Positions 1 to 41,100 of a stretch of DNA of 41,100 nt are shown here, in pieces. The position numbers and the translations under genes were made by a program. Source of the DNA: an uncultured Bacteroidota bacterium (lineage in GTDB: Bacteria; Bacteroidota; Bacteroidia; Chitinophagales; Chitinophagaceae); the NCBI GenBank assembly GCA_903839875.1, contig CAIMDZ010000191.1:1-41100 (forward strand). The letters run 5' to 3'. Position 1 is the stretch's first letter. Each line of letters opens with the position of its first letter. The notes beneath the pieces are model-generated. The model saw only the letters and a list, made by a program, of their open reading frames with translations, was not told the origin of the DNA and made no database searches.

Positions 1-1
1 A

Positions 2-127
2 ATGAAATCAGAAGCAGGTGCATGGCAAACTCACCGGAACAATAAGGAAGCCAAAATAAAATGGCACTTCACCTGTGAGGATGCAAGGGTGAAATTATTA
101 AAACTTTATCCGTCAATTCATGCGTGA
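2..127 (+). mobile_element. IS630-family transposase, C-terminal end (5' end outside window)
   Basis: The frame opening at base 2 encodes 41 residues, ending in HFTCEDARVKLLKLYPSIHA and a TGA stop. The pattern W.FT.EDAR.KLK.LYPSI is, from memory of the family, the characteristic C-terminus of IS630/Tc1-type DDE transposases. The catalytic DDE part would lie upstream of the window. The ATG at base 2 is probably an internal methionine rather than a start. No clear terminal inverted repeat could be identified between 128 and 228. Whether the element is intact cannot be judged from here. It lies next to a broken toxin gene, which fits accessory DNA. Confidence 0.6.
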
Positions 128-228
128 CATGACACTAGTGGAGAAAAGTGCAATCTGTCATACACCCTCATTATCTTAGCATTTCTACTTACTTTCATTT
201 TTTGTAATTTTGAAATAATAAACAAACA

Positions 229-565
229 ATGGCAGGGCGGTACAATGTTGTCCAAATAGCGAATTTTACAAAGGACCTAAAAGCCCTTTCGAAAAAATAT
301 CCGTCTATTAAAAACGATGTTGAGAATTTGGCCGAAGAACTAGCATACGACCCCTTCAAGGGTAAATCTCTTGGGGGACGGTTTTTATAAAGTGCGCATG
401 CAAATAACATCTAAGTGGCGGGGTAAAAGTGGCGGAGCAAGAGTGATAACCAATGTTAAAATAGTTAAGAACACCGTCTATCTTGCTGAAATATATGATA
501 AGTCAGAAGTGGTAATATTATCAAAAAAAGAACTAAATTTATTAAACCAAAAAATTCCTGGATAA
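229..565 (+). pseudogene. RelE/ParE-superfamily toxin gene, interrupted by a frameshift
   Basis: An ATG at 229 opens a frame reading MAGRYNVVQIANFTKDLKAL and continuing to PFKGKSLGGRFL, with a stop at 388-390. The next frame takes over from about 371 with LGDGFYKVRMQITSKWRGKS and runs to 565. Joined at the run of five G at 373-377, the two give one protein of about 111 residues. It has the RelE-like order of an N-terminal helical part, a GxxLGxGxYKxR strand and GKSGGARVI. Four G instead of five would restore the frame. This is either a disabled toxin or a homopolymer sequencing error. Family toxins cleave mRNA at the ribosome. A small gene follows 13 bases downstream and may be its partner. 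Confidence 0.65.
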
Positions 566-578
566 TAAAGCTAATTGT

Positions 579-767
579 ATGTCGAAAAAAGAAAGAGAAT
601 ATGACCGCATACTAAGGGTAAAAGCCATTGCTGAAAAAGAAATTGCCGAAATTGAGGCTAAGGTGGCTAAGAAGAAAGCTAACAAGCTAAATGACAAGGA
701 AAAACAGCTCATACAGCTATACCGGAGTAACCCCGGTATGTTTGAAAGATATTTAAAAGCAGTTTAG
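579..767 (+). CDS. small highly charged helical protein, possible antitoxin partner
   Basis: This gene encodes 62 residues starting MSKKEREYDRIL. It is rich in Lys, Glu and Ala (IAEIEAKVAKKKANK) and ends in a less charged segment, YRSNPGMFERYLKAV. There is no signal peptide, no membrane segment and no recognisable helix-turn-helix. It starts 13 bases after the RelE-like frame and is on the same strand. Toxin-first order occurs in HigBA-like and some RelE-like modules, so an antitoxin role is a reasonable inference from position. The sequence itself is not one I can assign to a known antitoxin family. A neutral hypothetical protein is the alternative. Confidence 0.5.
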   Translation: MSKKEREYDRILRVKAIAEKEIAEIEAKVAKKKANKLNDKEKQLIQLYRSNPGMFERYLKAV

Positions 768-978
768 CAGTTTCCCGTTGCCCATAGTCTTCCATAAAAC
801 AAAAAAATAGTTAAGTCGTCGGCGGGTCTGCGATTGCAAAGCTCAGTGTGTAGCAGAGACCTTCGGAAACCAAGGTAAATAAGCTGAAAACCATTCCGTG
901 ATCTGAAGTGCATCCAAAACAATGAACCGGCTGGCACTTATATTTCATTTTATTTTGAGTATTTTTACATTTATGTAT

Positions 979-1476
979 ATGAAACATTTTTTTGTTTTTT
1001 TGTTTTTTATGCTTGCAGTCACATTAAATGTGGAAAGTAAAGGTGTAAAGAAAAAGGGTAATTCCACCTTAAGGGTTCTGGAAGCATATAGCCAACGCAT
1101 TTTGCCGGGAATTCCCGGCGCACAACCTAAAACCGATTTTCATTTTATTGTGATCTGGGAGGGAAAAAAATATCCGGAAACTGTTTTCTGGCGCGGAGAG
1201 AATGGTTGGCTTACATGTAATTTATACAAGGCCCACTGGATGGGAAACAGAACAATTAATGTACCCAGGGATTACAGGTTTGATCCTGTTACTAATGATG
1301 CTATTCATAAAGGTGATACCCTTGAATTGAGGCCTGTGACAGGGGGTAAATTTCCTGTCCCCCCTGAAATACCTAAAGATGCGAAGAACACTTTGTTTTA
1401 TAAATCAGGTGGCAGCGGCTGGATGCTATCGCCGGTGAAAAATATCACCAGGAAGCCTGATATACCGTTGCCTTAG
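979..1476 (+). CDS. exported hypothetical protein
   Basis: I chose the ATG at 979 because it gives a standard signal peptide (MKHFFVFLFFMLAVTLNVES) directly before a charged mature start, GVKKKGN. An ATG at 922 in the same frame would add 19 further hydrophobic residues and is less likely. The mature part of about 145 residues has no family I recognise. It contains WEGKKYPETVFWRGENGWLT and a Pro-rich tail (GGKFPVPPEIPKDAKNTLFY, KPDIPLP), which suggests a compact beta-rich extracytoplasmic domain. No lipobox or T9SS tail is visible. It ends 59 bases before the next gene on the same strand, so co-transcription is possible. Confidence 0.6.
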   Translation: MKHFFVFLFFMLAVTLNVESKGVKKKGNSTLRVLEAYSQRILPGIPGAQPKTDFHFIVIWEGKKYPETVFWRGENGWLTCNLYKAHWMGNRTINVPRDYRFDPVTNDAIHKGDTLELRPVTGGKFPVPPEIPKDAKNTLFYKSGGSGWMLSPVKNITRKPDIPLP

Positions 1477-1535
1477 GAAATTTGAGTAGAATCAGATTGA
1501 CGATTATATGTAGAGCTTATTTTAAGAATAAAAAA

Positions 1536-4145
1536 ATGAAGAAGATATATTTTATTGCGTTGCTTGTGTTATTGCATCTTGAATTGAATGCCCAGCCGTG
1601 GATGCCCACAGGCAATAATGGTCCATTAAAGTTTTCGGACATGATAGCCCGTTACAGGCAAATGCCCGAATTCGAGGAGGAAGAACATAATACCAAGGCA
1701 AATCTTAAAGAACGGGGTGAAGGGAAAGAACACCTGTTCCAAAAATGGGAATGGTACTGGCGGCAGCACCTGGATAAAGATGGTTATATAGTTCCTCAGA
1801 TGAAAACTACTGAGGAATGGCAACGCTATTTTGATATGCATAAATACGCGGCAAGAACTACAACAACTACTTCAAACTGGATATTCCAGGGGCCAAGTTT
1901 ATCTGGTGGGGGATATGCAGGTATAGGCAGGCTTACTGTAGTCGCTTTTGATCCGGTTGATTCAAATACTTTTTATGTTGGGAGTCCAGGTGGCAGCGCA
2001 TGGAAAACAACTAATGGCGGGCTGACATGGGCATCTTTATATGATCACTTGCCTACTTTAGGTGTTTCTGATATAAAGATAAATCCGTTAAACCGGAATA
2101 CGATTTATTTAGCTACCGGAGATGGAGACCATGGTGATGCATATAGCTCAGGGATAATTAAATCACATGATGGCGGGCTAACCTGGGCAACAACCGGTCT
2201 TTCATGGCCGCCTACTTATTGGATCACTGCAAGATCATTACTGATCAATCCACAGGACACCAATTCAATGATACTCGCGACCAACAATGGTATTTACAAA
2301 ACCCACGATGGCGGCGTTACCTGGATCAATTATACAACTGGTGATTATAAACAGATACTCTATAAACCCGGAGATACTTCAACAGTCTATGGCACTATTT
2401 ATACAAGTACTTCAGCACAGATCGTTAGGTCATTGAACGGAGGTATTACCTGGAGTACGGTCACTGCTTTTACCGATGCGCAGAGAGTAAACATTGCCAT
2501 ATGCCCGTCAAGCCCTGCAATTGTAAAAGCCATAGCATCCAACAGTCATTCAGGCTTACAGGGGATTTATAACTCCACCAACAGCGGCGCCAGTTATACG
2601 GCTCTGTTTACTGACGATACCACCTGCACGAATAACCTGCTTAACTGGGAGCTTGGGCTGCCTACATCAGGTTGTGGCGGACAAGGTTGGTATGACTTGT
2701 GCATTGCCATGAATCCTGCAAATGCATCGGAGGTAACCATTGGTGGGGTAAATACTTATTTCTCCTCCGATGGCGGATTATCCTGGACCATAGCCAATAC
2801 CTGGTGGGGCGGATTGACTGGGGTTTATACTGTTCACGCTGATAAACATAACCTTGCTTATCATCCATTAACCGGTGCATTATTCGAAACCTGCGATGGT
2901 GGTGTATATAAAAATTATGGCCCGCTTACAGATCCCTGGACAGACCTGTCAAGTGGTATCTGCGTTACTGAGTTTTACAGGAATGCAGTGGCAAACGGCA
3001 CCAGCTTCTGTATAGGTGGGTGCCAGGATGATGGAACAAAAATGGTATTGGGTGGCGGAGCTTCAACAGACCTTACCGGTGGCGATGGTATGCAACCCCT
3101 TATTAATTATGGCGACCCAAACAATGTTTTTTATTGCTCCTATCAAAATGGTGCAATTGATATGACCCGGGACGGCGGAGCTAACTATCATAGCATAACT
3201 GATACCTTGCACAGTTCCGGAGGGTGGGTCACTCCCTACGTCATTCATCCTGCTGATACAGCAACATTGTTGCTCGGATACAAAAGGGTGTTTGTTTCTC
3301 ATAACAACGGAAACTGGTGGACTCCGGTTTCACCCATATTTGACAGTAATTCGAATCTTAACATTTTGCAGATTTCAAGGGCAAACCCAAATTATATTTA
3401 TACCGTGCATGATGATTACAATATCTGGAAATCGGTGATCCACTATACTACCAACTTCGGAGCCAGCTGGGATACCATACATAATCCTATCGGTAATTTT
3501 ATTTCCGATCTGGCCATTGACCCCCGAAATGAAAAGCATTTGTGGGTAACAGTAAGCGGGTATTCAAGCACGGATAAAGTTTACAGTTACAACCTGGTTA
3601 CGAATACCTGGACCAACGAAACTGGCTCTTTGCCAAACCTGCCTGTGGACTGCATTGTGATAGATACCTCATCAAAAACAAAATACATTGGCACCGATGC
3701 GGCAATATTTTACAAAGACAGCACTATGACCGACTGGATGCTGTACAATAACAACCTCCCTTCCGTCCATGTGGCCGACCTTAATATTAATTACTCCACC
3801 GGAGAAATATGGGCTGCAACATTTGGCAGGGGTATGTGGAAAAGTTATAAAGCTGAAAATCCACCTTCTTTATTTGTTCCAAAAGTTCCTGCCGGTGATA
3901 TTTCCATAGCGCCGAATCCGGGGCATGGAGTCTTTACAATTCATACAACAAATACTGAATTATTGGACGGGCCGGTTGTTGTAAAGTTGGTAAGTGTTGA
4001 TGGCAGGATTGTTTGGAGCGCCAATGGCCTATTCGATGGGGGAGGAAATCTGCAGATTTTACCAGAAGGACTGCGGCCGGGGTTTTATATCTGCGAGGTG
4101 AGTAATAAAAACGGAGTACTTAGGAGCAGGGTAGTGGTTAACTGA
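1536..4145 (+). CDS. secreted Asp-box (BNR/sortilin-type) beta-propeller protein with T9SS sorting domain
   Basis: The product has 869 residues. The ATG at 1536 gives a signal peptide MKKIYFIALLVLLHLELNA followed by QPW. A TTG 54 bases upstream in the same frame would bury it. The body carries repeated Asp-box motifs of the form S/T-x-D/N-G-G-x-T/S-W: TTNGGLTW, SHDGGLTW, THDGGVTW, SLNGGITW, SSDGGLSW. These mark six- or seven-bladed propellers of the sialidase/VPS10 type. The last 80 or so residues (SIAPNPGHGVFTI ... LRPGFYICEVSNKNG) are a type A T9SS C-terminal domain, so the protein should cross the outer membrane and be displayed or released. I see no catalytic sialidase signature. Adhesion, glycan binding or hydrolysis are all possible. 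Confidence 0.85.
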   Translation: MKKIYFIALLVLLHLELNAQPWMPTGNNGPLKFSDMIARYRQMPEFEEEEHNTKANLKERGEGKEHLFQKWEWYWRQHLDKDGYIVPQMKTTEEWQRYFDMHKYAARTTTTTSNWIFQGPSLSGGGYAGIGRLTVVAFDPVDSNTFYVGSPGGSAWKTTNGGLTWASLYDHLPTLGVSDIKINPLNRNTIYLATGDGDHGDAYSSGIIKSHDGGLTWATTGLSWPPTYWITARSLLINPQDTNSMILATNNGIYKTHDGGVTWINYTTGDYKQILYKPGDTSTVYGTIYTSTSAQIVRSLNGGITWSTVTAFTDAQRVNIAICPSSPAIVKAIASNSHSGLQGIYNSTNSGASYTALFTDDTTCTNNLLNWELGLPTSGCGGQGWYDLCIAMNPANASEVTIGGVNTYFSSDGGLSWTIANTWWGGLTGVYTVHADKHNLAYHPLTGALFETCDGGVYKNYGPLTDPWTDLSSGICVTEFYRNAVANGTSFCIGGCQDDGTKMVLGGGASTDLTGGDGMQPLINYGDPNNVFYCSYQNGAIDMTRDGGANYHSITDTLHSSGGWVTPYVIHPADTATLLLGYKRVFVSHNNGNWWTPVSPIFDSNSNLNILQISRANPNYIYTVHDDYNIWKSVIHYTTNFGASWDTIHNPIGNFISDLAIDPRNEKHLWVTVSGYSSTDKVYSYNLVTNTWTNETGSLPNLPVDCIVIDTSSKTKYIGTDAAIFYKDSTMTDWMLYNNNLPSVHVADLNINYSTGEIWAATFGRGMWKSYKAENPPSLFVPKVPAGDISIAPNPGHGVFTIHTTNTELLDGPVVVKLVSVDGRIVWSANGLFDGGGNLQILPEGLRPGFYICEVSNKNGVLRSRVVVN

Positions 4146-4276
4146 TATCTTTGCGTATGTTACTTGTTTTATTTGAAATTGTATTATTGCTTTTTGGATA
4201 TTTCAAGTATTGCATGGATAGGTAATATGAAATGTGAAAGTTGAAAATAATAACCCCTTTATAATTTCAAATAAAT

Positions 4277-4284
4277 TATTTTTG
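4277..4284 (+). promoter_or_regulatory. candidate Bacteroidota -7 box for the arginine decarboxylase gene
   Basis: TATTTTTG matches the TAnnTTTG consensus recognised by the Bacteroidota primary sigma factor. It lies 50 bases before the ATG at 4335. No TTG -33 element is found at the usual 17-23 base spacing, so support is partial. Confidence 0.35.
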
Positions 4285-4334
4285 TTTCGTCAACAATTCT
4301 TTAATCACACTAATCCATTTTCTGCTGCCGGTAA

Positions 4335-5750
4335 ATGAATAATACTTACGCTGATCTCGTACAACAGACCTTCCATTTTCCACAGGAAGGATTCGATGTA
4401 AATGACAACAATACTCTTGAATTTAATGGTGTAGATATAAGTGCACTGATAGAGAAATACGGTACACCATTCAAACTGACTTATCTGCCCAAAATTGGGA
4501 TGCAGATCGCAAAGGCTAAGAAGATGTTTAATGATGCTATAAAAAAGCACAGGTACGATGGCAAGTATGTTTATTGTTATTGTACCAAAAGCTCTCATTT
4601 CTCTTTTATAGTAGAAGAGGCATTAAAGCATGGAGTGCACCTGGAGACTTCATTTGCTTATGATATAGACATCATCAAGCGGCTATACCAAAGGCGGAAA
4701 ATAACCAAGGAAACTATTATCGTATGCAATGGATTTAAGACAAGGGCATACACGCGTAATATTGCCCGCCTGATAAACGAGGGCTTTAAGAATGTCATAC
4801 CGATCGTTGATAACAAAAACGAGTTTGACGATTATAAAAAGTCTATCAGGGCAAAGGATCCGGTGAATATTGGTATTCGTATTGCCAGCGAGGAAGAGCC
4901 AACTTTCGACTTCTATACTTCCCGGCTCGGTATTCGCAGCCGCGATGTACTGGAGTTTTATGTGGATAAAATAAAGGGCAATGATAAGTTCAGACTGAAG
5001 ATGCTGCACTTCTTTATGAACAAAGGTATTAAAGACGATGTCTACTACTGGAGCGAACTGAATAAAGTATTGAACATTTATTGCCAGTTGAAGAAAGTAT
5101 GTCCTGAACTGGAAGCTATCAATATAGGTGGCGGCCTGCCCATCAAACACTCCCTCGGCTTTGACTATGATTACAATTATATGGTCAACGAAATAGTGTC
5201 AACCATTAAGAAAGTCTGTAAGAAAAACAAGGTTGATACCCCAGATATCTACACCGAGTTTGGCTCTTTTACAGTAGGCGAGGCAGGCGCAGTAGTGTAT
5301 AGTGTTCTTGATGAAAAGATGCAGAATGACCGTGAGATCTGGTACATGATAGACAGTTCTTTTATCACCACACTGCCTGATACATGGGGCATAGGTGAGA
5401 AATTTCTGATGCTGCCTATTAATAAATGGGAAAAAGAATACCAGGAGGTACACCTGGGCGGGCTTACCTGCGACAGCCACGATTTTTATACATCGGAAGA
5501 GCACATCAATGCAGTGTTCCTGCCTAAGCTGGAAAAGGAAAAAGGTAAGGATCCCTTATACATAGGTTTCTTTCATACCGGGGCCTACCAGGATCAGCTT
5601 GCTGGTTATGGAGGCATCAAACATTGCATGATACCATCCCCCAAACATATAATAGTAGAATACAACAAGGAAGGTGAATTGGAAGACTGGCTCTATGCCA
5701 AAGAGCAATCGCCTCAAAGTATGCTGAAGATTTTAGGGTATATCAGATAG
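4335..5750 (+). CDS. speA: PLP-dependent arginine decarboxylase (alanine racemase fold, compact form)
   Basis: The product has 471 residues and makes agmatine from arginine for polyamine synthesis in the cytoplasm. Visible marks of the fold-III decarboxylases are YCTKSS with K85 in the place of the PLP lysine, a Gly-rich loop AINIGGGLPIKHS, EFGSFTVGEAGA in the place of the EPGR-type phosphate loop, and LTCDSHDFY near residue 380, matching the C-D-S-x-D motif that supplies the second-subunit Cys and the substrate-binding Asp. A final GAYQ..LAGYGG matches the usual C-terminal GAY. It is shorter than enterobacterial SpeA (about 630-660 residues) but I recall this length as normal for Bacteroidota. 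The specificity call (arginine rather than ornithine or carboxynorspermidine) rests on overall resemblance. Confidence 0.8.
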   Translation: MNNTYADLVQQTFHFPQEGFDVNDNNTLEFNGVDISALIEKYGTPFKLTYLPKIGMQIAKAKKMFNDAIKKHRYDGKYVYCYCTKSSHFSFIVEEALKHGVHLETSFAYDIDIIKRLYQRRKITKETIIVCNGFKTRAYTRNIARLINEGFKNVIPIVDNKNEFDDYKKSIRAKDPVNIGIRIASEEEPTFDFYTSRLGIRSRDVLEFYVDKIKGNDKFRLKMLHFFMNKGIKDDVYYWSELNKVLNIYCQLKKVCPELEAINIGGGLPIKHSLGFDYDYNYMVNEIVSTIKKVCKKNKVDTPDIYTEFGSFTVGEAGAVVYSVLDEKMQNDREIWYMIDSSFITTLPDTWGIGEKFLMLPINKWEKEYQEVHLGGLTCDSHDFYTSEEHINAVFLPKLEKEKGKDPLYIGFFHTGAYQDQLAGYGGIKHCMIPSPKHIIVEYNKEGELEDWLYAKEQSPQSMLKILGYIR

Positions 5751-5780
5751 GTTTTTTGGAATTCGTAATTTGGTATTGGG

Positions 5781-5800
5781 AACCTGCCGGCAGGCAGGTT
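5781..5800. repeat. short palindrome, dispersed-repeat type
   Basis: AACCTGCCGGCAGGCAGGTT has 8-bp perfect arms around GGCA. It lies in the 131-base gap between two convergent genes (4335-5750 and 5882-7804). It resembles other palindromes in the window (36306, 37498), so I take it as a REP-like interspersed element. It could also act as a weak bidirectional terminator, but no T-run follows on either side. Confidence 0.5.
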
Positions 5801-5881
5801 TGGATTGCGATTTAGCAAAGTGCTTGCCAAAAATTATTTTCGAACTAACATGTAATCAACTCGCAACTTACCACTAATGAC

Positions 5882-7804
5882 TTACGACTTACGACTACCA
5901 TCATTCACCTTTTCATAAGCAATATTATTGCTTACAAATTCCGGTACCAGTTCTTTCATCAGGTGTACTGTTTCAAGGGTATAATGCTGGCGGGCACATT
6001 TAATAAGTTTGTCTATGCTTTTTTCCACCTTGGCAAAATCATATTGATGCACATCGGCGATCATTATCTTATCATGATAAGTAGGACGTGCATTTTCAGA
6101 GGTGCCGAGTAATTCTTCAAATAATTTTTCACCGGGACGCAGGCCTGTGTATATTATTTTTATATCCACATCGGGCTCTTTTCCCGCAAGTTTGATCACC
6201 TTTCTTGCAAGGTCAGATATCTTCACCGGTTTGCCCATATCGAAAATGAAAATTTCACCGCCCTGTCCCATAACACCGGCTTCAATAACAAGCAGGCAGG
6301 CTTCAGGGATGGTCATGAAGAACCGGGTAATTTCGGGGTGGGTAACAGTTAATGGGCCACCCTTTTCTAACTGCATTTTAAAACGTGGAATAACAGATCC
6401 ATTAGATCCAAGCACATTTCCAAACCGGGTAGTGACAAATTTGGTTGGTGAATGTCCTTCACTTTTTTGGTCGGTGGTTAAATTCCTGTAAAAACTTTGA
6501 GTAAATATCTCTGCAATACGCTTTGAGGCGCCCATGACATTTGTCGGGTTCACCGCTTTATCAGTTGAGATCATAACAAACTTCTCCACATCATTCATCA
6601 CCGCAAGTTCAGCAAGTATTTTAGTACCCAGTACATTGTTGAGCACAGCAATAGAAGGATTGTCTTCCATTAGCGGCACATGCTTGTATGCTGCGGCATG
6701 AAATACTATCTGCGGGTTATATACTTCAAAAAGATGCTCCATGCGCTGCCGGTCGCATATGTCGCCGAGGTATGCTTTTACAATTGCATTTTTATACTTG
6801 TCTTGTATTTCAAGATAAAAGTCGTGCATGGGTGTTTCTGCCTTATCGCATAGAATAATCAGCGATGGACGGTACTGGAGCAACTGCCGCACGAGTTCAC
6901 TCCCTATTGAGCCTGCTGCGCCGGTAACGAGAATTCTTTTACCTTTTAATTCAGTATAAATAGCTTCATTATGAATTTTGATTACTTCACGTTCCAGCAG
7001 ATCCTCAATTTTAATATCCTGTAGCTGCTGTGTGTCTAGTCTTCCATTTAACCAATCTCGCATGGCAGGCACCTGCTGTATCCTGATGCCATGAGCCAGG
7101 CAGTTGTCAACAAGGTCGTTGAGTTTGGTTTTTTCAATTTGTTTGCTGGCAAGAATCAGCAGCTCCACTCCTTCATTCCGTAATTTAATTATGCTGTTTT
7201 CATTGGTGCTGTAAATCGGCAGGCCTTCTAGTAACTTACCGGATGTGTTAAAAGAATCATCCAGGTAGGCAACTACCAGCATATCTCCGTTAGGCAGGCT
7301 GTTCAATACTTTTTGAATGTGCTGCCCGTCGGCTGAAGTATCATATACAACTACCTTTTTCTTTAATAATTTATCTCCTCTTGAAAGTGATTTATAAAAA
7401 TTAAAACAGTAACGAACGGCAAGCCGGTAAGAAATAATTACGAACGTGGATATCAGGAAATTAATGGTAACGATCTGCAGTGTGAAAAAATTTCCATATC
7501 TGAAACTCGTAACAAAGGTATTAAGCACAAGGTAGAAGAAAGAAGCTATTGCATTTACCATTACCAGCCTTTGAGCATCTTCGAGGTTAGTATACCTTAT
7601 AATACCGGCGTAGCTTTTAAATAAATAAAAAAGCACACTGTTGAAAACCAAAACAACCAGCATAGTTATCCGAAGACCTGCATCAACCTTTGGCCAGTCA
7701 AAATTCAGCTTAAGCATCCTGGACAAAAACAGGCAAAAACAAACCAGGAAAAGATCTAAAAGAAAAACCAGCCACCGGGGAAGAATGTGTATTTTATATG
7801 CCAT
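5882..7804 (-). CDS. membrane-bound nucleotide-sugar 4,6-dehydratase/epimerase (CapD/PglF/WbpM type)
   Basis: The product has 640 residues. The N-terminal 125 or so residues hold four hydrophobic segments (LVFLLDLFLVCFCLFLS, ITMLVVLVFNSVLFYLF and two more). A nucleotide-binding CoA-binding-like domain follows (KKVVVYDTSADG, VVAYLDDS). The SDR domain starts near residue 290 with ILVTGAAGSIGSEL and has STDKAVNPTNVMGASKR, where Met stands at the position of the usual catalytic Tyr, as in PglF/FlaA1-type dehydratases. RFGNVLGSNGSVIP and GLRPGEKLFEELL follow. The likely role is the first step in making a rare amino sugar from UDP-GlcNAc for surface polysaccharide or glycoprotein. No other glycan genes are beside it. 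Substrate is inferred from family. Confidence 0.85.
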   Translation of the reverse strand: MAYKIHILPRWLVFLLDLFLVCFCLFLSRMLKLNFDWPKVDAGLRITMLVVLVFNSVLFYLFKSYAGIIRYTNLEDAQRLVMVNAIASFFYLVLNTFVTSFRYGNFFTLQIVTINFLISTFVIISYRLAVRYCFNFYKSLSRGDKLLKKKVVVYDTSADGQHIQKVLNSLPNGDMLVVAYLDDSFNTSGKLLEGLPIYSTNENSIIKLRNEGVELLILASKQIEKTKLNDLVDNCLAHGIRIQQVPAMRDWLNGRLDTQQLQDIKIEDLLEREVIKIHNEAIYTELKGKRILVTGAAGSIGSELVRQLLQYRPSLIILCDKAETPMHDFYLEIQDKYKNAIVKAYLGDICDRQRMEHLFEVYNPQIVFHAAAYKHVPLMEDNPSIAVLNNVLGTKILAELAVMNDVEKFVMISTDKAVNPTNVMGASKRIAEIFTQSFYRNLTTDQKSEGHSPTKFVTTRFGNVLGSNGSVIPRFKMQLEKGGPLTVTHPEITRFFMTIPEACLLVIEAGVMGQGGEIFIFDMGKPVKISDLARKVIKLAGKEPDVDIKIIYTGLRPGEKLFEELLGTSENARPTYHDKIMIADVHQYDFAKVEKSIDKLIKCARQHYTLETVHLMKELVPEFVSNNIAYEKVNDGSRKS

Positions 7805-7832
7805 AGTTTTTCATTCAAAATAGCTTTGTTAA

Positions 7833-7840
7833 CAAAAATA
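7833..7840 (-). promoter_or_regulatory. candidate -7 box for the dehydratase gene
   Basis: On the minus strand this is TATTTTTG, matching TAnnTTTG. It lies about 28 bases upstream of the ATG at 7804, a typical leader length in this phylum. No convincing -33 TTG was found. Confidence 0.4.
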
Positions 7841-8043
7841 ATTTTGTTAAGGTATAGTTATTTGGGGTTATGGATACAATAATACGTAAAAAGACAATAC
7901 CAACAACAGAAACAGAAAAATTCACTAAAATATAGAAAAATATAATCTCACAACCGTCTACTGTATATGATTTATTAATCAGATAATAAGACATGTCAAA
8001 TATAGTTCAGAAAATTTATTATTAAGACAGTTATTAATTGTCA

Positions 8044-8051
8044 TAACTTTG
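8044..8051 (+). promoter_or_regulatory. candidate -7 box upstream of the receiver/Hpt pair
   Basis: TAACTTTG matches TAnnTTTG. It lies 86 bases before the TTG start at 8138. No -33 TTG is seen at normal spacing. Confidence 0.3.
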
Positions 8052-8137
8052 TATTATCATTATTTTGTGAAGTAGAATATGATATTTAATTTTAGGTCCA
8101 TAAAAAAAATATATAGTACAAATAAAATATTGCTAAT

Positions 8138-8539
8138 TTGCTCGAAGGGATAAATATATTGGTAGTTGAGGATAATATTCTTAATCAGAAGATCGTAAAT
8201 TTCTTACTCAGGAAAGAAAACGCCTCAATTTTTACCGCAATGAACGGCAATGAGGCTATTGATCTTGTAAGAAACCGGGATTTTGATATTATATTAATGG
8301 ATTTGCAAATGCCTGGTATGGATGGTTTTTCTACAGCAAGATATATTAGGAAGGAAATAAAGAGTGATGTTCCGATTATCGCCCTCACTGCTGATATTTT
8401 TGTAAAAGAAACATCTAATTGTCTGGATGCAGGAATGAATGCATGTATTTCAAAACCGTTTGAAACCAATGAACTGAGCGCATTAATTTTGAGATTAATA
8501 AAAGAGAGGAATATTAATTCTTTAAAAGAAAGCGTATGA
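8138..8539 (+). CDS. single-domain response regulator (receiver/CheY-like)
   Basis: The product has 133 residues and is one receiver domain with no output domain. The full active site is visible: acidic pair E11-D12 (LVVEDN), phospho-acceptor D55 (ILMDLQMPGMDG), T84 (IALTAD) and K106 (ISKPF). The only available start is TTG at 8138, since an in-frame stop (TAA 8123-8125) lies just upstream and no ATG precedes the domain. The NILNQKIV signature is typical of receivers from hybrid histidine kinases. The stop overlaps the next gene's start (ATGA at 8536-8539), so the two are almost certainly translated together. Probable role: phosphoryl relay with the Hpt protein. The cognate kinase is not in the window. 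Confidence 0.85.
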   Translation: MLEGINILVVEDNILNQKIVNFLLRKENASIFTAMNGNEAIDLVRNRDFDIILMDLQMPGMDGFSTARYIRKEIKSDVPIIALTADIFVKETSNCLDAGMNACISKPFETNELSALILRLIKERNINSLKESV

Positions 8540-8898
8540 ATGATTCATTGGTAGATTTCAGTTTTATTTACGATATGTCGGATAATGACAGTGTGTATGT
8601 AAACGAGGTAGCTACTTTGTTTTTAAAAACTGTTTCCGATGGGTTAGCAAAATTAGAGGACCTAATCAATAATTCTGATGACTTTGAGCAAATAAGGCGA
8701 CAGGCTCATTTCTTAAAGTCAAGTGCCAATGTAATAAAGATAAAAGGGATGTTTGATGATTTTATAGGAATAGAAATGATTGCGCGGGAAGGGTCGGAAA
8801 AGGGTAAAATGTTGCCAATCCTGGAGAATCTGCTGATTACATTTAAAGAAGCGCTGCCTGTACTGGAAGCTGAAATTGCAAAAACCAAACCAAAGTGA
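8536..8898 (+). CDS. Hpt (histidine phosphotransfer) domain protein
   Basis: The product has 120 residues and a mainly helical sequence. It carries the Hpt phosphorylation motif AHFLKSSA with H58, matching the family pattern AHxLKSSS/GSA. Hpt proteins pass phosphate between receiver domains in multistep relays. The start overlaps the receiver gene stop by four bases (ATGA). A receiver and an Hpt as separate small proteins, without a kinase alongside, suggests a relay module serving a kinase encoded elsewhere, or the split tail of a former hybrid kinase. No output domain is present. Confidence 0.8.
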   Translation: MNDSLVDFSFIYDMSDNDSVYVNEVATLFLKTVSDGLAKLEDLINNSDDFEQIRRQAHFLKSSANVIKIKGMFDDFIGIEMIAREGSEKGKMLPILENLLITFKEALPVLEAEIAKTKPK

Positions 8899-8996
8899 GC
8901 TTCTGATTGCAGCTTTATTACTATAAATTTCCCGGATTTTAACAGGCTTAACGGGGGTATTGTGTATCCTTAACAGTTATTAGGCACTAAACACCT

Positions 8997-9004
8997 TACC
9001 TTTG
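8997..9004 (+). promoter_or_regulatory. candidate -7 box for the pseudouridine synthase gene
   Basis: TACCTTTG, followed by CA, matches the TAnnTTTG box. It sits 28 bases before the ATG at 9033, the usual distance. No TTG at -33 spacing. Confidence 0.45.
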
Positions 9005-9032
9005 CACCCACAATTAAAGCTAAACTAACCAG

Positions 9033-11129
9033 ATGCGTAAAAGTTCATCATTTTCTCCAAAAGACAGGCGACCGGGGCCAGGAGGCAGTTCTAAAAAAAC
9101 TGGTAGTGGCAATACCCGTAACAACGATGCACGTCCGTTTAAAAAGAATTATGATAGCAGAAGCCCTGCATCCGGTGACAGTAAACCTCAACGATCATCC
9201 AAGCCATATTCAGGCAGAACTGCTGACAATGACAGACCCCGGTTTTCAGACAAACCCGCTTTTGGTAACGATACCAGGTCAGAAGCAAGGGATAATGATA
9301 GAAAACCCCGCAAAGAATTTGATAAACCATTCAGGGGCGAAAGGGATAAGCCGTTTGCAGACCGTCCTAAGCGTTCATTCGATAAACCTGCTTTTGATAA
9401 AGACCGCAGGTCAGAGGGCAGGGGAAGTGACAGGCCTCCACGCAAGGAATTTGATAAGCCTTTCAGAGGGGACAGGGATAAAAAGCCTTTCTCCGACCGT
9501 CCAAAACGTTCATTTGACAAACCAGCCTACGATAAAGACAAGAGAACAGAAGTAGGAGAAAGTGACAGGGCTCCGCTGAGGGAATTTGATAAGCCTTTCA
9601 GGGGTGATAAAGAAAGTAAACCTTTCAGTAACCGCCCCAAACGTTCATTCGACAAACCAGCCTACGATAAAGACAATAGAACGGAAGGAGGAGGAAGTGA
9701 CAGGGCTCCACGCAGGAAATTTGATAAACCTTTCAGGGGCGATAAAGAAAGTAAACCATTCAGTGATCGTCCCAAACGTTCATTCGACAAACCTGCTTAC
9801 GATAAAGATAAAAGAACGGAAAGTTCAGGAAGTGACAAGGGACCACGCAAAGAATTTGATAAACCTTTCAGGGGTGATAAAGACGGTAAACCTTTTGGCG
9901 AACATCCCAAAAAGGTTTTTGATAAACCTGGGTTCGATAAGGAAAAGAGAAATAGAGACGGAGCAGGAGGTAAATCCTATAGCGATTTTAAGAAGGCTGG
10001 AAAATCTGCCGATACAAGGCCTTTCAGGGAACGGGAGCAACCTGAATTTGATAAAAAGAGTACAGGTAAAAAGGATATTGATAATAAGGAACCGAAAAGT
10101 ATTGATGCTGAGCCGGTACCGCTAACTTTCAGCGATGTGGTGAAAAATGCTTTCAATGATAAACACGGTAAAAAAAAAGGATTAAAGGATGAAGATCATC
10201 CGGGCAAAAGGGAGCAGTTTGAAGATAAGGTATATGGTGAACTGGAAGATGCTCCCGAGGAAGAAAAGCCAAAGAAGCCCTTTGAACTAAAGAAAAACCT
10301 GGGCGGGAAAAAGAAGTTTGTTCACGACCATTCTGAAGGCAGGAAAAAGAAGTATGCAGAGGAAGATGAGGAAGAAGATGAGGACGATAAAGAAATAGAC
10401 CAGAAGGGAGGGCCACGCCTTGAAATGCCTTTGAATAAATATATTGCGCACAGTGGTGAATGTGGCCGGAGAGATGCTGCCGAACTGGTTCGGCAGGGTA
10501 AGGTGAAAGTGAATGGAGAACTGGTGCTGGAACCCGGGTACAGGGTGAAGCATGACGACAAGGTGACTTTAAGCGGAAAAAAACTGGTACCACAGAAAGG
10601 CATGGTATACATTTTGCTTAATAAACCCAAGGGCTATATTACAACCAACGAAGATCCGCAGGGCAGAAGAACAGTAATGGACCTGGTAACCAATTCAGGT
10701 GCAGACAGGTTGTTCCCCGTAGGACGGCTTGACCGCGATACTTCAGGGCTGCTTTTGATGACCAACGACGGAGAGCTTACCCAAAAATTATGTCACCCGT
10801 CTTATGATATTAAAAAGGTGTATCACGTTACATTGGACAAGCCGCTTACAAAAGCAGACTTTGAGAAAATAATAGAGGGCGTGGAACTGGAAGATGGTAA
10901 AGCAATTGTGGATGAAATTGCTTACCTGGAAAAGAAGAATGAACTGGGCCTTGAGATACATAGTGGCCGTAACCGTATAGTACGCCGCATCTTTGAATCG
11001 CTGGGATATGTGGTTGACAAACTCGACAGGATGATGTATGCCGGGCTCACCAAGAAAAACCTCCCAAGAGGCAAGTGGCGTCAACTGAATGACCGCGAGG
11101 TTGTGTTGCTAAAGCATTTTAAGAGTTAA
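9033..11129 (+). CDS. rluB: 23S rRNA pseudouridine synthase, RluB/RsuA type, with long repetitive N-terminal extension
   Basis: The product has 698 residues. The catalytic half is at the C-terminus. An S4 RNA-binding domain starts near residue 463 (PLNKYIAHSGECGRRDAAEL), followed by the pseudouridine synthase domain with GRLDRDTSGLLLMTNDGEL, whose first Asp (about D567) is the family catalytic residue, and RNRIVRRIFESLGY. The first 450 or so residues are low in hydrophobics and rich in Lys, Arg, Asp, Pro and Phe. They include five 45-residue repeats (KRSFDKPAYDKDKRTE, EFDKPFRGDKESKPF) and look disordered and RNA-binding. Usual RluB length is about 250-300 residues. Basic extensions on this enzyme are common in Bacteroidota, but this regular repetition is notable. 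The exact target uridine is inferred only from family. Confidence 0.85.
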   Translation: MRKSSSFSPKDRRPGPGGSSKKTGSGNTRNNDARPFKKNYDSRSPASGDSKPQRSSKPYSGRTADNDRPRFSDKPAFGNDTRSEARDNDRKPRKEFDKPFRGERDKPFADRPKRSFDKPAFDKDRRSEGRGSDRPPRKEFDKPFRGDRDKKPFSDRPKRSFDKPAYDKDKRTEVGESDRAPLREFDKPFRGDKESKPFSNRPKRSFDKPAYDKDNRTEGGGSDRAPRRKFDKPFRGDKESKPFSDRPKRSFDKPAYDKDKRTESSGSDKGPRKEFDKPFRGDKDGKPFGEHPKKVFDKPGFDKEKRNRDGAGGKSYSDFKKAGKSADTRPFREREQPEFDKKSTGKKDIDNKEPKSIDAEPVPLTFSDVVKNAFNDKHGKKKGLKDEDHPGKREQFEDKVYGELEDAPEEEKPKKPFELKKNLGGKKKFVHDHSEGRKKKYAEEDEEEDEDDKEIDQKGGPRLEMPLNKYIAHSGECGRRDAAELVRQGKVKVNGELVLEPGYRVKHDDKVTLSGKKLVPQKGMVYILLNKPKGYITTNEDPQGRRTVMDLVTNSGADRLFPVGRLDRDTSGLLLMTNDGELTQKLCHPSYDIKKVYHVTLDKPLTKADFEKIIEGVELEDGKAIVDEIAYLEKKNELGLEIHSGRNRIVRRIFESLGYVVDKLDRMMYAGLTKKNLPRGKWRQLNDREVVLLKHFKS
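9243..9917 (+). repeat. five tandem 135-bp coding repeats (45 residues each) inside the pseudouridine synthase gene
   Basis: Units start with F-(S)DKPA at 9243, 9378, 9513, 9648 and 9783, and a partial sixth runs to about 9970. Each unit contains FDKPA(F/Y)xKDxR(S/T)E and EFDKPFRGDxxxKPF. Units 3 and 4 are almost identical, suggesting recent duplication. In-frame period and charge are preserved. Confidence 0.85.
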
Positions 11130-11304
11130 AAACCCCTGAACCCCTGAAGGGGGACCTGCTATTTGGCTTGCGAATACGTTTTCGTCAATATTTTTTTATT
11201 AAGCAGATTTTTTTTTAGTGTTACTTGCAAATATGGTACTGGAAAAATGATAAAAACCAGCGATGGTTTTGGCCGGTTTCATTTTTAATTAGTTTACTCT
11301 ATAT

Positions 11305-13788
11305 CTACTGCTTTAGAAATTTGAGAACTTTAGTACCATTTTCTCCTTTGAGGGTAATGAAGTATATACCTGCGGGGAGTGTGCTGATGTCGGTTTTGGT
11401 TAGAGTAGTTATCAGTCGTTGTTGCAGCATTGACTGACCCATAATGTTGGTAATAGTAAAGGAACTGTAGGCATCTTTTCCCATCTTAATGTTTAATTCA
11501 TCATTTGCAGGGTTAGGATATACCTGGAGCGTTGTTTGTTGCGCAGTATTGACTTTTGATGGTCCGTCAATAATGTCTTCAACGGTATTGGTCATAACAA
11601 CGGGGTTGCCATCGAAATAGATGCCGCAACGATTAAAAATGGTAGCGCCACCCGTAAGGCCCGGCCTGGTGCGGATATTGAATACGAGCATGGCATCGCA
11701 CAGGCCGTGATGAGAGCTATCGGGTAAGTTGATATTCGGGAAATCGAACTTAACAATGTTATGTCCTGATGCATCTTTCAATTTGGAGAACATCATGTTT
11801 GCCGTGCTCATCACCAGCCGCAATGAAGAGATGTCAACATTACCGGAGAGGGTATCCATGACGTGGATATTAAATGCGGTATCATGGCCCGTATTCTCAA
11901 ACACAATGGTATAGGTAAGCAGCGTATCGGCAGGTATGTAACCGGAAGGTTTTACTTCGATATAGTTAGGGTCGAAACCAGCCCGTACGGTGTCAATAAT
12001 TATGCTTACATTATCTGAGGGATTTGCATCGCCAGTGGCAGGTGCAATAGCATAACTGGTAAGAACTGTATCGCCGTCTGGATATGACGCTCCTACTCTG
12101 TTGCATTCTATGGTAATCATTGCGTGGCTGGTAGAAGCAAATGACAGCATACCTACATCCCATGTTACCACGCCACCTGAAACCGATAACGGGCTGGGTG
12201 AAGAACTAGAAAAATCATACCTGGGGTTCATTGTCATAGATACAGTACCGACTACAGGCGTACAGTTAATATTGTCAACTGCAATACGTGCAAAGAATGC
12301 ATGTGGACCTGCCAAGGCGGATGAAAATACTTGAAGATCATAAGAAGGTCCGCTGGTGGTGCAATTCTCGCCAAAATTATTAGGAGCTAGCGTTAAAGTA
12401 CCCGACCGCAATGTGTCGGATATGTGTCCTGTTGCCGGGCATGTTACTGAAAGTCCTGATGTTGTGGAAATTGGGGAAAAAGTATAAACTGTTCCGGGGT
12501 TGCCATAAGCCGTGTAGTAAAAACCACCGGTTGCAGGAATAGAATCAACACTCACACCATTTGAGTCAACCATTGTCAGGGTTGGTTGGTTAATAAAAGG
12601 TTCTAAAGGATCCTTTATACAATTGCCGTTAATGTCGAAATAAAACATAACCGGAATCACATTGCACAATGAAATATTAAGCGTATAACTAACGGAGTCA
12701 ATTGGTGTTGAGCCATTAAACAATCTATGCTTTATGGTGTAGGTGCCTGAAGTGGAATAGGGATGCATGTTATTCGTAAACCCATTGTAGCCGGCGCTTA
12801 ATATAGTATGTGTATCAGTAGTGCCATCCCCATAATCAGAGGTGACGCTTAACCCGGGATGGTAAGTGTTAGTGATAATATAAAAAGCCCCGCCACCACA
12901 TGGATTCATGGTATGAACTACAAAACTATCGGAGATGTGGCTTATGCCAGCAGGCACAGAAAGCCGCTTTGTTGTTGCACAGTTTTCTATAGCATAGCCG
13001 GTGGTGCCGTGCTGCAGTACCATACCGATAACGCTGAAATGTGCTGGGTTAGCGCCTGATGGTATTGTATAGGTGTAATGTTTTGCAACAGCCGTACCAA
13101 AAGAAGGGTTAACAAAAGCAGGCTCACCATTGATAGACCCTCCCACTGCCAATATTTTCTTTACTACTTCAGAATGGTAAAAAAGTGTTGAAGGGGAAAT
13201 TATACTGCCTGCAGTAGCAAACCATGAAGGACTACCAGTGCAGGAAAGGCTAGACGAAGTATAATAGTTGTGCTGGCCATAAGCACCGGCACTGGAAATG
13301 CTGTCCTGTATGATCAATGCATTCATATACCATGTGCCTGTTAATGACATCAATGGTGTTCCGGTGACAACTATATCCATTATCCTTGTTGACGAATCAT
13401 ATGACCATGCTATGTCCACATCGAATCTGGGTGAGACAGTACTTTGAATTGCGATATAAGACTCAAATGGCATGCTTAAGGTACTGGAACCAGCGAAATC
13501 TGCCCTGTCAACTGTGCCACTTGGATAACCTGACAAGTAAACCGAAAAAGGATCGCCGGTAAGAGCCAACGAGTCACTTCCATGCCATGCAGCAATGATT
13601 GCATTTGGGTAAAATGGCAATATTTTTTCTTCTATGTCCTGGAACAGATCAGGGCAGAAACCCTCCCATATGCCAGTTCCTACTTCAAGCAAAACATTCT
13701 TAGCGCCATAAGTAGATACAAACAATTGCGCATGTGCCCCTGAAAAAGTGAGAAGTGCGGACAAGCAAAGTAGAAATGTCTTACGCAT
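11305..13788 (-). CDS. Omp28-like T9SS surface protein, paralogue A
   Basis: The product has 827 residues, with a signal peptide MRKTFLLCLSALLTFSGAHA. The N-terminal domain (VLLEVGTGIWEGFCPDLFQD, then YPNAIIAAWH and GYPSGTVDR) follows the Omp28-related thioredoxin-like pattern VLxExxTGxxCGxCP, but the first Cys is replaced by E42. C45 remains. A PKD-like segment (SDYGDGTTDTHT), a Cna/SdrD-like segment (YFDINGNCIKDPLEPF) and a DUF11-like segment (LTYTIVFENTGHDTAFNIHV) follow, then a T9SS type A tail (VYPNPANDELNIKM ... LPAGIYFITLKGENG). It is paralogous to the gene at 14064-16568 over its whole length and in the same orientation. Expected location is the cell surface. Function is unknown. A redox role is unlikely with one Cys missing. 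Confidence 0.8.
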   Translation of the reverse strand: MRKTFLLCLSALLTFSGAHAQLFVSTYGAKNVLLEVGTGIWEGFCPDLFQDIEEKILPFYPNAIIAAWHGSDSLALTGDPFSVYLSGYPSGTVDRADFAGSSTLSMPFESYIAIQSTVSPRFDVDIAWSYDSSTRIMDIVVTGTPLMSLTGTWYMNALIIQDSISSAGAYGQHNYYTSSSLSCTGSPSWFATAGSIISPSTLFYHSEVVKKILAVGGSINGEPAFVNPSFGTAVAKHYTYTIPSGANPAHFSVIGMVLQHGTTGYAIENCATTKRLSVPAGISHISDSFVVHTMNPCGGGAFYIITNTYHPGLSVTSDYGDGTTDTHTILSAGYNGFTNNMHPYSTSGTYTIKHRLFNGSTPIDSVSYTLNISLCNVIPVMFYFDINGNCIKDPLEPFINQPTLTMVDSNGVSVDSIPATGGFYYTAYGNPGTVYTFSPISTTSGLSVTCPATGHISDTLRSGTLTLAPNNFGENCTTSGPSYDLQVFSSALAGPHAFFARIAVDNINCTPVVGTVSMTMNPRYDFSSSSPSPLSVSGGVVTWDVGMLSFASTSHAMITIECNRVGASYPDGDTVLTSYAIAPATGDANPSDNVSIIIDTVRAGFDPNYIEVKPSGYIPADTLLTYTIVFENTGHDTAFNIHVMDTLSGNVDISSLRLVMSTANMMFSKLKDASGHNIVKFDFPNINLPDSSHHGLCDAMLVFNIRTRPGLTGGATIFNRCGIYFDGNPVVMTNTVEDIIDGPSKVNTAQQTTLQVYPNPANDELNIKMGKDAYSSFTITNIMGQSMLQQRLITTLTKTDISTLPAGIYFITLKGENGTKVLKFLKQ

Positions 13789-13998
13789 AAAGATGGTTAT
13801 TTAGTTAAAGTACAAGTAGTTGCCGGGGCGAAAAACAGTCTGAAGGAACCTGAAGTTATTGCAAGTTATGTAAAATATTTATTAATTTTACCGATATAAC
13901 CAATAAATAGTGAATAATCTATATTGCGAAAGAGTTTTTTCAACCAGTAAGTGATCTGTTTTCAAGGGTAGGTGATTTGGTTTATTTTCGGTCAATAA

Positions 13999-14034
13999 GA
14001 TAAAAAAAGAGCGCCGGATTTTTGGCCCGGCGCT
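13999..14034 (-). terminator. Rho-independent terminator of paralogue B
   Basis: A perfect 8-bp stem AGCGCCGG/CCGGCGCT (14010-14017 with 14027-14034) surrounds a 9-base loop. Read on the minus strand, it is followed at once by CTTTTTTTATC (T-run at 14002-14008). It lies 29 bases beyond the stop at 14064. It separates the two tandem paralogues into independent transcripts. Confidence 0.85.
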
Positions 14035-14063
14035 GGTGTTTAATAATGATAAATTCAGTGGTA

Positions 14064-16568
14064 CTATTGTTTGACAAATTTAAGAACCTTTGTACCATTG
14101 TCACCCTTGAGGGTAATGTAATAAATACCTGCGGGGAGTATGCTGATGTCAGTTTTGGTTAGGGTAGTTGTTAAAGATTGCTGTATCAGGGTCTGGCCTA
14201 TGCTGTTGGTAATAGTGAATGAACTAAAGTCGTCCTTGCCCATTTTTATATTTAATTCATCATTAGCGGGGTTGGGGTAAACCTGCAGGGCTGTTTGTTT
14301 CACGTCATTTACTTTTGAAGGGTTGCCTATGATATCTTCCACTCTGTTGGTACCAACCACAGGGTTGTTATCGAAGTAAATACCTGCACGATTGTAAATG
14401 GTTGTGCCCACAGGCAGGCCTGGTTTGGTTTTGATATTGAATACCACCATTCCGTCGCATTTGCCGTGATGGGTACTGTCAAGCAGTTCTATCATCGGGA
14501 AATCGAACTTAACGATGTGGTGACCACCGGATGTGATATTGGATATCATCATTTTTGCCGTGCTCATTTCAAGGCGCAGGGAGTTGATGTCTACATTGTC
14601 GGACAGGGTATCCATAATCCGGATGTTGAACGCTGTGTCGTTGCCTGTATTTTCGAATGCGATGGTGTATTTCAGTGTAGTGCCTGCGGTGATCATGCCT
14701 TCCGGAGACACATCCATGTAGTTGGGATCATAACCCGCGGTCACTGTGTCGACATGCACACATGAATTACTGGTGGGGTCAGCATCTCCTGAAGTTGGGT
14801 TGACAGTATAATCTGTATAAACTGTGTCTCCATAGGCGTAAAAAGTACCAGATGGTGACTCGCAATACCAGGTGATCAGAGACGGGCCGCCGATTGCTGA
14901 CGACAGGCTGCCGGCGTTCCAGGTGGCAATACCGCCGGAAACGGATGTTGGCGCAGGGTAAGATGAGGAGAAATTATACCTTGGGTTGAGTGTCATTGTC
15001 ACGATGCCTGTAGTGGGTACGCAATAGAGATTGTCTACCGCGATCTGACCACGGAATGAATGTGAGCCTGCCCTGCGGGTAGTGAAGATCCGGAGGTCGA
15101 AGGCAGATCCGGTGGTACTGCATTCTTCGGCGAAATAATTTACAGGTAATACCGATGCTCCTGACTGAAGCGTGTCTGTCTGATATCCACTGCTGGGGCA
15201 GGTAAGCACAAGGCCGGTAGTGGTGGAGATTGGAGTAAACTTGTACACATCACCGGGGTTGCCATAAGCGGTATAGTAGAAACCACTTGTTGCTGAAATA
15301 GTGTCAACAATCACACCATTGGAGTCAACAAGGGTAACGGTTGGCTGGTAAAGTAAGGATTCGGTAGTGTCTTTAACGCAGTTGCTGTTGGCATCGAGGT
15401 AGAACATAACCGGAATTACATTGCAAAGCACGTAGGTATTAGAATAGGTGGTGCTATCAATAGCTGTTGTGCCATCGTACAATTTCTGTTTAACAGTATA
15501 AGTGCCGGATGAAGTATAGGCATGACTGAAATTAGCGTAGCCGGTCAGACCAGCACTGAGGATGGTATGCGAATCGGAAGAGCCATCACCATATTCGGAA
15601 TAGATACTAAGACCAGAACGGTAAGATGCGGTAGTGACATAGAAACCTGTGCCGCTGCAATCGTTGCCGGTGTAAACGGTAAAGCTATCGGCGGTTATAG
15701 CAACGCTTCCGGGAGGCATGAGCCTTGTTTGGGAAGAAACGGCATTTTCGACAGCACGGTCAGAGGTAGTTGCACCATATTTCTGCACCATGCCGGCTAC
15801 CTTCATATTGAAGGGGTTGGAGGTGGTGGGAACGGTATAGGTGTAATGCTTCATTACTGTGGTTCCGGCAGTTGGATTTGTAAAAGCACTTTCGCCCCAA
15901 ATGCTGCCGCCGGTACAAAGAATCTTCCTGACAACGTCGGAATGTGGGAAAAGCGATGCAGGGGAGATTGGATTACCAGCAGAAGCATACCATGAAGGGC
16001 TGCCGGTGCAGGAAGTAGGGTAGGAAGTACCATAATAATTGTGCTGGGCATAAGTACCTGCACTGGAAATACTGTCTTCAATTACGAGCGCGCTGATATT
16101 CCATGAGCCTGTCAAAGTGGCGAGGGCTCTGCCGGTAACAGTTACGTCCATCACCCTTGTGGAAGGGTTGTAGGTACATAACATATCCACATCAAAATTT
16201 GGCGTGAGGGCGCTCTCTGTGCCCACATATGTTTCCCAGGGGCGACTTTGCGCCACAATACCGCCGATCAAAGCCCTGTCAATGGTAGCCATTGGGAATC
16301 CGCTGATATAACCGGTACCTGTGCAATAAGGGTCGCCGGCCACTTGCATGGAGTCTCCATTATGCCATGCGGCGATAATAGCATTTGGATAATAAGGAAG
16401 TATTTTTTCCTCTGCATCCTGGAATGCATCAGGGGCCCAACCGGTCCAGGCGCCAACGGCAACTTCAACCAAAACGTTTTTCGTTCCGTAGGTGGAAACA
16501 TGTAATTGAGCAAATGAAGATGAAAAAGCCATAGAGGCTGTAACCAACAAAAGGGATAATTTCCGCAT
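14064..16568 (-). CDS. Omp28-like T9SS surface protein, paralogue B
   Basis: The product has 834 residues, with a signal peptide MRKLSLLLVTASMAFSSSFA. Its layout is the same as paralogue A: Omp28-like N-terminal domain, PKD-like segment (SEYGDGSSDSHT), SdrD-like segment (YLDANSNCVKDTTESLLYQP), DUF11-like segment (LKYTIAFENTGNDTAFNIRI) and T9SS tail (VYPNPANDELNIKM ... LPAGIYYITLKGDNG). The Omp28 CxxC site is gone completely: VLVEVAVGAWTGWAPDAFQD has T42 and A45 at the two Cys positions. The last 75 or so residues are nearly identical to those of paralogue A, which points to recent duplication or conversion of the tail. It has its own terminator. Divergent from the riboswitch operon upstream. 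Role unknown. Confidence 0.8.
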   Translation of the reverse strand: MRKLSLLLVTASMAFSSSFAQLHVSTYGTKNVLVEVAVGAWTGWAPDAFQDAEEKILPYYPNAIIAAWHNGDSMQVAGDPYCTGTGYISGFPMATIDRALIGGIVAQSRPWETYVGTESALTPNFDVDMLCTYNPSTRVMDVTVTGRALATLTGSWNISALVIEDSISSAGTYAQHNYYGTSYPTSCTGSPSWYASAGNPISPASLFPHSDVVRKILCTGGSIWGESAFTNPTAGTTVMKHYTYTVPTTSNPFNMKVAGMVQKYGATTSDRAVENAVSSQTRLMPPGSVAITADSFTVYTGNDCSGTGFYVTTASYRSGLSIYSEYGDGSSDSHTILSAGLTGYANFSHAYTSSGTYTVKQKLYDGTTAIDSTTYSNTYVLCNVIPVMFYLDANSNCVKDTTESLLYQPTVTLVDSNGVIVDTISATSGFYYTAYGNPGDVYKFTPISTTTGLVLTCPSSGYQTDTLQSGASVLPVNYFAEECSTTGSAFDLRIFTTRRAGSHSFRGQIAVDNLYCVPTTGIVTMTLNPRYNFSSSYPAPTSVSGGIATWNAGSLSSAIGGPSLITWYCESPSGTFYAYGDTVYTDYTVNPTSGDADPTSNSCVHVDTVTAGYDPNYMDVSPEGMITAGTTLKYTIAFENTGNDTAFNIRIMDTLSDNVDINSLRLEMSTAKMMISNITSGGHHIVKFDFPMIELLDSTHHGKCDGMVVFNIKTKPGLPVGTTIYNRAGIYFDNNPVVGTNRVEDIIGNPSKVNDVKQTALQVYPNPANDELNIKMGKDDFSSFTITNSIGQTLIQQSLTTTLTKTDISILPAGIYYITLKGDNGTKVLKFVKQ

Positions 16569-16731
16569 AAGGGATGGTTTTTAAAGTTGAAAATTGTCTA
16601 TTCCGATTAATCAGACAGTGAAATTAGCCAAAATGGTTGGTTTACCTCGCAATAATTCTTGCCAATATATTGATGTGATATAAATGTGTATATGTTTTAT
16701 AGGTTAAGTACGTTTTTTCATTTTAACTCAA

Positions 16732-16739
16732 TACATTTG
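16732..16739 (+). promoter_or_regulatory. -7 box of the B12 operon
   Basis: TACATTTG, followed by CA, matches TAnnTTTG. It ends seven bases before the first paired base of the riboswitch (16746), exactly where a promoter for the leader RNA is needed. No TTG at -33 spacing. Confidence 0.5.
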
Positions 16740-16753
16740 CAGCCGCAAAGGTT

Positions 16754-16771
16754 TCCCGACTCACGTCGGGA
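16754..16771. repeat. palindrome forming a peripheral riboswitch stem (type TCCCGAC/GTCGGGA)
   Basis: TCCCGAC-TCAC-GTCGGGA is a perfect 7-bp inverted repeat inside the stem-loop between GGTTTCCC and GGGAACC. Its form is that of short dispersed palindromes rather than the compact loop usual in this riboswitch. Confidence 0.55.
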
Positions 16772-16863
16772 TGAAAAGGGAACCGGGTGTAAATCCCGGA
16801 CATTACCCGATGCTGTAAGTTCCATTAAAAAGCTTTCTGTTACCTGTTTTGCCACTGTCTCGA

Positions 16864-16881
16864 TCCCGATAGCTATCGGGA
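16864..16881. repeat. palindrome inside the riboswitch between B12 box and GGGAAGGC (CCGATAGCTATCGG family)
   Basis: TCCCGATAGCTATCGGGA is an 18-bp perfect palindrome. Its 14-bp core, CCGATAGCTATCGG, recurs exactly at 37498-37511 in unrelated intergenic DNA. It occupies a variable peripheral stem of the riboswitch. Confidence 0.7.
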
Positions 16882-17056
16882 GGACGGGAAGGCCTCAGAA
16901 AGTGGAACGAGTCAGAAGACCTGCCTTTGTAATAACTTATCGCTGCTTTCGGGACCAAAAGCACAGGTGAGATAAAGGTGGGTTGTTCCCCGTTTTTTTC
17001 TGTATCTGAATTTCCCAAGCCGCTTTATATTAATTGTTTTTAAAACCAATTTTTAT

Positions 17057-18034
17057 ATGCGCACATTTACCATCATTTTTTCAGCCCTTGTACTGGGTAC
17101 TTCGGGTATGAAGGCACAAACCGTTGCTACATTTGAGAGCCTCAGCCTTGCATCTGCAGACACATTTTATGTCAACTATTCATCGTCCGGTTCGGATGTG
17201 GGGTTTAATAACGGGCTGGCACATTTCCCCTGCGTGTATGACACCTCATGGGGTGGTTTCTGGAGTTATGGGTTTGTATATTCCGACAGGACTGATAGCG
17301 TGACCAGTGGTTATACAAACCAGTATTCGGCAAAAACGGCGATAGGGTATGGCGGTTCTGCAAAATATGCTATAGCTTATGGTACCTCTAACAGGGTACT
17401 ACTGCAGGGTGCTGCAACTGACCATCCGGTGAGCGGGGTTTATGTAACCAACAGCACCTATGCTTATAACAGTATGAGAGATGGGGATGCTTTTGCAAGA
17501 AAGTTTCATAATGGCGACTGGTTCAAGCTTTCGGTGCAGGGATATCATGGAGGTACTTTGCAGCCAACAATAGTAAGTACCTACCTGGCTGATTTCCTTT
17601 TCCCGGACACAACCATGAACTACATTCTGAAAAACTGGCAATGGCTGAATCTTGCTTCTCTGGGGCCGGTGGATAGTCTTGACTTTACTTTGAGTTCAAC
17701 GGACAATGGCACATACGGCATGAATACACCTGCTTACTTCTGCATTGATAATTTCACTACAGATGAATCTGCTAATTTATCAGTTGGCAATACAGCTGTG
17801 GCTCCGGTTGCAAAAGTGTATCCAAATCCGGCATTAAATACCTTGTATGTGGATGTCGCTGATAACAACGTGCAATTGGTAGCCTTACTTGATATGGCGG
17901 GAAATGTGATAAGGACATACAATGCATCTTTATCGCATTTGGAGATAAATACGGCAACATTGCCTGCGGGGATATATGTGTTGCAAATGACGGGGAGTGG
18001 AGGAATTGCTACGGTAAAATTTGTGAAACAATAG
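17057..18034 (+). CDS. DUF4465-family T9SS surface protein of the B12 operon
   Basis: The product has 325 residues, with signal peptide MRTFTIIFSALVLGTSGMKA. The body matches what I recall of DUF4465: ATFESLSLASADTFYVNYSS near the start, GFWSYGFVYSDRTDSVTSGY, then SVQGYHGG and a C-terminal NTPAYFCIDNFTT strand. The last 75 residues are a T9SS type A tail (AKVYPNPALNTLYVDVADNN ... LPAGIYVLQMTGSGG, VKFVKQ). It is the first gene after the cobalamin riboswitch. DUF4465-type proteins are regular companions of BtuB receptors in Bacteroidota, and I believe the B12-binding BtuH proteins belong to this group, but I am not certain. Corrinoid capture at the surface is therefore inferred, chiefly from context. 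Confidence 0.8.
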   Translation: MRTFTIIFSALVLGTSGMKAQTVATFESLSLASADTFYVNYSSSGSDVGFNNGLAHFPCVYDTSWGGFWSYGFVYSDRTDSVTSGYTNQYSAKTAIGYGGSAKYAIAYGTSNRVLLQGAATDHPVSGVYVTNSTYAYNSMRDGDAFARKFHNGDWFKLSVQGYHGGTLQPTIVSTYLADFLFPDTTMNYILKNWQWLNLASLGPVDSLDFTLSSTDNGTYGMNTPAYFCIDNFTTDESANLSVGNTAVAPVAKVYPNPALNTLYVDVADNNVQLVALLDMAGNVIRTYNASLSHLEINTATLPAGIYVLQMTGSGGIATVKFVKQ

Positions 18035-18043
18035 CGAGTAACA

Positions 18044-18076
18044 AGATGTGCCACACCTCTGAGGTGTGGCACATCT
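18044..18076. repeat. 33-bp perfect palindrome between the first two B12 operon genes
   Basis: AGATGTGCCACACCTC and GAGGTGTGGCACATCT flank a single central T (18060). The stem would be very stable in RNA. No T-run follows, so it is not a simple terminator. It may be a dispersed repeat, an mRNA stabiliser or a polarity element. Confidence 0.7.
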
Positions 18077-18097
18077 ACAAACATCTAACCAAAGGTT

Positions 18098-19096
18098 ATG
18101 AAACAATATTTTTTCCTTCTTTTGATCGTTTTCCTGAATCAATCCGCTTATGCACAGTATGCGCCACAGGCTGGATTGCCAGGAAGTACTGCAATCAGTG
18201 CAACGAGCGGACAGTTTATTAGTTGGGCCACTCATTGTGTTGTTCAACGTGGGTATATGAATATTGCAAACCCATCATTGGGGTATGCCAGCGCCGGTGA
18301 CAGCAGCCTGGCGATAGGCGCAGCTGATAATAGTATTGTGAGCCTTGGTGATAGTGGTATAGCAGTACTTACTTTTGAACATCCGATAATAAATGGACCG
18401 GGACCAGACTTTGCTGTGTTTGAAAACGGGTTCTTAAATACTGCTAATGACAGCGAGGCTTATTTAGAGCTGGCATTTGTAGAGGTGAGTTCTGACGGGA
18501 TTAATTATTTCAGATTTCCGGTTACATCGCTTACGCAGAATAATGTGCAGATAGGAAATGGGGACTATATCAATGCGTGCAACCTCAGCAACCTGGCAGG
18601 GAAGTATGTTGGGATGTATGGAACTCCGTTTGACCTGAACGACCTGGCCGGCATTGCGAGGCTGGACATCAATAATGTTACCCATGTTCGTGTTGTAGAT
18701 GTGGTGGGTTCTATCGGTGAGCATGGTTCGAGAGATAATTCGGGCAGGGTGATCAATGATCCATATCCTACGCCTTTCCCATCATGTGGTTTTGACCTGG
18801 ATGCGGTGGGGGTTATTAATCAGTCGGGAACGGGTGTAAAAAACCAGAACGAAAAAGTGTCGGTGAATGTTTATCCGAATCCTGCGAGTGACAGAGTTTT
18901 TATCTCGCTGAAAAGTGCGCAGGCGGATGAAGTGACGGCGACGCTTACGAATATTACGGGGCAGGTGCTGCAGTATGTTTCATTGTCGCAAGGTGAAACG
19001 GAGATGCACGTAGCGCAATATCCGGCAGGACTCTATTTTCTTGTTTTACGCGATGCAACAGGCAACCAATGGGTAGAAAAAGTTACAAGGCGCTAA
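18098..19096 (+). CDS. T9SS surface protein of the B12 operon (PEP-CTERM-like beta-sandwich domain)
   Basis: The product has 332 residues, with signal peptide MKQYFFLLLIVFLNQSAYA. The central domain has SLGDSGIAVLTFEHPIINGP, GPDFAVFENGF, YLELAFVEVSSDG, FDLNDLAGI and GFDLDAVGVIN. I associate this pattern (LG.GG.. VL.F ... GPDF.VFEN ... A.V.VS.DG ... G...DL...) with cell-surface proteins found in BtuB loci and in PEP-CTERM exoproteins. A T9SS type A tail ends it (VSVNVYPNPASDRVFISLKS ... YPAGLYFLVLRDATG). It lies 63 bases after the DUF4465 gene, and its last 28 bases overlap the lipoprotein gene that follows. Binding of corrinoid or of the receptor complex is an inference from position. Confidence 0.75.
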   Translation: MKQYFFLLLIVFLNQSAYAQYAPQAGLPGSTAISATSGQFISWATHCVVQRGYMNIANPSLGYASAGDSSLAIGAADNSIVSLGDSGIAVLTFEHPIINGPGPDFAVFENGFLNTANDSEAYLELAFVEVSSDGINYFRFPVTSLTQNNVQIGNGDYINACNLSNLAGKYVGMYGTPFDLNDLAGIARLDINNVTHVRVVDVVGSIGEHGSRDNSGRVINDPYPTPFPSCGFDLDAVGVINQSGTGVKNQNEKVSVNVYPNPASDRVFISLKSAQADEVTATLTNITGQVLQYVSLSQGETEMHVAQYPAGLYFLVLRDATGNQWVEKVTRR

Positions 19097-20145
19097 TCCT
19101 GATTTTATGCTTGCTGGGGGCTTGCGTAAAAGATAAACCGGATGCAGGTGTTAAGCCTGTGCTCACCGGCAGCGGTAATATATATGTGGTCTGCGAAGGG
19201 AGTTATGGAAAAGGTGCTGCTACGCTATACGTGTATGAAAAGAGCAATGACAGCGCCTTTGGAGATATGTATAGCAGTATAAACGGCCAGCCGCTGGGCG
19301 ATGTGTTCCAGAGTATGACGAAGATAGGCGACAGGTTTTTTCTTTGCGTGAATAATTCGGATAAGGTTGTTGCGATTAATTCAGGTGATCTCACTTTTGC
19401 CGGCGTTATCACCATATTCAAGCCAAGGTACATTTTGCAACTAAGCGCAACCAGGGCGTATGTAACTTCGGAATACCGCAACAAGGTGTATATTATCAAT
19501 CCGCAGACGATTCAATTGACTGACTCGTTCAGTTTACCGTACATAAATACGGAGGGCTTATGCCTCTATGGCAACAGCGCATTCATTTGCACCTGGGACA
19601 CAGGTTGTAATGAAATTTACAAGGTGGATATAAACACAAACAAAGTCATTCAAAAAGTGAAGGTAGCGGGATATGCGCCGCAGGAAGTATTGCTGGATAA
19701 AGAGCAGATGCTTTGGGTGCTATCGGGCGATCAGCCGGTGTCTAACCCGAAGGTATGCGCGTTTACACGTATTGACCCATCGTCCGGAGACATACTTGCT
19801 TCTTACACATTTTCGGCTGATGCAAATGTTATTAAGCCGGTATTTAATGCTGCCAGGGACACTTTGTATTTTATAGAAGCAGATTATTTTGGCGGCACCG
19901 CGTATAATGGGATTTACAGGATGGGTATACATGAGGCGGCTTTGCCAACGATCCCGTTTGTTGCTGCAAAGTCATTCCAGGATTTCTGGGGGATAGGAGT
20001 TGATCCGGAAACGGGATTGATTTATGTGGGCGACCCAAAAGGTTGGGGTAAGAAAGGTAGTGTGTATGTATACAGACCTGATGGTACGCTGGTGAAGAGC
20101 TTTGATGTAGGCGAGGGACCGGGGCATTTTTATTTTGATGAGTGA
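19069..20145 (+). CDS. btuG: BtuG-like surface lipoprotein, seven-bladed beta-propeller
   Basis: The product has 358 residues. A lipoprotein signal is clear: LILCLLGAC with lipobox LLGAC and Cys at residue 19. The rest is a YncE/DUF5074-like propeller with repeated blade patterns: GNIYVVCEGSYGKGAATLYV, VVAINSGDLTFAGVI, KVYIINPQTIQLTDSF, EIYKVDINTNKVIQKV, GLIYVGDPKGWGKKGSVYVY. In Bacteroides, BtuG propeller lipoproteins bind B12 with extreme affinity at the cell surface and sit on BtuB. Same order here: riboswitch upstream, BtuB-like receptor 24 bases downstream. The start (ATG 19069) lies inside the preceding gene, indicating translational coupling. Assignment rests on fold, lipid anchor and context. 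Confidence 0.8.
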   Translation: MGRKSYKALILILCLLGACVKDKPDAGVKPVLTGSGNIYVVCEGSYGKGAATLYVYEKSNDSAFGDMYSSINGQPLGDVFQSMTKIGDRFFLCVNNSDKVVAINSGDLTFAGVITIFKPRYILQLSATRAYVTSEYRNKVYIINPQTIQLTDSFSLPYINTEGLCLYGNSAFICTWDTGCNEIYKVDINTNKVIQKVKVAGYAPQEVLLDKEQMLWVLSGDQPVSNPKVCAFTRIDPSSGDILASYTFSADANVIKPVFNAARDTLYFIEADYFGGTAYNGIYRMGIHEAALPTIPFVAAKSFQDFWGIGVDPETGLIYVGDPKGWGKKGSVYVYRPDGTLVKSFDVGEGPGHFYFDE

Positions 20146-20169
20146 GAGTTTTTGAAAATGGTTGCTGAA

Positions 20170-22128
20170 ATGAATATATTTTCAAAGGCATTATTATTTG
20201 CAATAATGGTGTGCTGTTTGCCATGCAAAATATTTGCCCAGCAAGTAATGGATACGACATTACAGGAAGTAAAAATCCACGGCAAGCATAAAAATTCCTA
20301 CGACACAAAAGTAAATGACTTCTCGCCGGGCCAGAAGATAAAGACCATTGACAGCGCTACGCTGCAGCAATTCCAGTTGCAGAGCATGGCAAGTATGCTG
20401 ACACAGCAGACGCCGGTGTTTGTTAAGTCTTACGGGTTTAACGGATTAGCTACGCTGAACTTCAGAGGATCGTCGTCGGCGCAGTCAATGGTATTGTGGA
20501 ATGGGGTGCCAATACAGAATGCGGCTTTGGGGATTTCGGATATATCTACACTACCTGTGCTGTTTATGAGCAAGGTGCATATTGATTATGGTAGTTCTGC
20601 GGCACTGCTGGGTAGTGGAAATGTGGGCGGTGCGCTGCTTATCGAAAATGAATCGCCTGTGTTTGATTCCGGGAAAAGGACTTTATCATTTTGCGGAGGT
20701 GTTGGTAGTTTTAATCAATACATGGCCGGCATTAAAGAGAGCAGGTCATTCAGACACTGGTATTTTTCGGCAAAGGCTTTTGCGCAATATGCTGAAAATA
20801 ATTTCAATTATACCAATAGTCCTGGTAACAAAACAACCCTTACCAACAGCAAGTTGCAAAGTGAGGCTGTAATGTTACAGGCCGCTTATAAGATGAGTGA
20901 AGAAAATGTACTTAGTCTGTGCGCCTGGTACCAGCAATACGAACGGCAAATACCTCCTGCATTATTTGAAAATTACTCTGATAAGAACCAAACGGATGGG
21001 TCGCTGAGAACGCTGCTGGAATGGAAAAAACACAGGAGGGATAATAGCTGGTATTTAAAATCTTCGTTTACCAGGGATGAAACGCATTACAGGGATGATG
21101 CTATACTGATTAAGTCAGATAATGTTGTATACCAATTTTATAATGAAGCAGGCTACAGAAGAGACTTGCCTCAATTCGGTAAAGTGTTGGTTTTTATACC
21201 TGTGCAGGTATCATGGCTGCCGCAGGCCGATGGGACCAAACAGCAGGATAAGGCTGCGATTGCCGCTGCATACGAAGTTCAGTTTTTTAATAACAAACTG
21301 GAAATTGCAGTAAACGGAAGAGGAGAGACAATCATTGCGCAATCAAAAGATTCATCTGTTAAACACACTTTTATTCTGCCGGGTTTAAATGCTTCGTTTA
21401 CCCTTACAAATTGGTTGTCGCTGAGGGGAAATGTGCAGCGCACTTACCGCGCACCTACCCTGAATGAGTTATATTATTTTCCCGGTGGCAATATTAGTCT
21501 GAAACCAGAACAGGGGTGGAGCGAGGATGGGGGGTATGCCATGAAATTCAATGCTGGTAAGACTTCAGTTTTTCATGATCTCTCCTTATTTACGAGGGAC
21601 ATTCATGATTGGATATACTGGTTTGGCGGAGCGATATGGACGCCGCATAATATTGCTGAGGTGCATAGCAGGGGTGTGGAGACGGAAAATAATTTAAGCG
21701 TGAATGTGGGTCATGGTATGCCGCATTGGAAATTACATTTAGGCGTCAATACTTCTTATGTTTTGGCAACCACTGTCACCAGCTATATTTACAACGATGG
21801 CAGTGTTGGCAAACAAATTCCGTACACACCAAGGTATAACGGTCAGGTGAATGTGGGGTTTTCGTATGCGCACCGTGATAAAGAGTTTTCTTTTAACTAT
21901 AACCACTCCTATACCGGCTACCGGTTTACTACCACCGACGAGTCCTCCTATATTTTGCCTTATCAGACAGGCAACGTTCAACTGATGTATAAAACGGAGG
22001 TTTTTCATCACCCGGTTCAGTTCATTGGTGCCTGCAATAATATCTGGAATACACAATACCAGGTAGTAGATCAGCGGCCAATGCCGGGAACGAACTGGAC
22101 AATTGGTGTGCAATTGACACTAAAATAA
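20170..22128 (+). CDS. btuB: TonB-dependent outer-membrane receptor, BtuB-like (cobalamin)
   Basis: The product has 652 residues. Of the in-frame starts (TTG 20152, ATG 20158, ATG 20170) I prefer 20170, which gives the signal peptide MNIFSKALLFAIMVCCLPCK before IFAQQ. Next come TTLQEVKIHGKHKN, a TonB-box-like segment, and the plug domain (LATLNFRGSSSAQSMVLWNG, IPQNA-like loop, VHIDYGSSAALLGSGNVGGA). The rest is alternating beta-strand sequence of a 22-strand barrel (ITLRGNVQRTYRAPTLNELY-like segment near residue 430, then KPEQGWSEDGGY), ending in GTNWTIGVQLTLK. Substrate (cobalamin) is inferred from the riboswitch and the BtuG-like partner. Inner-membrane BtuCD and BtuF are not in the window. 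Confidence 0.88.
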   Translation: MNIFSKALLFAIMVCCLPCKIFAQQVMDTTLQEVKIHGKHKNSYDTKVNDFSPGQKIKTIDSATLQQFQLQSMASMLTQQTPVFVKSYGFNGLATLNFRGSSSAQSMVLWNGVPIQNAALGISDISTLPVLFMSKVHIDYGSSAALLGSGNVGGALLIENESPVFDSGKRTLSFCGGVGSFNQYMAGIKESRSFRHWYFSAKAFAQYAENNFNYTNSPGNKTTLTNSKLQSEAVMLQAAYKMSEENVLSLCAWYQQYERQIPPALFENYSDKNQTDGSLRTLLEWKKHRRDNSWYLKSSFTRDETHYRDDAILIKSDNVVYQFYNEAGYRRDLPQFGKVLVFIPVQVSWLPQADGTKQQDKAAIAAAYEVQFFNNKLEIAVNGRGETIIAQSKDSSVKHTFILPGLNASFTLTNWLSLRGNVQRTYRAPTLNELYYFPGGNISLKPEQGWSEDGGYAMKFNAGKTSVFHDLSLFTRDIHDWIYWFGGAIWTPHNIAEVHSRGVETENNLSVNVGHGMPHWKLHLGVNTSYVLATTVTSYIYNDGSVGKQIPYTPRYNGQVNVGFSYAHRDKEFSFNYNHSYTGYRFTTTDESSYILPYQTGNVQLMYKTEVFHHPVQFIGACNNIWNTQYQVVDQRPMPGTNWTIGVQLTLK

Positions 22129-22149
22129 AATTAATGACTATTGCCGGAA

Positions 22150-22272
22150 TCAATAAAAGCGGGACTGTCCGTTATTGCCATGGTGGTAGCGTGCAGGGTA
22201 TTGGTGATGTGCGCAACTGCTTACTCCAAGGACGATCAAAAGGGCGAAAGCAATAATAATTCTGTTTTTCAT
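22150..22272 (-). CDS. 40-residue His-rich small lipoprotein
   Basis: The minus strand encodes MKNRIIIAFALLIVLGVSSC followed by AHHQYPARYHHGNNGQSRFY and a TGA stop. It has a Lys/Arg start, a hydrophobic core and lipobox GVSSC, so it should be lipidated at Cys20, leaving a 20-residue His/Tyr/Asn-rich tail after the Cys. Such tiny lipoproteins are frequent in Bacteroidota and are easily missed. It converges on the btuB-like gene, with a 21-base gap. The plus-strand frame over the same bases has no sensible product. Function unknown. Metal binding by the His pairs is a guess. Confidence 0.65.
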   Translation of the reverse strand: MKNRIIIAFALLIVLGVSSCAHHQYPARYHHGNNGQSRFY

Positions 22273-22334
22273 CAGGTAAAAAATTTGTCGGTAAAAATAA
22301 TTAAAAACAAATCAAAATCGGTGTTTTTACATAG

Positions 22335-22354
22335 TTTACATAAATTTATGTAAA
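22335..22354. promoter_or_regulatory. perfect 20-bp palindrome, candidate operator
   Basis: TTTACATAAATTTATGTAAA is identical to its reverse complement. It ends 12 bases before the ATG at 22367, where a bound dimeric repressor would block transcription or the start. Flanking CATAG and CTATG extend it imperfectly. No regulator gene is adjacent. Confidence 0.5.
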
Positions 22355-22366
22355 ATCTATGATATT

Positions 22367-22870
22367 ATGGCTCAAATTGATTGGAGTAAATTCTCCCACA
22401 AAATTTACCTGAATGCTTCAATCCAGAAAGTGTATGACTCCTGGACAACCAGAGCTGGACTGGAAAGCTGGTTTCTGCGTAAGGCGGAATTTACAATGCT
22501 AAACGGAGCGATAAGGGAAGATATCAGCCCGGTTCAAAAGGGCGACACTTATTCCTGGTTGTGGCACGGTCATCCTGATACTACCACAGAGCGTGACGTG
22601 GTAACAGAAGCAAATGGGAGCGACAGGTTTCAGTTCATTTTTGGAAAGGCAGGAGTGGTTACCGTTTCTCTCCGGCAAATAGAAGATAACGTAACAGAAA
22701 TGATATTGACTCAAGACCAGATACCAACAGATGAAGCAGGTAAGTATAATTTTCATGTTGGCTGCTCAACCGGGTGGTCATTTTACGAAGGAAATATTAA
22801 ATCCGTATTGGAAGGGGGGCTTGACCTGAGGAATAAGAATCCTGCCTATACAAATGTAATAAATTCATAA
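22367..22870 (+). CDS. SRPBCC/AHSA1-domain protein
   Basis: The product has 167 residues and is cytoplasmic, with no signal peptide. It matches the AHSA1 (Hsp90 activator homologue) branch of the START-like fold: SHKIYLNASIQKVYDSWTTR and GLESWFLRKAEF at the N-terminus, GDTYSWLWHGHP in the middle, and CSTGWSFYEGNIKSVLEGG LDLR near the C-terminus. These proteins bind small hydrophobic ligands in a helix-grip cavity. Specific function is unknown. In many genomes they are paired with an ArsR-type regulator, which is absent here, although a perfect palindrome sits just upstream of the start. Confidence 0.8.
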   Translation: MAQIDWSKFSHKIYLNASIQKVYDSWTTRAGLESWFLRKAEFTMLNGAIREDISPVQKGDTYSWLWHGHPDTTTERDVVTEANGSDRFQFIFGKAGVVTVSLRQIEDNVTEMILTQDQIPTDEAGKYNFHVGCSTGWSFYEGNIKSVLEGGLDLRNKNPAYTNVINS

Positions 22871-22930
22871 TTTTAATTTTAGTTATCCAATAAAAACTTA
22901 GCAAAAAAATGTTGTAATAACATAGAAAGT

Positions 22931-22945
22931 GTTATATTGTATAAC
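22931..22945. promoter_or_regulatory. inverted repeat in the esterase promoter region
   Basis: GTTATA-TTG-TATAAC is a perfect 6-bp inverted repeat 24 bases before the ATG at 22970. It overlaps TAACTTTT, a one-mismatch -7 box. It could be an operator. It could also be chance in AT-rich DNA. Confidence 0.3.
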
Positions 22946-22969
22946 TTTTCAAACTAAAATAGCTTAACA

Positions 22970-24169
22970 ATGAGAAAGCATCACTTAATTATGCTGTGTA
23001 TTATATTTATGTACACGTCTAAAATTTATGCCCAGTGCCCATCAGGACGTTATCTGAATGAGATATTTCCGACGGTAAGCACTACTACCGTTACTTATTC
23101 TGCTCCGTATAATCTGCAAATGGATATTTACCAACCTGTTGGAGATACTTTGTCTAAACGACCTCTGATAATTCTTGCACATGGGGGAAGTTTCATTAGT
23201 GGCACAAAAAATGACGATACTACTATCCTCAGGTTAGACACTAATTTTGCCAAGCGTGGATATGTTACCGTATCTATTGATTACCGCCTTACTACACTTG
23301 CCAATCTTGTAGACTCTGCAATGGCTTTTGATGCAGTTATTAAAGCAATGAGCGATGGCAAGGCTGCGATCAGGTATTTTGTAAAAGACGCGGCTACAAC
23401 CAATACTTACAAAATTGACACCAATAATATTTTTATCGGGGGCAATTCTGCCGGAGCTGTTTTGTTTATGCATGTAGGATACTTAGATAGTTTGGGAGAG
23501 TGTCCGCCATACCTTGCTTCTGCTATGGGCACTAATGGAGGTTTTGAAGGTAACAGCGGAAATGCGGGCTATACAACCAAATCGAAGGGGATTATTAACC
23601 TGGCAGGAGCCTTAAATACCGCTGCATTTGTTGGCCCGGGAGATAAACCTTCTGCAAATGCTCAGGGTACGGTTGATAATGTAGTTCCATACAACTGCGG
23701 TCATCCGTTAGGTGGTATAGTACCTGTTCAATTATGCGGCCTCGGGGTTTTGGAGCCTGTATATGTCTCCAATAGCATTTATCACATGAGCCATGTATTT
23801 CCCGGAGATGGCCACGTACCCTGGTCAACTGACCTGGTTAAATTTCATACAGTTGACTCTATGATCACTGTATTTCTTTACAATCTTGTTTGCACAGGTA
23901 TTGCGTCAGTAAATGAAGTTAATACAAATACTGAGGTAGCATTATTCCCGAATCCGGTAAATGAAATACTCAATGTCCGTTCCTCGCAGGCCGTGAATGA
24001 TATAGCACTTTATGATGAAACCGGCAGGGTAGTGTATGATGCGAAAAACATCAACAAAGAAAATTATGAAATAAATACATCAAGACTGAGCAAAGGACTT
24101 TATTTTGTACGGATCAGTTTCAGTAACATGAATAATTCGCCTGTAGTAAGAAGGGTAGTGGTGGAATAA
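22970..24169 (+). CDS. secreted alpha/beta-hydrolase (carboxylesterase type) with T9SS sorting domain
   Basis: The product has 399 residues, with signal peptide MRKHHLIMLCIIFMYTSKIYA then QCPSGRY. The hydrolase domain shows the oxyanion motif LAHGGSFISG, the nucleophile elbow GGNSAGA (Ser in GNSAG) and a late GDGHVPW that may carry the catalytic His. The order resembles carboxylesterase/lipase-family bacterial enzymes. A T9SS type A tail follows from about residue 325 (ALFPNPVNEILNVRS ... LSKGLYFVRISFSN, VRRVVVE). The enzyme should act outside the cell on ester substrates. The exact substrate cannot be read. It is convergent with the DinB-fold gene, with a shared hairpin between them. Confidence 0.85.
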   Translation: MRKHHLIMLCIIFMYTSKIYAQCPSGRYLNEIFPTVSTTTVTYSAPYNLQMDIYQPVGDTLSKRPLIILAHGGSFISGTKNDDTTILRLDTNFAKRGYVTVSIDYRLTTLANLVDSAMAFDAVIKAMSDGKAAIRYFVKDAATTNTYKIDTNNIFIGGNSAGAVLFMHVGYLDSLGECPPYLASAMGTNGGFEGNSGNAGYTTKSKGIINLAGALNTAAFVGPGDKPSANAQGTVDNVVPYNCGHPLGGIVPVQLCGLGVLEPVYVSNSIYHMSHVFPGDGHVPWSTDLVKFHTVDSMITVFLYNLVCTGIASVNEVNTNTEVALFPNPVNEILNVRSSQAVNDIALYDETGRVVYDAKNINKENYEINTSRLSKGLYFVRISFSNMNNSPVVRRVVVE

Positions 24170-24278
24170 GTAGGGTGGCCTCTCCCGGCCTCTCCAAATG
24201 AGAGGTGAGGTCGAATGAAATGCTTAACAAATGCCAATCAATACAAAAAAAATGAACTAATAATCCCAGGTGTTTTTT

Positions 24279-24318
24279 ATAAAATGCGGCAATGTGGATT
24301 CACATTGCCGCATTTTAT
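24279..24318. terminator. bidirectional hairpin terminator between convergent genes
   Basis: ATAAAATGCGGCAATGTG (24279-24296) and CACATTGCCGCATTTTAT (24301-24318) form a perfect 18-bp stem around GATT. A/T-rich ends on both sides supply U-tracts in both orientations. It sits 16 bases beyond the minus-strand stop at 24335 and about 110 bases after the plus-strand stop at 24169. Confidence 0.75.
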
Positions 24319-24334
24319 ATTATCCCCTACTAAC

Positions 24335-24874
24335 TTAGTTAGCAATTGCCTCAGCAGGAGCTGTTTCAGCATTTGTTGCTTCCATTTCATCAGCAGTTGG
24401 CCCATACATGCCCGGAATGGGTATATCGAGCAGACGGAGGTAAACGCCTAATTGTGCACGGTGATGATAGTGATGGCTGAGTGCGAATGAGCGTAGTACA
24501 GCTTTCTTAGGTAGTGTAAAGTAAACCTGGTCACCGTTTCGCAAAGTCCACATTTTGTCAAAGTCCTCATCTTTTGAATTTTCCAGTGCATTTACACCCT
24601 CATTCACATTCTTGTCAAGGATGTCTAATAGTTCCTGGGTACTCTGTGCAATATGAGGTTTGTACTCAGTTTTTGCAAAGTCAAGTTCATCCGTAGTCAT
24701 AGTTGCTGTAACCCATCCGGGTATTTCGGCAACATGTGTAGCAAGACGACCTAAAGACATGGACTTGCGATGTGGTTTCCAGTCATTTTTTTCAACGGGA
24801 ACGCGTTCCAGGATTTTGCGTGTGTTCGCAGCTTCCATTTTCATTTCTGCAATTAATGCGTGGTTTTGTGACAT
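24335..24874 (-). CDS. DinB-family protein (four-helix, metal-binding fold)
   Basis: The product has 179 residues and is cytoplasmic. DinB-superfamily features are the early VEKNDWKPHRKSMSLGRLAT and HVAEIPGW segment, with a His in the first helix pair, and the conserved late LSHHYHHRAQLGVYLRLLDI segment, where HxxxH-like histidines complete the metal site, followed by PIPGMYGPTADE. The family includes thiol-dependent transferases and many proteins of unknown activity. Nothing indicates the substrate here. The last 15 or so residues (ATNAETAPAEAIAN) are a low-complexity tail. It is transcribed divergently from the EEP-family gene at 24936. Confidence 0.85.
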   Translation of the reverse strand: MSQNHALIAEMKMEAANTRKILERVPVEKNDWKPHRKSMSLGRLATHVAEIPGWVTATMTTDELDFAKTEYKPHIAQSTQELLDILDKNVNEGVNALENSKDEDFDKMWTLRNGDQVYFTLPKKAVLRSFALSHHYHHRAQLGVYLRLLDIPIPGMYGPTADEMEATNAETAPAEAIAN

Positions 24875-24935
24875 AGCAGTGTATTTTTGTGAACGTTAAA
24901 TAAATAATAAGGAATCAAATTTAACTATAAAAATC

Positions 24936-25946
24936 ATGCTGCTGAATAAATTGTTTTTTCTTTTTGTAATAATAACATTTGTTAGTTTACAGGGCAAGGC
25001 TCAAAAGGCTGATAATGTTACTATTGCATTTTACAATTGTGAGAATTTTTTTGACATAGTACACAACCCTGTTAAGGAAGATGAAGAGTTTACTCCCGCT
25101 GGCAAGTATCATTATACCCAAAAAATTTATGAACAGAAGCTGCACAATATTGCAACAGTGATTCAGAGTATGAACGGGCCTGCGATAATTGGGCTTGCGG
25201 AAATAGAAAACCCAACAGTACTGAATGACCTGGTACGCCAACCAGAAATAGCGAGAAGCAACTACAAATATGAATGGTTTAACGGGCCTGACCCTCGGGG
25301 GATCAATGTGGCAATGTTGTATGATCCCAAACATTTCAAGGTGTTGGTGGCTGAGCCACTGAAGGTAGATCTGAGTTATATTGCTTCCAACTCACATACC
25401 CGTGATGTGCTTTATACCTGCGGTGTTTTGGATGGCGACACCGTGTATGTGTTTGTTAACCACTGGCCTTCCAACAGGGGCGAAGACAGCCCGCAAAAGC
25501 GATTGAAAGCGGCTGAGGTAAATTTAGCTGCAGTCAGAGCTTTAAATGTGAAACATCCTGACGCAAAGGTGATAATTATGGGGGACTTTAATGATAACCC
25601 TTTGGGTGATTTGATGAACAGGGTAATGGGTGCCAATTCAATAAGGAGCAGTGTTACAGGTACTCATTTGTACAATCCGTTCGGCGAAAAATTTATCAAC
25701 GGTGAAGGAACGGAAATATACCAGCATAAGTGGAACCTGTTTGATATGATAATAGTATCCGGTTCATTGCTGGAGAATAAAAAACACGGGTTGCAATACA
25801 AAGACGCGAAAATCTTTAAGCCTGATTTTCTGATTGATCATTATAAGGGGCATGAGGGTGAACCTAAACGATCTTTTGTGGGAACACATTGGATAAACGG
25901 GTATAGCGATCATTTCCCTGTAATTCTTTATCTTTCCAAAAATTAG
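24936..25946 (+). CDS. exported endonuclease/exonuclease/phosphatase-family protein
   Basis: The product has 336 residues with an N-terminal signal peptide (LLNKLFFLFVIITFVSLQGK, then AQ). The EEP fold's catalytic stations appear in order: FYNCENFFD (Asn), GLAEIENPTV (Glu), FVNHWPSNRGE (His), IIMGDFNDNP (Asp/Asn), and C-terminal GYSDHFPVILYL (Asp-His). Family members cleave nucleic acids or phosphoesters with Mg2+. The signal peptide places this one in the periplasm or outside, so nutrient phosphate or DNA breakdown is plausible. It is followed after nine bases by the 137-residue gene, so it may be the first gene of an operon with the BtrH-type gene. Confidence 0.85.
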   Translation: MLLNKLFFLFVIITFVSLQGKAQKADNVTIAFYNCENFFDIVHNPVKEDEEFTPAGKYHYTQKIYEQKLHNIATVIQSMNGPAIIGLAEIENPTVLNDLVRQPEIARSNYKYEWFNGPDPRGINVAMLYDPKHFKVLVAEPLKVDLSYIASNSHTRDVLYTCGVLDGDTVYVFVNHWPSNRGEDSPQKRLKAAEVNLAAVRALNVKHPDAKVIIMGDFNDNPLGDLMNRVMGANSIRSSVTGTHLYNPFGEKFINGEGTEIYQHKWNLFDMIIVSGSLLENKKHGLQYKDAKIFKPDFLIDHYKGHEGEPKRSFVGTHWINGYSDHFPVILYLSKN

Positions 25947-25955
25947 TGAGCGGAA

Positions 25956-26369
25956 ATGGATGTAAATGAAGTGCCGCAGGACGAGCGGGAAATGAGCCAT
26001 GAGGCGAAGGCCAAAAAGCTGATGTATGCCGTAGATAAAGATGGCAAATACACGGGTGTTAATTCGGTAGGGTGGGAGGCTGAGAACCTGGTTTTGAAAC
26101 AAGCGTGGGATGAAATAGATGAATCGCTGGCGGTAACAGAAGAAAAAGTCCGTAAAGGAACATTAAGTCCCATAGCCTATTTTATGCAGAAAAACCTGAT
26201 GGATGTAGCGCTTCTGGCCCGCTATGCCGGTAAGTGGCAATGGCAGGTGAAGCGGCATTTTAAACCTGCTGTATTTAAAAAATTGTCGCCGGCCGAACTG
26301 AATAAATACGCTGCTGTTTTTAACATCACTACAGATCAATTGATGAATTACGGAAAGGATAAACAATAA
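25956..26369 (+). CDS. conserved hypothetical protein paired with the BtrH-type gene
   Basis: The product has 137 residues, with no signal peptide or membrane segment. The sequence is helix-rich and acidic at the N-terminus (MDVNEVPQDEREMSHEAKAK), with a mid-region WEAENLVLKQAWDEIDE and a C-terminal half (LMDVALLARYAGKWQWQVKR, LSPAELNKYAAVFNITTDQL). I do not recognise a catalytic motif. It sits nine bases after the EEP gene and eight bases before the BtrH-type gene, so the pair is probably made together. A role tied to the BtrH-like protein is an inference from position. Confidence 0.7.
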   Translation: MDVNEVPQDEREMSHEAKAKKLMYAVDKDGKYTGVNSVGWEAENLVLKQAWDEIDESLAVTEEKVRKGTLSPIAYFMQKNLMDVALLARYAGKWQWQVKRHFKPAVFKKLSPAELNKYAAVFNITTDQLMNYGKDKQ

Positions 26370-26377
26370 ACAGGTTG

Positions 26378-27385
26378 ATGGAGCAAAAAGAATTCATACA
26401 CAGGCAACATGCCCATTGCGAAAGTGGGGTAACCTCAAACCTGTTAAAGCATGAGGGATTAAATATCAGTGAACCGATGGCATTTGGTATAGGAGCGGGG
26501 TTGTTTTTCGGACATGTACCTTTTCTTAAGGTAGGAGGAATACCTGCTACAACTTACCGGATATGGCCGGGGGCTATTTTTAAAAGAGTAGCCAAACGGT
26601 TGGATGTTCAAATTCATTCAGAGCGGTTTAATGATCAGGCAAAGGCAATGAAGGCGCTGGATGATGTGCTTGCCACTGGTAAACCAGTTGGTGTGCTAAG
26701 TAGTGTATTTTACCTTACTTATTTGCCGGAGGCTTACAGGTTTCATTTTAATGCGCATAACCTGGTGGTATATGGCAAAAATGGCAATGATTACCTTGTT
26801 AGTGACCCGGTGATGGAAACACCAACCCGTATCGCGCCTGCTGACCTGGAAAAGGCAAGGTTTGCAAAAGGGCTGCCAGAGCCAAAGGGGTTTATGTATT
26901 ATGTGACAGGTATACCCTCGGAACCGGCTATGAGAACCGCCATACAAAAGGGTATAAAGCAAATGTGCTTTTTTATGCTATCCCCGCCGTTCCCATGGTT
27001 TGGGAATAATGGAATATTCCTGCTTGCAAAGAAGTTACAAAGCTATCCTGCAAAACTGGAGCCAAGGAAGGCAGGTTTATATTTGGGGAATATAGTTCGT
27101 ATGCAGGAGGAGATAGGAACAGGCGGCGGAGGATTCAGGTATTTATATGCAGCCTTCCTGCAGGAGGCAGGACTGTTATTAAAACGTGATGACCTGCTTG
27201 GATTTTCCGAAGAGCTTACCAGGATTGGTGATAACTGGAGAAACTTTGCATATAGCGCGGCCAGAATACTTAAAGTAAGGAGTACTGACCTTGTATCCTA
27301 TGATGAGTTAAGCGAATTACTGAGAAAATGTGGTAATGATGAAAAAGCATTATTTACAAAAATGCGCAAAATGAAATGGGAATAA
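26378..27385 (+). CDS. BtrH N-terminal-domain/DUF4872 protein (papain-like acyltransferase or peptidase fold)
   Basis: The product has 335 residues. I chose the ATG at 26378 over the TTG one codon earlier. The N-terminus HAHCESGVTSNLLKHEGLNI and then SEPMAFGIGAGLFF match the BtrH N-terminal pattern xHCxxxxxxxLLxxxG...SE...FGxGxGLxF, with Cys as probable nucleophile. NAHNLVVYGKNGNDYLVSDP supplies the later His and Asp of a papain-like triad. In butirosin synthesis, BtrH transfers an acyl side chain from a carrier protein. Homologues in Bacteroidota occur near secondary-metabolite or lipid genes. No carrier protein is seen here, so the substrate is open. Confidence 0.75.
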   Translation: MEQKEFIHRQHAHCESGVTSNLLKHEGLNISEPMAFGIGAGLFFGHVPFLKVGGIPATTYRIWPGAIFKRVAKRLDVQIHSERFNDQAKAMKALDDVLATGKPVGVLSSVFYLTYLPEAYRFHFNAHNLVVYGKNGNDYLVSDPVMETPTRIAPADLEKARFAKGLPEPKGFMYYVTGIPSEPAMRTAIQKGIKQMCFFMLSPPFPWFGNNGIFLLAKKLQSYPAKLEPRKAGLYLGNIVRMQEEIGTGGGGFRYLYAAFLQEAGLLLKRDDLLGFSEELTRIGDNWRNFAYSAARILKVRSTDLVSYDELSELLRKCGNDEKALFTKMRKMKWE

Positions 27386-27474
27386 TTTTGGTGCATGACA
27401 GATAAATGGAAGGATAGAGTAATCAATTAACGAAAAAGGAGTGTGTAAAGCGGCTTATATTTTGAAATATTCCG

Positions 27475-27482
27475 TACCTTTG
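27475..27482 (+). promoter_or_regulatory. candidate -7 box for the GtrA gene
   Basis: TACCTTTG, followed by CA, matches TAnnTTTG. It ends 22 bases before the TTG start at 27505, implying a very short leader and supporting that start. No -33 TTG at proper spacing. Confidence 0.5.
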
Positions 27483-27504
27483 CAAATCATTTTATTTTTA
27501 TTTA

Positions 27505-28074
27505 TTGCTTAAATTTTTAAGACATATCATAGTCGGAACGATTGATTTTTTTCACAGGCCCTTTGCCAGGTGGATACCCAATCAGACGTTTCGCTACCTG
27601 GCATGCGGCGGGAGCAATACTGTGCTGAATATTGCCATATTTTCCCTTACTCTGCGTTTTCTGTTTACAACGGAAAAAGTACATGTGTTTGGTAATATAA
27701 ATGTGGCGGCAGACGTGGCAGCTTACGTTGTTGCGTTTTGCATCAGTTTCCCGATAGGATTTACACTTTCCAGGCATATAGTTTTCCCGGAATCCAATCT
27801 TCACGGGCGGATTCAGTTTTTCAGATATGTACTGACTACTGCAACTTTTATACTGCTCACCTATCTGTTGATCAAATCGTTCGATATTTTACTTAGCCTG
27901 GTTATACCGAACAGTAATGCGTCTTATGCATTGCTGCATTCTATTACCTACACGCTGATCACCATAATCACGGCAATTCTCAGCTATATTTCCCAACGAA
28001 GGTTCACCTTCAAATCGGTAGAAGGAGATGTATTGGATGATGATTTTATTGAAGACGACGTAGTGCCTGACTGA
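27505..28074 (+). CDS. GtrA-family membrane protein
   Basis: The product has 189 residues. Four hydrophobic segments are visible: ACGGSNTVLNIAIFSLTLRF, AADVAAYVVAFCISFPIGFT, RYVLTTATFILLTYLLIKSF and SITYTLITIITAILSYISQR. The start FRYLACGGSNTVLN and the end SYISQRRFTF match the GtrA pattern (RF...G..nt..n ... Y...r.wvF). GtrA proteins are thought to flip or hold undecaprenyl-linked sugars during cell-wall or O-antigen glycosylation. No ATG is available. TTG at 27505 is used, consistent with the promoter box just upstream. The tail (EGDVLDDDFIEDDVVPD) is strongly acidic. No glycosyltransferase lies next to it. Confidence 0.8.
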   Translation: MLKFLRHIIVGTIDFFHRPFARWIPNQTFRYLACGGSNTVLNIAIFSLTLRFLFTTEKVHVFGNINVAADVAAYVVAFCISFPIGFTLSRHIVFPESNLHGRIQFFRYVLTTATFILLTYLLIKSFDILLSLVIPNSNASYALLHSITYTLITIITAILSYISQRRFTFKSVEGDVLDDDFIEDDVVPD

Positions 28075-28142
28075 TCTATTTCCCCGGTAACAATCAATTC
28101 ACTTTATTTTTTTAAGTTTACGCTTTACTTACAGGCATATTC

Positions 28143-29162
28143 ATGAAGAACAAGGTATTTGCAGTGCTCGCCATTACCGCAATATTGACAGGCCGCGGCT
28201 CATCTGTATTTGGCTGGGGAATATGGGGCCACAATCATATTAACAGGGGCGCGGTGCTTGCCTTGCCAAAGGAGATGGGTATGTTTTTGTATAACCACAT
28301 TGATTTCATTACAGAAGAATCAACAGTGCCTGACCTGCGGAAGTACACCTTGAATGATAAAGCTGAGTTTCCAAGGCATTACATAAACCTGGAAAGCTAT
28401 AATTATGAATCGAGGACAACAATGCCTAAGTCACTGAAGGAGGCTATTGCAAAGTATGGTAAGGATTCAACTGATAAATGGGGGACGTTACCGTGGTATA
28501 TACAGGAGGTAATGGACAAGCTCACAAAGGCATTCAAAAATAAAAATAAGACGGAGATACTCTTTCTGGCTGCCGACCTCGGCCACTATGTAGGAGACGC
28601 ACATATGCCGCTGCATACTACAGTTAATCATGACGGGCAATTAACCGGGCAGAAAGGCATACATGCTTTCTGGGAAATTCAGCTACCCGAATTATTCGGG
28701 AGAACGTATAATTTACATACAGGGGAAGCACATTACATAAGAAACATAGAGAAAGCCACATGGGATGTTATTGACAGCAGCCACTTCCTGGCCACCACTT
28801 TATTAGATATAGAAAAGAAACTGAAAAATGATAACCCGGAAGACAAACAGTATGTAATTGGTGCCGACGGGAAGCCTGCAAAAAATGTCTGGGGCTCGCT
28901 GGTGCATTGTTATTCATACGCGCATGTATATCATGAGTTACTTAATGGAATGGTAGAACGCCAAATGAAAAAGGCCATAATGATGACTACAGATTTGTGG
29001 TATACAGCTTGGGTTAATGCCGGCAAGCCCGACCTCAGCGACCTGGACCCGGAATTTATTATTGAAAGAAATAAGATAGCCTACAAAGAGGATATGAATG
29101 CCTGGAGAAAAGGCAAGGTGAGAGGTTGTAGTTCGATGAAGGAATTTCCGGTGGTGAAGTGA
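28143..29162 (+). CDS. secreted S1/P1-type zinc nuclease
   Basis: The product has 339 residues, with a signal peptide of about 24 residues ending SSVFG. Cleavage before WGIWGHNHINRGA leaves Trp as the first mature residue, as in P1 nuclease, where the N-terminal Trp binds zinc. Further zinc-site motifs are GHNHI, HYINLESYNY, and DLGHYVGDAHMPLHTTVNHD, with the expected Asp and His ligands. The fold is shared with zinc phospholipase C. Likely role: periplasmic or extracellular hydrolysis of single-stranded nucleic acid and 3'-nucleotides. It converges on rarA, with a 41-base gap. No T9SS tail is present. Confidence 0.85.
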   Translation: MKNKVFAVLAITAILTGRGSSVFGWGIWGHNHINRGAVLALPKEMGMFLYNHIDFITEESTVPDLRKYTLNDKAEFPRHYINLESYNYESRTTMPKSLKEAIAKYGKDSTDKWGTLPWYIQEVMDKLTKAFKNKNKTEILFLAADLGHYVGDAHMPLHTTVNHDGQLTGQKGIHAFWEIQLPELFGRTYNLHTGEAHYIRNIEKATWDVIDSSHFLATTLLDIEKKLKNDNPEDKQYVIGADGKPAKNVWGSLVHCYSYAHVYHELLNGMVERQMKKAIMMTTDLWYTAWVNAGKPDLSDLDPEFIIERNKIAYKEDMNAWRKGKVRGCSSMKEFPVVK

Positions 29163-29181
29163 GCTATCATTATAGAGACGC

Positions 29182-29205
29182 AAAATTGTGCATCACTACA
29201 ATTTT
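29182..29205. terminator. candidate convergent terminator hairpin
   Basis: AAAATTGT (29182-29189) and ACAATTTT (29198-29205) form a perfect 8-bp A/T-rich stem in the gap between the convergent nuclease and rarA genes, overlapping the rarA stop codon. The GC-poor stem makes terminator strength doubtful. Confidence 0.35.
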
Positions 29206-30472
29206 AATACCCATATTTTTCTTTCCAGCAATTTCGCAGGTATTCCCTGATGCGGGCTTCAGATGGATTATTGGCGGGATCGTATAATTTGGTGCCGTTT
29301 ATTTTTTCGGGGAGGAATTCCTGGTCTGTAAAATTACCGGGGAAATCATGCGCGTATTTGTATCCTTTGCCGTAATCCATTTTTTTCATGAGTCCGGTGG
29401 GGGCGTTTCTTATTGGCAGCGGTACCGGGAGATCCCCGGTTTCATTAACCAGTTTTTGGGCGTTATTAATGGCCATGTAGGCTGCATTGCTTTTTGCTGA
29501 TGACGCCAGGTATGTTGCAGCCTGGGACAGGATGATACGGCATTCGGGGTAACCGATCAGTTCTACTGCCTGGAAGCAACTTGTAGCAAGCAGGAGTGCA
29601 TTAGGGTTTGCGTTTCCGATGTCTTCGCTGGCCAGTACTACCATGCGCCGGGCTATGAATTTGGGGTCTTCACCTCCTTCTATCATCCTGGCAAGCCAAT
29701 AGACAGCGGCATTGGGATCGCTGCCTCTGAGTGATTTGATAAATGCGGATATTATGTCGTAATGCTGCTCTCCGGTTTTATCGTATAGCGCCATTTTTTT
29801 CTGCACTATATCCTGCACCAGTCCGTTGGTAATTGTTTTATCATTTTCAGGCAGGGATGCTGCCACGAGTTCAACAAGGTTCAGGAGCCGCCGGGCATCG
29901 CCGCCACTTAGTTGCATCAGGGCTTCCCATTCTTTTATCACCAGGTTTTGTTCTGCCAGCCATTTGTCTTTTTTTATGGCTTGTTCTACCAATGCCATTA
30001 AGTGGTCTTCATTGAGAGGTTTCAATACATATACCTGGCAGCGGCTGAGGAGGGCGCCAATAACTTCAAATGACGGATTCTCAGTAGTTGCGCCAATTAA
30101 TGTGATGATACCTTTTTCTACAGCCCCCAGCAGGCTGTCTTGCTGGGCTTTGTTGAAACGGTGGATTTCATCAATGAATAATAGCGCATGGCCTGCCCTG
30201 CGTGCAAGTTCTATTACTCCACGCACTTCTTTAACTCCGCTATCAATTGCACTCAGCGTAAAGAATGGCATGTTCAGCGAATGCGCTATGATCTGCGCCA
30301 GCGTGGTCTTGCCGACACCGGGAGGTCCCCAGAATATGATGGAATGGCCTTTGCCACCATGGATCATTTGTTCCAGTACTTTGCCAGGTGAAACGAGGTG
30401 TTCCTGTCCGATGAATTCTTCAAGAATTTGGGGACGGACTCTTTCTGCAAGAGGTATATTGCCAGTGGGCAT
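29204..30472 (-). CDS. rarA: replication-associated recombination protein A (AAA+ ATPase)
   Basis: The product has 422 residues, the usual length for RarA/MgsA/WRNIP1. It starts MPTGNIPLAERVRPQILEEF with IGQEHLV. Walker A is GPPGVGKTTLAQ, Walker B LLFIDEIHRFNKAQQD, sensor 1 GATTENPSFEV, and the arginine-finger region ALLSRCQVYVLKPL. The C-terminal helical part has SALIKSLRGSDP-type (SAFIKSLRGSDPNAAVYWLA) and ASEDIGNANPNAL signatures. RarA acts at stalled forks with the clamp-loader and SSB. The gene is stand-alone on the minus strand and divergent from the thioredoxin-like gene. Nothing unusual. Confidence 0.93.
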   Translation of the reverse strand: MPTGNIPLAERVRPQILEEFIGQEHLVSPGKVLEQMIHGGKGHSIIFWGPPGVGKTTLAQIIAHSLNMPFFTLSAIDSGVKEVRGVIELARRAGHALLFIDEIHRFNKAQQDSLLGAVEKGIITLIGATTENPSFEVIGALLSRCQVYVLKPLNEDHLMALVEQAIKKDKWLAEQNLVIKEWEALMQLSGGDARRLLNLVELVAASLPENDKTITNGLVQDIVQKKMALYDKTGEQHYDIISAFIKSLRGSDPNAAVYWLARMIEGGEDPKFIARRMVVLASEDIGNANPNALLLATSCFQAVELIGYPECRIILSQAATYLASSAKSNAAYMAINNAQKLVNETGDLPVPLPIRNAPTGLMKKMDYGKGYKYAHDFPGNFTDQEFLPEKINGTKLYDPANNPSEARIREYLRNCWKEKYGY

Positions 30473-30480
30473 GGATTTTA

Positions 30481-30488
30481 TACTTTTG
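30481..30488 (+). promoter_or_regulatory. promoter of the thioredoxin-like gene (TTG-N19-TACTTTTG)
   Basis: TACTTTTG matches TAnnTTTG and has a TTG at 30459-30461, 19 bases upstream, the expected spacing for the Bacteroidota -33/-7 promoter. The -7 box ends 28 bases before the ATG at 30517. This is the best-matched promoter in the window. Confidence 0.55.
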
Positions 30489-30516
30489 TTTTAAAGTAAT
30501 TACCTAAATTAGCTTT

Positions 30517-31152
30517 ATGTTACGTAAACTATTCATACTGCTGTGCCTTGTGTGTACGGTAAAAGCCGGTGCACAACAGACCTATTCTACACGATCCAAA
30601 ATTACCGAAAAGAAGGCCGATCCTCAAATTGATTATAAGCTAACCGGCGCTGCTATGCCTCCGCTGCGGTTATTCCTGTATCATGACAGCGCAGAAAAAA
30701 GGATGTTGAACGACCAGGCATCACACGATGACAGAAAGGAGTCAAGAAGAAAGCATAAGGATGTGCCAACTGATATCAGGTCAAAATTATTTATTACTAA
30801 TGAGGACGTGGATAACGGAGCTAATCTTTTTGTAATGATCTTTAATCCTACCTGTTCGCACTGTGAGGATGAAACAGTATTGCTGGAGAAAAATATGTCT
30901 CTATTTACAAAATCGAAGCTAATACTGATGGCAACTCCTGTTATGGAACCGTATTTACCTGACTTTGTAAAATTGATGAAGCTGAGCGATTACCCCTCGA
31001 TCATACTTGGTGTTGACAGCTCAGGTTTTATGAATAATGTGTTTATGTACCAGGCATTGCCCCAGATCAATATCTATAATAGAGAGCGAAAACTGCTCAA
31101 AACGTATTCAGGAGAAGTCTCTATTGATACGTTGAAACAATATATAGAATAG
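30517..31152 (+). CDS. exported thioredoxin-like protein
   Basis: The product has 211 residues, with signal peptide MLRKLFILLCLVCTVKAGA. After a basic linker (ASHDDRKESRRKHKD) comes a thioredoxin-like domain: NLFVMIFNPTCSHCEDETVL with a CSHC active site, then KLILMATPVMEPYLPDFVK and a YPSIILGVD strand before LPQINIYN, which holds the usual cis-Pro region (ALPQI). It ends LLKTYSGEVSIDTLKQYIE. It probably works in the periplasm as a thiol reductase or oxidase. The specific partner is unknown. It is divergent from rarA and convergent with the small membrane protein gene. Confidence 0.8.
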   Translation: MLRKLFILLCLVCTVKAGAQQTYSTRSKITEKKADPQIDYKLTGAAMPPLRLFLYHDSAEKRMLNDQASHDDRKESRRKHKDVPTDIRSKLFITNEDVDNGANLFVMIFNPTCSHCEDETVLLEKNMSLFTKSKLILMATPVMEPYLPDFVKLMKLSDYPSIILGVDSSGFMNNVFMYQALPQINIYNRERKLLKTYSGEVSIDTLKQYIE

Positions 31153-31274
31153 GCTCAATTACTCAATGACTCAGCGGGAGCAAAAAATACCTGACCATGG
31201 TTTATATGAAACCGGTTCGTTAATAGAAGATTATTGGGCGAATATTCTATAAGGAGTCCCTTTTGGGGGCTTTT

Positions 31275-31323
31275 GCCGGCTGAGCCGGCGGTTGGCTATA
31301 AGTAGAATTGCCTGCGGGCAATT
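31275..31323. repeat. two short hairpins in the convergent gap
   Basis: GCCGGC-TGA-GCCGGC (31275-31289) and AATTGCC-TGCG-GGCAATT (31306-31323) lie between convergent genes 30517-31152 and 31337-31831. Either could end transcription or be a dispersed palindrome. Neither is followed by a clear T-run. Confidence 0.4.
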
Positions 31324-31336
31324 GGTCGTTACTAAA

Positions 31337-31831
31337 TTAAGCAACAGACATGTTTGCTTCGGAGAAAGATGGGTTTGCTTTCTCTTTTACATAAGTGCGT
31401 ATTTTGCGTACGTAATCAAAATACCCCATTTCCATGCGTATCCAGAAGATACTGAAAATACCTATACCTGCTCCGAGGAGGGTATAAGTTATTCCCTGGT
31501 CACCGCCCACCTGTAAGAGAATACCGGAAGCAATAAGCAGGAAGGAACAGAAGATCATGACCAGGTATGGTCCCCCGGAATCCAACTGGCGCATTTTGGA
31601 TTTGATCACGACTTTTGTTTTGGAACCATCCTGGGTCATAGTAACACTGGTGACCGGCAAAGTTTTTATTGTATTAACCTGCTCAGCATGCGGCATGATC
31701 CTCAATTTGTTTTCGCTTTCCAATACTTCGAAATCCAAATTGTGTATCTTAACATGCTTCCCTATAAGCCGGTTTTTTAATTCTTCTTTGGGGATGGAAA
31801 AATGATACGTGTGTGTTCTTGTAAAAAACAT
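31337..31831 (-). CDS. small membrane protein of unknown function
   Basis: The product has 164 residues. The first 90 or so residues are polar and beta-rich (YHFSIPKEELKNRLIGKHVK, FEVLESENKLRIMPHAEQ, TQDGSKTKVVIKSKMR). Two adjacent membrane segments follow (YLVMIFCSFLLIASGILLQV and ITYTLLGAGIGIFSIFWIRM), then a short basic cytoplasmic-type tail. There is no signal peptide, lipobox or catalytic motif that I recognise. The layout suggests an N-terminal soluble domain anchored by a helical hairpin. It is preceded by 200 bases of AT-rich DNA with no other feature, and it is convergent with the thioredoxin-like gene. Confidence 0.65.
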   Translation of the reverse strand: MFFTRTHTYHFSIPKEELKNRLIGKHVKIHNLDFEVLESENKLRIMPHAEQVNTIKTLPVTSVTMTQDGSKTKVVIKSKMRQLDSGGPYLVMIFCSFLLIASGILLQVGGDQGITYTLLGAGIGIFSIFWIRMEMGYFDYVRKIRTYVKEKANPSFSEANMSVA

Positions 31832-32031
31832 AGGCTACGTTTTTTGATTGTTAGAACTAATTTATATGAAAGTTAAGAATTAATTTTCGGGAAATCCCAA
31901 TACTCAACTTATATATTATTTACATCCAAAATCGTGCCAAAAAACGACTAATTACAAAATTATAACAATTTAATTTAAATGTTATGTATTTTAAATTGAA
32001 TTATAATCAATTAAAGTAGTATAAGTGTTGA

Positions 32032-35000
32032 TTATTTATTTCCTATGATATGAAAATAATTTTCCACCATATCTCTGTAGTATGGTTTTAGCTGCGGGGG
32101 AACCGTTTTATACAACTCCAGTAACTGCCGCTGGTCTGTAATGAATTTTTGAAGTGCAGGAGGAATGGGCCTGCTTATATCAGGAGGTGTTTTAGAAGAC
32201 CGCTTGTCATCCTGTTCCTGCTCCCTAAGCGATTTCTCCACTTCGAGCATGCGTGTTTCAATTTCTTTCTGGCGTATTAAAAGTTCGTTAGTTAATCTTT
32301 TATTTACAAGGTCCGTTTCATTCTTGTCCATCTTCTGATCTATTTCCCTTAATTCTTTGCTGTTACCAAGTCCTTTACTGTTGAGCAAACTGGAAAGTTC
32401 CTGAATCTTTTTGCGGAGCATGGCCTGCTGCTGTGCAAGCCTTGCTATCTGTTCGGCATTGCCATTTTCGCCATCCTGTGCATCGCCTTCATTACCCTGT
32501 GCATTTCCATTTTTTCCTTGCCCCTGGCCGTCTTTACCGCCCGGTTTCTGTCCGGGTTTTTGTCCGGGTTTATCACCTGGCTTTTCGCCGGGTTTCGGAC
32601 CGCTTTTCTGCATTTTCTGCATACCCTCACCCAGTTGCTTTTGTTCGGTAATTATGTCTGATAACTGCGAGCCAGGGCCCTTCTGCGGCTTTTTGCCCAT
32701 GCCGGGTTTATTGCCCGGTTTGGAGCAGCTTCCCTCACCTTCACTTTTTGCTTCACCCTGCATCTGCATCAGATTTGCAAGCAATTCATTCAGCAACAGG
32801 GCAAGGTTATTGGTCTGGGTCATTACATACTGCTGGTTGGTTAGCGCATTGTTGATCTGCCGGTTCTCCAGTTCATCAATTGACTTTTTCATGTAGCGCT
32901 CAAGATCAGTTGTGTTCTTATTTATTGTGGCCGGTAATTTCGGAATTTGTTTACTTAAAGCAAACAGACTGTCGCGGATCATCAGAGAATTATTATGCAG
33001 CCTGTTTTGTTCTTCCTGGTTATCTACATAAGCCTGAACCGTAGGAGAAGTATTGCGTACTTTTCCCATCAGATTTTCCTGGTCGAATGAAAGCCTGATA
33101 AGATTGCTGAGAATCTGGCGGGTGGCGTGGATGTCAATCTCTATTTGTTCCTGGCTCATTCCTCCCGCTTTTTTGCGCAGCGATTTGGCCATTTGTTCCA
33201 GGTTTTCTGCGGCCTTGCTTTGTTTTTTTCCTGCGTTGTTTTTTTTATCCTGCTTCAGGTCTTCCTCACTTTCCTGCATTTCCTGATCGGCATCCTTCCC
33301 TTGTTTTTCTTCTTCTTCCATCCGGTCGTTCTGCTTCGTTTCTTTTGCCAGCTTCTGGGTTTCTTTCATGTTGTCCTTCATTTCCTTTTCCAGCTCTTTC
33401 CTTATTTTTTCCTGTTCTTTGGCAAGTGCGTCTTTGTCCTTAGTTTCTTTATCCTTCTGGCCCTTGCCTTGTTTTGAAGCGTCCTTGCCGTCTTTGTCTT
33501 TACCATCTTTTGATGCATCCTTTCCGTCCTTATCTCTGCCATCTTTTGACGCGTCCTTACTGTCCTTATCTTTCTGGTCTTTACCGTCTTTTGCGGCATC
33601 CTTACTCTCCTTATCTTTTGAATCCCTGCCGGCCTGATCGTCTTTTTTTGCGTTAGGGTCTTTATCCTTGTTCAGGGACTGTTCTTTCTTATCAGCGTTC
33701 TCGGTTTGCTTTTGCAGATCACGTTCTTTCTTAGCCAGTTCATCCATTTTATTGGCCATATCCTCCATGCGCATCTGCATCTCCATTTTCTTCATCAGCT
33801 CCTGCATGCGCTCCATATCCATTTTGAAGAGCTTGTTTTCCTGCTCCATGCGCTGCATTGCTTCGAAGGCATCTTCCTTATTCAGTTTCTTCATCAGCTC
33901 TTCGAGCTTTTTCATTTCCTCTTTCAGTTCTTCATTCAGCAGGTTATTCAGTTGTTTGTCGAGTTCCTTTTGTTTTTCCCTGAGGTCCTCACTGTATTTT
34001 TTCTGTTCGCTTTGCTGCATTTGTTCTTCAAACCGCTGCTTGATGTTCTCAATATTGGTTTTCAGATCCATCTGCTTCTTCATCATGTCCTGGAGCGAAA
34101 GCTGTTGCTCAAAGTCCATGTTTTCACTCTGCAGCATTTTGCTTTGCATTTCCTTGTATTCGCTTTGCAACTGTTGTGTTCTCTGTGCGCTGTTGCTCAT
34201 GCCGGAATTGATCTGGTTAGAGTTTTCATTGATCGCCGAATCGAGCTGCTTCTCATCGTACATGAAGAATGTCATTACTTCGCTGCGCGAAGCCTTGCTG
34301 CCATGCACGCCATCATTGTCCCATGCCTCGATGTAGTAGGATAACTTCTGTCCGGGTTTAAGTTCAAGGCTGTTAATATCAAAATACTGCTGGAAGGCGG
34401 TCATTGCGCCCGGCGCAATAGGCAGTGGAATACTTTTGCCGGAAACAGTTCTGTTCTTATCGCTTACCTCATAGTTAAATGATACGCGGGTAACACCATA
34501 ATCATCACCTGCGGTACCGGTAATAATTACTTGCTTTCCGGAAACGGTGTCTTTCACCTGCTGGATCTGGATAACGGGGTATTGGTCTGGTATGACCTGT
34601 ACCTGGTATTTGAAACTGTCTGCTATACCCGCAGATTTGTTTTGCAATGTAATTGTATAGGCGGTATCATTCAGGAAACGAAACCGGTAGCCGTAACCGG
34701 ATGCACTGTTTAGTAAGGATAACGGAGCGCCGGAACCGAAGTGTATGGTTGCGGCATCTGTATGATCTGTGACCAGCGCCCAACTAACTGTTGTGCCTAC
34801 AGGAACTGTCATGTCGCTGAGGCTGGAGCGGGTTTCATTTTTTTTGCCGGTATAAGCAGGATAGTCAACCTGTACTTTAAAGGATTTTAAAACCGGCCGC
34901 TGAACTACCTTCAAAGTATTGGGGCCTGAATAATAACCTGCGCCATAGAACCGGAAGTTTATAGGATCAGTAACATTTTTGAAGGTGTACTGAAAGGAAT

Positions 35001-35736
35001 GATTCTCTAAGGGTTGCATGGGCACACGTTCATTACCTGTTTCTACAAATGCCTCAGCGGGTAGTGCATTTCCCTTTGCCTCTACAGTGATGACGAAATC
35101 TGAATTCCTTATTGCTGTAAGTGAAGGGTTTTTAATGACAAACTGAAATGGGGAAGGTTTCTCAAAAGCCTTTGTGGGCTGTAATAAACGGGATGAGCCT
35201 TCTTTGAACACATTGGGCGCAGCGACTATAATAAATACTGCCACCAGGATAAGCGGTAATAGGTATGGGAGGTACTTTTTGTTTTTAGAAAGGTCTATTG
35301 CTTTTGTAATCGGGACAACAGATATCTGGCTGATCTTCTGGTTGATGCTGGCCTCTACCAATTCACGGCTGGAGTAAGAGTCGTTCTGGTGTTTCAGTTG
35401 GAGGATGTTCAGTAACCGATCACTTATTTCAGGGAAATGTCTACCAATTATTGCTGCTGCCTGCTCGTGGGAGATGACTTTTCCTAAGCGACCCATTTTT
35501 GTCAATGGAATGATCACCCATGCAGTAAGCGACGTAGCGCCCAAACCTACAAACGCCGACATAATAGCAACGCGCGACCATACCGGCAGGTACAGGTAAT
35601 ACTCGCTGACACTAACGGTGAGTATATAAAAGAGGAGACAGCTTAAAAATACAAGCGTACCGCGTATTACTTTGTTAGCGTAATACTTGCGGATAAACGC
35701 ATCCAGCCGCCCTATAAGCCATTCGTAGTTGTTCAT
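32032..35736 (-). CDS. DUF4175 family giant membrane-anchored coiled-coil protein
   Basis: The product has 1234 residues, with the start at the ATG complementary to 35734-35736 (a TTG three codons earlier is rejected). Two adjacent membrane segments near residues 25-80 (IRGTLVFLSCLLFYILTVSV, IMSAFVGLGATSLTAWVIIP) and a third near 155 (YLPYLLPLILVAVFIIVAAP) anchor it. Ig-like beta-rich sequence follows to about residue 480. From about residue 500 it is coiled coil (MQSKMLQSENMDFEQQLSLQ, ELKEEMKKLEELMKKLNKED), then a Lys/Asp tract (KDGKDASKDGKDKDGKDASK), then more helix and a Pro/Gly/Lys-rich linker before the last 150 residues. DUF4175 proteins are common and uncharacterised in Bacteroidota. 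A structural envelope role is a guess. Confidence 0.8.
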   Translation of the reverse strand: MNNYEWLIGRLDAFIRKYYANKVIRGTLVFLSCLLFYILTVSVSEYYLYLPVWSRVAIMSAFVGLGATSLTAWVIIPLTKMGRLGKVISHEQAAAIIGRHFPEISDRLLNILQLKHQNDSYSSRELVEASINQKISQISVVPITKAIDLSKNKKYLPYLLPLILVAVFIIVAAPNVFKEGSSRLLQPTKAFEKPSPFQFVIKNPSLTAIRNSDFVITVEAKGNALPAEAFVETGNERVPMQPLENHSFQYTFKNVTDPINFRFYGAGYYSGPNTLKVVQRPVLKSFKVQVDYPAYTGKKNETRSSLSDMTVPVGTTVSWALVTDHTDAATIHFGSGAPLSLLNSASGYGYRFRFLNDTAYTITLQNKSAGIADSFKYQVQVIPDQYPVIQIQQVKDTVSGKQVIITGTAGDDYGVTRVSFNYEVSDKNRTVSGKSIPLPIAPGAMTAFQQYFDINSLELKPGQKLSYYIEAWDNDGVHGSKASRSEVMTFFMYDEKQLDSAINENSNQINSGMSNSAQRTQQLQSEYKEMQSKMLQSENMDFEQQLSLQDMMKKQMDLKTNIENIKQRFEEQMQQSEQKKYSEDLREKQKELDKQLNNLLNEELKEEMKKLEELMKKLNKEDAFEAMQRMEQENKLFKMDMERMQELMKKMEMQMRMEDMANKMDELAKKERDLQKQTENADKKEQSLNKDKDPNAKKDDQAGRDSKDKESKDAAKDGKDQKDKDSKDASKDGRDKDGKDASKDGKDKDGKDASKQGKGQKDKETKDKDALAKEQEKIRKELEKEMKDNMKETQKLAKETKQNDRMEEEEKQGKDADQEMQESEEDLKQDKKNNAGKKQSKAAENLEQMAKSLRKKAGGMSQEQIEIDIHATRQILSNLIRLSFDQENLMGKVRNTSPTVQAYVDNQEEQNRLHNNSLMIRDSLFALSKQIPKLPATINKNTTDLERYMKKSIDELENRQINNALTNQQYVMTQTNNLALLLNELLANLMQMQGEAKSEGEGSCSKPGNKPGMGKKPQKGPGSQLSDIITEQKQLGEGMQKMQKSGPKPGEKPGDKPGQKPGQKPGGKDGQGQGKNGNAQGNEGDAQDGENGNAEQIARLAQQQAMLRKKIQELSSLLNSKGLGNSKELREIDQKMDKNETDLVNKRLTNELLIRQKEIETRMLEVEKSLREQEQDDKRSSKTPPDISRPIPPALQKFITDQRQLLELYKTVPPQLKPYYRDMVENYFHIIGNK
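33460..33640 (-). repeat. K/D-rich degenerate coding repeat in the DUF4175 gene
   Basis: On the minus strand the sequence encodes serial copies of KD(S/G)KDASKDG(R/K)D, a period of about 13 residues. On the plus strand it is T/C-rich with CCTTxCCGTC units. Degenerate repeats of this kind often vary in length between strains. Confidence 0.6.
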
Positions 35737-36022
35737 AGAATTCAAGAGGTATGCAATATAAATGAATTTTAAGTGTAAAAAAGGTTAAAAATTCCTGGGA
35801 ATTGGTTGTTTGGAATTGGGAATTGGGATTTGGGTGAGTGAATACAGGTTGATGGTTAGCGAGGCAAAAGGTAAAAATTTGCGATTGTAGCCGGCGTTTT
35901 TACTTTTTATCGGGTAGTTTATTGATTGTCAGCAATTTGGATTATTTCAAAATGTAAAAAGGTAAAAATTTACTTCCAAAAAAGGTAAAAAAAAGGTAAA
36001 ATAAGGTAAATAGTTAATAGGT

Positions 36023-36206
36023 TGCCTCGTCCTGAAATGTGTTTACACGTTGGTTAGATAATCCTGTTTTTTGTTTACTGTCATTTTGTTAGTCCTAGAG
36101 TTTGTTTACACTGTTTCCTGTTAGTCCTGTGCCTCGTCCTGAAATGTGTGCCTCGTCCTGAAATCTGTTTACACGTTGATTAGATAATCCTGTTGTTTGT
36201 TTACAG
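36023..36206. repeat. TGCCTCGTCCTGAAAT repeat cluster, possible transposon-end remnant
   Basis: Copies start at 36023, 36130 and 36149. The first and third extend for about 57 bases, with TGTTTACACGTTG(G/A)TTAGA and TAATCCTGTT(T/G)TTTGTTTAC. The second is a 19-base tandem copy directly before the third. Repeated GTTTACA words with CCTGAAA resemble the multiple transposase-binding sites at the ends of some IS elements. No transposase frame is present. Confidence 0.5.
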
Positions 36207-36252
36207 TTGGATAAAATCATTGGATGTGTTTTTTTATTTTGCCTAAATCACC

Positions 36253-36448
36253 GGGAATGTTGAGGTACTTCCTGAAAATTTGTTTTTTATTTGTCGAAAT
36301 CACCATGCCTATCGGCAGGCAAGTTGGGAATGTTTGTTTTTCATTTTTTTATTTGTCGAAATCATTGGGAATGTTGAGGTACTCCCTGAAAATTTGTTTT
36401 TTTATTTGTCGAAATCACCATGCCTATCGGCAGGCAGGTTGGGAATGT
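36253..36448. repeat. 114-bp direct repeat (one full and one partial copy)
   Basis: GGGAATGTTGAGGTACT begins at 36253 and 36367. Each copy continues through CCTGAAAATTTGTTTTTT, ATTTGTCGAAATCACCATG and CCTATCGGCAGGCA(A/G)GTT. The second copy stops after about 80 bases, at GGGAATGTTT. Each contains a TGCC-TATC-GGCA hairpin related to other palindromes in the window. Confidence 0.75.
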
Positions 36449-36735
36449 TTCAGTTACCCAGATTGAATCATTTTCGGGCTGGCTGGGGTGGGTGTGTTTT
36501 ATAGCTGTCATTATTTCAGGTTTAAATTGTGTAAAGAAATAACCGCAAATATTGTGCCGGTTGTGGTGGTGTCAGGCGGGGATCTATCCACATTTTTAGG
36601 GGTGAGATTGAGGAAAATTTTAGGTGGGAGCGGGGTTGGGAGGGTTGGAAAATTGTGGGTATCTTTTTTTAGGTGAAATTGTGGCAGAGGGTGTTATGAC
36701 ATTATCTTTAGGGTAAATACAACACCCGGCGCGAG

Positions 36736-36760
36736 GTTGCCGGTGAAGAACACCGGCAAC
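36736..36760. repeat. hairpin repeat, copy 1 (upstream of Uma2 gene)
   Basis: GTTGCCGGTG-AAGAA-CACCGGCAAC is a perfect 10-bp stem, followed by GGCGGGAAAA. The same unit with one mismatch recurs just after the Uma2 gene at 37420. Confidence 0.75.
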
Positions 36761-36787
36761 GGCGGGAAAAATCTTCCCCAAACCAAT

Positions 36788-36795
36788 TAAATTTG
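36788..36795 (+). promoter_or_regulatory. candidate -7 box for the Uma2 gene
   Basis: TAAATTTG matches TAnnTTTG. It ends 11 bases before the ATG at 36807, implying a near-leaderless transcript. No -33 TTG. Confidence 0.35.
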
Positions 36796-36806
36796 TAATT
36801 TTAATT

Positions 36807-37400
36807 ATGGAAGTAAAAGAACCATCACCTGCATACGCCAGACAACATTACACCATCGAAGAGTACCTTCAGATGGAAAACGCGGCAACCGAAAAACATG
36901 AATATTACCAGGGCGAGATTTTTGCCATGTCTGGTGCAAAGTTGCAGCATAATATTGTGACCAGAAATTTGCTGGTTTGGTTGACCAATAAGCTAAAAGG
37001 TAATCCATGTCAACCCTTTTGCAGCGACCTGCGCATCCATGTCGAAAAGAACACCCTTTTCACTTACCCCGACCTAAGCGTTATTTGTGGCGAACCTTTA
37101 AGCCTGAATAATGATGGTATGAATTTCCTGAACCCTTCCATAATTTGTGAAGTGCTTTCTCCTTCCACCAAAGATTACGACCGCGAAGCAAAATTTAAAC
37201 TCTACCGCGACATCCCAACGCTGAAAGAGTATATTCTTGTTGATCCCCTGCCCGCTCAAATCGAAGCCTACTTTATCAACACACACGGCAACTGGGAACT
37301 CATAGAATACAAAAGCATCCACCAAACCCTTGTTCTCCCCACCATACAGGTATCTATAGATTTGAAAGATATTTATGAGGGGACAAAGGTGACGGGATAA
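36807..37400 (+). CDS. Uma2-family protein (PD-(D/E)xK endonuclease fold)
   Basis: The product has 197 residues. It matches the DUF820/Uma2 pattern: [20 protein letters not shown] then [32 protein letters not shown] with the catalytic Asp, [20 protein letters not shown] with the catalytic Glu and downstream Lys, and [15 protein letters not shown]. The fold is that of restriction-like nucleases. Biological role is unsettled, and the family is strongly amplified in some bacteria. Two copies of a hairpin repeat bracket the gene (36736 and 37420), suggesting it may have moved as a unit. It lies in the accessory patch beside the MNT-HEPN pair. Confidence 0.85.
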
Positions 37401-37419
37401 AAAAAATGTAATAGGAATG

Positions 37420-37444
37420 GTTGCCTGTGAAGAACACCGGCAAC
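37420..37444. repeat. hairpin repeat, copy 2 (downstream of Uma2 gene)
   Basis: GTTGCCTGTG-AAGAA-CACCGGCAAC differs from copy 1 by one base in the left arm, and is followed by the same GGCGGGAAAA. It starts 20 bases after the Uma2 stop, in the same orientation as copy 1. Confidence 0.75.
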
Positions 37445-37497
37445 GGCGGGAAAAGGGGTTTTACGTATCATTATTTTGAAATTCGCCAATCGGGATA

Positions 37498-37511
37498 CCG
37501 ATAGCTATCGG
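37498..37511. repeat. CCGATAGCTATCGG palindrome
   Basis: This is a perfect 14-bp palindrome followed by CAGGC, identical to the core of the palindrome inside the riboswitch (16866-16879). It lies in the 201-base gap between the Uma2 and HEPN genes, which otherwise shows no feature beyond the hairpin at 37420. Confidence 0.65.
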
Positions 37512-37601
37512 CAGGCTTTTACCACATCGTAGTCAGAGACTGCGCCGAAGTATCAATTCTTTTTTAGTTTTGGAAGACTACCAGCAGCGGGGGGCATGAC
37601 A

Positions 37602-38003
37602 TTATTTTAGGTTCAGGTAATTTTCAATTAACTGCTCAACATAATTGACGTACGATTTTGATGGCTCAATGAAATCCGACACTTCCTCGTCTGACAATAT
37701 CAAGAAGTCATTATAGTCATCTTCAATTCTTTCTTGCATTAACCGACTGAAAAAAGAGGCATGAGAAAAATCAAAAAAGCCATTTTGGACAAATTCTTTG
37801 TGAAGAATAGTAACAACGCCGCTATGGGTTTTTGGAATAAGGTTTTTTGTCAACAATAGCGTCTTGGTGGCATGATAACAACTATAATACATCCTGTTTA
37901 TTGCGGTAATATAGAATTTATGCAGCATCAATACGTCCACTTCTGAGAGCAAAGATTTTGATTTTGCAATCTTCAACCGGATCGAGTGTTCTTTACTGCT
38001 CAT
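37602..38003 (-). CDS. HEPN-domain protein, probable toxin of an MNT-HEPN pair
   Basis: The product has 133 residues and is all-helical. The core INRMYYSCYHATKTLLLTKN matches the HEPN signature R-x(4-6)-H (here R, six residues, H) with the YY and LL that follow in this branch. PKTHSGVVTILHKEF is also typical. HEPN proteins are often RNases held silent by a partner nucleotidyltransferase. The start overlaps the stop of the nucleotidyltransferase gene by four bases, so the two are translated together. The acceptor tyrosine known from HepT (motif RxxxxHxY) is not placed the same way. AMPylation control here is therefore an inference. Confidence 0.82.
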   Translation of the reverse strand: MSSKEHSIRLKIAKSKSLLSEVDVLMLHKFYITAINRMYYSCYHATKTLLLTKNLIPKTHSGVVTILHKEFVQNGFFDFSHASFFSRLMQERIEDDYNDFLILSDEEVSDFIEPSKSYVNYVEQLIENYLNLK

Positions 38004-38314
38004 AATTGCAACATTCCTTTTGTTACAGTTTGCTTTAGCGAATACCAGGAAGGATTATCGCGCCACTCATTTTCCTGTATCGTGAGTGTATTAATAAATG
38101 CCCCGATCTGTACACTAACTGGAAACAGCTTAGAATGGATAGCACTCTTTATGGAAGCTGTGACTGGGCTTGTTGTCAGTATTAATATATCCCAATCACT
38201 CTCGTCGGCAGGTGTGCCGTATGCTCTGCTGCCAAACAGCAAAACCCTTGCATCAGGCAGTACCCGATGGACGTTTTTTTTAATGGAGGACAATATGACA
38301 CTATCATTTGGCAT
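38000..38314 (-). CDS. minimal nucleotidyltransferase (MNT), probable antitoxin
   Basis: The product has 104 residues. The pol-beta-type motif is intact: VLLFGSRAYGTPADESDWDI, with GS and D-x-D in place, followed by the remainder of the small MNT fold and TKGMLQL at the end. In the MntA-HepT system, such proteins transfer AMP to a tyrosine of the HEPN toxin and neutralise it. It is the first gene of the pair, and its stop shares ATGA with the HEPN start. No promoter box was matched exactly upstream of 38314. The other reading, as a stand-alone nucleotidyltransferase, is unlikely given the coupling. Confidence 0.85.
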   Translation of the reverse strand: MPNDSVILSSIKKNVHRVLPDARVLLFGSRAYGTPADESDWDILILTTSPVTASIKSAIHSKLFPVSVQIGAFINTLTIQENEWRDNPSWYSLKQTVTKGMLQL

Positions 38315-38552
38315 TATGTAAATTTAATTATTATTTTTCCAATTATAGTCTACAGATGACAAATTAGTGGGATTATTGCCCTGATTAAGGTAAGAATATA
38401 CACTCAGCAGTCATGGTTCGGCGCGGCTTCCCAAAAAATCGGGACAAGCTACCACGACAGGAATCACTATTGGGCTGGGCTTTGATTTGGCTGTGTGGAA
38501 ACTTTTACTCTAATTTCATAAAAACAATTTCCTTTCCCTCATGCCGAATATT

Positions 38553-38560
38553 TAATTTTG
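38553..38560 (+). promoter_or_regulatory. candidate -7 box for mutS2
   Basis: TAATTTTG matches TAnnTTTG and ends nine bases before the ATG at 38570. Transcription would begin around 38567, giving an almost leaderless mRNA and ruling out the in-frame TTG at 38558 as start. Confidence 0.45.
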
Positions 38561-38569
38561 TGGTCTGAA

Positions 38570-40675
38570 ATGATGCAACTATACCCGGCGCATGCCGCTG
38601 AAGCTTTGGAGTTTAATAAGATTTGCGACTTACTGATGAATAAGTGCCGCACAGAGGCTGCGCGCGAGCGGGTGGTGAATATACGTTTTCATACACGGGC
38701 AGACCATATGGAGCGGGAGTTGCAGCAGACCAATGAATTCAAAAACTGTCTTGCGGGTGGCGAACATTTTCCGAATGATTTTACCAGAACGCTGGACAAG
38801 GAACTGAAGCTGCTGAATATTCATGGTGGGGTGCTGACGGGGGAACAAATGCTGGCGTTTCTGAAACTGGCTCTGAATACGAAGGAAATACTGCAATGGT
38901 TTAAGAAGCATAATGAGTTATTCCCGAATCTTGAAAAGATCAGTGAACATATAGTTTTTGAAAAACGGATTGTGGAAGTGGTGACAACCGTGATTGACGA
39001 TGCCGGGATAGTACGCGATAATGCGTCGCGGGAACTGATGTCAATAAGGTCGGAACTGGGGAAGGTCAGGCATGAGGCGAGGCGTGCGTTTGAAAGTGTA
39101 ATACGGAAATGGAATAAGGCGGGCTACCTGGCTGATATATCGGAGAGTTTTCTGAATGGCCGGCGAACTGCTGCGGTGCTGGCGGAATACAAGAGGGTGG
39201 TGAAGGGGATACTGCATGGTGAGAGCGATACGCAGAAGACGGTGTTTATAGAGCCGGAGGAAACGACGGAACTGAACAACGAAATATTTTCGCTTGAAAG
39301 GGCTGAAGGGCGCGAAATACACAGGATACTGGTACAGGCGACAAAGGACCTTTCGGAATTTCATCCGCAACTGGAGGGCTATTACCAGTTGTGCGGGATA
39401 TATGATTACATACGGGCAAAAGCACTGCTGGCGCAGGATATGAATGCGAGCATGCCGAGGATAAGTCCACACCCGATGGTGCAACTGGTGAAGGCATATC
39501 ACCCGTTGCTGTTGTTGCGAAATAAGCAGAATAATAAAACAACAATACCGCTGAACCTGACACTGGACAGGCAAAACAGAATTCTTATCATCAGCGGACC
39601 AAATGCAGGAGGGAAGACTGTTTCGATGAAAACGGCGGGGCTTCTACAACTGATGTCGCAGGCGGGATTGCTGATACCTGCGGATGAAACTTCGGAGGTG
39701 GGGATATTCAGGCAACTGATGGTGCAGATAGGGGATACGCAATCAATAGAGCATGAACTGAGCACTTACAGCGCCCACCTGCAGGACATGAAGTACTTCA
39801 TGGATTTTGCAAATGGGAAAACGTTGTTCTTTATAGATGAACTGGGCAGCGGATCTGATCCGAACCTGGGCGGGGCTTTTGCAGAAGCCATTGTGGAAGA
39901 CCTGGCGCATAAGCATGCCTTGGGGATCATCACAACACACTACCTGAACCTAAAGGTGATGGCGGGGAAAGTAAGGGGTATATTTAATGGTGCAATGGCA
40001 TTTGATGAAGAGCAACTGGAGCCGCTATACAAGCTAACCATTGGCAAGCCGGGGAGTTCGTACACGTTTGCGATAGCGCAGCGCAGCGGATTGCCCGCAG
40101 CAGTTATAGAACGTGCAAAACAGCTTACGCAACGCGAGCATTTTAAGCTGGATAAAATGCTGCACCAAACGGAGCAGCAGAGTGTGAAGCTAACCGACAA
40201 AGAGAAAGAACTGGACAAGCTGATTAAGGAAAATGAAAAACTGAAAAAGAAATTTGAAGAGCTGACTGACAGGGAAAAGTTACGCCAGCAGCATGAGACT
40301 ATAAAGCTGCAGAACGAAATAAAGAAAGAAGAACTGGATTACCTGCGGGATACGGAGCGGAAATTCAAGCAGATAATACAGGACTGGAAGAAGGCAGAGA
40401 ATAAGCAGGATGTGATCAAGTCGGCAGAGCAGGTATTGTTCAGAAAGAAGCAAGTACAAAATAATGCGGCGGCGGCAAGGAAGGCAGATAAGAATTATGA
40501 ACTGACAGGGTATCGGCCGAAATTGGGTGACCTGGTAAGGAACAAAGAAAACCACCAGGTAGGCACTTATGCCGAACAGCGCGATAAGAAGGCGATTGTG
40601 AAGATCGGGAACCTGCCTTTTACCGTTAATATTGAAGAGTGGGTGGCGGTGAGGAGGAGAGAACACCCCTGTTGA
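38570..40675 (+). CDS. mutS2: MutS2-type ATPase without Smr domain
   Basis: The product has 701 residues from the ATG at 38570. The N-terminal half is the MutS core/lever region (LEFNKICDLLMNKCRTEAAR, and the clamp coiled coil near residues 160-250). The ATPase domain has Walker A IISGPNAGGKTVSMKTAGLL (near residue 345), the ABC-type region and Walker B TLFFIDELGSGSDPNLGGAF. Then comes a long charged coiled coil (KLDKMLHQTEQQSVKLTDKE) and a KOW-like segment, LGDLVRNKENHQVGTY. MutS2 acts on recombination intermediates or collided ribosomes. B. subtilis MutS2 is about 785 residues with a C-terminal Smr nuclease domain. Here the protein ends at IEEWVAVRRREHPC and no Smr motif (LDLRG) is seen. 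Confidence 0.88.
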   Translation: MMQLYPAHAAEALEFNKICDLLMNKCRTEAARERVVNIRFHTRADHMERELQQTNEFKNCLAGGEHFPNDFTRTLDKELKLLNIHGGVLTGEQMLAFLKLALNTKEILQWFKKHNELFPNLEKISEHIVFEKRIVEVVTTVIDDAGIVRDNASRELMSIRSELGKVRHEARRAFESVIRKWNKAGYLADISESFLNGRRTAAVLAEYKRVVKGILHGESDTQKTVFIEPEETTELNNEIFSLERAEGREIHRILVQATKDLSEFHPQLEGYYQLCGIYDYIRAKALLAQDMNASMPRISPHPMVQLVKAYHPLLLLRNKQNNKTTIPLNLTLDRQNRILIISGPNAGGKTVSMKTAGLLQLMSQAGLLIPADETSEVGIFRQLMVQIGDTQSIEHELSTYSAHLQDMKYFMDFANGKTLFFIDELGSGSDPNLGGAFAEAIVEDLAHKHALGIITTHYLNLKVMAGKVRGIFNGAMAFDEEQLEPLYKLTIGKPGSSYTFAIAQRSGLPAAVIERAKQLTQREHFKLDKMLHQTEQQSVKLTDKEKELDKLIKENEKLKKKFEELTDREKLRQQHETIKLQNEIKKEELDYLRDTERKFKQIIQDWKKAENKQDVIKSAEQVLFRKKQVQNNAAAARKADKNYELTGYRPKLGDLVRNKENHQVGTYAEQRDKKAIVKIGNLPFTVNIEEWVAVRRREHPC

Positions 40676-41100
40676 TGATCTCCCAGGAGGCGTTGTACCC
40701 AAGATAGTTGCAATTACCTACTGTTTCATAGCCTGCCTTCTTTAATAATTTCTTCAGCTCATATTCTTTTTCGGCTATTTTATGTTCACTGGCAAATCCA
40801 CTGAACCTTAAAGCGGCGTAATATCTTCATCAGAGTAATGAAGTGTTATTGTGGAGTCATTAGGGTATGGCAGATCACTCATATTGTACCCAGATGGTAA
40901 TACGAAACTCATCTTGTTTGCGTCCGTATCTCTTTCCATATATACTGGTGCTGTCATGGCTATTTTTTTATCATCCTTTTTATCTCCAAAAATATAGCTG
41001 GCTAATCGCCTGAAATTTTGGTTGGTGTTTTTTTCATTTCCATGCTTAACAGAAGATACGGATGCCATTATTGCTTTGGGATTGAAGCGAATTTCAAAGC
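40626..41100 (-). pseudogene. SOUL-family heme-binding protein gene, frameshifted and cut by window edge
   Basis: The minus strand reads FEIRFNPKAIMASVSSVKHG from the window end, then NFRRLASYIFGDKKDDKKIA, MTAPVYMERD and MSFVLPSGYNMSDLPYPNDS, the SOUL signature order. The frame stops at 40808 after DEDITPL. The next frame continues the family's C-terminal pattern (AALRFSGFASEHKIAEKEYE, then YETVGNCNYLGYNASWEIIN), running to a TAA at 40626-40628. One missing base near 40815 explains the break. The methionine at 41068 is internal, since homologous sequence extends beyond it. The 3' end overlaps mutS2 by 50 bases. This is either a decayed gene or a sequencing error. SOUL proteins bind heme or act as heme-linked hydrolase-like proteins. 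Confidence 0.7.

Follow-up and report, generated by a model that had tools for sequence, protein, structure and literature searches.

Within the window (the whole 41,100-nt stretch of DNA that was analyzed), a full-length cobalamin riboswitch aptamer (Rfam RF00174) lies on the forward strand at positions 16732 to 16942, scoring 104.7 bits against a gathering score of 31.5 (E = 2.4e-25). It is followed on the same strand by four collinear genes, which encode a DUF4465 protein (ORF1, 17057 to 18034), a second protein (ORF2, 18098 to 19096), a BtuG-like lipoprotein (ORF3, 19069 to 20145), and a BtuB-like TonB-dependent receptor (ORF4, 20152 to 22128). The aptamer is the sole Rfam match above gathering score in the window, and a search with stricter filters likewise gave a single RF00174 match in the organism's own assembly. 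A first-pass annotation had described a full cobalamin riboswitch followed by these four collinear genes; its gene coordinates are correct and agree with the Pfam and PDB matches given below, and its riboswitch, carried to 16980, is confirmed with the Rfam match ending at 16942. Downstream of the aptamer, a weak terminator-like hairpin with a T run (16974 to 17004, forward strand) is a candidate expression platform. A consensus scan found two terminator-like sites where 5.2 were expected by chance, and this hairpin is not above chance; its fold has a z score of -1.56, and 15 of 200 shuffles were equally good. An inverted repeat of 16 bp without mismatches, located between ORF1 and ORF2 (18044 to 18076, no strand assigned), is one member of a dispersed palindrome and is probably not operon specific. 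Direct repeats in the window occur in two copies each, and the start of ORF3 overlaps the end of ORF2 by 28 bases.

ORF1 encodes a protein with a signal peptide (signal peptides and lipoboxes in the window proteins were judged by eye), a DUF4465 domain at residues 64 to 233, and a type A tail of the type IX secretion system (T9SS) at residues 254 to 325. In Pfam it matched PF14717 (DUF4465) with 173 bits (gathering score 25, E = 9.9e-51) and also Por_Secre_tail, its solved relatives in the PDB are DUF4465/BtuJ proteins, and it is the single DUF4465 match in its own assembly. DUF4465 is not an unknown: the family (PF14717, IPR027828) is BtuJ, a cobalamin-binding family in which B12 binding has been demonstrated for eight members (PMC13398666, PMC12751083). 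Alignment places the conserved B12 tyrosines of BtuJ1, Y146 and Y245 (PMC13398666), at Y135 and Y227 of ORF1, and the motif NTPAY is common to ORF1 and BtuJ. By domain and conserved residues, ORF1 belongs to the BtuJ family, and B12 binding by ORF1 itself is predicted.

The product of ORF3 is a BtuG-like lipoprotein beta-propeller (DUF5074, YncE-like). It matched DUF5074 in Pfam with 46.1 bits (cut-off 27.2) and solved BtuG chains with E values down to 4e-38, and its N terminus carries a lipobox (...LLGAC). ORF4, listed with a TTG start and with ATG codons at 20158 and 20170, matched the Pfam families Plug and TonB_dep_Rec and solved Bacteroides BtuB chains with E values down to 4e-50. Against the NCBIfam BtuB equivalog TIGR01779 it scored 68.9 bits, far under the cut-off of 599.7, and we therefore call the protein BtuB-like, a name that draws on its solved Bacteroides BtuB relatives and its B12 context. 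The earlier description of these two products as a lipoprotein propeller and a TonB receptor holds.

The ORF2 product combines a signal peptide, a domain encoded by 18158 to 18820, and a T9SS type A tail at residues 258 to 329. Por_Secre_tail was its sole Pfam match, and a direct PDB search returned T9SS tails only. The domain has no family above cut-off in Pfam or NCBIfam: a profile of close ORF2 relatives found no solved relative in the PDB (best E = 0.79), Pfam gave nothing better than E = 0.13, reached by one of 23 members, and the LIC_13355 lipoprotein family of NCBIfam stayed below threshold, with 27 of 120 bits for the ORF2 domain and E <= 0.1 for 22 of 23 members. A search with the ORF2 domain matched 39 of 60 related genomes (33 of 35 in the genus, own genome included); the two genus genomes without a match are 85% and 59% complete. 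The order DUF4465, second gene, BtuG was found at 28 of 30 loci from the genus search, the remaining two being cut by contig ends. In a sample of 247 genomes from the phylum, a 23-member profile matched 32, namely, the own genome and 31 further genomes, and wider loci were taken from 29 of these 31 (all but G070 and G171); BtuG or BtuB is present at 24 of the 29. At the deep-branching loci (L087 to L106), where profile matches are weak (E = 1e-7 to 1e-16), BtuG or BtuB is present in 20 of 20, and a riboswitch lies upstream in 11 of 20, with none in the other 9. Among the five loci lacking both genes, L108 and L113 are preceded by a cobalamin riboswitch, with a DUF6580 gene in between, and L107, L110, and the weak match L121 have no cobalamin riboswitch.

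An independent set of loci comprised the best 80 of at least 498 relatives in genome contigs and leans to close relatives; close loci among the matches listed come from Flavipsychrobacter MAGs, Taibaiella soli, and Chitinophagaceae MAGs. In this best-80 set, DUF4465, BtuG, or BtuB is found at 73 of 80 loci, in each case with one of them immediately next to the second gene, and DUF4465 at 50 of 80. The commonest orders, with X as the second gene, are BtuJ-X-BtuG-BtuB (18 loci), BtuJ-X-BtuG (12), and X-BtuB-BtuG (12). A cobalamin riboswitch lies upstream of the second gene at 71 of the 80 loci. For this count, 59 RF00174 places were mapped to loci by lenient criteria (range, strand, and a five-base box), with contigs paired by coordinates and sequence, and cmscan supplied 11 more and L201; a home-made riboswitch pattern was too insensitive and gave some false matches, and Rfam was used instead. 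The nine loci counted as having no riboswitch are seven at which cmscan found none (L142, L180, L184, L185, L198, L200, and L202) and two, L131 and L162, that are cut by a contig edge within the operon and lay outside the cmscan search. DUF4465, BtuG, and BtuB are all absent from seven best-80 loci, of which four have the riboswitch upstream (L170, L172, L183, and L192, the last with a thioesterase-family gene between riboswitch and second gene) and three have none (L185, L200, and L202). With L034, L107, and L110 from the other sets, these three make up six lone loci that have neither riboswitch nor partner genes. By the first-pass annotation, homologues of the two T9SS proteins lying mostly away from B12 loci would count against its reading; among the best 80 of at least 498, those of the second protein lie mostly beside partner genes and behind cobalamin riboswitches.

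The T9SS tails of ORF1 and ORF2, also proposed earlier, were confirmed by TIGR04183 (T9SS type A tail, cut-off 23), which gave 49.8 bits for ORF1 and 40.3 bits for ORF2. Tails across loci were counted with a small model built from five window proteins. By this model, second-gene products carry a tail in 75 of 80 cases in the best-80 set and in 109 of 126 overall (17 of 17 in the family set including the window, 12 of 20 at the deep-branching loci, and 5 of 9 of L107 to L122), and DUF4465 products do so in 52 of 52 cases in the best-80 set and 68 of 71 overall; for BtuG-like products the figures are 0 of 69 and 2 of 113. A crude, loose lipobox pattern matched 38 of 69 BtuG-like and 13 of 80 second-gene products in the best-80 set. 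The T9SS translocon gene sprA is present in the own genome (SprA, 2459 bits; cut-off 200), and SprA was found in none of 14 control genomes, Bacteroides ihuae among them. Judged by tail and translocon, ORF1 and ORF2 are predicted T9SS type A cargo and are probably exported, which supports the earlier idea that B12 capture may here use an export route other than that of Bacteroides. The own genome also encodes the B12-dependent MetH and gave no match to CbiD. This combination fits scavenging, CbiD being a single marker whose lack of a match does not establish that the entire corrin pathway is gone.

Foldseek by itself left the fold of the ORF2 domain undecided. For two models, BtuH chains 7biz and 8blw took ranks 1 and 2 in structural comparison, followed by CBM32 and discoidin-like modules; folds of this class are common. 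With borderline significance, the second-protein profile reached a protein encoded directly after BtuB and BtuG in genome G165 (locus L122), and this protein is BtuH (E = 4e-57 to BtuH2, 7biz; E = 1e-67 to the 8blw chain, which contains the BtuH part of BtuG1). Profile-profile comparison with BtuH gave 94.5% (E = 8e-8) for 47 family members, 96.2% (E = 2e-9) for 19 deep relatives alone, and 43.8% (E = 2e-4) for 28 closer members alone; in controls, three other operon families stayed at or below 1.1%, and 30 BtuH profiles with shuffled columns did not exceed 3.3%. In the reverse direction, a BtuH-domain query against the 247 genomes found classical BtuH in six of them and also reached the loci of deep relatives in G075 and G070 (E = 2e-4 and 4e-4, respectively). 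These comparisons make it highly probable that the ORF2 protein contains a divergent BtuH-type domain. The first-pass annotation had seen in this protein the best candidate for a new kind of part, which by fold and profile it probably is not. As a separate matter, mutual exclusion between lipoprotein BtuH and the T9SS form was considered but is not claimed: none of the six classical-BtuH genomes has a separate second-protein match (the match in G165 is its own BtuH), and the overlap expected by chance in 247 genomes is below one.

The residues of BtuH2 that contact B12 are Gln333, Asn399, Phe401, His476, Tyr510, Trp511, Trp577, and Leu578 (PMC8941943), and all eight were confirmed in the printed chain at a number offset of 100. 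Aligned via the L122 protein, Asn399 and Phe401 correspond to Asn90 and Phe92 of the ORF2 domain, which are invariant in 47 of 47 members. Some but not all of the deep relatives have a residue equivalent to Gln333 (in PAPGQ), and His476, Tyr510, Trp511, Trp577, and Leu578 have no placed counterpart, the part of BtuH that supplies most of the corrin contacts, its second half, being too divergent to align. The nucleotide-loop (phosphate) side appears to be the best-preserved part of the BtuH site in the ORF2 family. Because that second half is unaligned and the ORF2 domain is shorter than BtuH, cobamide binding by ORF2 is put forward as a prediction, one that we consider reasonably likely. The same unplaced corrin-side contacts and shorter domain would suit a protein that keeps a BtuH/discoidin-like fold and has lost B12 binding. 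Such a protein could be a scaffold at the cell surface, an anchor that binds glycans or LPS, or a component of assembly that keeps BtuJ or BtuG close to BtuB. The CBM32 and discoidin-like neighbors point in this direction, as does BtuL, an accessory protein of Bacteroides thetaiotaomicron under the same control that is described as not binding B12 (PMC12751083). However, BtuH is both the best structural match and the only significant profile match of ORF2, the phosphate-side positions are invariant, and the riboswitch still precedes four of the seven best-80 copies without BtuB, BtuG, and BtuJ, which suggests that the second protein has a B12-linked job of its own. We therefore regard loss of binding as a serious but rather unlikely alternative to a cobamide-binding BtuH-type protein.

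ORF2 could also be the counterpart of BtuL (BT_1955) itself, which in B. thetaiotaomicron promotes early vesicle release. The operons are of the same kind and both genes have a place beside BtuG, BtuL sitting between BtuH2 and BtuG2 (PMC12751083). Bearing on this is locus L120 (G296), where a riboswitch is followed by genes for DUF4465 (judged by eye to be a lipoprotein), a BtuH that has N-terminal domains, a 728-aa protein, BtuG, and BtuB, the order reported for B. thetaiotaomicron locus 2 (PMC12751083). The 728-aa protein in the BtuL position is unlike ORF2 and stands next to a separate BtuH (a comparison by position), and ORF2 is itself related to BtuH by profile comparison; equivalence to BtuL is accordingly very improbable. 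We give equally little credence to ORF2 being a T9SS surface protein that hitchhikes in the operon and takes no part in B12 uptake, a view that could appeal to the missing Pfam family, the six lone loci, the weak match L121, and repeats in L046 but that sits badly with the gene order preserved across the genus and with the partner genes adjoining the second gene at most best-80 loci and present at most phylum-sample loci.

Our explanation is built on the riboswitch, the gene content, the T9SS tails, sprA, the conserved synteny, the assignment of ORF1 to BtuJ, and the relationship of ORF2 to BtuH in fold and profile, all computed here. We consider it probable that the locus is a cobalamin-repressed corrinoid-scavenging operon combining BtuB-BtuG with two T9SS-exported capture proteins. 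Scarce B12 would lead the riboswitch to permit expression of the operon, presuming repression by B12 in this organism, and the outer-membrane transporter would consist of BtuB (20152) and, as its lid, the lipoprotein BtuG (19069). BtuJ (17057) and the BtuH-type protein (18098) would use their signal peptides to cross the inner membrane and, presumably, the T9SS to cross the outer membrane, after which they may be attached to the surface or released. Both are expected to bind scarce cobamides, the 18098 protein by prediction, and could then hand them to BtuG-BtuB. A bolder, hemophore-like reading is possible but doubtful: T9SS-bearing Bacteroidota may secrete BtuJ and BtuH-like proteins that catch B12 off the membrane, either released or attached to LPS, and return it to BtuG-BtuB. 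T9SS-exported BtuH would then be widespread and perhaps ancestral, the lipoprotein BtuH of gut Bacteroides a later re-anchoring, and BtuH a phylum-wide protein instead of a gut speciality.

The second-gene family is large (at least 498 relatives; 31 further genomes of 247) and mostly T9SS tailed, and it is here placed beside BtuH, so that a function can be proposed for a domain without a Pfam or NCBIfam family above cut-off. If its members bind cobamides, environmental Bacteroidota would capture B12 via an export route unlinked to B12 in the papers searched, and secreted proteins, besides vesicles, can now be tested as B12 scavengers. We found no literature joining T9SS export to B12 capture in a search whose scope stopped short of most subscription papers and all preprints, and the terms T9SS and type IX are absent from the main text of PMC13398666 and PMC12751083. 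A cobalamin riboswitch preceding a TonB-dependent receptor has been reported in Flavobacterium psychrophilum (PMC9723704).

Among known systems, B12 locus 2 of B. thetaiotaomicron is given as btuJ2-btuH2-btuL-btuG2-btuB2-btuF-C-D-btuX (PMC12751083). The window operon shares with it the cobalamin riboswitch, BtuJ as first gene, a BtuH-type gene right after, and the BtuG-BtuB order, but it has no btuL-like gene and no btuF-C-D, and its BtuJ and BtuH-like proteins carry T9SS tails, not lipoprotein signals. Compared with BtuJ (PMC13398666), ORF1 has the same domain, both B12 tyrosines, NTPAY, and a B12 locus, and adds a T9SS tail. In its published description, BtuH is a B12-binding domain for which no structural homologues were known, with a patchy occurrence in gut Bacteroidetes (PMC8941943). 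With BtuH (BT_1956, 7biz; PMC8941943), ORF2 shares the best fold match, a significant profile match, the Asn399 and Phe401 positions, and the place in the operon right after BtuJ; it is sequence-remote, with a shorter domain, no N-terminal PKD domains, an unalignable second half, and a T9SS tail for the lipoprotein signal. The contrast with BtuH drawn in the first-pass annotation therefore stands as far as T9SS tails replace the lipid anchor and fails in that a BtuH counterpart probably lies inside the operon. Both components of the BtuB-BtuG transporter (8p97, 8p98, 8bmx; PMC10404256), modeled with BtuG as a lid on BtuB (PMC10404256), are encoded in the window by adjacent genes, with no striking difference. 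Overall, the locus looks like a capture operon of the BtuJ-BtuH-BtuG-BtuB type: the four families are already known, and what appears to be new is a BtuJ and BtuH-like pair whose T9SS tails replace the lipoprotein signals.

The intergenic region between the BtuJ-type (DUF4465) gene and the BtuH-like gene of the cobalamin riboswitch operon contains a perfect inverted repeat with 16-bp arms and a one-base loop (18044-18076; fold z -5.4). Its core was found at 31 sites in the organism's own genome at two or fewer mismatches, 19 of them exact copies, and the reversed core gave 0 sites in the same search of that genome. At some of the copies, matched changes are present in both arms. The inverted repeat is a dispersed palindromic repeat. 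Adjoining the B12 operon on the opposite (minus) strand, domain matches identified two related, neighboring T9SS-tailed proteins with DUF7619 (11305-13788 and 14064-16568), one of which also has an Omp28 match.

Relatives of the BtuH-like gene in other genomes (loci numbered with L) occur in several further arrangements. In the 1882-aa protein encoded at L046:2402-8050, which lies away from all operon partners, the BtuH-like core motif occurs several times, and in L088:6156-11258 and L089:2346-7414 the BtuH-like and BtuB genes are flanked by two genes for BtuG-like propellers. In 12 of the 80 named loci (the best 80 of at least 498 relatives), BtuJ, BtuH-like and BtuG genes are found and a BtuB match is absent from the locus; these include L132, L136, L139, L140, L145, L148, L150, L153, L154, and L159. 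Some of them are ended by a contig edge, and in others unrelated genes come next.

Additional genes can lie between the cobalamin riboswitch and the BtuH-like gene. The gap between the two is approximately 0.8 to 1.7 kb in L157, L158, L165, L190, L194, L195, L201, and similar loci, and has no match to the four operon families (BtuJ, BtuH-like, BtuG, and BtuB), likely implying that it holds a further, uncharacterized gene. A DUF6580 gene occupies this position in L108:1368-3100 and L113:6024-7751, a gene order that raises the possibility of a link to B12 for DUF6580, as a membrane protein. Similarly, the riboswitch and BtuH-like gene of L036:273-3444 are separated by the gene for a 521-aa T9SS-tailed protein, which has no Pfam domain apart from the tail and is a candidate for a further B12 surface protein.
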